Shown here piece after piece: positions 1 through 64,000 of a DNA stretch of 64,000 nt; within the stretch, counting starts at the first letter, position 1, and each line of letters begins with the position of its first letter. The DNA is from Chloroflexota bacterium (lineage in GTDB: Bacteria; Chloroflexota; Limnocylindria; Limnocylindrales; CSP1-4). Made by a program: the position numbers and the translations under genes. The notes under the pieces were generated by a model that was given only the letters and a program-made list of their open reading frames with translations, was not told where the DNA came from and ran no database searches. Location: contig CANJLL010000011.1 of the NCBI GenBank assembly GCA_947475545.1, positions 1 through 64,000 of the forward strand, written 5' to 3'.

Positions 1-237
1 GTCGAAACCACGTCGGCCACCAGCAGCACCATCAACTTCCCCGTGGGTGATGACCGGGCCAACGGGGTCACCGTGGCGCTCGGTGCCGGCGGCACCCTGT
101 CCGCCGTCTTCGGTGCAGCCCCCGGCAAGACCGTCGAGCTCATCTTCGATGTCACCGGCTACTTCGTGCCCTCAGGCGGTGCTGCCCCCACGCCCGCCTA
201 CACCTGGGCCCAGGTCCGCCTGGTCGCCCACGACTGA
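1..237 (+). CDS. C-terminal fragment of a secreted/adhesin-like protein (5' truncated by window edge)
   Basis: Frame 1 open from base 1 to TGA at 237; ends with VELIFDVTGYFVPSGG, a motif typical of beta-rich secreted proteins. Confidence 0.6.
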   Translation, partial: VETTSATSSTINFPVGDDRANGVTVALGAGGTLSAVFGAAPGKTVELIFDVTGYFVPSGGAAPTPAYTWAQVRLVAHD

Positions 238-945
238 GGCCGTTCGGGCCAGCGGCCTCGCGAACGTATAGACCCCCACCTCCTTGGACGCCGCGCTCTC
301 CAGCTCCCGGCTGGTGGTGACGCGGTACGTGGCCACGCGCTCCAAACCCACCGGCAGGTAGGCGCGTCCCGGATCCCCCATCAGGACCCGTGTCCCCGAG
401 GCCGCCGCCGCGGCCAGCCACGGCAGCAGGAGAGCCGCCATACCGGGCTGGTAGCAGACGTCCCCTGCGAGGATCACGTCCACATCCGGCGGACGGTCAC
501 CGCTCATGTCTCGACCCACGAACCCGACGTCGAGTCGGTTCTCGCGGGCATTGAGCCAGACTGCCGCCCCGGCCAGCGGGTCGATGTCGTTGGCCACAAC
601 GCGCAGGGCGCCCTCCCGCGCGGCGACGAACCCGCACAGCCCGCTCCCGGCCGCCAGGTCGAGCACCCGCAATCCGGCTACCTCGGCGGGCCGCTCGGTG
701 AGGTGGCGAGCGACGGCCAGCCCACCCGCCCACGGGAACGCCCAGTAGGGCAGGTCCGGATCCGCCATGCCCAACTCCGCTCCCGCCAGGGCACACAGGG
801 CCATCACGTCGCTGCCCATGTGGAGGCGGAGCCCAGGAACGTCCGGGACGACTTGCAGGCGCGTGTGCTTGCGAACGAATGCGCGCAGCCGGGCCGACGA
901 CAGCGATGTCACGCCGCCAAGCGTACCGGTCCCGTCTTCGGTCAT
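172..945 (-). CDS. class I SAM-dependent methyltransferase (ETFB lysine methyltransferase-like)
   Basis: LRVLDLAAGSGLCGFVAAREGALRVVANDIDPLA and DVILAGDVCYQPGMA motifs; start set at internal ATG (MTEDGTGTLGG). Confidence 0.8.
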   Translation of the reverse strand: MTEDGTGTLGGVTSLSSARLRAFVRKHTRLQVVPDVPGLRLHMGSDVMALCALAGAELGMADPDLPYWAFPWAGGLAVARHLTERPAEVAGLRVLDLAAGSGLCGFVAAREGALRVVANDIDPLAGAAVWLNARENRLDVGFVGRDMSGDRPPDVDVILAGDVCYQPGMAALLLPWLAAAAASGTRVLMGDPGRAYLPVGLERVATYRVTTSRELESAASKEVGVYTFARPLARTASVVGDQADLGPGVGGRGGSTA

Positions 946-1014
946 GCTCTGCACGCACCGGCCCGGGCAAGCGAGATGCCAGGCATCGCCCGCCGGAGGC
1001 AGACCGGGAGCGTC

Positions 1015-1806
1015 ATGATCGGCCTGGGGACCCTCATCAACGTCGTCGCGATCGTGTTGGGCTCGTCGCTGGGCGTGGCGTTCGGCCATCGGCTCCCCGA
1101 GCGGACCACCCGGACCGTGACCGACGCGCTGGGCATGGTCTCGCTGGTGATCGGCGCGATGAACATCGTCGCCCTTCGCGACCCGGACTATGTCGCGGTC
1201 GCAGGCAGCGGGACGCTCCTGATCATGCTGGCCGCCCTGATCCTGGGGGGCACGGCCGGCTCGCTCTTGCGGATCGAGGATCGCCTGGAGTCCTTTGGTG
1301 GCTGGCTCCAGCGGCGGTTCGCCGGCAAGCCGGTTCCCGCCAGCGCCGAGGGTGAAGCCGGCGAACCGCCTACGCCGAGTGCGACCGCCGCTGCCCGCGC
1401 CCGGTTCATCGAGGGGTTCGTGGACGCATCGCTGATCTTCTGCATTGGTCCGCTCGCGGTGCTCGGATCGCTGAGCGACGGCCTGGGCCGGAGCATCGAC
1501 CAGCTGGTCCTCAAGTCGACGATGGACGGCTTCTTCTCGATCGCATTCGCCTCCACGCTGGGTTGGGGCGTGGCCGCGTCGGCGATCGCCGTGGGCGCCT
1601 ACCAGGGCGCACTGACGCTCCTGGCGGTCGCGCTGGGCGGCCTGCTGCCGGCCGCGGTCACGGCCTCCATGACGGCCACGGGGGGGATCCTGCTCCTGGG
1701 TGTCGGCCTCCGCCTGCTCCATATCCGCCAGGTCCCGGTGGGCGACCTGATGCCCGCGATCCTGCTGGCGCCGATCATCACCGCCGTGGTGATGCACTTC
1801 TCGTAG
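1015..1806 (+). CDS. DUF554 family membrane protein
   Basis: MIGLGTLINVVAIVLGSSLG...IEGFVDASLIFCIGPLAVLGS...KSTMDGFFSIAFASTLGWGV, hallmark DUF554 sequence. Confidence 0.9.
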   Translation: MIGLGTLINVVAIVLGSSLGVAFGHRLPERTTRTVTDALGMVSLVIGAMNIVALRDPDYVAVAGSGTLLIMLAALILGGTAGSLLRIEDRLESFGGWLQRRFAGKPVPASAEGEAGEPPTPSATAAARARFIEGFVDASLIFCIGPLAVLGSLSDGLGRSIDQLVLKSTMDGFFSIAFASTLGWGVAASAIAVGAYQGALTLLAVALGGLLPAAVTASMTATGGILLLGVGLRLLHIRQVPVGDLMPAILLAPIITAVVMHFS

Positions 1807-1907
1807 GAGCCGACGCCTGAGGCCGGGAACCGAACCGTCGGCGTGGGCGTCCACCGCCCAGCGAACCCAGCAGGCCCTTGGGCCGATCCCAGCACCGGAG
1901 GCCACGC

Positions 1908-3023
1908 ATGCTCCGCCAGGCCCTCAGCCTTGCCCTCGCCGCCGTCCTGCTCCTCCCGGCGGCCGGCCTGGCCGCCGATCCGGTCGCCCCGCCGATCGCG
2001 CCAGCGGCGCCCGGCCACTACTACGTTGTCGAAGGCGTCGAGCGCGGCGCCAACACCATCAAGGTCCAGGGCAAGCTCTGGATCGAGGGCGACCGGCTTG
2101 GGGTCTCGGTGGGCTGCAACACGATCGGTGCGGCGATCGCGTTCGACGGCAAGATCCTCCGGATCACGGGCCCGCTGACAACAACCGAGATGGGCTGCCC
2201 CGCGGATCTCGCCGCCGCAGAGTCCGGCCTGATCGCCGCGCTTGGCGGCGGGCCCTTCAGCGTTGACGGCTCGGCGTTCAGCGGGAAAGACGTCCGGATC
2301 CTGGCCGCCGCGATGGGCACCAGGACGGGGCCGATCATGCCGCCCGACGGCGGCGTCATCGTGTACCCGGGCATCCCCTTCGACCCGCTCCTGTGCAAGG
2401 ACCTGGTCACGCCAGAGGAGTGGTCCGCTCTATTTGGCGCCGAGGGAGCTTCAGACGGCTCAACCGGCGCCGCGCCAGGGTCGGCCCCGGGCTTCGATCC
2501 GGGTGCCACGCCGGGTTCTCAGCCAGGCGCGGCCGCAGGATCCGGCAGCGGGTCAAGCAGCGGGTCCGCCGGGTCCGCCGGGTCCGCCGGCTCGGGCGCC
2601 ACGACCATCACCAACCCTGCGCCAGGCCGGGTCGCGCCAGCGACGCCCTTCGGACCGGCGGGAACACCCGGCGTGGTCGAGCCCTTCCCGCGCCCGGGCG
2701 TCGTCCCGCCCGCCGTCAGCCTTCCGCTCCCGTCAGTCCCCGCCGGAAAGGGCGCTCCGGTGGTCGGGCCGGGGCCGGCGGCGACGCCCAGCGCCGAGCT
2801 CTGCCGCGAACTGCTCACCCGCGTGCAGGCGCTGGCCACCGACATGATGGGGCTGCCCAAGGCAGCCGGCGGTGCGACGAACGAGCTGGCGGTCGCGCGG
2901 GATGCGGCCTCCATCACGCGTGTGTCCGGCGAGGCGTCGTTCGCGCTGATCCTGGCGCTGGGGCTGCTGCTGATCGGCTGGATCCGCTCCGTCGCAGGCC
3001 GGCCATCGCCGGGCAGCGACTGA
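1908..3023 (+). CDS. META-domain (HslJ-like) secreted protein with Gly/Ser/Pro-rich region and C-terminal TM segment
   Basis: Signal peptide MLRQALSLALAAVLLLPAAGLAA; WIEGDRLGVSVGCNTIGAAIAFDGKILRITGPLTTTEMGCP resembles META domain; low-complexity linker; hydrophobic C-terminus. Confidence 0.7.
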   Translation: MLRQALSLALAAVLLLPAAGLAADPVAPPIAPAAPGHYYVVEGVERGANTIKVQGKLWIEGDRLGVSVGCNTIGAAIAFDGKILRITGPLTTTEMGCPADLAAAESGLIAALGGGPFSVDGSAFSGKDVRILAAAMGTRTGPIMPPDGGVIVYPGIPFDPLLCKDLVTPEEWSALFGAEGASDGSTGAAPGSAPGFDPGATPGSQPGAAAGSGSGSSSGSAGSAGSAGSGATTITNPAPGRVAPATPFGPAGTPGVVEPFPRPGVVPPAVSLPLPSVPAGKGAPVVGPGPAATPSAELCRELLTRVQALATDMMGLPKAAGGATNELAVARDAASITRVSGEASFALILALGLLLIGWIRSVAGRPSPGSD

Positions 3024-3031
3024 GGAGTGCC

Positions 3032-3862
3032 TCAGCGGACGGTCACGTCCGCCGCCGTCGCCCTGAGCAATCGCGCCACGTCCGCGGGCAGTCCCCCCTC
3101 GTCGCGGACCTCGCGCGGGTCTGCTCCCAGGATGGCGGCGTACAACACGCACGCCGCCAGGTAGGTGCCGGCCGCGCTGGGGTGCGAGCCGTCCGGGCCC
3201 CACAGCCCGACCTCGGGATGGGCCGCGACCACGGACGCCCAGGCCCTGCCGACGGGGGCGACCGGGACGCCCAGCCGCAGGCCCATCTGCTCGTACCCGT
3301 CGATGAGTGCGGCCTGCATCGACCCGTAGTCCAGCCGCAGGTCCGCCCACCCGTCGCGGTGGCCCCACGTCTCGAACAGGATCGGCTGGGCGCCCATCGC
3401 GCGTGCCAGGTCCATCAGCGTCGCGGCCGCCGGCGCCATCCGGGTCTGTCGTGCCCGGACCGACGCCGGGATCTGGCTCTGCTCCTGGAGGACCACCGCG
3501 TCCCAGTGCGACCCGCCCAGCGCGTCGAGCGACCCGCGATCCGCCGCGTGACCGGCGAAGGTCTGGCCCCCGGGCGCCACCGACACCGTCTCCACCTGGC
3601 GACCCGCGGACGCCGCGAGCCGGCGTACCACCGCGGGCAGGTCGTTGGTCGCCGTGTAGCTGTTGCCGAGGAAGAGGATCCGGGCGCAGGCGCCCGAGGC
3701 CCCGTCGGGCGGGCACGTGGTGGGCGCCAGCAACGGCATGACATGCGCGGCGACTGCGGCAAGCGCCAGCACGGCGACGAGCGCCAGGCCAGCCGCGAGG
3801 GCGGTCCAGCGCCCTCCCGCCCGACCGCGAGTGCCTGACCGCTCACCAAACGCCGACCCCAT
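3032..3862 (-). CDS. SGNH/GDSL hydrolase, DUF4886-like, membrane anchored
   Basis: ILFLGNSYTATNDLPAVV block, GSHPSAAGTYLAACVLYAAIL block, N-terminal TM. Confidence 0.75.
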   Translation of the reverse strand: MGSAFGERSGTRGRAGGRWTALAAGLALVAVLALAAVAAHVMPLLAPTTCPPDGASGACARILFLGNSYTATNDLPAVVRRLAASAGRQVETVSVAPGGQTFAGHAADRGSLDALGGSHWDAVVLQEQSQIPASVRARQTRMAPAAATLMDLARAMGAQPILFETWGHRDGWADLRLDYGSMQAALIDGYEQMGLRLGVPVAPVGRAWASVVAAHPEVGLWGPDGSHPSAAGTYLAACVLYAAILGADPREVRDEGGLPADVARLLRATAADVTVR

Positions 3863-3960
3863 CGCCGCGCTCCCGTGGATCCGGACGGTCCGGGGCGTCC
3901 GTCCGTCGCTATGATCGCCCGCCTTGGCCCGTGCGATTGCAGGCCCGATTGCAGGACTGC

Positions 3961-5334
3961 CTAGGGGGCGTCCGGAATCGTGGTCACGATCGCGCCCTGC
4001 CAGATGCTGGTTGATGGCGCGATGGTCTCCCAGTACGGGAGCATGACCTTGCGCATCGTCTCGATGGAGTACCACTGGTCGGGCGGCGGATCGTAGAAGC
4101 CCTTCTTGAGGACCTGGCGCGGGTAGAGCGGCCCCTCCACATAGACGCCGGTCAGCTGCCAGTTATCGCTGACGAGCGGGTCGACGGTGGCCGTGAAGCC
4201 GCTCATCACCCAGGCGTGCGAGCCCCAGTTGACGAAGAGGGCGGCGGGACGCTTGAGCGTTCGGATGGCCAGGGCGGCCTCCCGGAGCGCGTCATCGCTG
4301 GACCGGTTCTTGCTCCACCGGTACGACCCTGCCCCGAAGGCCGACAGCGCCGCGACCATGCCCTGGGGATCCGACCCCGCGATCGATGACGAGAAGCGAT
4401 CGCGGGCGTGCTCGAAGCCGATGATGGCCAGCTGGCCCGCGTAGCTGGCGTCCTGCTGGCCCTGGACCATGTTGGCCATCATCTGCACGGACGCCGCCGT
4501 GCACCAGGTCCATGTCTGCTGCGGGGAGTAGACGCCGTCGCGATACAGGTCGAAGCGAAAGAACGGTTCGGGCGGCGCGGCAACCCAGAGCGGCGGCGAC
4601 ACCTGGTCGTGGGTCTCGGACTCAGCCAGGACCATGTGGACCGTGTAGCGGTAGCAGCGTCCGGCGCTCAGCCTGCCCGTGGCGGCCACGTGGTCCACCG
4701 GCGCGGGCATCGCCGAGACGCGCACGAATGCGGCGCACGCGCCCCCCACGAACGGCGCCTCCTCGGTGATCAGCGTCCTTGACGCGAGGGCGGTCCCCGC
4801 CGGGCCTTCTGCCCAGGTGACCAGGACCGGCTGGTCAAATGGCACCGGGTCCTCCGGGATGCCGCTGAACGTGACGAGCGGCCAGGGCACAACGCTCCAG
4901 GTCGTCGCATGAAAGCTCGCCACGGCGACCCGGCCCTGGTCATCGGCCGCGCGGGCCCCCCCAGGGGCGTGGCCTCCGTCGCGCGGCTGGCCGCGATCGG
5001 GGCCGGCCGGGTCCGGGACGAGAGGCGCGGTCTGGGAGTAACTGGCGAGCATCGGTCGGGCCGCCAGCGGGCCAGACCTCGCGGAGACGGGCGATCCGGG
5101 CGCGATCGGCGGAATGGCGCAGTCGCCCGCAACCAGGGCGGCGGCCAGCAGCCCAACGACTCTGAAGCCACGCCAGACACGCACGCGCGCCACCTCCGCG
5201 ACAGTTGGCAGGGTTCCGGGAGGCGCGGCGGATCGTTGTGGCGGCGGCACGGCGGCCTCGAGAGCCGATTTGGGTGCTCCGGCCTGGGGACCGGGGCGTG
5301 CCACCGTCGCGGACCGCCGCGGCCCGGACGTCAC
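3961..5334 (-). CDS. C39-like peptidase domain protein, secreted
   Basis: QQTWTWCTAASVQMMANMV (Cys) and ALFVNWGSHAWVMSGF (His) typical of C39-like papain-fold proteins; GTG start with upstream GGGAGG. Confidence 0.7.
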   Translation of the reverse strand: MTSGPRRSATVARPGPQAGAPKSALEAAVPPPQRSAAPPGTLPTVAEVARVRVWRGFRVVGLLAAALVAGDCAIPPIAPGSPVSARSGPLAARPMLASYSQTAPLVPDPAGPDRGQPRDGGHAPGGARAADDQGRVAVASFHATTWSVVPWPLVTFSGIPEDPVPFDQPVLVTWAEGPAGTALASRTLITEEAPFVGGACAAFVRVSAMPAPVDHVAATGRLSAGRCYRYTVHMVLAESETHDQVSPPLWVAAPPEPFFRFDLYRDGVYSPQQTWTWCTAASVQMMANMVQGQQDASYAGQLAIIGFEHARDRFSSSIAGSDPQGMVAALSAFGAGSYRWSKNRSSDDALREAALAIRTLKRPAALFVNWGSHAWVMSGFTATVDPLVSDNWQLTGVYVEGPLYPRQVLKKGFYDPPPDQWYSIETMRKVMLPYWETIAPSTSIWQGAIVTTIPDAP

Positions 5335-5496
5335 AGAACCTCCCTCGCCGGGACCTCCTCCCCCGAGGCATCCCGACCGGCGCACGATACGGGACCGCGC
5401 TTGCCTCCGCAACGCGAATCCGCCGCGCGCGGACCGCGCTCGACGCGGCCGGGAATGCCGGCCCAGGCGTCTCGCGGTGCAGCCAGGCACCGGCCA

Positions 5497-6387
5497 TTAG
5501 GCGACCGGCCCCCAGGGTGCTCCTGGCGAGACGCGCCGACCACCGGGCGAACGCCGGCGGACCGCGAGGGCCAGCACCGCCGCCAGCACAGACGCCGTCG
5601 CCAGCCGGATCAGCCCGCCCAGCCCGGCGCCGGACAGGTCCGCGTCGATCGACGCGGTCAGGGCTCGCGTGCTGTCCAGGTTGATCGCCTGGACAGCGCC
5701 CTCGGCCTCCAGCAGCCGGGGCACGAAGTCGGTCCCCAGGAGGCCCAGCGCCTGGAGTGGATCACGGGGCGCCGCCACGTGATCTCGCGCGATCCCGACC
5801 AGCTGCGCTGCGGCCTGCTCGTCGGCGAGCTCGCGGTCGATCAGGGCGAGCGCCGCACCGGCCGCGGCGCGATCGGCCTGGGCGACGGCCACGACCGCCG
5901 TCGCCAGTTCGGCCTCCAGCTTGGCCGGCGGCAGGCCGAGCGCCTGCAGGACGGGCCGGGGCGCGGCCACGCGGGCGATTGCGGCGGCCACGGCCGCGGC
6001 AGCCTCCACCTGGTCCCTGGCCGCGGCGGCGGCTCGGCTCAGCGCCGGGGCATCCAGGGCCCCCTCGAAGAGCCCCCTGACGGCCCCCGTTCCCACATCC
6101 GCGTCGGGTAGGAGACGATCCGCCCTGTCCACGTCGGCGATCAGGTCGAGTGCGATCGAGATGGCGGCAGCCGTCCCCGCGCAGCGCTCGGGTCCGCTCG
6201 GCACGGCCACGGCGGCGGACAGCTGCCACGGCGCCGCCGCCACGGCGAGCACGGCCCGCTGGGCCACGATCCACTCCAGCAGCGGGCAGGCTGCCTCGGC
6301 GCCCACGGCGCGTCCGGGTGCCAACAGGATGACGCCGACCAGGGCAAGGGCGGCCACGAGGGAGCGTCCTGCGTCGCGTGCACCCAT
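5497..6387 (-). CDS. hypothetical secreted Ala-rich protein with C-terminal TM
   Basis: Signal peptide MGARDAGRSLVAALALVGVILLAPGRAVGAEA; C-terminal hydrophobic segment followed by RRR. Confidence 0.6.
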   Translation of the reverse strand: MGARDAGRSLVAALALVGVILLAPGRAVGAEAACPLLEWIVAQRAVLAVAAAPWQLSAAVAVPSGPERCAGTAAAISIALDLIADVDRADRLLPDADVGTGAVRGLFEGALDAPALSRAAAAARDQVEAAAAVAAAIARVAAPRPVLQALGLPPAKLEAELATAVVAVAQADRAAAGAALALIDRELADEQAAAQLVGIARDHVAAPRDPLQALGLLGTDFVPRLLEAEGAVQAINLDSTRALTASIDADLSGAGLGGLIRLATASVLAAVLALAVRRRSPGGRRVSPGAPWGPVA

Positions 6388-6498
6388 CGCTGCTCCTCCG
6401 GCCAGGGACTGCTCATCGTGTGCGCGGGGCGCCGCGCACGACCGAGTCTACGGGCTGCCGGTCGGGCACCTCTCGCTCACCGAGCGGAACGGGGCCGC

Positions 6499-7275
6499 CT
6501 AGCAGGTCACCGGGTGGGGCGCCGGGTGGGCCGCCGCGTCATCCACCGTCGACTGGCCGACCAGCGTCGCAACCACCTGCAGCTTTGGGACCGCGGCTCC
6601 CTGGCCCTCGGACGTCTGCAGCCAGAGCGATTCGGGCCCGTCCCAGGCGAAGGCCCCGCTCATGTCGGTGACGTGGCGGCGGACCTCGTCGATCCGGTAG
6701 CTGAATCGAAGGCTGTCACCCGTGTAGACGTCGACCAGCATGCCCAGCATCGCCGCGCCGTCGTTGACGAGCGACATCTTGAGGAGCGGCAGGAAGCTGC
6801 CGGTCTGGGCGTGGGCGTACAGGTAGGTGACGCCGGTCTGGCCGCCGCCGGGCTGGTCCAGCTCGACGATGTACATCGCAACGCCGCACGCGGGATACGG
6901 GGTCGCCTGTCGCATGACGGGCAGGTCGATCCCCAGGGCGCCCACGGCGACCCGTGTCGCGACGCGGTCCGTTGGCACCTTGATCGGCTTGGGCGTCGGG
7001 CCCGACGGCGGGGGTGCGCTGGGGGCCAGCGCCTGGTTGGTGGGGGCATCCGTCACCAGGCCGGCGGGCGGCAGCGTGGGCAGCAACGCGAAGGTGGGGG
7101 CGACGGCGAGGACGGGAGCAACGGTCGGTGCGGCCCTCGGTCCGACGTCTGGCTCGGCTGGGCGCAGCCCGGAGGCGGTCAGGACCGCGGCGGCCAGCAT
7201 GGCCGTGCCGCCGGCCAGGACGACCAGGCGGCGGAGAGTGGTCCGGGGTGGCGTCTGCTCAATCACCAGGTCCAC
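6499..7275 (-). CDS. sortase-like domain protein lacking the canonical catalytic Cys
   Basis: N-terminal TM, VGALGIDLPV..., TYLYAHAQ (His motif), then LWLQTSEG where TLxTC is expected, followed by KLQVVATLVG. Confidence 0.65.
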   Translation of the reverse strand: MDLVIEQTPPRTTLRRLVVLAGGTAMLAAAVLTASGLRPAEPDVGPRAAPTVAPVLAVAPTFALLPTLPPAGLVTDAPTNQALAPSAPPPSGPTPKPIKVPTDRVATRVAVGALGIDLPVMRQATPYPACGVAMYIVELDQPGGGQTGVTYLYAHAQTGSFLPLLKMSLVNDGAAMLGMLVDVYTGDSLRFSYRIDEVRRHVTDMSGAFAWDGPESLWLQTSEGQGAAVPKLQVVATLVGQSTVDDAAAHPAPHPVTC

Positions 7276-7406
7276 GATCGTACCTCAGGCCCACCCGGTG
7301 ACCCGCCGCGCTGGGGCCCGGCAAGCCCGCACGTGGTGCGTCTCGGCCCCGGATTCCGGCGGCAGCGGCGCGTGGCGACCCGGCCGGGGCTGGCTACCAT
7401 GCGGAG

Positions 7407-8105
7407 ATGGACTCGTCACTGGTTGCGTTCACCGGGGTGGCCGCCCTGATGACGATCTCGCCCGGCCCGGACATGGCGTTGATGCTCAGGAACGTGCTGC
7501 GAGCCGGCCGGCCCGTGGTGCTGCCGACCACCCTCGGGATCGTCTCAGGCCTCGCGGTCTGGGCGGTCGCTTCCGCGGTGGGGATCTCCACGCTCGTCGC
7601 GGCTTCCGCCGAGGCATACGCGTCGCTCCGGCTCATTGGCGGTGCCTACCTGGCCATCCTGGGGCTCACGGCGCTCCGACACGCCGTCCGGTCACACGAT
7701 GGACGGCGCGGCGGGTCGCCGGAACGCTCGCCGGGCGGGTCCGCGTCCGGGTCGCCGGGTGGGTCCGCGTCCGCCGGGGCCTCGACCCCGACCTCGCCCG
7801 GCGGGTTGACCGGCGCGGGGGCGTTCCGGATGGGCCTGGTCACCAACGTGACCAACCCCAAGGTCGGCGTGTTCTACGCGACGCTCCTGCCCCAGTTCAT
7901 CCCGGCGGGGGCGCCCGTGCTGGGAACGTCGCTCCTGCTGGCGGGCATCCACGCCGTGCTGGGCATCGCGTGGCTGGTGTCCTACGGGACCGCGCTCAGC
8001 AGGCTGGGCACGGTCCTCGACCACGGCCGCGCCCGGCGCATCCTGGAAGGGACGACCGGGATCGTGCTGATCGCACTGGGGGCCCGAGTCGCGATTGCGG
8101 CGTGA
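7407..8105 (+). CDS. LysE family translocator
   Basis: MTISPGPDMALMLRNVLRAG...GIVSGLAVW...LIGGAYLAILG...NPKVGVFYATLLPQF. Confidence 0.88.
   Translation: MDSSLVAFTGVAALMTISPGPDMALMLRNVLRAGRPVVLPTTLGIVSGLAVWAVASAVGISTLVAASAEAYASLRLIGGAYLAILGLTALRHAVRSHDGRRGGSPERSPGGSASGSPGGSASAGASTPTSPGGLTGAGAFRMGLVTNVTNPKVGVFYATLLPQFIPAGAPVLGTSLLLAGIHAVLGIAWLVSYGTALSRLGTVLDHGRARRILEGTTGIVLIALGARVAIAA
7729..7776 (+). repeat. 24-bp tandem repeat x2 in the LysE cytoplasmic linker
   Basis: tcgccgggcgggtccgcgtccggg / tcgccgggtgggtccgcgtccgcc. Confidence 0.8.
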
Positions 8106-8135
8106 CCGGCCCCCGGGGGGCGTCCCCCCCCCGAC

Positions 8136-8639
8136 TCAGCCCTTGAGGTGAAGGATGTGCCGCCAGGTGCCGTCGGCGTTGTGGGTGCTCTCGCACCAGC
8201 CCGACACGCCCGCGTAGGCGCCCGAACCCCCGACGATCGGACGGATCGTCGTGGTGCCTTCCGCGATCGTCGAGCCGGCCGACGGATAGACGCTGGCGCC
8301 CAGGACCGTCACCTGGTCCTCGCCCGTGCCGAAGGTGAAGATCAGCTGCCCGGTCCGGATCTCCGTCCCCTTCTGGGGCACGTCGATGCCCGTGGTCGAC
8401 AGGATCGCCTCGATGCGGCCCACGCCCCCGTCGCCGCCGACGACGATCGAGAAGTAGCGCTGATCGCCCACCGACGTGCCGGTCGGGGCCGCGTCGACGA
8501 GCGTCGCGGTCACGGCGGCGTGGGTCACGGTGACGGTCCGCTCACGTGGCCCGGCCGCGGTGCAGGCGGCGAGGGCCAGGACGAGAACGCCGGCGAGGGC
8601 GAGGCGGAGAGTGCTGGACACGAATCTGGTCCTTTCCAT
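8136..8639 (-). CDS. lipoprotein with allene-oxide-cyclase/dirigent-like barrel
   Basis: Lipobox LVLALAAC; GTEIRTGQLIFTFG...GTTTIRPIVGGSGAYAGVSGW pattern of the AOC barrel family. Confidence 0.7.
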   Translation of the reverse strand: MERTRFVSSTLRLALAGVLVLALAACTAAGPRERTVTVTHAAVTATLVDAAPTGTSVGDQRYFSIVVGGDGGVGRIEAILSTTGIDVPQKGTEIRTGQLIFTFGTGEDQVTVLGASVYPSAGSTIAEGTTTIRPIVGGSGAYAGVSGWCESTHNADGTWRHILHLKG

Positions 8640-8690
8640 TGGGAGAGCCTGGGCGGTGGGCCGGCGGGCTCCCGGATCGTGAAGTGGTTG

Positions 8691-9014
8691 TCAAGGCGCG
8701 GAGGGCGGCGGGCGCGCTTCCGTGATTGGGGCGAACTCGCCGTCACGCAGGAGGGTGGTCTCCAGGATCACGACAAGGGTATCGGTCTTGCTGATCCCGA
8801 AATGGACGACCGCTTCGCGTTCGACGATCCACTCGCCGACCACGATGAGGTCCGAGCCGCCTGCCGCGATGATCCGGGTGCCGCCAACGTGCTGGTGGAC
8901 GACTCTCCAGCCGCGACCACAGTGTAGGTGAGCCGTCCCCGCTCGATCAGCCCTATCCGGGTGCCGGGATGGTGACGGGCGCCGCCCCGATCTGGCTATC
9001 CCACCCCGGACCAT
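8691..9014 (-). CDS. hypothetical protein, possibly frameshifted or decayed
   Basis: C-terminal 70 aa (VVHQHVGGTRIIAAGGSDLIVVGEWIVEREAVVHFGISKTDTLVVILETTLLRDG) looks protein-like; N-terminal part does not. Confidence 0.3.
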   Translation of the reverse strand: MVRGGIARSGRRPSPSRHPDRADRAGTAHLHCGRGWRVVHQHVGGTRIIAAGGSDLIVVGEWIVEREAVVHFGISKTDTLVVILETTLLRDGEFAPITEARPPPSAP

Positions 9015-9118
9015 CTGCCCGGATCGACGACATCGGATGGCCCTGCTACCTTGCGCAGCCTGGCCCGGACGAACTCACCGGGGGTCGGATGAGCGACCCG
9101 GGCCCGCGGGAGTGCCTG

Positions 9119-9571
9119 ATGACCGTCTTCGCGTTGAACATCAATGGCCAGGCCGTGACGGTGGACTGCGACGGGACCACCCGCCTGCTCTGGGTCCTGC
9201 GCGACATCCTCGGGATGACCGGGACCAAGTACGGCTGCGGCATCCAGGTCTGCTGGGCCTGCGCCGTGCTGGTCGATGGCCAGGCCGACAAGTCGTGCGG
9301 CCTCGAGATCAAGGAGATGGTCGGCAAGAAGATCGTCACGGTCGAGGGGATCGGGGCCACGCCGCAGGGGGCCAGGCTCCAGCAGGCCTGGATCGACGAG
9401 CAGGTCCCCCAGTGCGGCTATTGCCAGTCGGGGATGCTCTGCCGCGCGACGCAGCTCCTCGCGGAGAAGCCCAAGCCATCTGCGGGCGACGCGGCCGGGA
9501 TGCCGAACATCTGCGTCTGCGGGTCGTATCAGCGGGTGCAGAAGGCTGTCCTTCGCGCCTCCGGCCAGTAG
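9119..9571 (+). CDS. (2Fe-2S)-binding subunit of a molybdenum hydroxylase (isoquinoline 1-oxidoreductase alpha-like)
   Basis: KYGCGIQVCWACAVLVDG and QCGYCQSGMLCRA...NICVCGSYQRVQKAV; alternative start at 9089. Confidence 0.9.
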   Translation: MTVFALNINGQAVTVDCDGTTRLLWVLRDILGMTGTKYGCGIQVCWACAVLVDGQADKSCGLEIKEMVGKKIVTVEGIGATPQGARLQQAWIDEQVPQCGYCQSGMLCRATQLLAEKPKPSAGDAAGMPNICVCGSYQRVQKAVLRASGQ

Positions 9572-9582
9572 GAGGACGAACG

Positions 9583-11820
9583 ATGACCACCGAGACGAAC
9601 CCGCGCGGCGCTTCCTTCATCGACCAGATTCTCGACGCAACCCTCAGCCGCCGGCGATTCCTCGGCGGCGCCGGGGCGCTCGCCGTGGCCTTCGCCCTCT
9701 CGCCGCGGGCGACGCTCGCCGCGACCCAGCCCAGGGCGGGCGATGACCCGGCCGGGACGCCCGTGGGCGGCTGGGTCGTGATCGCGGCCGACGGCACGAT
9801 CACCATCCTGTACGGCGGCGCGGAGATGGGCCAGGGCACCAGCACCGGCCTGGCCCAGGCCATGGCCGAAGAGCTGGGCGCCAAGTGGTCGGACATCGCC
9901 GTCCAGAACGCGCCGGTCAGCGCCAGCTGGACCACCGGCGTGCCGTGGACCACCGGCGGCTCCAGCGGCATCACCCGGCACATTGCGGCCATGCGCGTCG
10001 CGGGCGCCCAGGCCCGCGAGATGCTCAAGGCAGCCGCGGCCGATGCCTGGGGCCTGCCGGACACCAGCGCGCTCATCACCATCGATTCCACCGTCCGCAA
10101 CACGTGGACCGGGCTCTCGCTGCCATTCGCCCAGCTCGCGGCGGCCGCGGCGGCCAAGCCCGTCCCGGCCAGCCCGGCGCTCCTCAAGACCGGCCAGTTC
10201 GTTGGCGTGTCGGTCCCCCGCCTGGACATCCCGGCCAAGACCAACGGATCGGCGCGCTACGGCATCGACGTCGTCATCCCCGGGATGGCCTTTGCCGTGG
10301 TGAAGAACGCGCCCGTCCTGGGCGGCACCCTGAAGGCAACGCCGAAGGTCCCGGCCGGGGCCACCGCGGTCGTCAACCTGGGCAACGCGTGTGCGGTGGT
10401 GGCCACCAACACGTGGGCCGCGATCATGGCCGCCAAGCAGCTGTCGGCCTCGTGGACCACCCCGGCCGATGCGGCCAGCAACGGCAGTGCCGCTGTCCTG
10501 GCGACCGCGCAGAGCCTGATGGCAAGCGGCGCCGGCCTGGTGGTCGCCGAGGGCAACCCGGCGTCGGCCACCGCCGCGATGGGCGCGACCGCGACGCTGG
10601 ACCAGACGTACTTCCTTCCGTACCTCGCCCACGCCCCGATGGAGGTGCCCAACACCACCGTCGTCCCGACCTATGACCTCCTGGGCACGTTGACCAAGCT
10701 GGACATCTGGGCCTCCACCCAGTCGCCCACGGGGGTCAAGGCCGCCGCTGCGGCCCTGGTCGCTCCGGGTGTCGTCATCAACGTCCATTCGACGCTGCTC
10801 GGCGGCGGGCTGGGCCGGAAGATCGAGACCGACTATCCCGTCCATGCCGTCAAGACGGCCCTGGGGATCAGGAAGCCGGTCAAGGTCATCTGGCCGCGTG
10901 AAGAGGACGTCTCCCACGACCAGTACCGGCCCATGGCGCTCTCGCGCGTCCGGGCCAGCATCGACCCCACCAGCAAGCTGATCACGGCCTGGTCAAACCG
11001 GATCGTCAGCCCGTCCATCGCCTTCCAGCGCGGGCGCCTGCCCGCGAGCGGGATCGACGGGTCCGGGATCGAGTGCGCGGCCATCGCCACGGGTGTGCCG
11101 TACGTGGCAGCCAACCCCAACCACGCGGTGGAGTACGTCCGGCATCCCAGCTCGATCTGGGTGGGCTACTGGCGCTCCGTCGGCGCGTCGATCAACGTCT
11201 TCGTCGTCGAGAGCGCGATCGACGAGCTGGCCCTGGCGGCCGGCATGGACGAGTACCAGTTCCGGCGCACCCAGCTCCTGGCCTCCACGGATCCGCGGGC
11301 CCCGCGGTTCCTGGCGGTCCTGGACGCGGCGGCAACGCTGGGCGGCTGGTCAACGCCCGTCCCGGCCGGCCGGGCGCGCGGCATCTCGCTGGGCACGTGC
11401 TTCGGCTCCGTGGTCGGCGAGGTGGTCGAGGTCTCGGCCCCCGTCGCCGGCGGCCTGGTGGTCCACAAGGTGGCGGTAGCGGTCGACTGCGGCAACGTGG
11501 TCAACCCCAACGCCGTCGAGGCCCAGATGGAGGGCGGCGTGGTTCACGCGCTGTCCGCCACGCTCTGGGGCCAGATCACGTTCACGGCCGGCAAGGCCGA
11601 CCAGAACAACTTCAACAAGTACCGGATGCTGCGCGGCCGCGAGATGCCGGTCGTCAGCACCACGATCATCCGGTCCACCGCCGACCCGACGGGCGGCGTG
11701 GGCGAGGTGGCTGTCCCCGGGATCGCCTCGGCGATCGTGACGGCGTACGCCAAGGCGACCAGGACCGCGCGGATTCGCAGCCTGCCGATGTTCCCGGCGG
11801 CGTCCACGATGGCCGGCTAG
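9583..11820 (+). CDS. xanthine dehydrogenase family molybdopterin-binding subunit (IorB-like), Tat signal
   Basis: SRRRFLGGAGALAVAF Tat motif; EMGQGTSTGLAQAMAEEL; C-terminal GGVGEVAVPGIASAI with catalytic Glu context. Confidence 0.9.
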   Translation: MTTETNPRGASFIDQILDATLSRRRFLGGAGALAVAFALSPRATLAATQPRAGDDPAGTPVGGWVVIAADGTITILYGGAEMGQGTSTGLAQAMAEELGAKWSDIAVQNAPVSASWTTGVPWTTGGSSGITRHIAAMRVAGAQAREMLKAAAADAWGLPDTSALITIDSTVRNTWTGLSLPFAQLAAAAAAKPVPASPALLKTGQFVGVSVPRLDIPAKTNGSARYGIDVVIPGMAFAVVKNAPVLGGTLKATPKVPAGATAVVNLGNACAVVATNTWAAIMAAKQLSASWTTPADAASNGSAAVLATAQSLMASGAGLVVAEGNPASATAAMGATATLDQTYFLPYLAHAPMEVPNTTVVPTYDLLGTLTKLDIWASTQSPTGVKAAAAALVAPGVVINVHSTLLGGGLGRKIETDYPVHAVKTALGIRKPVKVIWPREEDVSHDQYRPMALSRVRASIDPTSKLITAWSNRIVSPSIAFQRGRLPASGIDGSGIECAAIATGVPYVAANPNHAVEYVRHPSSIWVGYWRSVGASINVFVVESAIDELALAAGMDEYQFRRTQLLASTDPRAPRFLAVLDAAATLGGWSTPVPAGRARGISLGTCFGSVVGEVVEVSAPVAGGLVVHKVAVAVDCGNVVNPNAVEAQMEGGVVHALSATLWGQITFTAGKADQNNFNKYRMLRGREMPVVSTTIIRSTADPTGGVGEVAVPGIASAIVTAYAKATRTARIRSLPMFPAASTMAG

Positions 11821-11914
11821 CTCCACGCACCTGTGCCTGCCGCGCGGCAGGCACGATCCGGGCACGACCCCGCGAGGCAACCCGCCTGCTGGGTCGTTCC
11901 ATGTTCGGCTGGTC

Positions 11915-12799
11915 TCAGACGCGGGGATCCCCGGCGAGATTGCGGATGACGTCCTCACCCGAGCGGCCGGACTGGCGAGCGGCCTCGGGGCTCTCGTGAC
12001 CCAGGTCGGTCTCGGCCACGGCGGCGTACAGGCCGGCAATGCCCTCGAAGAGGTCCGGGGTCAGGCCGGCCTCCGCGAACGTGGCGGCAATCTCCTGCAT
12101 CTCGGGGACCCAGCGCCGTGCTTTGGGCGGGAGCGTGGGAAGCGACCGAAGCTGGGCATCGAGCAGGTCTGCGCGCCCCTCCCGGAGCTCCGCGAGGAGC
12201 GCGTCACCAACGCCCAGCCGCTGTGCGGCGACGAGCAGCTGGAGCACGACCGCGGAGAGGCCCTTGGTCAGGGCGGCGTTGCACATCTTCAGGGCCGACG
12301 CGTCGCCGATCCGATCTGACAGGACGCGCACCTGGAGCGCCGGGTGCCGGATCTGCTCGAGCAGCACGGCGTCCGGGCCGGAGGCCAGGATGCGCACCCG
12401 CTGCTCCCCGCGTGGCGGCACACCCAGGATGGCGCCGTCGATGAACCGCCCGCCCGCCTCGGCGACGAGGGCCGCCGCGGCTCGGGCGTGGCTTGGCGAG
12501 ATCGCGTTCAGGTCCGCGAGCACCACGCGGCGGCCGGTTCGGAGCATCGCCCCGGCAAGCCCGCCGGCCAGGTCCAGGGCGGATGCTGGATTGACCACCG
12601 AGATGATCAGGTCGCACGTGGCGACGAGCCCGTCGAGCGTCTCGCAGTCATGGAGCACCGCCGCTTCCGCCAGGGCCCGGGTTCGTTCGCTGCGGCCGCC
12701 CAGGGCCGTATGCACCACGAACCCGGCCTCGACCAGCCGCACGGCCAGCGCCTGGCCCATGTCGCCGGGGCTCAGCACGCCGACGTGCCTGATCTCCAT
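11915..12799 (-). CDS. NAD(P)-dependent oxidoreductase, 6-phosphogluconate/3-hydroxyisobutyrate dehydrogenase-like
   Basis: HVGVLSPGDMGQALAVRL Rossmann start; ALKMCNAALTKGLSAVVLQLL helix. Confidence 0.8.
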   Translation of the reverse strand: MEIRHVGVLSPGDMGQALAVRLVEAGFVVHTALGGRSERTRALAEAAVLHDCETLDGLVATCDLIISVVNPASALDLAGGLAGAMLRTGRRVVLADLNAISPSHARAAAALVAEAGGRFIDGAILGVPPRGEQRVRILASGPDAVLLEQIRHPALQVRVLSDRIGDASALKMCNAALTKGLSAVVLQLLVAAQRLGVGDALLAELREGRADLLDAQLRSLPTLPPKARRWVPEMQEIAATFAEAGLTPDLFEGIAGLYAAVAETDLGHESPEAARQSGRSGEDVIRNLAGDPRV

Positions 12800-12854
12800 G
12801 AGGCCCTCCCGCACCCTGCCCGGCAGGGCCTCCGCGGGTCGCCGGACGCCTACA

Positions 12855-13100
12855 TCATGCGCCGGCCTGAGCCGTCCGGCCAAGCCGCACGCGCCAGAGC
12901 TCCGGCCCCTCCTCGAGCCACTCCCAGGTGAAGGCGCCCGGCTGCTCCGCCGAGAAGTGGTAGTACAGGGGCTTGGGATCATGGTCGACGTGGATCTCGA
13001 AGCCATCACCCGGCGCAAGCGCCGCGAAGGTGCTGAAGATCGTCGAATGACGGCTGGAGTGCGGGATGGTGCGAACGTCGATGATGGGCTCGCTGGCCAT
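12855..13100 (-). CDS. DUF2249 domain-containing protein
   Basis: IIDVRTIPHSSRHSTIFSTFAALAPGDGFEIHVDHDPKPLYYHF...W. Confidence 0.85.
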   Translation of the reverse strand: MASEPIIDVRTIPHSSRHSTIFSTFAALAPGDGFEIHVDHDPKPLYYHFSAEQPGAFTWEWLEEGPELWRVRLGRTAQAGA

Positions 13101-13150
13101 GTGGGTGCCTCCTCAGTGGATTGCGGATGGGACCCTTATGCACGCCTTGT

Positions 13151-13858
13151 TACGTGTCAATTAGCACGATGATGGACGAGCGCCGAAGGCACCGGATCCT
13201 GGCCGGGGAGACACGCGACCGGATCCTCGGCGTCCTCATCGCCACCGGCCGACCCATCGGCGTGCGGGAGGTGGCCATCGCCGTGCGACGCCACCCCAAC
13301 TCCACTCGCGAGCAGCTGGACCAGCTGGTCGCCGCGGGGCTGGTGCTCCGGTCGGCTGCTGCGGCGTCCGGCCGTGGCCGTCCGGCCCACCAGTACGCCA
13401 TGGCGCCGGGTGCGGCCGACCCGCAGCTCGCGCCCGGGTCGGAGAGCTACCGCTCGCTCGCGGCGGTCCTCGCCGATCAGGTCGCGGCCGTGCCCGGCGC
13501 CGGAGCGGCCTCCGTCGCGGCCGGCGAGCGCTGGGGCAGTGCGCTGGCGGCAGGCCCGGTCGCGGAGGACGACGAGGCGGCCGTGGAGCGCCTCCTGGGG
13601 ATCCTCAGTGAGGCCGGGTTTGACCCGGAGCGGCCGGATCCGCGAGGGCCGGTCGAGCTGCGCAGTTGCCCCTTCTACCCGGTGGCCAAGGCCCAGCCCG
13701 GCATCGTGTGCGGTGTCCACCTGGGAATGATCCGCGGCGCCCTCGCCACGCTGGGATCGACGATCGACGTGGATCGCCTGGAACCGTTCGTGACGCCCGG
13801 CACGTGCCTCGTCCACCTTGCGTCCCGCCGACAGCCACCCGGCGACGAGACGCCGTGA
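13151..13858 (+). CDS. winged-helix transcriptional regulator
   Basis: TRDRILGVLIATGRPIGVREVAIAVRRHPNSTREQLDQLVAAGLVLR...GRGRPAHQY; C-terminal Cys motif RSCPFYPVA...GIVCGVHLGM; start taken at MMDERRR (exact codon uncertain). Confidence 0.8.
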   Translation, partial: YVSISTMMDERRRHRILAGETRDRILGVLIATGRPIGVREVAIAVRRHPNSTREQLDQLVAAGLVLRSAAAASGRGRPAHQYAMAPGAADPQLAPGSESYRSLAAVLADQVAAVPGAGAASVAAGERWGSALAAGPVAEDDEAAVERLLGILSEAGFDPERPDPRGPVELRSCPFYPVAKAQPGIVCGVHLGMIRGALATLGSTIDVDRLEPFVTPGTCLVHLASRRQPPGDETP

Positions 13859-15033
13859 CCGCCACCATTCGTCCGCTGGTCGCGCCGGATGGCAACCCCG
13901 GTCTGCCACGCGCGGCGCGTGCGGCCCTGCTGCTGATGGCAGGCGTCGCGCTGATCGCTGGCCTGACCAGCGCGCTGCTGCTGCTGGGCATCGGCATTCC
14001 CGACGGCTCCGCCCGGCTGGCCTCGGGCCACGGGCCGCTCATGACCATGGGCTTCCTTGGCACGCGGATCGCCCTGGAGCGGGCGGTTGCGCTGGGGCGG
14101 CCGTGGGCGTACGCCGCACCGCTGGCGGCGGGGGTCGGCGGTCTCGCCGTGGTGGGCGGGGTATCGGTCGCCGTCGCTGCCGTTCCCCTCGCGATCGGCG
14201 CCGCCGTCCTGCTCTGGATCTATGCGGCGGTCGCCCGCGTCCATGCCTCCCTGCACGGGAGCGTCCAGGCCGTGGGGGCGATGTGCTGGCTGGTTGCGGC
14301 CATCGTCCTTCGCCTGGGGCAGCCCGCGGCATCCGCCGTCCCGTGGCTCGCGGCCTTTCTCGTGCTGACGGTCGTCGGCGAGCGGCTCGAACTCTCTGCT
14401 CTGGTCCGACCATCCGCCGCGGCACGCCGGGCGTTCATCGTGGTTGCGGCCGTCTTCGGCCTGGGCATCCTGGCCACCCTGCCGGCGCCGGATGCGGGGT
14501 TCCGCGTGGCCGGCCTGGGCCTGATCGGGATCGCCGCCTGGGGAGCGCGCTACGACCTTGCGCGCCGCACCATCCGTGCGCGCGGGGTGACGCGCTTCAT
14601 CGCGGCCTGCCTGCTGGCCGGGTACGCGTGGCTGGCGATCGGCGGCGCGGCCTGGGCGCTGGCCTGTGGAGCCCCAACGAGCGCCGGCTACGACGCCTCG
14701 CTCCACGCAGTCTTCCTCGGCTTCGTCATCTCCATGGTCTTCGGCCACGCGCCGGTGATCCTGCCCGGGGTCCTGCGCATCCCGCTTGCCTACCACCCAG
14801 CGTTCTACGGCCATCTGGTCCTGCTCCATGCCGGCCTGCTGGTCCGTGTGGCGGCGGGCGACCTCCTCCGGATCGACGGCGCCTGGCAGCTGGGCGGGAT
14901 CCTCAACGTGGCGGCCGTGCTGCTCTTCATCACCATGTCGGCCGGGGCTGCGGTCAGGGGCGTGACAGCCCGACGGGCGGCCCGGCGGGCGGCCCGGCGC
15001 AGCAGGCCACCGGCAGGATCCCGACCCGCCTGA
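13855..15033 (+). CDS. NnrS-like polytopic membrane protein
   Basis: Multiple TM segments, SGHGPLMTMGFLGTRIALERAVALG, LHAVFLGFVISMVFGHAPVILP; GTG start overlaps upstream stop. Confidence 0.65.
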   Translation: MTATIRPLVAPDGNPGLPRAARAALLLMAGVALIAGLTSALLLLGIGIPDGSARLASGHGPLMTMGFLGTRIALERAVALGRPWAYAAPLAAGVGGLAVVGGVSVAVAAVPLAIGAAVLLWIYAAVARVHASLHGSVQAVGAMCWLVAAIVLRLGQPAASAVPWLAAFLVLTVVGERLELSALVRPSAAARRAFIVVAAVFGLGILATLPAPDAGFRVAGLGLIGIAAWGARYDLARRTIRARGVTRFIAACLLAGYAWLAIGGAAWALACGAPTSAGYDASLHAVFLGFVISMVFGHAPVILPGVLRIPLAYHPAFYGHLVLLHAGLLVRVAAGDLLRIDGAWQLGGILNVAAVLLFITMSAGAAVRGVTARRAARRAARRSRPPAGSRPA

Positions 15034-15110
15034 CGCGGGAACGGCCCCCACGGGCCGCCGGGGAACACCGTAGGCTGCGCTTGACGAAGGCAGCGAGCGG
15101 GAGGAGCACC

Positions 15111-15986
15111 ATGGTGACCCTGAAGGAACGGCTGGCGCGCGGTGAGTCGCTGGCCATCTCCGGCGTGACGGACGCCCTCTCCGCCCGCCTGGTGGAGCAG
15201 GCCGGCTTCGATGCCATCTGGCTGGGCTCGCTGCTGGGCACGGCCTCGTTCATGGGCAACGTGGACGTGGGGTTGATGGGGGCATCGGATCGCCTCGACC
15301 AGCTCCGGAAGATCCGGGCCGTCTCGAGCCTGCCCGTGATCGTCGATGGCGAGGAGGGCTGGGGCGACGCGCCGCAGGCCGCGTACTGGGTGCGCGAGTT
15401 CGCGCGCGCCGGGGCCACCGGGATCATGTTCGACGACAAGTCGGGCGACTTCATGACGCCGTATATCAAGGGCAGCGTGGGCGACGTGCTGGCCGTGGAC
15501 GTCGCCGCGCGGAAGTACCGCGCCGCCGTGGACGCCCGGCCTTCGGACGACTTCCTGGTCATCGCGCGCACCGGATCGCGCCGGCTGTACGGGCTGGACG
15601 AGCAGATCCGCCGGCTGGGCGCCTACAAGGCGGCGGGCGTTGACGTGCTGTGGGCCACGTCGTCAGACGAAGCCACGCTCCGGCGCCACCGAGCCGAGCT
15701 TGATGGGCCGCTCTGGGCGGTCTGCAACGAGCACTCCGGTGCCCAGGGTCGCCTCTCCCTGGCCGAGTTCGGGGCGCTCGGGATCCAGGCCGTGAGCTAC
15801 GAGCTGCCGGTCGCGCTGGTGGGCCTGCGCGCGATGATCGACGCCGCCCGGGAGCTGCGCGAGACGGGCAGCATCGTGGGCCTCCTGGACCGATCTGCCT
15901 CATTCGAGGAGTTCCTCGCGCTTGCCGGCTTCGGCGAGATGGAGGCCCTCGCCCGGCAGTACGGGGTCATCCCGGGCGGGAAGTGA
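15111..15986 (+). CDS. isocitrate lyase/PEP mutase superfamily protein (divergent)
   Basis: GVTDALSARLVEQAGFDAIWLGS, LPVIVDGEEGWGD, AGATGIMFDDK, IARTGS. Confidence 0.8.
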   Translation: MVTLKERLARGESLAISGVTDALSARLVEQAGFDAIWLGSLLGTASFMGNVDVGLMGASDRLDQLRKIRAVSSLPVIVDGEEGWGDAPQAAYWVREFARAGATGIMFDDKSGDFMTPYIKGSVGDVLAVDVAARKYRAAVDARPSDDFLVIARTGSRRLYGLDEQIRRLGAYKAAGVDVLWATSSDEATLRRHRAELDGPLWAVCNEHSGAQGRLSLAEFGALGIQAVSYELPVALVGLRAMIDAARELRETGSIVGLLDRSASFEEFLALAGFGEMEALARQYGVIPGGK

Positions 15987-16113
15987 GCGGTCGGCACGGG
16001 GAGACGCCGGCCGCGGCGCAAGGCTTGACCGGCGACGGTCCGATGGGCAATCCTGCGCAGGCGCAGCGGGCCGGGTCGGCCCCCATCGTCCGCGCCGCCT
16101 CCAGGAGCCCCAA

Positions 16114-17199
16114 GTGCGCCCCTCAAATCGGACGCTCTCGATCTTCGGTGCCTACGGGCTGACCTTCGTCCTGGCCGGGGCCCTGCAGGCGGTGAGCGCG
16201 CCGGCCGTGGTGGTCTTCGCCGGCGCCACCGTGGCATTGGCGGCGGGCGCCGTCGCGGTGGGCGAGGCAACGGAGCGGCTGTCCACCCGGCTCTCCCCCG
16301 CCGCGACCGGGATCGTGCAGTCCGTCCTGGGCAACCTGCCGGAGCTCTTCCTCGCGATCTTCGCCCTGCAGGCGGGGCTCGTCGGGGTGGTCCTGGCGGC
16401 GCTGGTGGGCTCGGTCCTTGGCAATGCGCTGTTCGTGCTGGGCGTCGCGCTGCTGGCGGGCGGCCTCCGGCACGGGACGCTGCGCTTTGCCGGCGCCGCC
16501 AACCGCCTGCTCGCCGTCCAGCTGCTGCTGGGCGTGGCGGCGCTCGTCGTCCCGTTCCTGGCGACCCAGCCGGGCGAGCCCGATGCCGGCCACGGGGTCG
16601 AGCTGTCGGTGATCGTGGCGATCGTCCTGCTCGTGGTCTTCGCGTTCTCGGTGCCGGTGGCGATCCGGTCCGCGCAGCCCGGTCCGGGCACCAAGCCGGA
16701 CGTGTCCAACGAACCCCATGTCCCCGCGCCGATCGGCACCACCCTCGCCTTGCTGGGCCTGTCGGCCGGCAGCGCGGCCTTCGTGGCCGACTGGTTCGTG
16801 GGGGCACTCCGGCCCGCGATGGCCACGCTGGGGATGAGCGAGGCATTCGCCGGGCTCATCGTCGTGGCGCTGGCGGGCAATGCGGTCGAGAACCTGGCGG
16901 GTGTCACCGCCGCGTGGCGCGGACGGGCCGACCTGGCACTCTCCCTGATCCTCAACTCCGCGCTCCAGGTCACGCTGTTCCTGGCGCCGGTCCTCGTGAT
17001 CCTGAGCCTGTTCCTGGCGCCCACGCCGCTGACGCTGATCCTCGACCCGCTGCTGCTGGGTTCGCTGACGGTCAGCGCGCTGCTGGTCTTCGCCATCGTG
17101 CTGGACGGCGAGGCCAACGCCCTCGAGGGCGCGGCCCTGCTGGGCCTGTACGTGGTGCTCGCGGCGGCCGTCTGGTGGGGGCCTGCCATCGCGGCCTGA
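16114..17199 (+). CDS. calcium/cation antiporter (CaCA, Ca2+/H+ type)
   Basis: [37 protein letters not shown] and second repeat [48 protein letters not shown] start. Confidence 0.88.
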
Positions 17200-17211
17200 A
17201 TCGGCGGGACG

Positions 17212-17526
17212 CTAGCCCTCGATCAGGAGATCCTCGCCATCCTGTGAGATGGCCCGGATCCGGATCGGCTCGGGGGGCGGACCGTCCAGCACCTCGCCGT
17301 TGCGCAGATCGAACCGACCCTTGTGGCAGCGGCAGGTCACGGTCGGGCCGGCAAGAGTGCCATTGGCCAGGGAGCAGCCGCGATGCGTGCACGCATCATC
17401 GAACGCGCGCAGCTTTCCGCCGACGTTGGCGACGGCAACCGCAGTCCCGTCGATGTCGACCGTCGCGATCTCGCCCGGACCGGGCGCCACCATGCGGATC
17501 CGAACCATCTGTGCGTCGCCGGCCAC
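17212..17526 (-). CDS. Rieske (2Fe-2S) domain protein
   Basis: CTHRGCSL and [12 protein letters not shown] start preceded by GGAGGTGACC. Confidence 0.85.
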
Positions 17527-17702
17527 GGTCACCTCCCGATCTGCTGGATGTACTCCCGGGGAGCATAGACCGGAACCCGGGCGGGGACCGCACGTCACCC
17601 GGCCGCGGCCACTCGGGCGACGGGCACGCCGGCAGTTCCCAGGCCGAAGCCTCGGGGGTACCCTCTGGGCACGGCTCCATGCCCGCCCGGAGGTCCTGCC
17701 CG

Positions 17703-20093
17703 ATGACGACTGTCACGCCATACCTGACCCCGGACGAGCTGGCGGGCCTCGACGCGTGGTGGCGGGCCGCCAATTACCTGTCCGTCGGCCAGATCTACCT
17801 GCTGGCCGATCCCCTCCTCCGCCGCCCCCTGGCCGCCGCCGACGTGAAGCCCCGCCTCCTGGGCCACTGGGGCACGTCGCCCGGCCTGAGCCTGGTCTAC
17901 GCACACATGAACCGCGCGATCCGGGCGCGAGACCTGAACGCGATCTACATCACCGGACCCGGCCACGGCGGGCCCGCGCTGGTGGCCAACGCCTTCCTCG
18001 AGGGCACCTGGTCCGAGGTGTATCCGGACATCACGCCGGACGAGGCCGGCCTGGCCCGCCTCTTCCGCCAGTTCAGCTTCCCGGGCGGCATCCCCAGCCA
18101 CGTGGCGCCCACCACGCCGGGCTCCATCCACGAGGGCGGCGAGCTGGGCTACGCGCTTGCGCACGCCTATGGCGCCGCATTCGATGCCCCCGAGCTGGTG
18201 GTCTGCTGCGTGATTGGCGACGGCGAGGCCGAGACGGGGCCGCTCGCCGCCAGCTGGCACTCGAACAAGTTCCTCGACCCCGTCCATGATGGCGCCGTCC
18301 TCCCGATCCTCCACCTCAACGGCTACAAGATCGCGAATCCGACCGTGCTGGCGCGCATCCCGGAGTCGGAGCTTCGGGCGCTCCTCGAGGGCTACGGGCA
18401 CGAGGTCCACATCGTCTCCGGCGACGATCCCGCCGCGGTGCACCAGGCGATGGCAAGGACGCTCGACGCCTGCCTCGACCGGATCGCGGAGATCCAGCTG
18501 ACGGCCCGGACGGCGGTTGCCGCGGGCGGGCGTGGCGCGCTGGAGCGACCCCATTGGCCGATGATCGTGCTCCGCACTCCCAAGGGCTGGACGGGGCCGG
18601 ACGTCGTGGACGGCAAGCAGGTCCAGGGGACATGGCGCTCGCACCAGGTCCCGCTCGACGATGTCCGCAACAACCCGGCACACCTCGTCGCCCTGGAGGC
18701 GTGGCTGCGCAGCTACCGTCCCGCCGAGCTGTTCGACGAGGCCGGCCGGCTCCGTGCCGAGATCGCGGCCCTGGCGCCGCGCGGCGACCGGCGCTTGAGC
18801 GCGAACCCGAGGGCCAACGGCGGCCAACTGCTCCGCGACCTCCGTCTCCCGGACTTCCGTGAGTACGGCGTCCCCGTCCCGGAGCCCGGCGCCACGTCGG
18901 CCGAGGCGACGCGCGTGCTGGGCGGCTGGCTGCGGGACGTCATCCGCGCCAACCCCAGCACGTTCCGCCTGTTCGGGCCGGACGAGACGGCCTCGAACCG
19001 GCTGGGCAGCGTCTTCGAGGCCACGGACCGTGCCTGGGTCGCGGAGCGGCTGCCCGGCGACGACCATCTCGCCCCGGACGGGCGCGTCATGGAGATCTTG
19101 TCCGAGCACCTCTGCCAGGGCTGGCTGGAGGGCTACCTCCTGACCGGCCGGCACGGCCTGTTCAACTGCTACGAGGCGTTCATCCACATCATCGACGCCA
19201 TGTTCAACCAGCATGCGAAGTGGCTGAAGGCCACTCGCGAGATCGGCTGGCGCCGGCCCATCGCCTCGCTCAACTACCTGCTCACCAGCCACGTCTGGCG
19301 CCAGGATCACAACGGATTCAGCCACCAGGACCCGGGCTTCATCGACCACGTGATGACCAAGAAGCCCGAGGTGGTCCGGGTCTACCTGCCGCCGGACGCC
19401 AACACGCTGCTGGCCGTCGCGGACGAGTGCCTGCGCAGCCGGAACCTCGTCAACGTCATCGTGGCGGGCAAGCAGCCGGGGCCCAACTGGCTGTCCATGG
19501 ACGCCGCGATCCGACACGTGGAGCGCGGGGCGGGCATCTGGGAGTGGGCCAGCACGGACCACGACGGCGCGCCCGACGTGGTCCTGGCCTGCGCCGGGGA
19601 CGTCCCCACCCTGGAGACCCTGGCGGCCGCGGACCTCCTGCGCCGCCATCTCCCGGAGCTGCGTGTCCGGGTCGTGAACGTCGTGGATCTCCAGCGCCTG
19701 ATGGACCAGCGCGAGACGCCCCACGGGCTCCCGGACAACGAGTTTGACGCGCTGTTCACGGTCGATCGGCCGGTGATCTTCGCCTACCACGGCTACCCGT
19801 TCCTGATCCACCGGCTCACCTACCGGCGCCACAACCACGACAACCTCCACGTCCGCGGTTACCGCGAGGAGGGCACGACCACCACGCCGTTCGACATGGT
19901 CATGCTCAACGACCTGGACCGCTACCACCTCGTGATCGATGTGATCGACCGGGTGCCTGGGCTGGCCGAGCGGGCCGGCGAGCTGCGCGAGCTGATGGTG
20001 GAGCGGCGCCTCGAGGCCCGGGCGTGGACCCGGGCCACCGGCGAGGACCTGCCCGAGGTCCGCGACTGGGCGTGGCAGGCCCGGCCGGCATGA
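17703..20093 (+). CDS. xfp: phosphoketolase
   Basis: [15 protein letters not shown]...[19 protein letters not shown]...[12 protein letters not shown]...[20 protein letters not shown]. Confidence 0.96.
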
Positions 20094-21328
20094 GCGGGAC
20101 GACGGGACGCGGATCGGGCGCAGCCGGACCGGCGATCCACCCGGTCGGCGGACCCGTCCTGGTCTTCAACGCGGGGTCCAGCACGCTCAAGGCGTCCATC
20201 GTGGGCGTCACCCCGGAAGGCCGGCCGGCGCCCGCGCCGCTCGCAGCCCTGACCATCGAGTGGGGCAGCGACGCCAGCCGGGAGGCTGCCGTGACGGCCG
20301 GGGTCGATTCGGCGCTGGCCGGCCTGCGCGACCAGGGCGCCCAGCCGGCCGACTGTGTCGCCGTCGCCCACCGCGTGGTCCACGGCGGCGACGGGTTCCG
20401 CGCGCCGGCCATCGTCGATGAGGCCGCGATCCTCGCCATCGAGGCGCTCGCCCCGCTGGCCCCCCTCCACAACCCGGTCGCGGCCGCGACCATCCGGGCG
20501 GCGCGCGAGCGCCTGCCCACCCTCCCGCACGTGGCGGTCTTCGACACCGCGTTCCACGCCACCCTGCCCGAGGCGGCGTGGCGCTATCCCCTCCCCGCCG
20601 ACTGGGAGTCGTGGGGGATCCGCCGATATGGGTTCCACGGGCTCTCCGTGGCATGGGCGGTGGAGCGGGCGGCGGCGCTCCTCGGGCGCCCGGCGGGCGA
20701 CCTGTCCCTGGTCGTGGCGCACCTGGGCAGCGGCTGCTCGGTCACGGCGGTGGAACGCGGCCGCTCGGCGTGGACATCGATGGGGATGACGCCACTGGAG
20801 GGCCTGATGATGGGGACGCGGGCGGGATCCGTGGACCCAGGCATCCTCCTTGCCGTGCTGCGCGACGGACGACGGACCCTGGGGGCGCTGGCCGAAGACC
20901 TCGATCACCGGTCGGGCCTCCTCGGCGTGTCGGGATCCGCTGCCGGGATGCGGGAGTTGGAGATCTCGGCCGGCGGCGGGGACGAACGGGCCGCCCTGGC
21001 CATCGCCATGTTCGTGGACCGGGCCGCGGCCGGGATTGCCGCAGCGGCCACGGCGCTGCCACGGCTGGATGCCCTGGTGTTCACCGGCGGGATCGGCGAG
21101 CACGCGCGCGACGTGTGCGCAGCCATCATCGGGCGCCTCCGGGTCCTGGCCGTACCGCAGATGCCCGATGACCGGCGCGAGAATCCAGGCGCGGATACGG
21201 TGCTCGCCGACACCGGGCGTCCAGGCGTGCCGGTGGTGCTCCGCGTTTTGGCCCGCGAAGACGTGGTCGCGGCACGGGCGGCGCTCCGGCTCGCGAGACC
21301 AGGCCATCCGTTGGGCGGGCAGGCGTGA
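20090..21328 (+). CDS. ackA: acetate kinase
   Basis: [54 protein letters not shown]; overlaps xfp by 4 bp. Confidence 0.95.
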
Positions 21329-22557
21329 GCGAGGCACTCGGTGGGCGGCCGTCGGCGGGCACCCCCGGTGAGGTCTTCCGGGCCGCCCTGGCCCTCGGCC
21401 TGACGTCCTTCGGCGGGCCGGTCGCCCACATCGGCTACTTCCGGCGCGAGTACGTCGAGCGCCGACACTGGCTGGGCGATGCCGCGTTCGCGGACCTCGT
21501 CGCCCTCGCGCAACTCCTCCCCGGGCCGGCCAGCAGCCAGCTGGGCATCGCCATCGGGGCGCGGCGCGCCGGGATCGCCGGCGGGGTCGCCGCATGGCTG
21601 GGCTTCACCCTGCCGTCGGCGCTGCTCCTGCTGGGGTTCGGTCTCGTGCTGTCCGCGGCCGACCTCGCATCGGCGGGCTGGGTCCACGGGCTCAAGGTGG
21701 CCGCTGTGGCGGTCGTCGCGCAGGCGATCTGGGCGATGGGCCGCACGCTTGCGCCGGACCGGCCGCGCCTCGCCATCGCAGCCGTCGCGGCAATCGTCTC
21801 CCTGGTCTGGGCGTCGTCCGCCGCCCAGCTGGTCCTGATCGCGGCGGGCGCCATCGCCGGCCGCCTCGCCCTGTCACCGCCGGCCGGCTCCATGGCAGGC
21901 CCAGGCTGGACCGCGATCTCCCGGCGAGCGGGCCTGGGCTTCCTTGGCGCGTACGCCATCCTGCTCGTCGTCCTTCCCGTGGCGGTGGGTGGAAGAGCCG
22001 GCCTCGCCTCGCTCTTCTCCGCGTTCTACGTCGCCGGCGCCCTGGTCTTCGGCGGTGGGCACGTGGTCCTGCCGCTACTCCACGGCACGGTGGTCGAGCC
22101 CGGCTGGGTGACCAACGGAGAGTTCCTGGCGGGCTACGGTGCCGCACAGGCGGTCCCGGGCCCACTGTTCACGGTGGCGGCGTTCCTGGGCGCCGTCGCG
22201 GTGGTGCCCAGTGCAACGGGCGTGACCGCCATCGCAGCGACGCCCGGCGGGATCCCGGGCGCGGGCGTCGCGCTCGCGGGGATCTTTCTCCCGTCGTTCC
22301 TGCTGGTCTTCGGGACCCTGCCGTTCTGGGATCGGCTGCGCCGCTCACCGGGGTTCCGGAGGGCGCTCGCGGGGACCAACGCGGTCGTGGTCGGGATCCT
22401 GGTCGCGGCGTTCTGGGACCCGATCTGGACGGGCGCTGTGCGCGGTCCAATCGACGTCGCGGTCGCCGGCATCGGCCTGGCGCTCCTGCTGACGCGGCGC
22501 GTGCCGCCGATCGTCGTGGTGGGCCTCGCGGCCTGCGCGGGACAGTTGCTGGGATAG
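21325..22557 (+). CDS. chrA: chromate transporter (fused two-domain)
   Basis: LGLTSFGGPVAHIGYFRREYVERRHWL...QLLPGPASSQLGIAIG; second half FGGGHVVLPLLH...GYGAAQAVPGPLFTVAAFLG; overlaps ackA by 4 bp. Confidence 0.92.
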   Translation: MSEALGGRPSAGTPGEVFRAALALGLTSFGGPVAHIGYFRREYVERRHWLGDAAFADLVALAQLLPGPASSQLGIAIGARRAGIAGGVAAWLGFTLPSALLLLGFGLVLSAADLASAGWVHGLKVAAVAVVAQAIWAMGRTLAPDRPRLAIAAVAAIVSLVWASSAAQLVLIAAGAIAGRLALSPPAGSMAGPGWTAISRRAGLGFLGAYAILLVVLPVAVGGRAGLASLFSAFYVAGALVFGGGHVVLPLLHGTVVEPGWVTNGEFLAGYGAAQAVPGPLFTVAAFLGAVAVVPSATGVTAIAATPGGIPGAGVALAGIFLPSFLLVFGTLPFWDRLRRSPGFRRALAGTNAVVVGILVAAFWDPIWTGAVRGPIDVAVAGIGLALLLTRRVPPIVVVGLAACAGQLLG

Positions 22558-22658
22558 CCGCGCCGCGCGTGTCGGGCCGTCCGGCGAGGCCACGCGCCGG
22601 GTACCCTTGATCGCCGGCCGGCTGACGGCCCGCGGCCAGGACGAGCATGGGAGGGACG

Positions 22659-23615
22659 ATGACCGACGCCCTGGTGGGCAGCGCATTCGCCCTGGCCAGT
22701 GCCGCCTCCTACGCCGCCATGTACTTCCTCGTGCGGGCGGGCGTCCGCAAGTCCGACGTCGACGGCGGCGCCTTCGTCACGACCGTCGTCAACGCGCTGC
22801 TGCTGGGTGGCGCGGTCGTCATCCTGACCCTCACCGGCCACCCGTTTGCCTGGGACCTGCGCGCGCTGGCGTGGTTCGCCGTCGCCGGGCTGCTCGGCAC
22901 CTTCACGGGGCGAGTCTTCATGCTGGCAGGCCTGCGCCGAATCGGGCCGGTGCGCACGGCAGCCATCGTCAACACGGCGCCGGTCCTGACGATCGGGATC
23001 AGCGTCCTGGTCCTCGGCGAGGTGCTCTCCGGCGTGGGCGTCGTCGCCGCAGCGCTGGTCCTGACCGGCCTCGCCCTGCTCGGCTCCGACGCCTTTCGAA
23101 CCGCCGACCCGACACGGGCGAGGGACGGCGGGCAAGCCGCCGCGGCCTCGGGGACGCCAGGCCTGGACCGGACGACGCCGGCCGTCTGGGGCCTCCTGCT
23201 CTCCACCCTGTCGGCGCTCTCCTTCGGGAGCGCCCGGATTGCCCGCCGGGTGGGCTTCGGGTTCATGCCCGACCCGCTGGCCGGCGCCATGGTCGGTGCG
23301 ACGGCCGGCATCCTGGGGAATCTCCTCCTCCAGGTCCTCCAGGGCCGGGTCCGGTCGGTGGTCCTGACCAGCTTCCGCGACGTCCGGCCGGCGCTCTGGG
23401 CAGCCGGGACGTGCTCCACGCTGGGCCTGCTCTTCTTCTTCACGGCGCTCCAGTTCGCGCCGCTCTCACACGTCGCGGTGGTCTCGGCCTCGGAGACGGT
23501 GATCACCATGCTCCTCAGTCGCGTCCTGTTCCCGCAGCGCGAGCACCTGTCACCACGCGTCCTGGTCGCGGCGGCCTGCGTGTTCGGCGCCGGGGTGCTG
23601 ATCTCGCTGGGCTGA
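22659..23615 (+). CDS. EamA/DMT family transporter
   Basis: Ten-TM pattern, RIGPVRTAAIVNTAPVLTIGISVLVLGE, FTALQFAPLSHVAVVSASETVITMLLSRVLF. Confidence 0.85.
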   Translation: MTDALVGSAFALASAASYAAMYFLVRAGVRKSDVDGGAFVTTVVNALLLGGAVVILTLTGHPFAWDLRALAWFAVAGLLGTFTGRVFMLAGLRRIGPVRTAAIVNTAPVLTIGISVLVLGEVLSGVGVVAAALVLTGLALLGSDAFRTADPTRARDGGQAAAASGTPGLDRTTPAVWGLLLSTLSALSFGSARIARRVGFGFMPDPLAGAMVGATAGILGNLLLQVLQGRVRSVVLTSFRDVRPALWAAGTCSTLGLLFFFTALQFAPLSHVAVVSASETVITMLLSRVLFPQREHLSPRVLVAAACVFGAGVLISLG

Positions 23616-23676
23616 TCCGGGCGCAGCCCCTTCGACACCGCCCCGGCGGAGGCGACCCGCGTCGCCGGGCCAATGG

Positions 23677-24648
23677 TCAGCCGACGCGCACCGAACCCAC
23701 CCCGCCCTGGATGTCGATGTCGACGCGGTTCGCGGCCGCCTCCCAATCGGGCGAGGCGTACCCGTCCACGGTGCGGGGGAATCGCGCTTCATCCACGACC
23801 ACCGAACCCAGCGCGATCTGCATCCGGATCCTCGCGGCCACGCCCTGCGGCACCTCGATGGCGAGGGACGCGGCGCCGGTCTCGGCCATGACGACGGTCC
23901 GCCCGGCGGCAGCCGGCAACTGCAGGCGCGTCTCGCTGGCGCCCATCCTGAGATCCAGGCGCTGCAGCTGAAGGTCGGTCAGGTCCAGGACCGCCCGCGC
24001 CGCACCCATCTCCACGCGCAAGTCCAGCGGGACCTCGCCGGTCAGCCCGAGGCGCCAGTCCAGCGGCCGGTCCCAGCCGACCCAGCCACCCGCAACGTCT
24101 GGCTGCAGGGCCACGCTGCCGGATCCATCCCGGGTGACCCGGATGCCGCCGGTGCCGGTTCCCGACGCGAGCGCGCCACCGGGCCCCCGGGTGACCGCGA
24201 GCTGGCCGGCCCCAAACCGGAGCGCGACCATGGCGTGCTGTGCCCCAGCCAGCGGCAGGCTCACCGTCTCGGAGGGAACGGCACGGCCGGGCCAGACGGC
24301 GGCGACGAGGAACCAGGCCCCGATGCCGATCGGGATCAGCGGCCACCAGTGGCTGACCAGGTCCCCGGGCGAGACGGCCAGGCGCCCGGTGGTGCTCATC
24401 AGCAGCACAAACCCGACCCCGATCCAGGCGATGGGCCAGACGCGCCACCACGAGCCCGCCCAGTGCCGGGGACCCCACGCGACGGACGAGGCCAACATGC
24501 CCAGGCCGACCAGCATCACGAACATCGGCCACGCCTTTCCCCAGCTGAGGCCCGCGTAGTCGCGCACGAGGAAGATCGTGCCGAGGCCCATGAGCCAGGC
24601 GGCCGCCACCAGTGCCCCACCACGAGGCCGGCCGGCCATGCCGGTCAC
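23677..24648 (-). CDS. LiaF-like/DUF5668-type membrane protein with C-terminal beta domain
   Basis: Four N-terminal TM helices (WPMFVMLVGLGML, WWPLIPIGIGAWFL) then repetitive beta region LDLRVEMGAARAVLDLTDLQLQRLDLRMGASETRL. Confidence 0.7.
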   Translation of the reverse strand: MTGMAGRPRGGALVAAAWLMGLGTIFLVRDYAGLSWGKAWPMFVMLVGLGMLASSVAWGPRHWAGSWWRVWPIAWIGVGFVLLMSTTGRLAVSPGDLVSHWWPLIPIGIGAWFLVAAVWPGRAVPSETVSLPLAGAQHAMVALRFGAGQLAVTRGPGGALASGTGTGGIRVTRDGSGSVALQPDVAGGWVGWDRPLDWRLGLTGEVPLDLRVEMGAARAVLDLTDLQLQRLDLRMGASETRLQLPAAAGRTVVMAETGAASLAIEVPQGVAARIRMQIALGSVVVDEARFPRTVDGYASPDWEAAANRVDIDIQGGVGSVRVG

Positions 24649-25277
24649 GCGCCGCCGCCCGGCCTGCCGGCCGGTCCGCCCCCGGCTCCTCCGCCGCCGC
24701 GGTCACCGCCGCGCCCGCCGAAGGAGAAGACCAGCATGCCGACGCCGATGGCGAGCAGCAGGAACGGCCAGACTCGGTCGAAATCGATCTCCGGCACGTA
24801 CTCGCGCAGGAGGAACCAGGCGCCCAGGAGGATCAGCACGACCCCCACCACAACGCCGCCCCGCCCGGGCCCGTGCTGGGCCCGGCGGGCCTCCCGCGCC
24901 GCCCGGCGCTGGGCGCGCACCTGGGAGCGAAGCTGCGACGTGGTCGGGCCCGGTGCGCTGGCCCAGCCCGAGGGCCCTGGACTCGGGGCTGCCCCGGGGA
25001 CAGGCTGGCTGGCCGGATCCGTGGGAGCCGGCGCCCCGAACCCGTAGGCAACACCCGCGGGCGGCGGCATCGGCGAGAAGCCTCCGAGGTCCTCCTCCTC
25101 GGGGACCACGATCGCCATGATGATGTAGATCACGAGGAAAACGCCGCTGCTGGCGACGATCAGCAGGGCCCAGATGATGCGCACGAGGGACGGGTCGAGA
25201 CCCATCCGCTCGGCGAGGCCGCCGGCGACGCCAGCGACCACGCGGTCGTCGACCGAGCGATAGAGCCGATCGTTCAC
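24645..25277 (-). CDS. PspC domain-containing protein
   Basis: RLYRSVDDRVVAGVAGGLAERMGLDPSLVRIIWALLIVASSGVFLVIYIIMAIVVPEE, classic PspC; GTG start. Confidence 0.92.
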   Translation of the reverse strand: MNDRLYRSVDDRVVAGVAGGLAERMGLDPSLVRIIWALLIVASSGVFLVIYIIMAIVVPEEEDLGGFSPMPPPAGVAYGFGAPAPTDPASQPVPGAAPSPGPSGWASAPGPTTSQLRSQVRAQRRAAREARRAQHGPGRGGVVVGVVLILLGAWFLLREYVPEIDFDRVWPFLLLAIGVGMLVFSFGGRGGDRGGGGAGGGPAGRPGGGA

Positions 25278-26221
25278 CTGCAGCCTCCAGTCGGATCCAG
25301 GTTGAAGCCGCCGAGATTGACCGAGACGTCCAGGCGGATCAACGGCCCACTCCCGGACCGGGTCCATACATCGCCACTCCGGCTCAGGCCGCGCTCGGCG
25401 AGGTTGGTCCCCGACAGGCTCTCCTGGGTGATCCTGAACTGCAGCTGGACGTCCGACGGGACGCACAGGTCGATCCCCCCGGCGTTGGCGCCGACGGCGC
25501 CGTCGACCGGACCGGCGAGGGTGAGGGCGACCCGTCCGGCATTCGCCTTGGCGTCGAGGCGGCTGATCGTCGCGCCGTTGGCAAGGAGGATCAGGTTGCC
25601 GGCGTTGACGTCGAGCCGGAGGCCCGCGAGGTGGCTGCCCGCCAGGTCCAGTGTCGCGTTGCCCGCGTTGACGCTGGCCTCGACGGAGGTGACCTGATCG
25701 CGCGGGAGGACGACCTTCCAGTCCTGGCCCTGGGTCCCGCCCCTTGGCGTGGTGACCTCGAGCCGGGTACCACCGGCGCTGACGACGGGCGGGCTGCCCC
25801 GGTACGCGGCACCCACGCTCCAGCCGTCGCCCGCCTGGGTGGTCACGTCCAGCGTCCCGCAGTTCAACGAGAACACCGCCGAGGCGCCCGAGGCGAGCAT
25901 CCCCGACTTCGTCTCCCGCGTGAGCGCCTGCGATCCCGCGGGGAAGCAGGTGTCACCGCTGATGACCATGCTGCCCGCGCCAGCGCTCGCGCCGCCGGCG
26001 AGTGTCCCGACCACGGCGGCGGCCAGCACGGTCCCCAGGATGGCGAACCGCGTCCGCGAGACCAGGATCGCCACCCCTGCCGCGATGATCGCCAGCGGCC
26101 AGAGGCGCCCGACGCCACCCAGCGCCGACGCATCGATCAGCCCCGTGCGGTCGGCCAGCGGGATGCCGCCCAAGAGCAGGAAGAAGAGACCCCAGAAGAG
26201 GGATCCGCGGTGCACGCGCAC
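25274..26221 (-). CDS. LiaF-like/DUF5668-type membrane protein with adhesin-like beta domain
   Basis: MRVHRGSLFWGLFFLLLGGIPLADRTGLI; EASVNAGNATLDLAGSHLAGLRLDVNAGNLIL repeats. Confidence 0.72.
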   Translation of the reverse strand: MRVHRGSLFWGLFFLLLGGIPLADRTGLIDASALGGVGRLWPLAIIAAGVAILVSRTRFAILGTVLAAAVVGTLAGGASAGAGSMVISGDTCFPAGSQALTRETKSGMLASGASAVFSLNCGTLDVTTQAGDGWSVGAAYRGSPPVVSAGGTRLEVTTPRGGTQGQDWKVVLPRDQVTSVEASVNAGNATLDLAGSHLAGLRLDVNAGNLILLANGATISRLDAKANAGRVALTLAGPVDGAVGANAGGIDLCVPSDVQLQFRITQESLSGTNLAERGLSRSGDVWTRSGSGPLIRLDVSVNLGGFNLDPTGGCR

Positions 26222-26475
26222 GATCGACCTCCATCCCTACCCGTGGGAGATCCCCTGGCCGTCCCGCGGGTGCAAGCCGCGACGTGGTCGCGCGGCACGC
26301 GGGCGGTGTTCAATCGCAAGCATGGCACCGCAGGTCAACCGGGGACGCTGCCATCCGGCCCGACCTTCCGGGTCCGTCGAACCATGCCCGAGCCTGGATC
26401 GGCCGCGGGGGACCGCGAGGCCGGTCGGGTAGAGTTGCAAGGGCCAAGTTGGGCCGCGAACGGGAGTCCACCACC

Positions 26476-29400
26476 TTGTCCTGCTCGAACTGTGGTTTCG
26501 AGATCACCACCGGGGCGAAGTTCTGCCCGGAGTGCGGTGCGCGCCAGGCGACGAGCTGCCCGTCGTGCGGCACGCCCTCGGCACCCGGGGCCAAGTTCTG
26601 CGCCGAGTGCGGAACCCCCATGGGCGCGTCCGCCGCCCGGCCCGTGACGGCACCGCCGCACGCACCGAGCGCGGCTGACGAGCCCGTCACCGACGGCGCC
26701 GGCCCCGCGCGGCTCGGCGCCGTCGCCGAGCGCCGCGTGGTGACCGTGCTGTTCGCGGACCTGGTGGGCTTCACCACCTATGCGGAGGGCCGCGACGCCG
26801 AGGATGTGCGCGAATCGCTGTCTGCCTACTTTGACCTGACCCGCGGCGTGATCGAGCGTCACGGGGGCGTCGTCGAGAAGTTCATCGGCGACGCGGTGAT
26901 GGCCGTCTGGGGCGCGCCGGTGGCCCACGAGGACGACGCTGAGCGGGCGGTCCGCACCGGGCTGGAGCTGGTCGCCGCCATTCGGGCGCTGGGGCCGGGG
27001 ACCATGGCACGCGTCGGGATCCTGACCGGCGAGGCCGCCGTCACCCTCGGCGCGACCAACCAGGGAATGGTCGCCGGCGATCTGGTCAACACCGCCGCCC
27101 GCCTCCAGTCGATCGCCGAGCCGGGCACCGTGCTGGTCGGCGAGCCCACCGCCCGCGCCGCCGCCGCCGCGATCTCCTTCGAGGCCGTCGGCGAGCAGCA
27201 GCTCAAGGGCAAGGTCATGCCCGTCCCCGCGCTCCGAGCACTCCGCGTCATCGCCGAGCGCGGCGGGCGCCGCCGGACGGACGTGCTGGAGGCCCCGTTC
27301 GTGGGCCGCGACGATGAGCTGCGCCTGATCAAGGACCTGTTCCATGCCACGCAGCGCGAGGGTCGCGCCCGTTTGGTCTCGGTGATCGGGCCGGCCGGGA
27401 TCGGCAAGACCCGGCTGGCGTGGGAGTTCGAGAAGTACCTCGATGGCATCGTGGACACCGTCTGGTGGCACCACGGCCGCGCCCCGGCCTACGGCGACGG
27501 CATGACGTTCTGGTCCCTGGGCGAGATAGTCCGTGGCCGGCTGGGCCTCGCCGAGACCGACGACGAGCGCACCGGTCGCCGCCAGATCGCCGACGCCCTG
27601 GCCCGGTTCGTCCCCGACGAGGCCGAGCGACGCTGGATCGAGCCCGCCCTCCTCGCCCTGCTGGGCATCGAGGCCGGATCGGGCGCACCCGAGCAGCTGT
27701 TCGCGGCCTGGCGGACCCTCTTCGAGCGGTTGTCCGCCACTGGCACGGTGGTCTTCGTCTTCGAGGACCTCCACTGGGCTGATGCCGGCACCCTCGACTT
27801 CATCGACCACCTGCTGGAGTGGAGCCGCAACGTCCCGTTCTACCTCGTGACCCTGGCGCGGCCGGAGCTGACGACGCGGCGGCCGGACTGGGGCGCGGGC
27901 AAGCGCAACTTCACCAGCATCTACCTGGATCCGCTGAGCGAGCCGTCCATGCGCCAGCTGCTGGTGGGCCTCGTACCGGGCCTCCCGGAGAGCACGGTCC
28001 GGACCATCATCGGCCGGGCAGACGGCATGCCGCTCTACGCGGTCGAGACAATCCGCATGCTCGTCGCGGACCGGCGGCTGGCCCAGGAAGGCGACCGGTA
28101 CGTGCCGATCGGCGACCTGACGACGCTGGCCATCCCGGACACGCTGACGGCGCTCATCGGCGCCCGGCTCGACAGCCTCGCGGCGGCGGACCGGGCCCTC
28201 CTGCAGGATGCCTCCGTCCTCGGCCAGAGCTTCACGCCCATCGCCCTCGCCACGGTGGCCGGGCAGGAGGTCGCCGCCGTCGAGGCACGCCTCCGGACCC
28301 TGGTGCGCGTGGAGATGGTCACCCACGAGGTGGACCCCCGCTCCCCCGAGCGCGGCCAGTACGCCTTCGTCCAGGCACTGCTCCGCGAGGTCACCTACAA
28401 CACGCTGGCCAAGCGTGACCGCAAGGTCCGCCACCTCGCCGCGGCCCGCTACTTCGAGAGCCTAGAGAGCGATGAGCTGGCTGGCGCGCTGGCGACCCAC
28501 TTCCTGGACGCCTTCCGGAACGCGGACGGCCCCGAAGCCGACGCGCTCGCCGCCCAGGCCCGGCTGGCCCTGGTCGGCGCGGCCGGTCGTGCCGCCGCCC
28601 TCGGGGCGCAGGAGCAGGCCGCCGCCTTCTACCTCCAGGCGATCCCGGTCTCGCGGGACCCGCGCGAGGAGTTGGACCTCCTCGCGCCGGCCGGCCTGGC
28701 GCTCGTCGGCGCCGGCCGCTACGACGAGGCCATCGGGCACCTGCAGCGCGCCCACGGGCTGGCGGCGCAGTCGGGTGGGGCCGCCGACCGGATCCGCGCC
28801 GGGACCGCGCTGGGCCGGGCGCTGGTGGCCGCGCGCCGCTCCACCGAAGGGGCGGCCCTCCTGGAGCCCCTGGCGGTGGAGCTTGCGGAGGCGCCCGACG
28901 TGCCGGCGATCGTTGCCGTCAGCCTCCTGGTGAGCCTGGGCAGCACGCGGATGCGGATGGAGAACCCGGCCGGCGCCATCGAGCTCGCCGAGCGCGCCCT
29001 CCAGCTGGCCGAGGCCGACCAGCTCTTCGATGGCCTGGCCGAGGCGCTCACCATGAAGGGCACGGCGCTGGCGGCCATCGGCCGCCGCGTCGAGGGCCTG
29101 GGGCTCATGCAGCTCGGGGGCGAGGTTGCGGATCGCCACGGATTCCCCCTGATCTCCCTGCGGGCGCTGGGCAATCGTGGCGCCTACCTCCTCGACGATC
29201 CGCGCGCCGCCCTGGAGGCGGAGCGCCAGGCGATCACGATGGCCCGGCGGCTGGGCCAGCGGCCGCTCCTGATCATCAACGTGATGAACGCCATGGAGGA
29301 CTCGTTCCGGCTGGGCGAGTGGGATTGGGGCGTCGCGCAGGTGCGCGCCGAGCTCACCGGCGACCTGGCGCCGCTGGACCGGGCCCAGATGCTCGCCGGC

Positions 29401-30048
29401 CTGATCCAGGTCGCGGCCTTCCGGGGTGAGCCCGTCGATGCGATGCGCCAGGAGATGAGCGACCTCGTGGCCGGCAACGACGACCCGATGATCGTGTCGA
29501 GCGTCACGAGCCTCGAGGCCATGCATGCCCTGGCCCGCGGCGACCTCGCGGAAGCCCGGCGCGAGGCGCGACTCACCAGCGAGGCCAGCGCGCTGAACGC
29601 GCCGGTCTTCTGCCTGGTCGCGGCTCGGGCCGCCGTGTGGGACCGCAACCCCGCCGGGGCGACCCAGGACCTGGCCGACCTTGCGGCCACGGGTGCCCGG
29701 GGCGCGGCCATCGAGATCGGCAGGGCTACCACGCTGGCCGCGATCGCCGCCCTGGAGGGCCGCCCCGACGACGCGCGCGCCGGGTTCCGCGACGCGATCC
29801 GCGGCTGGCGGATGCTGGGCCTGGACTGGGACGAGGCGTTGACCGCGATCGACATGGCCACGGTCATCGACCCTGCCGATGCCGACGTCCAGGAGGCCGT
29901 CGAGCGAGCAAGGCTCGTGTTCGATCGCCTTGGCGCCGTGCCCATGCTCCAGCGACTGGACACCCTCGTGGGCCAACCCCAACCACGCGACCGGGATGCT
30001 GCCGGCCGCGCAACCAGCACCGAACGGAGCGCGCGTGTCGACGCATGA
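26476..30048 (+). CDS. zinc-ribbon / class III adenylate-guanylate cyclase / AAA ATPase / TPR-like protein
   Basis: CSNCGFEITTGAKFCPECG and CPSCG...KFCAECG; VTVLFADLVGFT, EKFIGDAVMAVWG, GDLVNTAARLQ; Walker A GPAGIGKTRLAWEF, Walker B VVFVFEDLHWAD; helical repeats to C-terminus; probable TTG start. Confidence 0.9.
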   Translation: MSCSNCGFEITTGAKFCPECGARQATSCPSCGTPSAPGAKFCAECGTPMGASAARPVTAPPHAPSAADEPVTDGAGPARLGAVAERRVVTVLFADLVGFTTYAEGRDAEDVRESLSAYFDLTRGVIERHGGVVEKFIGDAVMAVWGAPVAHEDDAERAVRTGLELVAAIRALGPGTMARVGILTGEAAVTLGATNQGMVAGDLVNTAARLQSIAEPGTVLVGEPTARAAAAAISFEAVGEQQLKGKVMPVPALRALRVIAERGGRRRTDVLEAPFVGRDDELRLIKDLFHATQREGRARLVSVIGPAGIGKTRLAWEFEKYLDGIVDTVWWHHGRAPAYGDGMTFWSLGEIVRGRLGLAETDDERTGRRQIADALARFVPDEAERRWIEPALLALLGIEAGSGAPEQLFAAWRTLFERLSATGTVVFVFEDLHWADAGTLDFIDHLLEWSRNVPFYLVTLARPELTTRRPDWGAGKRNFTSIYLDPLSEPSMRQLLVGLVPGLPESTVRTIIGRADGMPLYAVETIRMLVADRRLAQEGDRYVPIGDLTTLAIPDTLTALIGARLDSLAAADRALLQDASVLGQSFTPIALATVAGQEVAAVEARLRTLVRVEMVTHEVDPRSPERGQYAFVQALLREVTYNTLAKRDRKVRHLAAARYFESLESDELAGALATHFLDAFRNADGPEADALAAQARLALVGAAGRAAALGAQEQAAAFYLQAIPVSRDPREELDLLAPAGLALVGAGRYDEAIGHLQRAHGLAAQSGGAADRIRAGTALGRALVAARRSTEGAALLEPLAVELAEAPDVPAIVAVSLLVSLGSTRMRMENPAGAIELAERALQLAEADQLFDGLAEALTMKGTALAAIGRRVEGLGLMQLGGEVADRHGFPLISLRALGNRGAYLLDDPRAALEAERQAITMARRLGQRPLLIINVMNAMEDSFRLGEWDWGVAQVRAELTGDLAPLDRAQMLAGLIQVAAFRGEPVDAMRQEMSDLVAGNDDPMIVSSVTSLEAMHALARGDLAEARREARLTSEASALNAPVFCLVAARAAVWDRNPAGATQDLADLAATGARGAAIEIGRATTLAAIAALEGRPDDARAGFRDAIRGWRMLGLDWDEALTAIDMATVIDPADADVQEAVERARLVFDRLGAVPMLQRLDTLVGQPQPRDRDAAGRATSTERSARVDA

Positions 30049-31822
30049 GATTCCCTCGCCGACCGCCACCCCGGGCGCCCCGGCTGTTCCGGTCGCCAGC
30101 CCAGCCGCCGAGGCTGGCGCCTTCCTGGAGCGCGCCGAGGAGCGCCTCCACCACCTCTCGAAGCGTGCCTCCCGCGCCGCCTGGGTGCAGCAGACCTACA
30201 TCACCGAAGAGACGGAGATCATCGCCGCGGAGTACGCCCAGGAGCTCATGGCGGCAAGCCTGGAGACGGCCATCGAGGCCCGCCGCTTCGACGGACTCAG
30301 CCTCCCGCCGGAGCAGTCCCGCAAGCTGATGCTCCTCAAGCTTTCGGAGGCGCTCCCCGGCCCCGCGGATCCGGCGCGCCTGGCCGAGCTGGCCGAGCAG
30401 GCCGCGTGGCTGGAAGGGTCATACGGCCGCGCCAAGTACAGCCCACCTGGTCGCCAGCCCATGGACCTGGACGCGCTGGAGCGAATCATGGGCCGGAGCC
30501 GCAATCCCGCGGAGCTGCGAGAAGCGTGGGCGGGCTGGCACGGCATCGGCGGGCCGCTGCGCGATGGCTACCAGCGGCTGGTGGAGCTGGGCAACGAAGG
30601 CGCACGCACGGTGGGCTTCCCCGACATGGGCCTCCTCTGGCGGTCCAGCTACGACGTGTCGCCAGAGGCATTCGAAGCGCAGCTGGACGACCTGTGGGCC
30701 GAGCTGAAGCCGCTCTACCAGTCACTCCACGCCTACGTCCGGACGCGGCTCAATCGCCATTACGGCGAGGAGGTCGTGCCTGCCCGCGGTCCCCTGCCCG
30801 CCCACCTGCTGGGCAACATGTGGGCCCAGGAGTGGCAGCAGATCCTCCCGCTCGTCGCCCCGGCCGGCAGCACCCCCGGCTATGACTTGACCGAGCGCCT
30901 GCAGCATGCCGGGTACGACGCGGTCCGGATGATGCGGACCGGGGAGGCCTTCTTCAGCTCGATCGGCTTCGAGCCGCTCCCCCAGAGCTTCTGGGAGCGA
31001 AGCATGTTCACCCGGCCGGCCGACCGCGAAGTGGTCTGCCACGCCAGCGCCTGGAGCCTGGACGGCGACCTGGACCTGCGCATCAAGATGTGTACCCAGG
31101 TCACGGGTGAGGACTTCCAGACCGTCCACCACGAGCTGGGCCACATCTACTACGACCGCGCCTACCGCCGCCAGCCGCTCCTGTTCCGGGGCGGCGCCAA
31201 CGACGGCTTCCACGAGGCCATCGGCGACGCCGTCGCGCTGTCGGTCACGCCGGAGTACCTCGTCCGCCTGGGGCTGATCGACCGGGCGCCGGACGCCTCC
31301 TCGGACATCGGGCTGCTCCTCGCCCGCGCCCTGGAGAAGGTGGTCTTCGTCCCCTTCGCCCTCGCGGTGGATCGCTGGCGCTGGGGCGTCTTCTCCGGGA
31401 AGATCGCGCCGGCCGACTACAACGCCGCGTGGTGGGAGATCCGGCGCGAGTACCAGGGGATCGTCCCGCCCATGGAGCGCTCCGAGGGGGACTTCGACGC
31501 GGGGGCCAAGTACCACATCCCGGCCCACGTCCCGTACGCCCGGTACTTCATCGCGGCGTTCCTGCAATACCAGCTGCATCGCTCGCTGACCGAGATCGCG
31601 GGCGTGCCCGGACCCCTGCACCGGCGGTCCATCCACGGCAGCGTGGCGGCGGGCCGGCGCCTGGAGGCGATGCTGGAGCTGGGCGCCAGCCGCCCCTGGC
31701 CCGAGACGCTGGAGGTGCTCACGGGCTCCCGGAAGATGGAGGCCAGCGGGATCCTCGACTACTACGCCCCGCTCAAGGCCTGGCTCGACGTGCAGAACGA
31801 GGGGCAGCCGGTCGGCTGGTAG
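30035..31822 (+). CDS. M2 family metallopeptidase (angiotensin-converting-enzyme-like peptidyl-dipeptidase)
   Basis: TVHHELGHIYYDRAYRRQPLLFRGGANDGFHEAIGDAVALSVTPEYL; GTG start inside the upstream gene. Confidence 0.9.
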   Translation: MSTHEIPSPTATPGAPAVPVASPAAEAGAFLERAEERLHHLSKRASRAAWVQQTYITEETEIIAAEYAQELMAASLETAIEARRFDGLSLPPEQSRKLMLLKLSEALPGPADPARLAELAEQAAWLEGSYGRAKYSPPGRQPMDLDALERIMGRSRNPAELREAWAGWHGIGGPLRDGYQRLVELGNEGARTVGFPDMGLLWRSSYDVSPEAFEAQLDDLWAELKPLYQSLHAYVRTRLNRHYGEEVVPARGPLPAHLLGNMWAQEWQQILPLVAPAGSTPGYDLTERLQHAGYDAVRMMRTGEAFFSSIGFEPLPQSFWERSMFTRPADREVVCHASAWSLDGDLDLRIKMCTQVTGEDFQTVHHELGHIYYDRAYRRQPLLFRGGANDGFHEAIGDAVALSVTPEYLVRLGLIDRAPDASSDIGLLLARALEKVVFVPFALAVDRWRWGVFSGKIAPADYNAAWWEIRREYQGIVPPMERSEGDFDAGAKYHIPAHVPYARYFIAAFLQYQLHRSLTEIAGVPGPLHRRSIHGSVAAGRRLEAMLELGASRPWPETLEVLTGSRKMEASGILDYYAPLKAWLDVQNEGQPVGW

Positions 31823-31879
31823 GCGGGTCGGCCGGCGCCGCTCGGGTCACCGGTCGGGCCCATCCTGCACCGGGCGGCC

Positions 31880-32755
31880 CTACAGCAGGATGACCCCGCC
31901 CACCACCGCGGCGGCGCCCAGGGCCATCCGTGCCGTAACCCGGTCCGTCTGGCGCAGGAAGACCCAGCTCAGGAGCACCGTGATCAGCGGGGCGCTCGAT
32001 GTGATGGGATACACCACGCTGACATCGCTGCCCGAGAGCGCGGCGGTGATGAACAGAATCCCCAGCGTCTGCATGACGCCGGATGCCATGAACCAGGGTG
32101 TCGACGGCTCGCGAGCCAGTGCGCCCAGGTCGAAGTCCGCGCGGCCCATCCGCCAGGGGCGCGACATGATCGTGGCGTAGACCAGGCCCGTTGCCGCACC
32201 GATCAGGGCGGCCGTCACCGGGATGGCGGCCGCGTCGAGCCCGACCTTGACGATGATGGGCCGGATCCCGTAAGACAGCGCCGAGCCGAACGCCGCCAGC
32301 ATCCCGTAGTCAAGCAGGCTGACTCGCTTACCCGGCTTCCAGCTGACCAGGGCCACCCCGGCCACGATCGCGATGGTCGCCAGCCAGTGGACGGCGGTGA
32401 CCGGCTCATCGAAGAGCACGATGGCAAACGCGGTGCTGAAGAGGGGCGCCGCGTTCTTGATCGCGGTCGCCGGCGAGGCCCCCAGCCGTTCGATCGCGAC
32501 GTACAGCCACCGCCGCCCAATCCCGGCCCCAAACAGCCCCCCGATCGCGAACCCGGCCAACGCCCGGGGCGTGACCTCGTCCCAGCGGAGCCCGCCCTGG
32601 AGCGGCAGCAGCAGGGCGTTGACGGGGATGGCGATCGTCAGCGCGATGACGACGGCGCTGTCGACCCGACCCTTCTGGGCAAAGCCCTGGCGGATGAGGA
32701 CCGGGCTCAGGCCGAAGCTGAGGGCGCACAGGATGGCGAACACCTTGTCATCCAC
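31880..32755 (-). CDS. EamA/DMT family transporter
   Basis: LCALSFGLSPVLIRQGF...ASPATAIKNAAPLFSTAFAIVLFDEPVT...VVYPITSSAPLITVLLSWVFLRQ. Confidence 0.85.
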   Translation of the reverse strand: MDDKVFAILCALSFGLSPVLIRQGFAQKGRVDSAVVIALTIAIPVNALLLPLQGGLRWDEVTPRALAGFAIGGLFGAGIGRRWLYVAIERLGASPATAIKNAAPLFSTAFAIVLFDEPVTAVHWLATIAIVAGVALVSWKPGKRVSLLDYGMLAAFGSALSYGIRPIIVKVGLDAAAIPVTAALIGAATGLVYATIMSRPWRMGRADFDLGALAREPSTPWFMASGVMQTLGILFITAALSGSDVSVVYPITSSAPLITVLLSWVFLRQTDRVTARMALGAAAVVGGVILL

Positions 32756-32936
32756 GGCGCAGGTCCGGCATGTCCCCTCCCCCGCTCCCGGCTGGGAGCC
32801 CCGCGGCATTCTAGCGCCGCCCCGGCTGGTCCCCGGGGGCCTCGACTCGGCTCCGGGCCCGAATTGATCCATCACGGCCCACATGGAGGCCGCTTTCGCG
32901 TATGGTTCCTTTCACACAAGGAGGACCCCCAAGCCA

Positions 32937-33284
32937 GTGCCCAAGCGCAAGGTCAACTATCCGCCCGCCAAGACGGCCACCCGCCCCACCGACCGGCCCG
33001 GCGCCGGCCCGGAGGCGCCCATGGTTCGCCCCACCGTGGCGTCGATCAATCTCGCTGCAGCGACCGGCCGCGCCGGGCTGAGCGTCGGCGACCGCGTCCG
33101 CATCACCGGAAGCGGCCTGTACTCCGGCGAGCAAGCCGTCATCGAGCGGCTGGCCGGTGGTGTGATCCCCACCGCGCTGGTCCGCACCGACAGTGGCCGG
33201 ACGCGCCAGGTCCGCACCATCGACCTGGAGCCGGTCCGCGAGCCGCAGCCGCCGCGCGAAACGCAGCCGTCGCGCGAAGCGTAG
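32937..33284 (+). CDS. small hypothetical protein with SH3/KOW-like segment
   Basis: GLSVGDRVRITGSGLYSGEQAVIERLAGGVIPTALVRTDSGRTRQVRTIDLEPV; GTG start preceded by AAGGAGGA at about 32918. Confidence 0.6.
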   Translation: MPKRKVNYPPAKTATRPTDRPGAGPEAPMVRPTVASINLAAATGRAGLSVGDRVRITGSGLYSGEQAVIERLAGGVIPTALVRTDSGRTRQVRTIDLEPVREPQPPRETQPSREA

Positions 33285-33463
33285 CCCCCGGGCCTGGTCG
33301 GCGAGTCCCAGCCGGCCCGGTTTCGGCACGCCAAGCGGCCCCCCCGCGAGGGGCGCTCCGGCGCCCCTCGTGACGCACAATGAAGCGAATGCGTCCGATT
33401 CCGTCACCATTCGATAGCATCACCGCCGGTGAGCCTGCCTGAATCGCGCCCAGGGGCGCCGAG

Positions 33464-35110
33464 TTGCTGGGCGACCTGCTCCTGAACAAGGACCAGGCAT
33501 TCCCGCCCGACGAGCGCAGCATGTTCGGCCTCCACGGCCTCCTCCCCACCGCCGTCCTGACGATCGAGGACCAGGTCGCGCTGGAGGTCGAGAAGCTCCG
33601 GCGGAAGGTGGACCCGCTCGAGCAGTACATCGGCCTGGCGGCGCTCCAGGATCGGAACACCACGCTCTTCTACCGGGTGATAGCCACCCACCTCGAGGAG
33701 TTCCTCCCGATCGTGTACACGCCCACCGTGGGGCGGGCGTGCCAGGAATACAGCCACATCATCCGGCGCACTCGCGGCGTCTGGATCTCGACGCGGGACA
33801 TCAGCCGGATCCCCCAACTGCTTCGGGCTGCGGCGGCGCACGACGTCCGACTGATCGTGGTGACCGACGCCGAGCGGATCCTGGGCCTGGGTGACCTTGG
33901 CGCCGGCGGGATGCCCATTCCGGTCGGCAAGCTGGCCCTGTACACCGCCGCCGGCGGGATCTACCCCGCCCTGACGCTGCCGGTCTGCCTGGACGTCGGC
34001 ACCAACAACCAGGCCCTGCTGGACGACCCGCTCTACCTGGGCGTCCGCCAGCCGCGGCTGCGTGGTCCCGCCTACGACGAGCTGGTCGAGGCCTTCGTGG
34101 TCGGCGTCCAGGAGGTCTGGCCCGGCTGCATCATCCAGTGGGAAGACTTCAAGCAGTACAACGCGCTGCGGATCCTGGAGCGCTTCCGCCACCGCGTCCC
34201 GTCGTTCAACGATGACGTCCAGGGCACGGCGGCCGTGGTCCTGGCTGGCGTCCTGGCCGGTCTCCGCGCCCAGGGCGCACGCATGTCGGAGCAGCGCATC
34301 GTCATGGCCGGCGCCGGCGCGGCCGGCCTCGGGATCGCCCAGCGCCTCGCGGAGTCGATGATCGACGACGGCCTGCCGTCGGCGCTCGTGCGTGAGCGCA
34401 TCGTCCTCGTGGACTCACGGGGGCTGGTGCATGACGGGCGCACGGACCTCGATCCCCTGAAGGCCACGGCGGCGCTCCCTGCCGCGGCCGCCGCCGCGCT
34501 CGGCCTCGGTGGAACGCCGCCTGCCCCACTGGCGGCGGTGGTGCGCGCCGTCCGGCCCACCATCCTCATCGGCACCACCGGCACGCCCGGGACGTTCGAT
34601 GAGCCGGTGCTCCGGGCGCTGGGGGAGACCGGCCGGCCCATCGTCATGCCGCTCTCAAACCCCACGTCAGCGTGCGAGGCCACGCCCGAGGACGTCCTGC
34701 GCTGGACCGACGGTCGGGCGATCGTGGCGACGGGCTCCCCGTTCCCACCGGCCACCATCAAGGGGACCGTCTACCAGGTCTCGCAGGCCAACAACGTGTA
34801 CATCTTCCCGGGTCTGGGGCTGGGCTGCATCGTCGCGGAGGTCACCGAGGTGAGCGACGCCATGATCCTCGCAGCGGCCACCACGCTGGCCGGGATGGTC
34901 TCGCCGGAGCGCCTCGCCGCCGGCTCCATCTACCCGCCCATCAACGAGATGCGCGAGGTGGCACGCGCGATCGCCGTGGCCGTGGTCCGCGAGGCCGTCG
35001 CCGGCGGTCAGTCCCGGCTGGGTCCGGATGTGGATATCGAGGCCGAGGTGGACGCCGCCATCTGGTGGCCCAAGTACGTCCCCTACTGCCCGGTGTCGTC
35101 GGCGGGCTGA
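33464..35110 (+). CDS. maeA: NAD-dependent malic enzyme
   Basis: FYRVIATHLEEFLPIVYTPTVGRACQEYSHIIRRTRGVWIS, FNDDVQGTAAVVLAG, PLSNPTSACEATPEDVLRWTDGRAIVATGSPFPP; TTG start. Confidence 0.93.
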   Translation: MLGDLLLNKDQAFPPDERSMFGLHGLLPTAVLTIEDQVALEVEKLRRKVDPLEQYIGLAALQDRNTTLFYRVIATHLEEFLPIVYTPTVGRACQEYSHIIRRTRGVWISTRDISRIPQLLRAAAAHDVRLIVVTDAERILGLGDLGAGGMPIPVGKLALYTAAGGIYPALTLPVCLDVGTNNQALLDDPLYLGVRQPRLRGPAYDELVEAFVVGVQEVWPGCIIQWEDFKQYNALRILERFRHRVPSFNDDVQGTAAVVLAGVLAGLRAQGARMSEQRIVMAGAGAAGLGIAQRLAESMIDDGLPSALVRERIVLVDSRGLVHDGRTDLDPLKATAALPAAAAAALGLGGTPPAPLAAVVRAVRPTILIGTTGTPGTFDEPVLRALGETGRPIVMPLSNPTSACEATPEDVLRWTDGRAIVATGSPFPPATIKGTVYQVSQANNVYIFPGLGLGCIVAEVTEVSDAMILAAATTLAGMVSPERLAAGSIYPPINEMREVARAIAVAVVREAVAGGQSRLGPDVDIEAEVDAAIWWPKYVPYCPVSSAG

Positions 35111-36468
35111 TCGGCCGCATTCGCCGGATCGGCCGGGGCCTCGGCCCGCGGATGATCCGCGGGATCATCGCTCTCCTGCTTCCTGAGGTGGACCGAGTGA
35201 CGCCAGAGCGCGGGGAACGCCCTGGTCACGAGGATCGCCCCGGCCACGCACATCAGCCCGCCCGTGACGACCGCCCCCTCGGGGCCAAGGACCGTCGCCA
35301 CCGTGGCTGCCCGGATGTCCCCCAGCCGGGGGCCGCTGGTCACCGTCATGTTGCTGATGCTGGTGACGCGGCCGCGCAGCTGGTCGGGCGTCTCGGTCTG
35401 CACGATGGTCCAGCGCAGCATCGTGGACAGCACGTCGGCCGCACCGGACAGCGCGAGCAGCACCAGCGCCAGCTGGAACGAGAAGCTCGACAGGCCGAAG
35501 AAGGTGACCATGGCCCCCCACGCGATCACCGACAGCACCACCGCGCGCCCCACCCGCTGGATGGACGAGAGGCTGCCCGAGAGCAGCGCGCCGATGAAGG
35601 CGCCGACCGCCGGCGCCGCCGAGAGCAGGCCCAGGCCGGCGGCGCCGACGTGGAAGACATCGAGCGCCAGGACGGGGAACAGGCCCACCGGCCGGCCGAA
35701 GACCATAGCGTCGAGGTCCACCGCGAAGGCGCCCAGGATGACCTTCTTGCTCCGGACGAAGGTGATGCCCTCCTTGATGGCCGTCAGGCCGGGCGCCAGC
35801 GTCTGGTGGAGCGGCGGGATAGGGGCCAGGGCGATCAGCGCCCAGATGGAGATGCCAAACGCGGCCAGGTCCGTGGCGAATGCGCCCGTGGGCCCCACCC
35901 AGGCGATGATGATTCCGCCCAGCGCCGGGCCCACGATCGCCGACGTGTTCTGGCTCAGCTGCGTCAGCGCGATCGCCGCCGGGAGTCGCTCCCTGGGCAC
36001 CAGGCGCGGGACGGCGGCCAGGCGGGCCGGCCAGTCCAGCGACAGAAGCGCCCCGATTACCGCGGCCAAGGCGTAGATCAACCAGACCGGCGGATCCGGC
36101 TGGAGCGACAAGATGATCAGGCAGACGTTGGTCAGGGCGAGGCCGACCTGGGTCCCCATCAGGACGCGGCGACGGTCGAAGGCGTCCGCGATGGATCCCG
36201 CCGCGAGGGACAGGACCAGGATGGGCAGCAGTTGGGCGGCCGTCAGGATCGCGATGGCCAGCGGTTGGTGTCCAGTCAGGACGTAGACCTGGTACGGCAG
36301 GGCGATCCGCGTCACCTGGTTGCCCATGACGCTGATGACCTGCCCGACCCAGAGCTTGCGGTACTCCCGGTCCACCCGGAGCGGGCTGAGGTCGAGGAAC
36401 AGGCGGCTCCGGGCCGACCTGGGCCGGGAGCCGCCTGGGGTGGTGCCCCTGGGCGCTTCGCTGGTCAC
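35083..36468 (-). CDS. MFS transporter (EntS-like)
   Basis: YRKLWVGQVISVMGNQVTRIALPYQVYVLTG...GSIADAFDRRRVL...TPDQLRGRVTSISNM. Confidence 0.88.
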   Translation of the reverse strand: MTSEAPRGTTPGGSRPRSARSRLFLDLSPLRVDREYRKLWVGQVISVMGNQVTRIALPYQVYVLTGHQPLAIAILTAAQLLPILVLSLAAGSIADAFDRRRVLMGTQVGLALTNVCLIILSLQPDPPVWLIYALAAVIGALLSLDWPARLAAVPRLVPRERLPAAIALTQLSQNTSAIVGPALGGIIIAWVGPTGAFATDLAAFGISIWALIALAPIPPLHQTLAPGLTAIKEGITFVRSKKVILGAFAVDLDAMVFGRPVGLFPVLALDVFHVGAAGLGLLSAAPAVGAFIGALLSGSLSSIQRVGRAVVLSVIAWGAMVTFFGLSSFSFQLALVLLALSGAADVLSTMLRWTIVQTETPDQLRGRVTSISNMTVTSGPRLGDIRAATVATVLGPEGAVVTGGLMCVAGAILVTRAFPALWRHSVHLRKQESDDPADHPRAEAPADPANAADQPADDTGQ

Positions 36469-36501
36469 GCGGCCGGGGACGCGGCGCCGCGCATGGTCAA
36501 G

Positions 36502-39291
36502 CTACTTGTCTCGCTCGACGGCCCGTCCGGCCAGCGCCGCCTGCGCGGCGGCCAGGCGCGCCACCGGCACGCGGAAGGGCGAGCAGGAGACGTAGTCCAG
36601 GCCGATCTTCTCGCACTTCATGATGGACTCCGGGTCCCCGCCGTGCTCGCCGCAGATGCCCAATTCCAGGCCCGGCTTGGTGGACCGGCCCTTGTCGGCG
36701 GCGATCTTCATGAGCCCCGCGACGGCGTCGTCGAGCGTCTGGAAGGGGTTCACCGGCAGGATGCCGTCCTCGACATACTTGAGGAGGAAGCCACCCTCGG
36801 CGTCGTCCCGGCTGTAGCCAAACGTCATCTGGGTCAGGTCGTTGGTGCCGAAGCTGAAGAAATCGGCCTCGCGGGCGATCTCGTCGGCGGTCAGGGCGCC
36901 GCGCGGCACCTCGATCATGGTCCCGAACTTGTAGTTGACCTCGACGCCGCCGGCGGCCGCGCGGACGGACTCGGCCTCGGCCTCCAGCAGGCGGCGGGTG
37001 GCCGACAGCTCGTTCACGTGCCCGACGAGCGGGATCATGATCTTGGCGTACGGGTTGCCCCCGGCGCGCTTGCGCGCGATCAGAGCGTTGAGAATGGCCC
37101 GCGTCTGGACCTTGACGAAGTCCGGGATCATCAGGCCCAGCCGGCAGCCGCGCAGGCCCAGCATGGGGTTCTGCTCGTGCATCGACTTGATGGTGGCCAG
37201 CAGGTCGCGGTCCTCGGCGGACGCGCCGCCGGTGGACTCCGCACGAGTGACCTTGACCAGCTGATCCTCGAGATTCGGCAGGAACTCGTGGAGCGGCGGG
37301 TCGATCAGCCGGATCACCACCGGCAGGCCGTCCATCGCCTCGAAGATGCCCTCGAAGTCACCCTGCTGGAGGACCTCCAGCTTGGCCATCGCCGCGTCGA
37401 AGGTGGCGATTGCCTCCTGCTCGTCGGCGGTCAGGGTCTCGCCGGCGGCCACCTTGGCCTTCCCGCGCGTCGCGCCATTCGCGACGAGGATCGCGCCACG
37501 CACGATCTCCAGCCGCTCACCCTCGCGGAACATGTGCTCCGTGCGGCAGAGGCCGATCCCCTGGGCGCCGTAGCCGCGCGCCTGGGCGGCTTCCTCCGGC
37601 TTGTCAGCATTGGTCCAGACGCCCATCCGGCGGAACTCGTCGGCCCAATTGAGGATCTGCTGGAGCTCGGGCTGGTCCTCGAAACGCGCGGCGACCGTGG
37701 GGAGGGCGCCAACGAAGACCTCGCCGGTCGAACCATCCACGCTGATCCAGTCGCCCTCCGCGAAGGTGTGATCCGACAGCGTCGAGCGCGCGGAGCCCGT
37801 CTTGTAGTCCACGATGAGCTCGGCGCAACCCGCGACGCACGGCTTGCCGATCTGGCGTGCCACCACGGCCGCGTGCGACGTGGCGCCGCCCCGGGCGGTC
37901 AGGATCCCCTCGGCGACGGCCATGCCATGGAAGTCGTCCGGCGAGGTCTCGACGCGGACCAGGACCACCTTCTCGCCGCGGGCGACCCATGCGACGGCCG
38001 CATCGGCATTGAACACGGCGCGTCCGACGGCAGCACCGGGCGAGGCATTGAGGCCCTTGGCGATCCGCGGCGCGCCCTGGCGGGCCCTGGGGTCGAACTG
38101 GGCGCGCAGGAGCTGGTCCACCTGGACCGGCTCGATGCGGCCGACGGCCTCCTCCTTGGTGATCAGGCCCTCGCCGACCATGTCCACCGCGATCTTCACC
38201 GCAGCCGCCGCGGTCCGCTTGGCGTCGCGGGTCTGGAGCATGTAGAGGCGGCCGCGCTCGATCGTGAACTCCAGGTCCTGGACGTTCCGATAGTGCTGCT
38301 CCAGCTGCTGGCCGATGCGCATGAACTCGTCGAAGACCGCCGGCATGTCCTGGGCCATCTGCGCGATCTTGGGCGCGGTCCGGATGCCGGCCACCACGTC
38401 CTCGCCCTGCGCATTGGTCAGGTACTCGCCGTACAGGACCTTCTCGCCCGTGTTTGGATCGCGGGTGAACGCGACGCCCGTGCCGGAGTCATCGCCCATG
38501 TTGCCGAAGACCATCGTGACGACGTTGACCGCCGTGCCCAGGTCGTGGGCGATCTTCTGGCTGTTCCGATAGTCGTTCGCGCGCTTGCCGAACCACGACG
38601 CGAAGACCGCCTTGATGGCCAGGTCCAGCTGCTCGTTGGGGTCCGTCGGGAAGTCCCGCCCGGTGTCCTCGCGGACCACGACCTTGTAGACGCCGACCAG
38701 CGCCTTGAGATCATCAACGCCGAGGTCCGTGTCCTTGGCCGTTGGCCCGTACTGATGCTTGCTGGCCTCGAGCGGATGCTCGAACCGGGCGCCGTCAACG
38801 CCCATGACGATCCGCCCGAACATCGCGATGAAGCGGCGATACGCGTCCCAGCCAAAGCGCTCGTTGCCGGTCAGGGCGATCAGCCCCTCCAGCGTGCCCT
38901 CGTTGAGTCCCAGGTTCAGGACGGTGTCCATCATGCCGGGCATCGAGAACTTGGCGCCGGAGCGGACCGAGACCAGCAGCGGGTTCTTCGCGTCGCCAAA
39001 GCCCTTGCCGGAGCGTGCCTCCACCTCGCGCATGGCCTCGAGGGCGTCCTCCCAGAGGCCGGCCGGCAGCTGGTTGCCGCTGGCGAAGTAGTCGTTGCAC
39101 GCCTCGGTCGTGATGGTGAAGCCTGGCGGTGTCGGGAGGCCCGCCAGCGTCATCTCGGCGAGCCCGGCGCCCTTGCCGCCCAGGAAGCCCTTCATGGAGC
39201 CGTTGCCTTCGGCCGTCCCGGACCCCCACGCATAGATGTAGCGCTTCGCGGCCTTGTGCGGACGGTCGGCAGGCTGGGCGGATTGGGCCAT
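36502..39291 (-). CDS. ppdK: pyruvate, phosphate dikinase
   Basis: GGKGAGLAEMTLAGLPTPPGFTITTEAC; GGATSHAAVVARQIGKPCVAGC; EICGEHGGDPESI-type C-terminus (LGICGEHGGDPESIMKCEKIGLDYVSCSPFRVPVARLAAAQA). Confidence 0.96.
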   Translation of the reverse strand: MAQSAQPADRPHKAAKRYIYAWGSGTAEGNGSMKGFLGGKGAGLAEMTLAGLPTPPGFTITTEACNDYFASGNQLPAGLWEDALEAMREVEARSGKGFGDAKNPLLVSVRSGAKFSMPGMMDTVLNLGLNEGTLEGLIALTGNERFGWDAYRRFIAMFGRIVMGVDGARFEHPLEASKHQYGPTAKDTDLGVDDLKALVGVYKVVVREDTGRDFPTDPNEQLDLAIKAVFASWFGKRANDYRNSQKIAHDLGTAVNVVTMVFGNMGDDSGTGVAFTRDPNTGEKVLYGEYLTNAQGEDVVAGIRTAPKIAQMAQDMPAVFDEFMRIGQQLEQHYRNVQDLEFTIERGRLYMLQTRDAKRTAAAAVKIAVDMVGEGLITKEEAVGRIEPVQVDQLLRAQFDPRARQGAPRIAKGLNASPGAAVGRAVFNADAAVAWVARGEKVVLVRVETSPDDFHGMAVAEGILTARGGATSHAAVVARQIGKPCVAGCAELIVDYKTGSARSTLSDHTFAEGDWISVDGSTGEVFVGALPTVAARFEDQPELQQILNWADEFRRMGVWTNADKPEEAAQARGYGAQGIGLCRTEHMFREGERLEIVRGAILVANGATRGKAKVAAGETLTADEQEAIATFDAAMAKLEVLQQGDFEGIFEAMDGLPVVIRLIDPPLHEFLPNLEDQLVKVTRAESTGGASAEDRDLLATIKSMHEQNPMLGLRGCRLGLMIPDFVKVQTRAILNALIARKRAGGNPYAKIMIPLVGHVNELSATRRLLEAEAESVRAAAGGVEVNYKFGTMIEVPRGALTADEIAREADFFSFGTNDLTQMTFGYSRDDAEGGFLLKYVEDGILPVNPFQTLDDAVAGLMKIAADKGRSTKPGLELGICGEHGGDPESIMKCEKIGLDYVSCSPFRVPVARLAAAQAALAGRAVERDK

Positions 39292-39471
39292 GCGAGGACT
39301 CCTACTGTGCTGCGCGATGCGGGGCCGCGGCATCGCGGATGGATGACAGGCAGTGCTCGCATTCTACCTTCGCCCGCCGGGGCCGATCCGTGCGCTCCGG
39401 CGCCATGGCGGGCCATGGACGCCCCCGGTTGGTACCATCAGGGCCGACACCGTGATGGAGGCAGCCCCACC

Positions 39472-40275
39472 TTGACCGACCCCGACCGCGCCACCGGCAT
39501 CGCCGCCGAGGCCCCCCAGTACAACGCCACGCTGGTGAAGCGCGTGGACGAGTCGCCCAGTCTCGCCTACTTCTTCATTAAGCTTGATGGCGATGCCACG
39601 CCGTACGAGCCGGGCCAGTACATGACCATCGGCGTCGTGGAGAACGGCAAGATGGTCCAGCGACCGTATTCGGTCGCTTCGGACCCGGGCACCGTCGGCG
39701 CGGACGGCTACGAGATGTACATCCGCCTCGTGCAGGGGGGGCAATTTACGCCGCTCCTCTGGGAGCTCCCGGTGGGCCACCGGATGCGCATGATCGGCCC
39801 CAAGGGCAAGTTCGTCCTGGAGCCGGATGACGATCGAACCCACATCTTCATCTCGTCAGGCACGGGCAACGCCCCGTTCGTCGCGATGATGCGCAAGCTC
39901 TTGCGCGAGGGCCGGCCGCGCAAGGCGGTCTTCCTGAACGGCGTCTCGTACGTCCAGGACATCGGGTACCGCCCGCTGCTGGAGGGCTGGCAGGCGTCCG
40001 GCGAGTACCCGGTCACGTTCATCCCCTCGGTCTCGCGGCCCAAGGCCGCCGAGAACGCGGGCTGGACGGGTCGCTGGGGCCGCGTCGAGAGCATCGTCGG
40101 GCCCGTCTGCGAGGAGCTGGGACTCACCGCGGACAACGCCATCGCCTACATCTGCGGCAACCCGGACATGATCCTGTCGGCCGAGCAGACGCTCCTCGGC
40201 CGCGGCTTCCCCGAAGCGCAGGTCAAGAAGGAGCTCTACTGGCCGCAGGGCAAGGAGCCCAAGGGCCGGGGATAG
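39472..40275 (+). CDS. ferredoxin/flavodoxin-NADP+ reductase
   Basis: EPGQYMTIGVVENGKMVQRPYSVAS; HIFISSGTGNAPFVAMMRKLL; AYICGNPDMI; TTG start. Confidence 0.88.
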   Translation: MTDPDRATGIAAEAPQYNATLVKRVDESPSLAYFFIKLDGDATPYEPGQYMTIGVVENGKMVQRPYSVASDPGTVGADGYEMYIRLVQGGQFTPLLWELPVGHRMRMIGPKGKFVLEPDDDRTHIFISSGTGNAPFVAMMRKLLREGRPRKAVFLNGVSYVQDIGYRPLLEGWQASGEYPVTFIPSVSRPKAAENAGWTGRWGRVESIVGPVCEELGLTADNAIAYICGNPDMILSAEQTLLGRGFPEAQVKKELYWPQGKEPKGRG

Positions 40276-40276
40276 G

Positions 40277-40375
40277 GGCTGCGCCGCGACGGGTAACGGC
40301 ACCGCGGCGGGCTGCGCCGCGGCGGGTAACGGCACCGCGGCGGGCTGCGCCGCGGCGGGTAACGGCACCGCGTGC
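40277..40375. repeat. 33-bp tandem repeat, 3 copies, with CGCCGCGGCG palindromic core
   Basis: ggctgcgccgcggcgggtaacggcaccgcggcg-type units at 40277, 40310 and 40343, starting right after the reductase stop codon. Confidence 0.9.
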
Positions 40376-40472
40376 GACCACCAGGCTTCAGCCAACGAAC
40401 TCACGCTATTCACACCCGGTAAGGACTACGCGGGTCGCCGCCCCGCACCCGAGTCGCCGCGCCTCCGGGATG

Positions 40473-40496
40473 TGCCGACGCGAGCGTGCGTCGGCA
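40473..40496. other. perfect inverted repeat, 9-bp arms, 6-nt loop
   Basis: TGCCGACGC-gagcgt-GCGTCGGCA. Confidence 0.8.
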
Positions 40497-40918
40497 TGAA
40501 TCTCGCCGTGGCAGCCGAGCGGGCCGGCCACCGTGACGTCCCGATCATCCGTACTTCTCACCCCATGGGAATTGCGAGAAACGGCTGGCGGCGCGGATGA
40601 CATTCCCGTAGGCCGTGGGAGGTCCGGCTCGATGCACGGGTGACGCGGCGATCCTTCCAGATGCGGCGCCGGCACGCCGTGGAGATGGTCGCGACGCGAG
40701 AAGATGCCTGATTCGCTCGCGAGTGGCGCCCGGCTGGGCGTGGGCGAGCGTACGCGTGCCAGGCGAGCCGGCCCGAACGGGCCCAAACCGGGCGGGATTC
40801 GAGCCCAAGGCGTGTCAGGCCGGCAGGTGACAGGAACCCGGCCGAGAGGCCCGATACATCGCGCGATGGTGCCGCCCGGCGGCGGGCGGCGTCCGCGCGC
40901 CACCGCGCCCCCCGCCCC

Positions 40919-41626
40919 TCAACCCGGGTAGCGCCCCGGATCCACCCCGCACTCGCGGCAGAGCGCCTCGAACGCGGCGCGCCGCACACCACCGTCCCCG
41001 TCCACCAGCTTCAGGAAGAACGGCCGACGCGCCATGTCGAACGGCTCCTTCGCGTGCCCGTGCAGGAACGCCAGCGCCGCGCCCGCGTTGACCGCCGACT
41101 CCGTCCGCAACGCAGCCCGGAAGAGCGCATCGATCACCACCGGCTTGGGCTCCGCCACCGGCTTGGGCTCCGCCACCGGCTTGGGCTCCGCCACCGGCTT
41201 GGGCTCCGCCACCGCCAGGTCCATCGCGTCCTTGAGCCCGCCGCCGAAGGCCGTCTCCCCCAGCCCGGCGACGATCGCCGCCTCGCGGTCCGCGGCCAGC
41301 GCCGGGTCTGGTCCCAGGAGCCGGGCCGCGGACAGCCGCATCTCAAGCGTGCCCCCGCGTAGCTGCCCTACCACGGCCGCCCGCGCCCGCGCCGTTCCCA
41401 GCGCGAGCAAGCCCTCCAGGTCGCGCCAGTCACGGTCCGCGCGCGCCACGAGCCAGGCTTCCGCGGCGTCGCGTTCGGCCCCCGCCAGCCCCCAGAGGGC
41501 GTCGAGGTCATACGGCACGCCGTCATGCCAGCGCTCGTAGTCGATGTTGGTGCTGGCCAGGAATCGTTGGTAGGCGGCCGACTTGCCGCCGCCTATCAGC
41601 CCCCGGAGCGCGTCCAGGATCCCCAG
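40919..41626 (-). CDS. HEAT-repeat-like hypothetical protein (probable CTG start)
   Basis: Frame runs from just downstream of the glyS TGA: [CTG]GILDALRGLIGGGKSAAYQRFLASTNIDYERWHDGVPYDLDALWG...; first GTG in frame is only at 41518. Confidence 0.65.
   Translation of the reverse strand: MGILDALRGLIGGGKSAAYQRFLASTNIDYERWHDGVPYDLDALWGLAGAERDAAEAWLVARADRDWRDLEGLLALGTARARAAVVGQLRGGTLEMRLSAARLLGPDPALAADREAAIVAGLGETAFGGGLKDAMDLAVAEPKPVAEPKPVAEPKPVAEPKPVVIDALFRAALRTESAVNAGAALAFLHGHAKEPFDMARRPFFLKLVDGDGGVRRAAFEALCRECGVDPGRYPG
41142..41213. repeat. 18-bp tandem repeat x4 coding for AEPKPV on the minus strand
   Basis: ggcttgggctccgccacc repeated exactly four times. Confidence 0.95.
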
Positions 41627-41632
41627 CGCCGG

Positions 41633-43057
41633 TCAGCCCCCCGCGATCGCGCGGCGGGCCGCCTCCATCCGATCCTGGATCGCGCGCTTGATCCCCTCGA
41701 CCGGGATCCGCTCCTGGGTCATGGAATCGCGGTCGCGGACCGTGACGGCCCCGTCCTCCAGCGAATCCACGTCCACCGTGATGCAGAACGGCGTGCCGAT
41801 CTCGTCCTGGCGCCGGTAGAGCTTCCCGATTGCGGCCGTGTCGTCGTAGACGGCCATCATGTCGCGCTTCAGGTCGTCCTTGATCGCGTGGCAGAGCTGG
41901 ACGATCTCCGGCCGCTTCTTGAGGAGCGGCAGGACGGCCACCTTGTAGGGGGCCAGGTCGGGGTGGAGGGCGAGGGAGACGCGCGTCTCGCCGCGGACCT
42001 CCTCCTCGCGGTAGCTGTCGATGAGGAACGTGAACGCCGCCCGGTCGGCGCCGGCCGCGGCCTCCACGATGAACGGGATGAACTTCTCGTTGGTGGCGGG
42101 GTCGAAGTACTCGAGGTTTTCGCCCGACATCTCGCTGTGGCGGGAGAGGTCGAAGTTGCCCCGGTTGTGGACGCCCTCCAACTCCTTCCAGCCGAACGGG
42201 AAGCGGTATTCGACGTCAACGGCCTTCCTGGCGTAGTGGGCCAGCTCGTCGGGGGCGTGCTCGCGCAGCCGAAGCCGGGACGGCGTGACGCCGTACGCCT
42301 TGTACCAGGCCAGCCGGCGCGGGAGCCACGTCTCGAACTGGTCGGCGGCCTCCTCCGGGCGGACGAAGTACTGCATCTCCATCTGCTCGAACTCGCGCAT
42401 CCGGAAGACGAAGTTGCCGGGGCTGATCTCGTTGCGGAACGACTTGCCGATCTGGGCGATGCCGAACGGCAGCTTCTTGCGCGACGACTGCTGCGCGTTC
42501 TTGAAGTTGACGTACGAGCCCTGCGCGGTCTCCGGGCGGAGGTAGACGATGTTCGCCTCCTCCTCGACCGGGCCCATGTACGTCTTGAACATCAGGTTGA
42601 AGCGGCGCGGCGCGGAGAGGGGGCCCTGGTCAACCGGGCAGCGGAGCCCCAGCCGGGCCACGATGGTGTCGTCGCGCAGCTCCGTGGCGCTCAGGTCTTC
42701 CGCGCCCGGCAGCTCGTCCAGGCGGAAGCGCCGACGGCAGGAGCCGCACTCCACGAGCGGATCGGAGAAGGAGCCCACGTGCCCCGATGCGATCCAGACG
42801 TTGGGGTGCATGAGGATCCCGGCGTCCAGGCCCACGACGTCGTCGCGCTCCTGGATCATGCTCTTCCACCAGGCGCGCTTGACGTTGTTCTTGAGCTCCA
42901 CGCCGAGGGGCCCGTAATCCCAGACGGCGTTGATGCCGCCGTAGATCTCGGATGAGGGGAAGACGAAGCCGCGCCGCTTGGACAGCGAGACGATGGTCTC
43001 CAGGTTGGCCATGCTGGGCGCAACCGCGTTGGGATCGAGCTCGGGGGTGGTGGTCAC
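41633..43057 (-). CDS. glyS: glycine--tRNA ligase (dimeric type)
   Basis: KRRGFVFPSSEIYGGINAVWDYGPLGVELKNNVKRAWWKSM; QIGKSFRNEISPGNFVFRMREFEQMEMQYFV. Confidence 0.95.
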   Translation of the reverse strand: MTTTPELDPNAVAPSMANLETIVSLSKRRGFVFPSSEIYGGINAVWDYGPLGVELKNNVKRAWWKSMIQERDDVVGLDAGILMHPNVWIASGHVGSFSDPLVECGSCRRRFRLDELPGAEDLSATELRDDTIVARLGLRCPVDQGPLSAPRRFNLMFKTYMGPVEEEANIVYLRPETAQGSYVNFKNAQQSSRKKLPFGIAQIGKSFRNEISPGNFVFRMREFEQMEMQYFVRPEEAADQFETWLPRRLAWYKAYGVTPSRLRLREHAPDELAHYARKAVDVEYRFPFGWKELEGVHNRGNFDLSRHSEMSGENLEYFDPATNEKFIPFIVEAAAGADRAAFTFLIDSYREEEVRGETRVSLALHPDLAPYKVAVLPLLKKRPEIVQLCHAIKDDLKRDMMAVYDDTAAIGKLYRRQDEIGTPFCITVDVDSLEDGAVTVRDRDSMTQERIPVEGIKRAIQDRMEAARRAIAGG

Positions 43058-43243
43058 GAGAGGCTCCGCTCGGGCGGCCGGGCCGTGGCAGGGCCGGACG
43101 CGGGGACATGAAGGTCGACGGATCGTACCAGACGGTCCATCGGCACCTCGGCTGCACCGCCGGCGGCCGGCCGCCGGGCCAGCGGGCCGGCACCTTTCCA
43201 GCCGCCTGCCGGGCGACCTGCCGCCAGGCCCAAGACCTGCGAC

Positions 43244-44008
43244 CTACCGCCCGGCCCGGACCTCGTCGAGGAAGGCCAGCGACTTCGCGCGACGTTCCAG
43301 GGCGCCAGACATGAAGTCGCGCAGCGCCACCTCCACCTCGCGCTCGGCAGCCGCCCCCACGCGCATCCCGGCCAGCGCTTCCACGTCCAGGCGCTGGTAG
43401 GCCTTGAGCAGCTTGAGCGCGTCAACGGACAAGCCCGCCCGGTCCTGCGGCGGGCCCGGGCATCGCTCGCACACCACGCCGCCCAGGGGTGGCACCCAGC
43501 GGAAGCGCTCATCTGACTCGAGGAGCCGGTCGCACTCGACGCAGCGGTCCACCTCGGGCCGCATGCCCAGGTCATCCGCGAGATGCATCTCGAACCAGCG
43601 TGCCACGCGGCCGGGTGCCATCCCGGCGTCGAGAAGCTCGTAGGCCCGCCGCAGGAGGTGGTAGACCGGATCCGCGGCGTGGCGCTCCTCCAGCGACCGG
43701 TCGGCCAGCTCCGCCAGGTACCAGGCCGTGGCCGTGGACTCCAGCGAATCGCGAAGCCGGAGCCAGGCGTGACCCACGACCACCTGGGTGACCACATCGA
43801 AGGTCCGGCCCCGGTGGAGCGCGATCCTCAGCTCGGCGAACGGCTCCAGGCTGCCGCCGATCCGCGAGGTGGGTCGCCGGATCCCCTTCGCGATCGCCTT
43901 GAGTTTGCCGATCCCCGGCGTGATCAGCGTGAGGACGCGGTCGGCCTCGCCAAGGTCGAAGCGCGAGAGAACGATGGCGTCCGTGGTGTAGCTGCGGGGC
44001 GGGGGCAC
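43244..44008 (-). CDS. recO: DNA repair protein RecO
   Basis: YTTDAIVLSRFDLGEADRVLTLITPGIGKLKAIAKGIRRPTSRIGGSLEPF; CVECDRLL...GGVVCERC; GTG start. Confidence 0.92.
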   Translation of the reverse strand: MPPPRSYTTDAIVLSRFDLGEADRVLTLITPGIGKLKAIAKGIRRPTSRIGGSLEPFAELRIALHRGRTFDVVTQVVVGHAWLRLRDSLESTATAWYLAELADRSLEERHAADPVYHLLRRAYELLDAGMAPGRVARWFEMHLADDLGMRPEVDRCVECDRLLESDERFRWVPPLGGVVCERCPGPPQDRAGLSVDALKLLKAYQRLDVEALAGMRVGAAAEREVEVALRDFMSGALERRAKSLAFLDEVRAGR

Positions 44009-44178
44009 GCTGCGACGGTACCACCGGCGCCCCCGTATTGGCGCGGGGCCGACCCAACGGCCGAACACCAGCGAGCCTCGGCCCCGACCGCCGCGAGCCG
44101 TCGCGAACCGCTGCAGACGCGCCGCAACCCGCTACCTGCACCGCGCCGGTTTGTACGCGTGGCGCTACACTCCCGATC

Positions 44179-45201
44179 ATGCCCGTGACACCCGACCTGA
44201 GCCTCTCAGAGATGATCGCCGACGTCGAGGCCGAGATCCTCCGCTTGGTCGGAGATCGCGATGCGTCCGCCGCGGGCGTCTACGCGATGGTCCGCTACCA
44301 CCTCGGCCTGGACGGCTCCGGAGCCGCCGCCGGCAAGCGGATGCGGCCCCTGCTGGGCCTCCTCGCCTACGCCTCGATTGCAGGCGACTACGCGGCAGCC
44401 CTGCCCGGCGCCGCGGCGGTGGAGCTGGGCCACAACTTCAGCCTGGTCCACGACGACATCGAGGACGGCGACGTGGAGCGCCGGCACCGGGCCACCCTGT
44501 GGAACGTCTACGGCGTCCCGCAGGCCATCAACGCCGGGGACATGCTCTTCAGCCTCAGCCGCGTCGCGCTCCACCGTCTCAGTGACCTGGGCTTCAGCGA
44601 CACCAAGGTCCTGCGGCTCATGCGCCTGTACGACCGCACCTGCGTGGCGCTGTGCGAGGGCCAGTACATCGACATCGCCACCAGCGAGACGGACCAGCTG
44701 ATGTCCGTAGACCTCTACTTCGACATGATCGGCCGCAAGACCGCGGCGCTGATCGCCGCCTCCATCGAGTCGGGCGCCCTGCTGGCGACGGACGACGAGG
44801 AGATCATCGGCCGCTACCGGGCGTTTGGCTGGGACCTGGGCCTCGCCTTCCAGCTCAACGACGACCTGCTCGGGATCTGGGGCGAAGAGCAGCTGACGGG
44901 CAAGGAGCCCACCGACATCGCCCGCAAGAAGAAGACGCTCCCCGTCATCTACGCCTTCGAGCACGCGGAGCCCGCGGCCCGGGCACGGCTCGAGGAGCTG
45001 TACGGCGCCGCGGACCCGGGGCCGGACCAGGTTGCCGAGATCGTCCGCATCCTGGAGGCCGCCGGCGCCCGCGAGTACACCCGAGATGCCGCCCGACGCC
45101 ATCGCGATGCGGCATTGGCATCGCTTGAAGCCGCGGGCGTCGTGGACGGTGCGGCGCGCGAGCGCCTGGGTCAGATCGTGGTCTCGGTGATCGCCGCGTA
45201 G
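44179..45201 (+). CDS. polyprenyl (isoprenyl) diphosphate synthase
   Basis: GKRMRPLLGLLAY, SLVHDDIEDGDVERRHRATLW, FQLNDDLLGIWG (both Asp-rich motifs). Confidence 0.93.
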   Translation: MPVTPDLSLSEMIADVEAEILRLVGDRDASAAGVYAMVRYHLGLDGSGAAAGKRMRPLLGLLAYASIAGDYAAALPGAAAVELGHNFSLVHDDIEDGDVERRHRATLWNVYGVPQAINAGDMLFSLSRVALHRLSDLGFSDTKVLRLMRLYDRTCVALCEGQYIDIATSETDQLMSVDLYFDMIGRKTAALIAASIESGALLATDDEEIIGRYRAFGWDLGLAFQLNDDLLGIWGEEQLTGKEPTDIARKKKTLPVIYAFEHAEPAARARLEELYGAADPGPDQVAEIVRILEAAGAREYTRDAARRHRDAALASLEAAGVVDGAARERLGQIVVSVIAA

Positions 45202-45373
45202 GCTTCCCGCCCGGGGCCCTGCCCGCGCCGCGCGCCCGCGCCGCCGCGCCGCCACGCCGGTCCGCCGAATCGCCGCCCGGCCCGAACGCGAACCTCCGCT
45301 GACTTCGGCCACGCCGGCGCTACGAACCTATCGGCCCTGCGCCGCCCGCCGCCGACCCGGTCACGCCCCCAAT

Positions 45374-45405
45374 TTCATCCCGGGCCACGCTCACGCCGGG
45401 ATGAA
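45374..45405. repeat. hairpin repeat copy 1, 10-bp perfect arms
   Basis: TTCATCCCGG-gccacgctcacg-CCGGGATGAA. Confidence 0.85.
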
Positions 45406-45588
45406 TATTGGCCGTTGTCCGCACCATCCTCCGCGCACCCACCCGCCACGGTGCGTAGCTACAAGCACAGCGACGTTATCAGCAGTCTCCCAGGGCGCCC
45501 CAGGGCTGGTTCCCGCCATATGACCACCACCGGATCCTTGGACGACGATCAGGCTCCCACGCCAGCTTGGACCAGGCCGCCCCGTCGA

Positions 45589-45624
45589 GATTCGTCCCAA
45601 ACCATGCTCAGGCCGGGATGAATC
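45589..45624. repeat. hairpin repeat copy 2, 10-bp arms with one G/T mismatch
   Basis: GATTCGTCCC-aaaccatgctcaggcc-GGGATGAATC; similar to copy 1 including loop and downstream GTTGTCC. Confidence 0.8.
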
Positions 45625-45786
45625 TGACCCCAGACGTTGTCCCGCGCCACCCCGTCAGGCGCAACCATCGCCCAATGCCCACCCGGTGATCATCTGGTAG
45701 CAATTGGCCAGGCCCATGGTCGCGGGCGCCGGTGTGCGTACCCGGACGCCGCAGTGTCCGCCCTCCACCGCCATCCGATCGACCCG

Positions 45787-47115
45787 CTACCGATCCGAGG
45801 CGTCCGGGTCCGGCGTCGGCTGGTCCCGGACCACCAGGACCCGGCCGACACGTCGGCCATCGGTGGTCTCCACCGTGATCGTCAGCCCCGAGACCTGGAC
45901 CCGGTCGCCCGGCGTCGGTACCCCGCCGATCCGGTGGAACACGAGCCCGCCCACCGTGTCGTACTCGGCTTCGTCCTCCAGCGAGAGCTCGATCCCGAAC
46001 AGCTCGCTGATCTCGTCCACCGACGCCCGCCCGTCGATCCTGGCCTCGTCGTCCGAGATCCGGACCACCATCGGCTCTTCGGTGTCGTACTCATCCTGGA
46101 TCTCGCCGACGATCTCCTCGAGCAGGTCCTCGATGGTCACCAGGCCGGCCGTCCCGCCATATTCGTCCAGCACGATCGCCATGTGGACGCGCTTGCGCTG
46201 GAGCTGGTGGAGCACGTCGTCGACCGGCAGGGACTCGGGCACCAGGATCGGCGGCCGGACCAGCGTCTTGAGGGCCGGCCGGGGTGTCACGCTGGAGCTG
46301 AGGAACGGCAGCAGGTCCTTCGCGTACAGGATGCCGACGACGTGGTCGATCGATTCCTCGTAGACCGGGATCCGGGAGTGTCCCGCGGCGATGATGACCT
46401 CGGTCGCCTCTTCGAACGAGGCCGTGGACGGCAGGCCGGTGATCGCGATGCGCGGGACCATGACCTCGTGGACGCGCACGGAGCCCAGCTCGATGACCGC
46501 GTTGATCATCTGCTCCTCCTCGGCCTCCAGGACGCCCTGCTCCCCGCCGCGCTCGATGAGCAGCTTCAGCTCCTCGGTGCTGATCACATCGCGGTCGACC
46601 TCGCCGACGCCCAGCACCCGGGTGATCCCGTTGGTGACCTTGGTCAGCGCCCACACGATGGGGGCCAGCGCCCGCCCAAAGACGTCCACCGGCGCCGCGA
46701 AGAAGATCGCGAAGCGCTCCGGGTGGGCCAGGGCGATGGTCTTGGGGACCAGCTCCCCGAACACGATCGTGAAGAAGCTCAGGATTGCGGTGACCGTGAC
46801 CAGTGCGAGGGCACCGGCGTAGTCGCGCAGGGCGCCGAAGCCCGCCAGCCAGGCCTCGAGCTCCTTGGTGAGGCTCACGCCCGCGAATGCGGCCGCCAGG
46901 AACCCGATGAAGGTGATCCCCACCTGGATGACCGCCAGGAAGCGGCCCGGATGGGCGATGAGCCGCTGCAGCCGGCGCGCACCGCGGCGGCCCTCCTCGA
47001 CGAGGTGCTCCACCCGGGTGGGACGGACCGTGACCAGGGCGATCTCGGCGGCCACGAACAGCGCATTCAGGCCGATCAGGAACGCGATGATGACCAGCTC
47101 GGTGAACGAGCTCAT
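45787..47115 (-). CDS. hemolysin family/CNNM-CorC transporter (DUF21, CBS pair, CorC_HlyC)
   Basis: FVAAEIALVTVRPTRVEHLV; PKTIALAHPERFA; VPRIAITGLP...GHSRIPVYEESIDHVVGILYAKDLL; DEYGGTAGLVTIEDLLEEIVGEI. Confidence 0.93.
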   Translation of the reverse strand: MSSFTELVIIAFLIGLNALFVAAEIALVTVRPTRVEHLVEEGRRGARRLQRLIAHPGRFLAVIQVGITFIGFLAAAFAGVSLTKELEAWLAGFGALRDYAGALALVTVTAILSFFTIVFGELVPKTIALAHPERFAIFFAAPVDVFGRALAPIVWALTKVTNGITRVLGVGEVDRDVISTEELKLLIERGGEQGVLEAEEEQMINAVIELGSVRVHEVMVPRIAITGLPSTASFEEATEVIIAAGHSRIPVYEESIDHVVGILYAKDLLPFLSSSVTPRPALKTLVRPPILVPESLPVDDVLHQLQRKRVHMAIVLDEYGGTAGLVTIEDLLEEIVGEIQDEYDTEEPMVVRISDDEARIDGRASVDEISELFGIELSLEDEAEYDTVGGLVFHRIGGVPTPGDRVQVSGLTITVETTDGRRVGRVLVVRDQPTPDPDASDR

Positions 47116-48509
47116 CGGGCGGTCTCGTCCCCCGCCGGCGGTCGCGGCATCCGGATCCGCGCAGGCACGCCAACCGCGAGGCTGCCGGCCGGAACATCGT
47201 GGGTCACGACGGCCCCGGCGCCGGTCTTGGCCCCGTCGCCGACGACCACCGGCGCGATCAGCATGGTGTCCACGCCCAGGAAGGCGCCCTTGCCGATGGT
47301 CGTCCGGTGCTTCACCTTCCCGTCGAAGTTGGCGGTGATGGTCCCGGCGCCCACGTTGGTGTCCGCTCCCAGGTCGGCGTCGCCCAGGTAGCTCATGTGG
47401 TGCTGCTTCACGCCGGGGCCCAGGCGAGTGTTCTTCAGCTCCGCATAGTTGCCCACCTCGGCACCGCGACCCACGGACGTGCGCGGGCGCAGGTGCGCGA
47501 ACGGGCCGACGCGGACCGCGTCCTCCAGCTCGGAGTGCTCGATGATGCTGGCCCAGACGTGGCAATCACGCCCAATCACGCTGTCGATGATCATGGAGCC
47601 GGCGGCGATCGTGGTCCCCTCCCCCACCCGGGTGGAGCCCCGCAGCGTCACGTTTGGCTCCAGCGTGACGTCCTCCGCCAGCTCGACCGTGGCGTCGAGG
47701 TAGACCGTCGACGGGTCCCGCATGGTCACGCCCCGGCGCATCCACGACTCGTTGAGCTCGGTCCGCATGTCCCACTCGGCCTGGGCGAGCTGCGCCCGGT
47801 CGTTGATACCCAGCAGCCGGCCATCGTCGTCCACGTCCAGCGAGGCCACCAGCCGCCCGTCGGCGCGGGCCATGTGGACCAGCTCGGTGAGGTACAGCTC
47901 GCCGGTTGCCGGGGACGGCGTCAGCGTGTGGATCCGATCGCGCAGCCAGTCCACATCGAAGGCATACAGGCCCGCGTTGATCTCGCCAAGCTCGCGCTCG
48001 TCCTCCGTCGCGTCCTTCTCCTCGACGATCCGCTCCACCCCGCCCGCCTCGTTGCGGACGACGCGACCCAGCCCGGTGGGATCGAACGCGGCGACGGCCG
48101 TCAGCGCGAACGCGGCCTGGTCCAGGCGGCGCTGGTCGAGCAGCTCCTCGAGCAGGTCCGCTCGGAGGCGCGGCACGTCGCCCGAGAGCACGAGCACCTC
48201 GCCGACATCGGCGGGGAGAACGTCGAGCGCCGCCCGCAGGGCATCACCTGTGCCGCGCGGCGAGGCCTGGAAGGCCCAGTCAACCTCGTCGCCGAAGGCG
48301 GCGCGGATGGCGGCGGTCTGCGGCGACGTCACGACCAGCGGCCGCTCCCCGGTGGCGGCGCGGGCCGCGTCCAGGACGTACGCCAGCAGGGGCCGGCCAC
48401 ACAGCGGGTGGAGCACCTTGGGGACGCGCGAATGCATCCGGGTGCCCAGCCCCGCGGCCAGGACGATGGCGACGACGCGCCGCGGTCCGGACGGCGCCTG
48501 GGGGCTCAT
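47112..48509 (-). CDS. glmU: bifunctional UDP-N-acetylglucosamine pyrophosphorylase/glucosamine-1-phosphate N-acetyltransferase
   Basis: VLAAGLGTRMHSRVPKVLHPLCGRPLL; left-handed beta-helix C-terminus GRGAEVGNYAELKNTRLGPGVKQHHMSYLGDADLGADTNVGAGTITANFDG. Confidence 0.96.
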   Translation of the reverse strand: MSPQAPSGPRRVVAIVLAAGLGTRMHSRVPKVLHPLCGRPLLAYVLDAARAATGERPLVVTSPQTAAIRAAFGDEVDWAFQASPRGTGDALRAALDVLPADVGEVLVLSGDVPRLRADLLEELLDQRRLDQAAFALTAVAAFDPTGLGRVVRNEAGGVERIVEEKDATEDERELGEINAGLYAFDVDWLRDRIHTLTPSPATGELYLTELVHMARADGRLVASLDVDDDGRLLGINDRAQLAQAEWDMRTELNESWMRRGVTMRDPSTVYLDATVELAEDVTLEPNVTLRGSTRVGEGTTIAAGSMIIDSVIGRDCHVWASIIEHSELEDAVRVGPFAHLRPRTSVGRGAEVGNYAELKNTRLGPGVKQHHMSYLGDADLGADTNVGAGTITANFDGKVKHRTTIGKGAFLGVDTMLIAPVVVGDGAKTGAGAVVTHDVPAGSLAVGVPARIRMPRPPAGDETAR

Positions 48510-48638
48510 GCGAGCCCCCGCCGCCGGGGCGTGCGCGGCGCGGCGCAGGGTGGGACCAGGTGGGCTGTCATCGGAAGTGGCCGCATCGTAGGGGCGGCTC
48601 CGTCAGGGTGTCAACCGAACGGTGCCGCCCCACGGGCG

Positions 48639-49025
48639 CTACGAGCGGACCGCGACCGCTTCGATCTCGATCAGCGCGTCCTTGGGCAGCGTCTTGACCG
48701 CCACGGTGGACCGGGCCGGCGCCGGGTGCGCGGTGAAGACCTGCGTGTACACGGCGTTCATGGCCGCGAAGTCGCTCATGTCGGCCAGGAAGACCGTGAC
48801 CTTGACGACGTCGGTGACCTCGAAGCCGGCGGCGTTCAGCACGGCGACCAGGTTCTTGAGCGCCCGCTGCGCCTGCGCCGCCGTGTCGCCCTCGACGAGG
48901 TGGCCGGTCGCCGGGTCCAGCCCCAGCTGCCCTGACGTGAAGAGCATGTCGCGGTTCCGGATCGCCTGGCTGTACGGCCCGATGGCGGCCGGGGCGCTGG
49001 TCGTGGAAACGGCTTCGTTGGGCAC
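48639..49025 (-). CDS. ridA: RidA family protein
   Basis: AIGPYSQAIRNRDMLFTSGQLGLDPATGHLVEG...PARSTVAVKTLPKDALIEIEAVA. Confidence 0.93.
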   Translation of the reverse strand: MPNEAVSTTSAPAAIGPYSQAIRNRDMLFTSGQLGLDPATGHLVEGDTAAQAQRALKNLVAVLNAAGFEVTDVVKVTVFLADMSDFAAMNAVYTQVFTAHPAPARSTVAVKTLPKDALIEIEAVAVRS

Positions 49026-49035
49026 AGGGGCACTC

Positions 49036-50037
49036 CTACTCGGCCACGGGGCTTGGCGCCTCGGGGCGGCTGACGATGGACATCGCGGCGATGAAGGGCG
49101 GAGACGCTCCCGGCGCGACCAGGCGGCCGTCGGCCAGGGCGCCCGAGACGAGCGCGGCCGCCTCGCTGGCGGCGGCCTCCGTAGGATAGATCGCCCAGAG
49201 CGTTGGCCCGGAGCCTGACAGGCCCACGGCGCCGCCGGTGAGCCGCATGAGCGCCCGGCGGAACGGCAACAGCGCCGGCACGACGGTGTAGGCGGCGTTG
49301 GCGAGGTCGTTGGCCGTCGCCAGGATCCCCGCCCGGGCGACCAGGTCCGACGCCCGGAGAGCGCCACCCAGCAGCTCGCCGGCGAGGTGGACGGACGAGA
49401 TCCTGGTGGCGCCCGAGGCCGCCGGTGCGGCCGGCCCGCCGGCGGCGAGGGCGGCAAACACGGCGGGGGTGGGCACGGGGACGGCGGGGGTGACCAGGAG
49501 CACGCCCGGGGCCTCGCCACGGATGCCCCTGAGCGGCGTCAGGCGCTCGCCGCGCCCCTCCGCGAGGGCGGGCCCGCCCGAGAGGAAGAACGGGACGTCG
49601 GAGCCCAGGGCCGCGGCGACGTCCAGCCACCGTGCGTCGTCCAGGTCTGCTCCCCACGCCTCGAGGGCGGCATCGATAGCCGCGGCCGCGTCGCTGCTGC
49701 CACCACCCAGCCCCGCAGCCACGGGGATGCGCTTCTCCAGCCGCGCGGCGAGGGGCGGCGTCGAGGCGCCCCGGCCCACGGCGGCGCGTGTCGCCGCGAT
49801 GGCCCGGAGGACGAGGTTGCGCTCCGAAGGACCGGTATCGGCTCCCTCGACGTGGAGCGTGTCGCCGCCGCCCGGAAGCACGGCCACGCTCAGCCGGTCC
49901 GCCAGCGTGACCGGGACCATCACGGAGTGGAGGTTGTGGAAGCCGTCAGCGCGGCGACCCAGCACCGCGAGCGTCAGGTTGACCTTGGCGGGCGCCAGCC
50001 GGATCACCGGGGTGAGACGGCGGGTGGGGTCGCTCAC
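49036..50037 (-). CDS. ispE: 4-diphosphocytidyl-2-C-methyl-D-erythritol kinase
   Basis: APAKVNLTLAVLGRRADGFHNLHSVMVPV; KRIPVAAGLGGGSSDAAAAI. Confidence 0.93.
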   Translation of the reverse strand: MSDPTRRLTPVIRLAPAKVNLTLAVLGRRADGFHNLHSVMVPVTLADRLSVAVLPGGGDTLHVEGADTGPSERNLVLRAIAATRAAVGRGASTPPLAARLEKRIPVAAGLGGGSSDAAAAIDAALEAWGADLDDARWLDVAAALGSDVPFFLSGGPALAEGRGERLTPLRGIRGEAPGVLLVTPAVPVPTPAVFAALAAGGPAAPAASGATRISSVHLAGELLGGALRASDLVARAGILATANDLANAAYTVVPALLPFRRALMRLTGGAVGLSGSGPTLWAIYPTEAAASEAAALVSGALADGRLVAPGASPPFIAAMSIVSRPEAPSPVAE

Positions 50038-51017
50038 ACGCCGTCTGCGGGTTCGTGTGGCGCATCGCTGCCTTCGTCCCCGGTCTCATCCGGAGCGAGG
50101 CTCTCCCGCCGGCGGCCTCGCAGGTCGGGCCCAACGGGCCCCAGCGCCTCGCGCAGCGCCAGCCACTCGCCCACGCCCAGCGTCTGGGGCCGACGGTCGG
50201 GCAGGATCCCCGCAGCGTCCAGCGCCGCGGCGACCTGCGCCCCCGACAGCGGCAGCTGGCGGGCCAGGACGTTGTGGATCATCTTCCGTCGCTCGCGGAA
50301 CGCCGCCTGCACGACGCGCCAGAGGGCATCCTCAGCCGCCGCATCGGGGAGCCGGTCGTCCTCCGGGTAGGGCTCCAGCACCAGGATCGCCGAATCCACC
50401 TTGGGCGCCGGCTCGAAGGAGTCCGGCCGGACGATGCGGGCGATCCGGACCTTGGCGTGGTATTGCACGAAGACCGACAGGTAGCTCATCTGGCCGGGCG
50501 GTGCCGCCACTCGCTCGGCGACCTCGCGCTGGACCATGAGCACCATCCGCGCCGGTCGCGGGGAGCGCTCCAGCAGGCGATGGAGGATGGGGCTGGTGAT
50601 GTGGTACGGCAGGTTTGCGACCACGTCGAACGGCGGCGGCACCAGGTCGGGGAGATCCTGGTCAAGCGCGTCGCCCTCGATCAGGCGGAGCGCCCCCGGC
50701 TCGCCGAAGCCCGCCACGGCCCCCCGGGTCACGGCGTCCACGAGCCGGGCCCGGAGGAACGACGCGAGCCCCGCATCCAGCTCCACCGCCGTCACGCACG
50801 CGCCGGCCTCCAGCAGCGCCCCTGTCAGGATCCCGAGGCCGGGCCCGATCTCCAGCACGCGCCCGCCGGTTCGCGGCTCCGCCGCCTCGAGGATCGACTC
50901 AAGCACTTCGACATCGACCAGGAAGTTCTGCGAGCGATCATGTCGGGCCCGCAGGCCGGCGGCGCGGAGGAGCGACCGAACCGACGCGGCATCCAGGAGC
51001 GGCCGGGCGCCGGTCAC
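50034..51017 (-). CDS. rsmA: 16S rRNA (adenine(1518)-N(6)/adenine(1519)-N(6))-dimethyltransferase
   Basis: RSQNFLVDVEVLESILEAAEPRTGGRVLEIGPGLGILTGALLEAG; DVVANLPYHITSPILHRLLE. Confidence 0.95.
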   Translation of the reverse strand: MTGARPLLDAASVRSLLRAAGLRARHDRSQNFLVDVEVLESILEAAEPRTGGRVLEIGPGLGILTGALLEAGACVTAVELDAGLASFLRARLVDAVTRGAVAGFGEPGALRLIEGDALDQDLPDLVPPPFDVVANLPYHITSPILHRLLERSPRPARMVLMVQREVAERVAAPPGQMSYLSVFVQYHAKVRIARIVRPDSFEPAPKVDSAILVLEPYPEDDRLPDAAAEDALWRVVQAAFRERRKMIHNVLARQLPLSGAQVAAALDAAGILPDRRPQTLGVGEWLALREALGPVGPDLRGRRRESLAPDETGDEGSDAPHEPADGV

Positions 51018-52078
51018 GCGCGCGCCAGCGGGAGCGACGGCCGGGCGACCAGGTCCTCAGCCGCGGATCCGGCCGCGGTAAAGCGCAGATGGCCGGCCGC
51101 GCCGATCATCGCCCCGTTGTCCGTGCACAGGCCGGGTCGCGGGACGATGAGCCTGAGGCCGTGCGCCTCCGTGTCCGCGGCAAGGCGCGCGCGCAGCGCG
51201 CTGTTGGCGGCGACCCCCCCGCCCAGGATGATCGCGCGGGCGCCGGTGGCCGCTGCGGCCCGGATCGCCTTGGTCGCCAGCACGTCAACCACGGCGTCCT
51301 GGAATCCCCACGCCAGCTCGGCGATCATGCCGTCGGAGAGCGATGACTGTTCGTTCTCCGCGATCCCCTCGTCGGCCCGCGCCGTCGCGATCCGCCGGCG
51401 GGCCGCCGTCTTGAGGCCCGAGAAGCTGAAGTCGTACGTGTCGCCCAGCCAGGCTCGCGGGAAGACCAGCTTCCGGTCGATCGCCCGATCTGCCGCCCGC
51501 GAGACCGCCGGCCCGCCCGGGTAGCCCAGGCCCAGCAGGCGACCCACCTTGTCGAAGGCCTCGCCGGCCGCGTCGTCGATCGTCTCGCCCATGAGCCGGT
51601 AGTCTCGCTCGCCGCGCATCTCGAGCAGGAACGTGTGGCCGCCCGAGACGACCAGGGCGATCAGCGGGAAGGGTGGCGCCTCGTGCTCGGGCTCGTCGGG
51701 GTCCAGCAGCCAGGCCGCGTACACGTGCCCTTCGAGGTGGTTGACGCCGATCAACGGCTTGCCGTGCACCCAGGCCAGCGTCCGGGCCACGTTGATGCCC
51801 ACCAGCAGGGCGCCGATCAGGCCCGGCCCGCGGGTCACCGCGATGCCATCGATGTCGGCCCAGTCGGCCCCGGCGCCGGCCATGGCGTCGTCCAGGGCGG
51901 GCAGGATCCAGCGCAGGTGCGCCCGGGCGGCCAGCTCCGGGACCACCCCGCCCGAGGCCGCATGGAGCGCCGTCTGGCTGGCGACCACGTTGGCGTGGAT
52001 CCGCCGGCCGTCTTCGACCAGCGCCACGCCGGTCTCGTCGCACGAGGTCTCGATGGCCAGGAGGAGGCGGCCGCTCAC
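51014..52078 (-). CDS. tsaD: tRNA N6-adenosine threonylcarbamoyltransferase
   Basis: LLLAIETSCDETGVALVEDGR; VTRGPGLIGALLVGINVARTLA; GVNHLEGHVYAAWL. Confidence 0.96.
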   Translation of the reverse strand: MSGRLLLAIETSCDETGVALVEDGRRIHANVVASQTALHAASGGVVPELAARAHLRWILPALDDAMAGAGADWADIDGIAVTRGPGLIGALLVGINVARTLAWVHGKPLIGVNHLEGHVYAAWLLDPDEPEHEAPPFPLIALVVSGGHTFLLEMRGERDYRLMGETIDDAAGEAFDKVGRLLGLGYPGGPAVSRAADRAIDRKLVFPRAWLGDTYDFSFSGLKTAARRRIATARADEGIAENEQSSLSDGMIAELAWGFQDAVVDVLATKAIRAAAATGARAIILGGGVAANSALRARLAADTEAHGLRLIVPRPGLCTDNGAMIGAAGHLRFTAAGSAAEDLVARPSLPLARA

Positions 52079-52647
52079 GACAACGCCCCGAGGTCGCCGG
52101 CGCCGCCCGTGTCGGGCCCATCCACGTCCGCAGCCGCAAGCTCCGCCCTGAGCCGCTCCAGGCGCTCGCGGAGCGCGGGCGTGGCCAGGGGCTCGGTCGT
52201 CATGATCAGGGCATCCTCGTTGTCGTCCGTGTAGTAGCGGGGCCGGAGGCCGACCGGGCGAAAGCCGTACTTCTCATACAGCCGGCGGGCCGCCAGGTTC
52301 GAGAGCCGGACCTCGAGGGTGGCCTCGTTGGCGCCCCGGCCCACGGCGACATCGAGCAGGGCAAGGAGCAGTCGCTCCCCGATCCGCCGGCGACGCATGG
52401 GCGGGTCGACGGCAAACGTGGTGATATGGGCCTCGTCGACCATCAGCCACACGCCGCCATAGGCGATCACCTCGCCGTTGCGCCGGACGACCAGGTAGGA
52501 CGCCAGGCGGTTCGCCTCGATCTCACTTCGGTATGCCTGCGTCGGCCAGGGCGTGGTGAAGCTGGCCTTCTCGATCGCCTGCACCGCGGGGAGATCGGCG
52601 ACGGTCATCGGGCCCACCTCCAGCCTCACCGGTGGTCGCGCGACCAT
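52075..52647 (-). CDS. rimI: ribosomal protein S18-alanine N-acetyltransferase
   Basis: MTVADLPAVQAIEKASFTTPW; FAVDPPMRRRRIGERLLLALL; ARRLYEKYGFRPVGLRPRYY. Confidence 0.92.
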   Translation of the reverse strand: MVARPPVRLEVGPMTVADLPAVQAIEKASFTTPWPTQAYRSEIEANRLASYLVVRRNGEVIAYGGVWLMVDEAHITTFAVDPPMRRRRIGERLLLALLDVAVGRGANEATLEVRLSNLAARRLYEKYGFRPVGLRPRYYTDDNEDALIMTTEPLATPALRERLERLRAELAAADVDGPDTGGAGDLGALS

Positions 52648-53354
52648 TCGATCTCCCCGGCGGCCTGCGGAACGCCGCGCGGCAGCGTCACGTACTCCGG
52701 GACCAGCGTGTGCGGGTCGTCGGCCTGGCCGTCGGCCAGTCGAGCCGCGCCCATGGACAGCAGCGTCGTGGCCAGGCCAGCCTGCGCGGCGAGCCCCAGC
52801 GCGATGGCGTCATCCGGCGCGCGCCCCGCGAGGTCCACCGCCACGAGGCGGTGCCCGACCGCAACCTCCGGATCGCGGCCGCCCGGCAGGAGCGCCGCCA
52901 CTGCGCCGAGCCGGAGGATCAGTCGGTCGGATGATCCGGCGGGCAGAAGCAGCACGCCATCTGGCGCGCCCGCGGCCCGCAGCAGCGCCTCGCCACTGGA
53001 CAGGCCCACCAGCGGGATCGCGAGCTGGTGCGCCAGCGTCTTGGCGGTCGCGAGCCCCACCCGGAGCCCCGTGAACGCCCCGGGCCCGGCGCCGACGACA
53101 ATCGCCGCCAGGTCGCCCGGGACCACCCCGGCATCCGTCAGCAGCAGCGCAATCCGGGGCAGGAGCTCCTCGGAGTGGCGCTGACCCGCCGTCCAGGACT
53201 GGGACGCGAGCACACGACCGTCCCGCCCGCCCAGGGCCACGACGGCTGTCGACGTCGCGGTGTCAATCGCCAGGATCAGCCCGCCGCCCGCCAGCCCGCC
53301 GCCCGCCAGCCCGCCGCCCGCCAGCCCGCCGCCCGCCACGCTGTCGCCCATCAA
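52626..53354 (-). CDS. tsaB: tRNA threonylcarbamoyladenosine biosynthesis protein TsaB
   Basis: LILAIDTATSTAVVALGG...GAGPGAFTGLRVGLATAKTLA; N-terminus carries AGGGL repeats. Confidence 0.92.
   Translation of the reverse strand: MMGDSVAGGGLAGGGLAGGGLAGGGLILAIDTATSTAVVALGGRDGRVLASQSWTAGQRHSEELLPRIALLLTDAGVVPGDLAAIVVGAGPGAFTGLRVGLATAKTLAHQLAIPLVGLSSGEALLRAAGAPDGVLLLPAGSSDRLILRLGAVAALLPGGRDPEVAVGHRLVAVDLAGRAPDDAIALGLAAQAGLATTLLSMGAARLADGQADDPHTLVPEYVTLPRGVPQAAGEIEWSRDHR
53280..53339. repeat. 15-bp tandem repeat x4 coding for AGGGL at the TsaB N-terminus (minus strand)
   Basis: cccgccgcccgccag x4 (last copy ends cac). Confidence 0.9.
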
Positions 53355-53824
53355 CCCGCTGCCACGAGGTAGCGCGCCATGCGCGGCGTCCCGGCGCGGA
53401 GGGTGATGGTCCGCGAATCATCACCCGTCCCGGCGATCTCGATGTCGAGGCGGTCATCGGGCAGGGCATCGCCGAGCCGGTCCGGCCACTCGACGAGCGT
53501 GACCCCGCCGGCCCGGCGCTCATCGAGGAGACCGCCGGCGAGGGCATCGCTGGCATCGGCCAGCCGGTACAGGTCGACGTGGAAGAGCGGGAGGCGCCCC
53601 TCGTGCTCGGCCATCAGGATGAAGGTGGGCGAGGTCACGGTGCCCGGCACGCCCAGGCCGGCGCCAAACCCCTTGGCAAAGACCGTCTTGCCCGCGCCAA
53701 GGTCGCCCCACAGGCAGAGCAGGTCGCCCGGCTGTGCGACAGCGGCGAGGCGTGATCCCAGCAGCCGCGTCTCGGATGCATCGGAGCTGCGGACCTGGCG
53801 GATCATGGAGCTGGTCGCGAACAT
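53351..53824 (-). CDS. tsaE: tRNA threonylcarbamoyladenosine biosynthesis protein TsaE (P-loop)
   Basis: LWGDLGAGKTVFAKGFGAGLGV...TSPTFILMAEHEG...FHVDLYRL. Confidence 0.94.
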   Translation of the reverse strand: MFATSSMIRQVRSSDASETRLLGSRLAAVAQPGDLLCLWGDLGAGKTVFAKGFGAGLGVPGTVTSPTFILMAEHEGRLPLFHVDLYRLADASDALAGGLLDERRAGGVTLVEWPDRLGDALPDDRLDIEIAGTGDDSRTITLRAGTPRMARYLVAAG

Positions 53825-53856
53825 GAGGCGAGGGTAGCGGAAGGCGGGATCTTCGG

Positions 53857-54945
53857 TCAGGCGAACCGCTCGAGGTCGCCAAGCGGGACGGAGATCGTCT
53901 CGCCGCCGTCGAGCTCCACGCGGCCGGTCTCCAGCCAGACCCCGCCCGGGAACCGGCGCGGGCCCGCCATGCCCGCCCAACGGCCCTCCGCGCCCGCGAG
54001 CGCACCGGCCCGGATCCGGACCAGGTCGGTCGGCGGGACGGGCAGCGCAGGCGCGTCCCCGGCCACCTCGAAGGCCAGGCAGGCCGGGTCCACGACGATG
54101 CCGACGTCCAGGCCCTCCAGGGCCTCGAGGATCGCCATCACGGGGGAGGAGATCGGCCGCCGAAGCGTTCCGTCCAGGACGAGCACGGCAAACGGCGGGA
54201 GCCGCTGGCGAGACGCCCGCTGGCGTGCCTCCGACGCCATGAAGTCGCGGCGCTCCTTGCTGGGCATGGCCCCAACCACCACCCCTCGAACACCCATCGC
54301 GCGCGCGCGGGTCAGCGCCTCCGCATCGATTCGTGCCCCGACCACGAGGATCTCGCCCGCCCGCCCAACGTCGATCGCCGAGGCCCGAAGCTCCCCACCC
54401 GGCGTCGCCGCAATGGCCAGTCGTCCGCGGGTCGGCCCGCCAAGGACGGTCGAGCCGAGGACGCCGGACGCAGTGGTTGCGAGGCTGATCCCGGCGCCAC
54501 CGCTGACGCTGGTGACGATGCCGTCGACCGGAGCCTCGAGCGGATCGGCAATCTCGCCGGCGATCACCCGCCAGCGCCCGTCGAGCTCGAACAGGTACTC
54601 CCCGGCCAGGTTGGGATCGATCCCGGCGCCGGGCTCCGGTGCCCAGCGCTGGCCCGGCCTGGGCGCTACGGCGGCGCGCTCGCCGCGTCCGACACGACCG
54701 GCTCGCCGGATCATCGGCTCTCGCAGCCGTCGCGCCAGGGCGCTGCCTGCCACGACCTGGTCCCCCGCCGCGACAAGCGGCTGATCGCCCGGCGCCAGCG
54801 CCAGCCGGACGGTCAGGACGGGATCGATGATGCGGCGAACGGCCAGCAGCGAGAAGCCAGCATCGCCGGCTGGGTCGCCATCGCCGGGCCCGGCGGGCCG
54901 GTTGGCGTCGGCCGCCGATCCGGCAGCCGACCAGCGCGCCCTCAC
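53857..54945 (-). CDS. hypothetical protein with barrel-sandwich-like segment; partner of the MutL-like gene
   Basis: PVDGIVTSVSGGAGISLATTASGVLGSTVLGG...; GTG start overlaps upstream stop by 4 bp. Confidence 0.65.
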   Translation of the reverse strand: MRARWSAAGSAADANRPAGPGDGDPAGDAGFSLLAVRRIIDPVLTVRLALAPGDQPLVAAGDQVVAGSALARRLREPMIRRAGRVGRGERAAVAPRPGQRWAPEPGAGIDPNLAGEYLFELDGRWRVIAGEIADPLEAPVDGIVTSVSGGAGISLATTASGVLGSTVLGGPTRGRLAIAATPGGELRASAIDVGRAGEILVVGARIDAEALTRARAMGVRGVVVGAMPSKERRDFMASEARQRASRQRLPPFAVLVLDGTLRRPISSPVMAILEALEGLDVGIVVDPACLAFEVAGDAPALPVPPTDLVRIRAGALAGAEGRWAGMAGPRRFPGGVWLETGRVELDGGETISVPLGDLERFA

Positions 54946-56630
54946 GCCGTCCCCCCGGGCCAGGCCGAATCCTCCCAACGGGCCAGCAGCTCGCGGCGCG
55001 CCTCCCGCCGATCCGGGAGCCGGAGCGGAACGTCGCGCAGGTCGATCAGCAACCCACCGACCCCACCGGCAACGTCGACCGAGAGACGGCGCCCGTAGCT
55101 CCCCAGGAGCACGGGCTCGGCGGACTCGAGCAGGACCGTGGCCTGCTCCCCCGGCGGAACCGGTGTGAATTCCAGGGCGCCATGATCGAGGCCCATCGTC
55201 ATCGTCCCGCCCGGGGAGTCGACGATCACGCGGCCGGCCCGTCGGCCGGGTCGGATCGCGCCGGGCATCACGATCGAGCCGAGCGGCAGGAGCAGGTCGC
55301 CGGCGAGATCTGCGACCAGGATGTCTCGCTCGACCGGGTCGCTGACGGTACCCAGGGGACCCAGGAGGCGCGCGTGGTCGAAGACCACCTGGATCGCCGC
55401 CGGCCGCCGGACGGCGTCCGCCAGCGCCAGGAGGATCGCCGCGGCGGGCGCAGGAGCAAATGCGCCGCCGGCCATCACCACCAGGTCGGGGGCAGGGCCG
55501 TCACCGATCTCCGGGGTGAGTGCCGCTAGGCGGCTGAGCGCGGCCCGGGCCGCCGCCAGGCGGAGCCGGGCACCATCGCCGGCCACCCCCGTCCACGGCG
55601 CGGCGCGCAGCTCGAGCAGGCGGTCACGGAGCCGATGGCGGTCGAACGGCTGGGTGGACCACGCCTGGACCGCCTCCAGGCGTGCCTCGCTGAGCTCGTA
55701 CGGCACCAGCGCCGCGCCTGCGCCCTGGACTGCCCGGACGTGGCTGCTGCCCGCGGTGGGACCCGGTGTCGCGCTGGCCCGCAGCCCCCCGTCCAGGCCG
55801 ATCTCCAGCAGCTCGACCCGCCGGTCCAGTGCCCCGGCCAGCCCCCCCAGGGCGGCCGTCATGGCCTGGCGCGACTCTGCCGGATCGCGCCGCAACCCCG
55901 CCAGCGCCGCGGTCAGGGCGGCCCATTCGACGCCGTCTTCGACGTCGCGGGGCACCAGCAGGACACGGGGGTGGGCCGACACGTCGTTCGATGCGGGTCG
56001 TGCCACGCCGGCCGCCGACTCCTGGTCGCCCCTGCGCAGGCCCCGGAGCCGTCCGTCGCGACCAGGGAGCCCGAACCGCGTCCGCAGGTTGCCTGCCGAC
56101 CCGGCCAGCACCACCGTGAGATCCGGGCGCCGCTGCGCCGCCGCAGCGGCCAGCGCCACCAGCTCCGGAAGGCCGGCCCGCTCATCCCCACCGGGCGGAT
56201 CGCCGGCGCCCACCACGGCAACGGAGACAGCGGGGTCCAGCAGGAGGGCGGTCATCGCTCCCGCGTGCAGCCGGTCGCCACTTGCCCCGCGCCAACGCCA
56301 GCCCGAGCGGGCCACAGCGACCGTCAGCGGCTCAAGGGCGCGCGCGGAAGCCGCGAACACAGCCACGGTCCCCGGCACCAAGCTTCGAGCGACCAGGTGC
56401 GGCATGTCCTGCGTGGACCCGCGGGCGAGCCCCACGGTCGCGGCCAGGTCGGGATCCGCGCTCCGGATGCGCTCCGCGAGCAGCTCGAGCAGGACATCGA
56501 CTGGGGCAGAGGCTGGCGCCGCGAGCGCTCCCAGCAGGCGCCACCGACCCGCGACGCGGCCGATCAACGCGGTCGCGGTCGTGGCAGCCCCAAGGTCGAG
56601 CGTGGCGAACGCGCGGGGAGTGCCCTTCAC
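54942..56630 (-). CDS. GlmL/MutL-like ASKHA-fold ATPase (divergent)
   Basis: N-terminal FATLDLGAATTATALIGRVAGRWRLLG; C-terminal DLVVMAGGAFAPAPAAAILLALADAVRRPAAIQVVFDHARLLGPLGTV...LLPLGSIVMPG pattern of the MutL family; GTG start assumed. Confidence 0.65.
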   Translation of the reverse strand: MKGTPRAFATLDLGAATTATALIGRVAGRWRLLGALAAPASAPVDVLLELLAERIRSADPDLAATVGLARGSTQDMPHLVARSLVPGTVAVFAASARALEPLTVAVARSGWRWRGASGDRLHAGAMTALLLDPAVSVAVVGAGDPPGGDERAGLPELVALAAAAAQRRPDLTVVLAGSAGNLRTRFGLPGRDGRLRGLRRGDQESAAGVARPASNDVSAHPRVLLVPRDVEDGVEWAALTAALAGLRRDPAESRQAMTAALGGLAGALDRRVELLEIGLDGGLRASATPGPTAGSSHVRAVQGAGAALVPYELSEARLEAVQAWSTQPFDRHRLRDRLLELRAAPWTGVAGDGARLRLAAARAALSRLAALTPEIGDGPAPDLVVMAGGAFAPAPAAAILLALADAVRRPAAIQVVFDHARLLGPLGTVSDPVERDILVADLAGDLLLPLGSIVMPGAIRPGRRAGRVIVDSPGGTMTMGLDHGALEFTPVPPGEQATVLLESAEPVLLGSYGRRLSVDVAGGVGGLLIDLRDVPLRLPDRREARRELLARWEDSAWPGGTA

Positions 56631-56741
56631 CTCGCCAATGCTACGCGGCACCGCACGCTCCGGTGCCAGGACCCGGCCCGGCCTCGCCACGGGACCGGGA
56701 GCTTGAACCCGGGAGCGGCGGACGTGAACGCCCGACCCAGG

Positions 56742-57032
56742 TCAGGCGTCCCAGCCGTCATCCTCGTCGATCTCCTCGAGGCGCTCGATGAGAAGCTCGA
56801 TGCCGGCGTCGTCCGCGAGGATCGCGGACGCCGCGGCGAGCTCGCCGCCGAACACGCCGCGCAACACAGGGTCGAAGAAGAGCATGGCATTGGCGCCGAG
56901 GGCCCGGTATGGCCGGCTGGCCTGGAGGAACTGCACCGCCGGACCGGCGAGGCCGCGCAACATGATCTCGCGGGCAGCCTCTTCCACCAGCTCGCTGCGC
57001 TGCTCCTCGGTGGGCTCCATGGGGAGGCTCAT
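56742..57032 (-). CDS. small hypothetical acidic-tailed protein
   Basis: 96 aa, translationally coupled to alr; ends IELLIERLEEIDEDDGWDA. Confidence 0.6.
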   Translation of the reverse strand: MSLPMEPTEEQRSELVEEAAREIMLRGLAGPAVQFLQASRPYRALGANAMLFFDPVLRGVFGGELAAASAILADDAGIELLIERLEEIDEDDGWDA

Positions 57033-58243
57033 GCCCGGCGACCCTCGCTGACGAGCGTCCTGACGCCGGCGACGCCAGCGGCGGCATCGTACACCCGGGG
57101 CAGGCGCCGGGAGAGACCCGTGACGACCTCGCGGGAGATGGTGCCGCGGGTCAGCGCCACGTCCCCCGCGGTGATCTCATCATCACCCTGGCGGCCGATG
57201 AGCACGAACTCATCGTCCACGGTGACCGCCGGACCCGGGACGTCCGTCACGTCCGCCATGATGGCGTCCATCGCCACGTTGCCCACGAGCGGCACCCGCT
57301 GGCCGCGCACCAGGGCCTCTGCGCGGTTGGACAGGGCGCGCGGCCAGCCGTCCGCGTAGCCCAGCGGCAGGGTCGCGATGCGGCTGGGGCGAGCCGTCAC
57401 GAAGGTCGGCCCGTAGGAGATCCCCCACCCCGCCGGCAGGTCCAGGACGCGCACGGGGCGGGCATGCAGCGAGAGGGCCGGACGGACCGGCGGCACGTCC
57501 CGCGGACCGGCGAGAGCGCGGCCCACGTCGTCCACCGGGACTGGGTCGAGGACCAGGCCATACAGGAGGAGGCCGGGCCGGATCGCCTCCATGGCCGGCA
57601 CCGGGAGGTGCAGGAGGTCGCCGCTCGCCGAGATGTGCCGGTCAGGCACGGGCAGGCCGGCGGTGCGAAGGGCTCTCGCGGCGGCATCCAGCGACGCCTC
57701 CTGGGCCGTGGTCCGGCCCTCGTCCTCCGGCTCCTGCAGGTGCGTCCACAGGCCAGCCAGCCGGAGGCCCGGCGTCGCTCGGATGCGCCGGGCCGCGGCG
57801 ACCACGGAGGCGACGGCCACGCCGTCGCGTCCGAGGCCTGTCTCGACGCCGAGATGGACGCGGAGCGCACGCCGGCCCCTGGCGCCGACCATGGCTCCCG
57901 CGAGACGGTCAAGCAGGTCCATGTCGCCCACGGATACCGCCACGCCGCGGCGCGCGGCGTCGGGTGCGGCGCCCGCCGGAATGGCATAGAGCACCAGGAT
58001 GGGAGCCGTGACACCACCCCGTCGCAACTCGAGTGCCTCGTCCCAGGTGGCAACGCCAAAGCCGTCCGCGCCGGCGTCCTGCAGCGCCCGCGCCACCGGG
58101 ACGGCGCCGTGGCCGTAGGCGTCCGCCTTGACGACCGGCTCAACCCGCACTCCCGGGGCAACGAGCGGCCGCAGGACCCCGAGGTTATGGACCAGCGCGT
58201 CGAGGTCGATCTCCGCCCACGCGGTGCGCGGCAGGGCCGGCAA
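57029..58243 (-). CDS. alr: alanine racemase
   Basis: AWAEIDLDALVHNLGVLR; VVKADAYGHGAVPVA; GNVAMDAIMADVTD. Confidence 0.95.
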   Translation of the reverse strand: MPALPRTAWAEIDLDALVHNLGVLRPLVAPGVRVEPVVKADAYGHGAVPVARALQDAGADGFGVATWDEALELRRGGVTAPILVLYAIPAGAAPDAARRGVAVSVGDMDLLDRLAGAMVGARGRRALRVHLGVETGLGRDGVAVASVVAAARRIRATPGLRLAGLWTHLQEPEDEGRTTAQEASLDAAARALRTAGLPVPDRHISASGDLLHLPVPAMEAIRPGLLLYGLVLDPVPVDDVGRALAGPRDVPPVRPALSLHARPVRVLDLPAGWGISYGPTFVTARPSRIATLPLGYADGWPRALSNRAEALVRGQRVPLVGNVAMDAIMADVTDVPGPAVTVDDEFVLIGRQGDDEITAGDVALTRGTISREVVTGLSRRLPRVYDAAAGVAGVRTLVSEGRRA

Positions 58244-58293
58244 GCCCGCGGCGGTGAGGCGCTCCTCGATGGGGGCGCGCCGGGGCGGCTCGC

Positions 58294-59349
58294 TCAGGCG
58301 ACCGGGCCCCCGGCGTCGGGCAGCGCCGGCTCCCGGACGCCGAAACCCAGGCGCTTGCCGGCACGAGCCTGAGCAGCGACGTCCCCGAGGCGCTTGCGGG
58401 CCCGGGCGAGTTCGTCGGGCAGGTCCGAGGCGAGCAAGCCGGCATCGCCGATCCGCTCGCGAATCGCATCGCCCGCCAGCCCATGCAGATAGACGCCCAG
58501 TCGGGCGGCATCAAACGGCGAGCAGCCCTGGGCGAGCAGCGCGCCGATGGCCCCGGCAAGGACATCGCCCGTGCCGCCGCTCGCGAGCGCCGGGTTCTCG
58601 AACGGTGCCACCGCGATCGCACCATCGGGTGCCGCAATCACCGTCCGCGCCCCCTTCAACACGACGACCTGGCTCCATTCCCGGGCCGCCGCGCCGGCCG
58701 CAGTCGCCCGCGCCCCGTCGTCGCCAACCAGGTCGCCATCACCGCCCAATGAACCGCCCGCCCCGGCCCGCAGGCGGGCGAACTCGCCGGCATGCGGGGT
58801 CAGGACGGCGGCCCGGCCGATGTGCGTCCACCACGCGTCGATCGTAGCCATGCTCCGGAGAGCCTCGGCGTCGAGGACGATCGGGCAGGCGGGCGCCTCG
58901 CCCACCGCGGCCAGCAACAGCCCGACCAGCTCCGTGGTGGCCAGGCCCGGTCGGAGGCCGGGCCCCAGCACGATGGCGTCGTGTTCATGATCAAGGATCC
59001 GGGCCAGCGCCGGCTCGGGGTTGACCTCCTCGACGTCGTCCTCGGGGAGCGGCAGCGTCGTCGCCTCCAGGACCTTGGCGGCGAAGAGCGGCTGCAGCGA
59101 TTCCGGGACGGCCAGCGTGACCAGGCCAGCACCCGCCCGGCCAGCGGCCCGACAGACCAGGAGCGCAGCTCCGGCGTAGTCGAGCGATCCCGCGATGACC
59201 AGGAGGCGCCCAAAGCTCCCCTTGTGGCCGCGGACGGGGCGCTCGGGCAGCAGGCCGGCAGCGGCCGCATCGTCGAGGGTGTCCGGGGTCGCGGCGGCCG
59301 CCGGCTCCGCGGTTCTGCCGCGCCCGAAGCCAACTTCGCGACGCGTCAT
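58294..59349 (-). CDS. nnrD: ADP-dependent NAD(P)H-hydrate dehydratase (no epimerase domain)
   Basis: GHKGSFGRLLVIAGSLDYAGAALL; LTPHAGEFARL; ASGGTGDVLAGAIGALLAQG. Confidence 0.9.
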   Translation of the reverse strand: MTRREVGFGRGRTAEPAAAATPDTLDDAAAAGLLPERPVRGHKGSFGRLLVIAGSLDYAGAALLVCRAAGRAGAGLVTLAVPESLQPLFAAKVLEATTLPLPEDDVEEVNPEPALARILDHEHDAIVLGPGLRPGLATTELVGLLLAAVGEAPACPIVLDAEALRSMATIDAWWTHIGRAAVLTPHAGEFARLRAGAGGSLGGDGDLVGDDGARATAAGAAAREWSQVVVLKGARTVIAAPDGAIAVAPFENPALASGGTGDVLAGAIGALLAQGCSPFDAARLGVYLHGLAGDAIRERIGDAGLLASDLPDELARARKRLGDVAAQARAGKRLGFGVREPALPDAGGPVA

Positions 59350-59900
59350 GGTCGGTCCTCCCCCGGCACCCGCGCGGTGCTCGCCTGCAGCGCCTGGAGC
59401 CGCTCCATCCGCTTGAGCAGCCGCTGCTCACGCTCGTCGAGGCGCGCATCGATGTCGAGCGGGAAGACGTACCGGCCGCCGGCGGTACGGACCCCGAAGG
59501 CGACCGCCACCGCGTAGTCGGACTCGTGGCTGATCGAGACGGCAATCCGCTCCATGCCCAGCTGCTCGGCCCGGTCCGCGGCCCGCCCGTGAAGACGCAC
59601 CGCGGGCTGGCCCGTGGGGAGCCGCTCGATCTCGATGTCCCGCCAGCCGATCCCCCGGACACCCAGTCCCAGGACCTTGCTCACCGCCTCCTTGGCGGCC
59701 CAGCGACCGGCCATCGTCTCCGGTCGGTCGCGGACGTAGCGCTGCTCTGCGGGCGTCAGGACGCGGTTGGTGAAGCGGGCGCCGAACTTGGCCAGCGTCT
59801 GGCGGATCCGGTCGACCCGGATGATGTCGATGCCCAGCTCCGTGGTCCCGGGTGGGACCAGCCCCGACGGGAGGGCCTGGCCAGGCTCCATGGGGGCCAC
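59346..59900 (-). CDS. acpS: holo-[acyl-carrier-protein] synthase with C-terminal extension
   Basis: LGIDIIRVDRIRQTLAKFGARFTNRVLTPAEQRYV; AGRWAAKEAVSKVLG; ISISHE-like VSISHESDYAVAVAF. Confidence 0.9.
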   Translation of the reverse strand: MAPMEPGQALPSGLVPPGTTELGIDIIRVDRIRQTLAKFGARFTNRVLTPAEQRYVRDRPETMAGRWAAKEAVSKVLGLGVRGIGWRDIEIERLPTGQPAVRLHGRAADRAEQLGMERIAVSISHESDYAVAVAFGVRTAGGRYVFPLDIDARLDEREQRLLKRMERLQALQASTARVPGEDRP

Positions 59901-59903
59901 CGG

Positions 59904-61736
59904 CTACTCCACCGTGACCGACTTCGCGAGGTTGCGCGGCTGGTCCACGTCGGTGCCGCGAGCCAGCGCCACCTGGTAGGCAAATAGTTGCAGCGGGATG
60001 ATCGCCAGGATCGGGCTGAGGATGTCGAGCGTGTCCGGCACCCACAGGACGTCCTCGGCAAAGCGCTCGATCTGCGGGTCACCCTCCGTGGCCACCGCGA
60101 TCACCCGGGCGCCGCGCGCGCGCCCTTCCATCACGTTGCTGATCAGCTTGTCGTAGACGTGCGAGCGCGTCGCGATCGCGACCAGCGGGCAGTCCTCGTC
60201 GAGGAGCGAGATGGGCCCGTGCTTGAGCTCGCCGGCCGCGTAGCCCTCCGCGTGGACGTAGCTGACCTCCTTGATCTTCAACGCGCCCTCGAGCGCAGCG
60301 GGATACGAGGCACCGCGGCCGATGTACATGAACCCCTGCGAGCGCACGTAGCGCGCTGCGAGGTCGGCCATCCCGGGCCCATTCCTGGCGACCGTCCATG
60401 CCGCCTGATCCGGGAGCGCCCGCAGGGCCTCGCCCAGTGCCAGCTCCTGGTCCGCCGGCAGCCGGCCCAGGGCCGCGGCGATGCCCGCCGCGAGGATCAC
60501 GAGCGTCGTGACCTGGGTGACGAACGTCTTGGACGCGGCGACCGCGATCTCGGGGCCGGCCTGGAGGAAGAGGACGGCATCCGCTTCGCGGGTGATGGCC
60601 GAGCCGACGGTGTTGGTCACCGCGATGACCGGGCAGCCGCGCTCACGCGCAAGGCGGGTGGGGGCGATGGTGTCGGCCGTCTCGCCGGACTGGGTGACGG
60701 CGATGACCAGCGTCCGCTCGTCGAGCGGGGGCGGGTCGTACCGAAACTCCGAGCCCACCGTGGCTCGGGTTGGCAGGCCGGTCCACGCCTGGAGCGCATT
60801 GGCGCCAATCAGGGAGGCGTAGAACGCGCTGCCGCAGGCGACCAGCTCCACCCGGTTCACTCGGGCCAGGGCATCGCCCAGCGGCTCCAGCTCCGGGACG
60901 CTGATCCGGCCATCGCGCCGCACCCGGCCCGCAATCGACTGCCGGAGCGCCTCGGGCTGCTCGTGGATCTCCTTGAGCATGAAGTGCTCGAAGCCGCCCT
61001 TCTCGGCCGCCTCGATCGTCCAGTCGACGACCGTCACGTCGCGCGACCGCGGCGCGCCGTCGACGCCCGTGATCTCGATCCCCCAGGGGCGAAGATCGAC
61101 CACGTCGTCGTTCTGGAGGTACACCACCCGGTTCGTGTGCGCGAGGATCGCGGACACGTCGCTGGCCAGGAAGCTCTCCCCCTCCGCCAGGCCGACCACC
61201 AGAGGGACATCGCGTCGCGCGCCGACCAGCCGGTCCCGCTCGCCGCGATGCATGACGACCAGCGCGAAGGCGCCCTCCGCCTGCCGGAGCGCCGCGCGGG
61301 TGGCCTCGACGAGGTCGCCGTGGTACGCCTCCTCGATCAGGTGGGCCAACGCCTCGGTGTCCGTCTCCGAGGCCAGGTGGTGGCCCCGGGCCTCCAGCCC
61401 GTCGCGCAGCTCGCGGAAGTTCTCGATGATCCCGTTGTGGATGACCGTCAAGTCACCCGTGCAGTCCTGGTGGGGATGGGCGTTCAGGTCGTTGGGCCGC
61501 CCGTGGGTGGCCCAACGGGTGTGCGCGAGGCCGATGGCGGCTTGCGGCGTGCGATCGGCGATGGCCGTCCGGAGGTTCTCGAGCTTGCCGGCCTTCTTCT
61601 CGACGAAGAGCAAGCCGGCCTCATCGACCAGAGCGATGCCGGCCGAGTCATAGCCGCGGTACTCGAGGCGCCGCAGCCCCTCCATGAGGATGGGCCCAGC
61701 CTCCCGCGGTCCCACGTAGCCGACGATCCCACACAT
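59904..61736 (-). CDS. glmS: glutamine--fructose-6-phosphate aminotransferase (isomerizing)
   Basis: MCGIVGYVGPREAGPILMEGLRRLEYRGYDSAGIAL; two SIS domains; C-terminal QPRNLAKSVTVE. Confidence 0.97.
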   Translation of the reverse strand: MCGIVGYVGPREAGPILMEGLRRLEYRGYDSAGIALVDEAGLLFVEKKAGKLENLRTAIADRTPQAAIGLAHTRWATHGRPNDLNAHPHQDCTGDLTVIHNGIIENFRELRDGLEARGHHLASETDTEALAHLIEEAYHGDLVEATRAALRQAEGAFALVVMHRGERDRLVGARRDVPLVVGLAEGESFLASDVSAILAHTNRVVYLQNDDVVDLRPWGIEITGVDGAPRSRDVTVVDWTIEAAEKGGFEHFMLKEIHEQPEALRQSIAGRVRRDGRISVPELEPLGDALARVNRVELVACGSAFYASLIGANALQAWTGLPTRATVGSEFRYDPPPLDERTLVIAVTQSGETADTIAPTRLARERGCPVIAVTNTVGSAITREADAVLFLQAGPEIAVAASKTFVTQVTTLVILAAGIAAALGRLPADQELALGEALRALPDQAAWTVARNGPGMADLAARYVRSQGFMYIGRGASYPAALEGALKIKEVSYVHAEGYAAGELKHGPISLLDEDCPLVAIATRSHVYDKLISNVMEGRARGARVIAVATEGDPQIERFAEDVLWVPDTLDILSPILAIIPLQLFAYQVALARGTDVDQPRNLAKSVTVE

Positions 61737-61807
61737 GTCCTAGACGCTCCCCGATCTCGTCCGTGGCCGCGCCGACCGGAGCGGGCCCCAGTTGTGGCGA
61801 AGACGCG

Positions 61808-63142
61808 TCAGTTTAGACGCTCCCCGGCGAGGGCAGCCAGGGAGTCGGCCAACTCGGTCACCAGCGCGTCGTCCTGGCCCTCCACCATGACGCGCAGCGC
61901 GGGCTCCGTGCCCGACGGTCGAACCAGGACACGGCCGGCGGCCCCCAGCCGCCTCTCTGCCCGCCTGATTGCATCACGGATGAGCGGATCGCCTTCCCAC
62001 TGGTCCTTGTGACGGACCGTGATGGCGCGCTGCTGCTGTGGCAGGAGGGGAATGCCCACCGAGAGCGTCGCGAGGTCACGACCGCTTCGACCGATCACGG
62101 CGAGGAGCTCGAGGGCGCTGAGGACGCCGTCCCCCGAGGTCGCTGCCTCCGCGATGATGATGTGGCCGCTCTTCTCGCCGCCCAGGCCGGCCCCGGAGAC
62201 CACCATCCCGTCGGCGATGTGCTTGTCCCCGACCGGTGTCCGGATCACGGTCCCGCCGGCCGCCTCGACGGCCTGCTGGAGGCCGCCATTCGAGAGCACC
62301 GACACCACCAGCGATCCCTGGGCCAGCGCCCCGCGCGAGAGCCGGTCGAGGGCCATGATCCCCAGGACGATGTCGCCGTCCACCACCTGCCCTGTCGCAT
62401 CGACGGCGATCAAGCGGTCCGCGTCCCCGTCCAGCGCGAAGCCGACGTCTGCACGGCGGGCGACCACCTCGCGCGCCAGCGATTCGGGGGCCGTGGCGCC
62501 GCACTTGACATTGATGTTTCGACCATCGGGCTGGTTGTGGATGATCTCCACGACCGCGCCCGTCGCCGCCAGGATCCTCGGCCCGACCGTTCCACCGGCA
62601 CCGTTGGCACAGTCAAGCACGACCCGCATCCCGGTCGCACGCACGTTGCGCGCCAGGCCCAGCCGGTGCTCGACGTACTGCTCCAGCTCGGCACGGGCGT
62701 CCACCACGATGCCGAGGTCGCCGTTCCGTGGACCCACGAGCTCGTCAGATCGCCAGATCAGGGTCTCCAGCTCGTCCTCGACCCCATCGTCGAGCTTGCG
62801 GCCGTGTCCGTCCAGCACCTTGAGGCCGTTGTCGTCCGCCGGGTTGTGCGACGCCGAGACCATGATCCCGGCGCCATACCGCCCCGATCCCGCCAGAAAC
62901 GCCAGGGCGGGCGTCGGCAGGACGCCCGCGAGATGGACGTCGACGCCGAGGCTTGTGGCACCGGCGCAGATGGCGGCCACCAGCATGTCGCAGGACCGTC
63001 GCGTGTCCTGTCCGACGATCAGGGACCCACCGGCCCCTACCATGCGCCGGGCCGTGGCACGGCCCAGCGCAAAGGCCAGCATGGGCTTGAGGTCGACGTT
63101 CGCGATGCCGCGAATCCCGTCGGTGCCGAAGAGACGGGTCAA
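61808..63142 (-). CDS. glmM: phosphoglucosamine mutase
   Basis: LFGTDGIRGIANVDL; GIMVSASHNPADDNGLKV; FALDGDADRLIAVD; TTG start likely, upstream alternatives to 63202. Confidence 0.94.
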   Translation of the reverse strand: MTRLFGTDGIRGIANVDLKPMLAFALGRATARRMVGAGGSLIVGQDTRRSCDMLVAAICAGATSLGVDVHLAGVLPTPALAFLAGSGRYGAGIMVSASHNPADDNGLKVLDGHGRKLDDGVEDELETLIWRSDELVGPRNGDLGIVVDARAELEQYVEHRLGLARNVRATGMRVVLDCANGAGGTVGPRILAATGAVVEIIHNQPDGRNINVKCGATAPESLAREVVARRADVGFALDGDADRLIAVDATGQVVDGDIVLGIMALDRLSRGALAQGSLVVSVLSNGGLQQAVEAAGGTVIRTPVGDKHIADGMVVSGAGLGGEKSGHIIIAEAATSGDGVLSALELLAVIGRSGRDLATLSVGIPLLPQQQRAITVRHKDQWEGDPLIRDAIRRAERRLGAAGRVLVRPSGTEPALRVMVEGQDDALVTELADSLAALAGERLN

Positions 63143-63230
63143 CAGCGTCCTCCGCGTTCGCAGTGTTGGTGGTTCGACCGCCCGGGGGCAGTCGGGCCGC
63201 ATCGTGCGACCCAGGCGGGGGATGCCGTCA

Positions 63231-64000
63231 TCAGCCCGGCGAAGGGCCCGGGGTCGGCGACGACGGAGCGGCGGCCGTGACCGTCACGAACTGCGGACTG
63301 ATCGCGATGAGCGTCACGCCGACCGGCAGCGTGACCGTGACAAGCGTCGCGCGGCTTCCCGGGCCCAGGCCTGTGACATCAAGGCTGACCGTGAAGGCGG
63401 CGCCGGCGATCCGGTCGAGGTCGATCGTGGTCCCGCCCAGGGTGATGAGGACGCGATCGACCGACAGGCTGTAGGTCAGGTCGGAGCGGGCGCCGGCAAG
63501 GACGACGCCGACCGCGAGCGTCCGCGTGGCTGCAACCTGGCGGAGCGTGATCCGAACCGTGACGCTGGTGGTATTCAGGGCCAGCACCCCGGTCGGCAGG
63601 CTGAGCCCGGTCACGATGCTCACCGAGCCCGACGCGCCGGCCACCGAGACGGGGACGGTATCGATCCGTGACAGGTTGGCAAGCTGGTCCGCGTCGCCTT
63701 CAACAGACACGACCCGTGGATCGACACTGACCGAGGCGATCTCGTAGCCGGGTGCCGGGAGCCCGTTGATGATCGGCGAGACGGCCAGCGACTTGGTGTC
63801 GCGGTTGGTGAAGATGGCGATCCGGACACGCACCGCCGAAGGCGTGACGTCCAGCGGGCTGAGCGCCTGGCCCAGCTGGTCGACAGCCACCAGCTGCACG
63901 TCGCGATCGACGTCGAGGCCCGATGGGTCAATCCGCAACCGCGCCTCCGCCGCGACGACGCGGCGCACGACTGACGCCGGCCCGGCGATCGCGACCGAGT
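63231..64000 (-). CDS. cdaR: YbbR-domain protein (CdaR-like), N-terminus beyond window
   Basis: Repeated YbbR pattern (RIAIFTNRDTKSLAVSPIINGLPAPGYEIASVSVDPRVVSVEGDADQLANLSRIDTVPVSVAG); located upstream of glmM on the same strand. Confidence 0.8.
   Translation of the reverse strand, partial: SVAIAGPASVVRRVVAAEARLRIDPSGLDVDRDVQLVAVDQLGQALSPLDVTPSAVRVRIAIFTNRDTKSLAVSPIINGLPAPGYEIASVSVDPRVVSVEGDADQLANLSRIDTVPVSVAGASGSVSIVTGLSLPTGVLALNTTSVTVRITLRQVAATRTLAVGVVLAGARSDLTYSLSVDRVLITLGGTTIDLDRIAGAAFTVSLDVTGLGPGSRATLVTVTLPVGVTLIAISPQFVTVTAAAPSSPTPGPSPG

Follow-up and report, generated by a model that had tools for sequence, protein, structure and literature searches.

The orf96-P1-P2 locus

The window, a stretch of 64,000 nucleotides from a contig of a Chloroflexota bacterium, carries on its minus strand genes in the order glmS-acpS-nnr-alr-orf96-P1-P2-tsaE-tsaB-rimI-tsaD-ksgA-ispE. 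The present study concerns P1 and P2, together with orf96, which precedes them. The features of the locus are as follows.

56742 to 57032, minus strand: orf96, small conserved protein of 96 aa; its homologues immediately precede DUF6754 in loci outside the window's family and lie upstream of the long MutL gene in other phyla
56631 to 56741, no strand: gap of 111 bp between orf96 and P1; at the corresponding place, genome G059 (locus L042) has DUF6754, c33, c30, and c31
54942 to 56630, minus strand: P1, open reading frame of 562 aa with a GTG start, identified by family linkage
54942 to 54945, minus strand: GTGA, 4 bp shared by the P1 stop and the P2 start
53857 to 54945, minus strand: P2, open reading frame of 362 aa with a GTG start

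The initial annotation described two genes overlapping by 4 bp between alr and tsaE, and this was confirmed; the genes are arranged head-to-tail, and the GTG start of P2 (54945 to 54943) overlaps the TGA stop of P1 (54944 to 54942). From this GTGA arrangement, translational coupling of P1 and P2 is likely. A longer P1 starting from another GTG at 56690 is possible, but the homologues give no support to it. The orf96 gene, which was not picked up in the initial annotation, is part of the same system as P1 and P2.

We compared the genome containing the window with another of the same genus and obtained dN/dS values of 0.11 for P1, 0.21 for P2, and 0.02 for orf96, together with 0.12 for tsaD and 0.18 for alr as reference genes. 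Because their values range from 0.02 to 0.21, P1, P2, and orf96 are real genes under purifying selection. Of 61 related genomes, single-sequence searches recovered P1 from 33 and P2 from 52. Where loci of the window's class were fetched, the two genes invariably lay side by side or, in one family, were fused. Thus, the pairing is far beyond chance, and the conservation of the adjacency, which the initial annotation had left to be checked, was observed. Across 251 Chloroflexota genomes, the co-occurrence of P1 and P2 gave a Fisher p of 3e-33, a value uncorrected for phylogeny.

Families, folds, and motifs of P1 and P2

Neither P1 nor P2 of the window gave a credible sequence match in Pfam, NCBIfam, or PDB, the matches being at chance level only. 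P1 did not match the Pfam MutL family (PF13941, gathering cut-off 27 bits), nor did it match the GlmL models NF040745 (475 bits) and TIGR01319 (204 bits). However, P1 orthologues in family f4 and in other Chloroflexota, unlike P1 itself, exceed the PF13941 cut-off, and thus the window P1 is tied to MutL through transitive homology. The P1 profile matched in 120 of the 251 Chloroflexota genomes, where Pfam MutL matched the same open reading frames in many cases, and a MutL match over the cut-off was found in 104 genomes. In profile-profile comparison, a diverse alignment of the P1 family (A6) matched true GlmL with a probability of 99.8% (E 4e-29, 408 columns); a close alignment (A1) gave an insignificant result with hhalign. 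The AlphaFold2 model of P1 (pLDDT 92.2, pTM 0.92) had 62 Foldseek matches in PDB at E of 0.001 or lower, and the top-ranked among those listed were ASKHA proteins; hydantoinase-type enzymes, PilM, Hsp70, and sugar kinases were matched. The TM-scores were low, about 0.2-0.5, and only the superfamily fold of P1, the duplicated actin/Hsp70-like fold, is secure. Within the MutL/GlmL-type ASKHA superfamily, P1 is a divergent member and not a GlmL, which agrees with the resemblance and the divergence recognized in the initial annotation.

Sequence comparison places P1 in a group, here called long MutL, with a C-terminal beta domain of about 110 aa. In P1, the MutL-like ASKHA core spans residues 1 to about 445, and the C-terminal beta domain and a helix span residues about 445-556. 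The motifs of the two proteins, all on the minus strand, are as follows.

56577 to 56603, minus strand: P1 phosphate-1 loop TLDLGAATT, retained (consensus outside Chloroflexota, ATDCGSTTT)
55776 to 55808, minus strand: P1 phosphate-2 position LEIGLDGGLRA, degenerate (V-D-x-G-G-A-T-T-D in non-Chloroflexota relatives and true GlmL)
55452 to 55481, minus strand: P1 adenosine motif VVMAGGAFAP with GG retained (consensus VGSGGVLSH)
55014 to 55058, minus strand: P1 C-terminal signature GGLLIDLRDVPLRLP (family consensus GGxxGLIIDARGRPLxLP, absent from true GlmL)
53977 to 54027, minus strand: P2 KOW motif DLVRIRAGALAGAEGRW, from profile matches

In long MutL outside Chloroflexota, the set ATDCGSTTT, VDIGGATTDVF, and VGSGGVLSH is nearly invariant. 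P1 lacks the motif set of an active ASKHA ATPase, the phosphate-2 sequence D-x-G-G-A-T-T-D being replaced by E-I-G-L-D-G-G. Because of this loss, the label "ATPase" given in the initial annotation is weakened, and efficient ATP hydrolysis by the form of P1 in the window is improbable. In genome G230 (L202:4221-8024), a 1268-aa open frame contains a MutL-like domain whose DIGGATTD is intact.

The proteins of known systems share some of these characters. P1 and GlmL/MutL (PF13941; NF040745, TIGR01319) have a homologous ASKHA core of about 450 aa, in which the phosphate-1 and adenosine motifs are recognisable in P1. In contrast to GlmL, long MutL has the additional C-terminal domain with the GG..DARGRPL.LP signature and, without a mutase partner, lies in an operon with membrane genes and P2; furthermore, the window family lacks the phosphate-2 motif and is below the GlmL cut-offs tested. 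The fold of P1 is also that of PilM/FtsA-type and Hsp70-type ASKHA proteins, and the highest-ranking PDB matches include Hsp70/DnaK as well as PilM in complex with either nucleotide or PilN. PilM resembles the full system described below in that a cytosolic ASKHA protein is paired with membrane proteins, and Hsp70 resembles long MutL in the placement of a beta domain after the ASKHA core. However, no sequence-level match of P1 to PilM or Hsp70 was found, and the membrane partners differ.

P2 consists of a disordered N-terminus, a barrel-sandwich-like region, a swivel/PA-like alpha/beta domain, and a C-terminal KOW, and its AlphaFold2 model (pLDDT 87.4, pTM 0.83) is beta-rich with an alpha/beta middle. 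The initial annotation suggested a barrel-sandwich domain, and this is probably right: relatives of P2 match RnfC_N and Biotin_lipoyl, with scores of 21.9 and 33.4 bits for RnfC_N (cut-off 25.6 bits), the one above the cut-off being that of locus L255, although the window P2 itself gave no match. Judging from these sequence matches, the N-terminal region is a predicted barrel-sandwich domain. The N-terminal barrel-sandwich of RnfC/NqrA (PF13375, PF05896), which the P2 relatives match, is the closest known counterpart of this part; however, no other RnfC/NqrA domain was detected, RnfC models score far below the cut-off, and P2 adds the swivel/PA-like domain and the KOW. The modelled middle part may resemble PA/swivelling domains, with the ZNRF3 ectodomain among the structure matches, all of which are weak. 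The KOW was recovered by matches of the P2 profile to the KOW regions of SPT5, NusG, and L24 and by KOW folds in Foldseek, and in the P2 relative of L183 the Pfam KOW score was just under the cut-off (20.8 vs 22.3).

A seven-gene operon and its probable reduction

In other genomes, homologues of orf96, P1, and P2 occur in an operon of seven genes: orf96, DUF6754, c33, c30, c31, long MutL, and P2. Four of these encode membrane proteins, with TM-like segments numbering two in DUF6754, six in c33, two in c30 (TM-loop-TM), and five to six in c31. DUF6754 (PF20539) is an uncharacterised family. In Chloroflexota, the order is orf96-DUF6754-c33-c30-c31-MutL-P2 (L171, L178, L190, L193, L194, L204, and L205), with orf96 first and DUF6754 second; P2 directly follows long MutL in most Chloroflexota loci examined, and in many the membrane genes and orf96 lie upstream. 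For many of the loci outside Chloroflexota, local profile scans gave the order orf96-MutL-P2-DUF6754-c33-c30-c31 (e.g., L251, L255, L269, L270, L291, and L295). Complete copies of the operon were recovered from Chloroflexota as well as from candidate phyla, among them Latescibacterota, Planctomycetota, and Marinimicrobia. Named genomes were scanned with long MutL as query, the P2 alignment containing no part of sufficient conservation, and this gave at least 561 confirmed stretches, the best 80 of which include records of Armatimonadetes, WOR-3, Zixibacteria, Latescibacterota, Planctomycetota, Marinimicrobia, Eisenbacteria, and Fermentithermobacillaceae. DUF6754 was present in 55 of the 251 Chloroflexota genomes, and 54 of the 55 also have P1 or P2. 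These gene orders point to a seven-gene, partly membrane-bound system that is widespread across many bacterial phyla.

The association is not uniform. In some long MutL loci, the fetched flank contains neither P2 nor membrane genes, and in Chloroflexia-type genomes P2 and long MutL are unlinked (L177, L183, L189, L192, and L198). In L177, L189, and L192, P2 is followed by a response-regulator gene and then the ATP synthase operon; a link to polarity or gliding through the response regulator was considered and rejected, the conserved neighbours being ATP synthase genes. The c30 protein has a zinc ribbon, a long linker, and two TM segments in Chloroflexota and is short elsewhere. The Chloroflexota linker (L197:1220-5755, L180, L182, L188, L191, L194, and L205) contains many short PDWLxxL-like repeats, with up to 48 W[LM] dipeptides vs a shuffled mean of about 5, and these repeats are possibly docking motifs. 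Fermentithermobacillaceae-type genomes (L248:3041-9947, L253, and L223) have two tandem long MutL/P2 pairs with orf96 between them, followed by uracil-DNA glycosylase-like, TsaE, RimI, and TsaD genes. Long MutL, P2, and orf96/c31-like genes were also seen in a record titled Thermoproteota archaeon (L258), which may reflect a binning error or transfer.

Within the class of the window, genome G059 has alr-orf96-DUF6754-c33-c30-c31-P1-P2-tsaE, that is, the full operon in the same slot. The window family keeps only orf96, P1, and P2 there, and the 111-bp gap stands where the four membrane genes would be. DUF6754 and c31 were not found in the window's own genome, which is 90.7% complete, so that membrane genes could sit in a gap of the assembly; c30 and c33 were searched for in the fetched loci. 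Among the 61 genomes searched, c31 was detected only in G059, and it was detected in none of the 36 family relatives. From this comparison, the lineage of the window has apparently lost the four membrane genes from the alr-tsaE slot, and orf96, P1, and P2 are the putative remnant of the seven-gene system. The "two-component" system of the initial annotation is accordingly not supported, the pair being the tail of a seven-gene one whose four membrane genes are missing here. The core cellular role proposed there from the position between alr and tsaE is also weak, because G059 has the full operon in this slot, whereas in other phyla the system lies at different places.

The reduction has gone further in family f2, whose genomes are about 1 Mb. 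Here, P1 and P2 are fused as one open reading frame of about 570-640 aa (nine loci), from which most of the N-terminal half of P1, including phosphate-1, is absent. The ATP motifs thus decay stepwise, from the nearly invariant set outside Chloroflexota through the window family (TLDLGAATT, LEIGLDGGLRA, and VMAGGAFAP) to the fusion without phosphate-1. That the four membrane genes and phosphate-2 have gone, and that the fusion has lost phosphate-1 as well, might be taken as signs that P1 and P2 are pseudogenes decaying after the membrane module disappeared. We regard this as highly improbable, however; the dN/dS values indicate purifying selection on all three genes, the frames are intact across the family, and the pair is kept as a single fused frame even in genomes of about 1 Mb.

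Possible functions of the system

On balance, we favour the reading that P1, P2, and orf96 are what is left, in soluble form, of a widespread seven-gene system connecting cytosol and membrane, in which long MutL would act as a clamp. Three other functions are suggested by homology or by gene neighbourhood. A chaperone role in the reactivation of glutamate mutase has been described for MutL/GlmL (PMC4682846), and since P1 is homologous to GlmL, it could be a divergent reactivating chaperone of a B12-dependent mutase, namely methylmalonyl-CoA mutase (MCM), with P2 as an adaptor. MCM was present in 40 of 41 genomes searched, including streamlined ones, and in the genome of the window. The initial annotation noted no B12-dependent mutase in the window, and consistently the two PF01642 mutase proteins of this genome are encoded elsewhere; a glutamate mutase was also looked for, and GlmE (PF06368) was not found in the genome. 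MCM is present, but P1 fails the GlmL tests applied. With the pair also conserved as neighbours, neither of the outcomes that the initial annotation named as refuting it, a confident place among true GlmL beside a mutase encoded elsewhere or a lack of conserved adjacency, was observed. Two long MutL relatives scored 69 and 227 bits on NF040745 (cut-off 475) and 50 and 160 on TIGR01319 (cut-off 204). GlmE was over the cut-off in only four of the 251 Chloroflexota genomes (G142, G187, G223, and G225), and true short GlmL (frames of about 450-490 aa, E below 1e-130) was found in four (G115, G142, G223, and G225), including three of the four GlmE genomes. The presence of MCM does not track the P1-P2 pair: 72 genomes have MCM without either protein. 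Because P1 or P2 occurs without MCM in 21 genomes, the role of a mutase chaperone is disfavoured. Moreover, the repair of MCM is known to involve a G-protein (PMC10356863), and four membrane genes are unexpected beside a mutase chaperone. We therefore consider this function very unlikely.

TsaB and TsaD are ASKHA proteins, and KOW domains often bind RNA or ribosomes. Together with the position of the pair, which adjoins tsaE-tsaB-rimI-tsaD throughout the class and lies near tsaE-rimI-tsaD in Fermentithermobacillaceae of Bacillota (two lineages in all), this raises the idea that the pair assists the machinery of t6A tRNA modification (TsaB/TsaD/TsaE) in an accessory role. However, no tsa gene was seen beside the operon in the other Chloroflexota and candidate phyla examined, and roughly 40% of the searched Chloroflexota genomes gave no sign of the pair; since the full operon fills the same slot in G059, the position may be simply inherited. 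This role is quite unlikely. Alternatively, the system could serve lipoyl/glycine-cleavage metabolism, for example in the assembly or repair of a membrane-linked GcvP/GcvH partner, with the barrel-sandwich of P2 mimicking the lipoyl carrier. The RnfC_N and Biotin_lipoyl matches fit this idea, orf96-MutL is preceded by gcvPB in 12 loci from several candidate phyla, and at L255:1869-14019 one run leads from gcvT-gcvH-gcvPA-gcvPB through n4, a small membrane-like gene, and the seven-gene operon to a gene for a lipoate ligase. Among the Chloroflexota loci examined, however, none had an identifiable gcv gene near the operon, and the association may be an inherited gene order in one superphylum, so that we consider this role unlikely. 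Outside the class of the window, the Chloroflexota loci examined have neither the tsa nor the gcv association.

Returning to the remnant of a membrane-associated system, P1 and P2 would form one physical complex, because they are fused in one family and nearly always adjacent. In the full system, by analogy with its fold, long MutL may be a nucleotide-gated clamp of the Hsp70/PilM kind, which its C-terminal beta domain and P2 would dock to the membrane proteins. In the organism of the window, the P1-P2 complex would work without the membrane module and probably with no hydrolysis of ATP, either as a nucleotide-binding or as a purely structural scaffold. It seems somewhat more probable than not that four membrane proteins are coupled, in a seven-gene machine, with an Hsp70/PilM-like ASKHA protein of the cytosol and with a barrel-sandwich/KOW adaptor, and that in one class of Chloroflexota it was pared stepwise to a soluble, hydrolysis-defective P1-P2 pair and then to a single retained fused protein.

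P1 represents a variant within a known superfamily, and the seven-gene system appears to be undescribed. In the open-access literature, which leaves out most subscription papers, neither DUF6754 nor PF13941 was named in any paper found, and no paper connected MutL-type proteins with Chloroflexi. Long MutL is close enough to GlmL to risk being misnamed as a mutase accessory protein, and its operon is conserved over many phyla, mostly uncultured. The series from the full operon to three genes and then to one fused gene reveals which parts are dispensable and marks the interaction of P1 and P2 as the core, and the function is thus directly testable in a cultured member of Chloroflexota.
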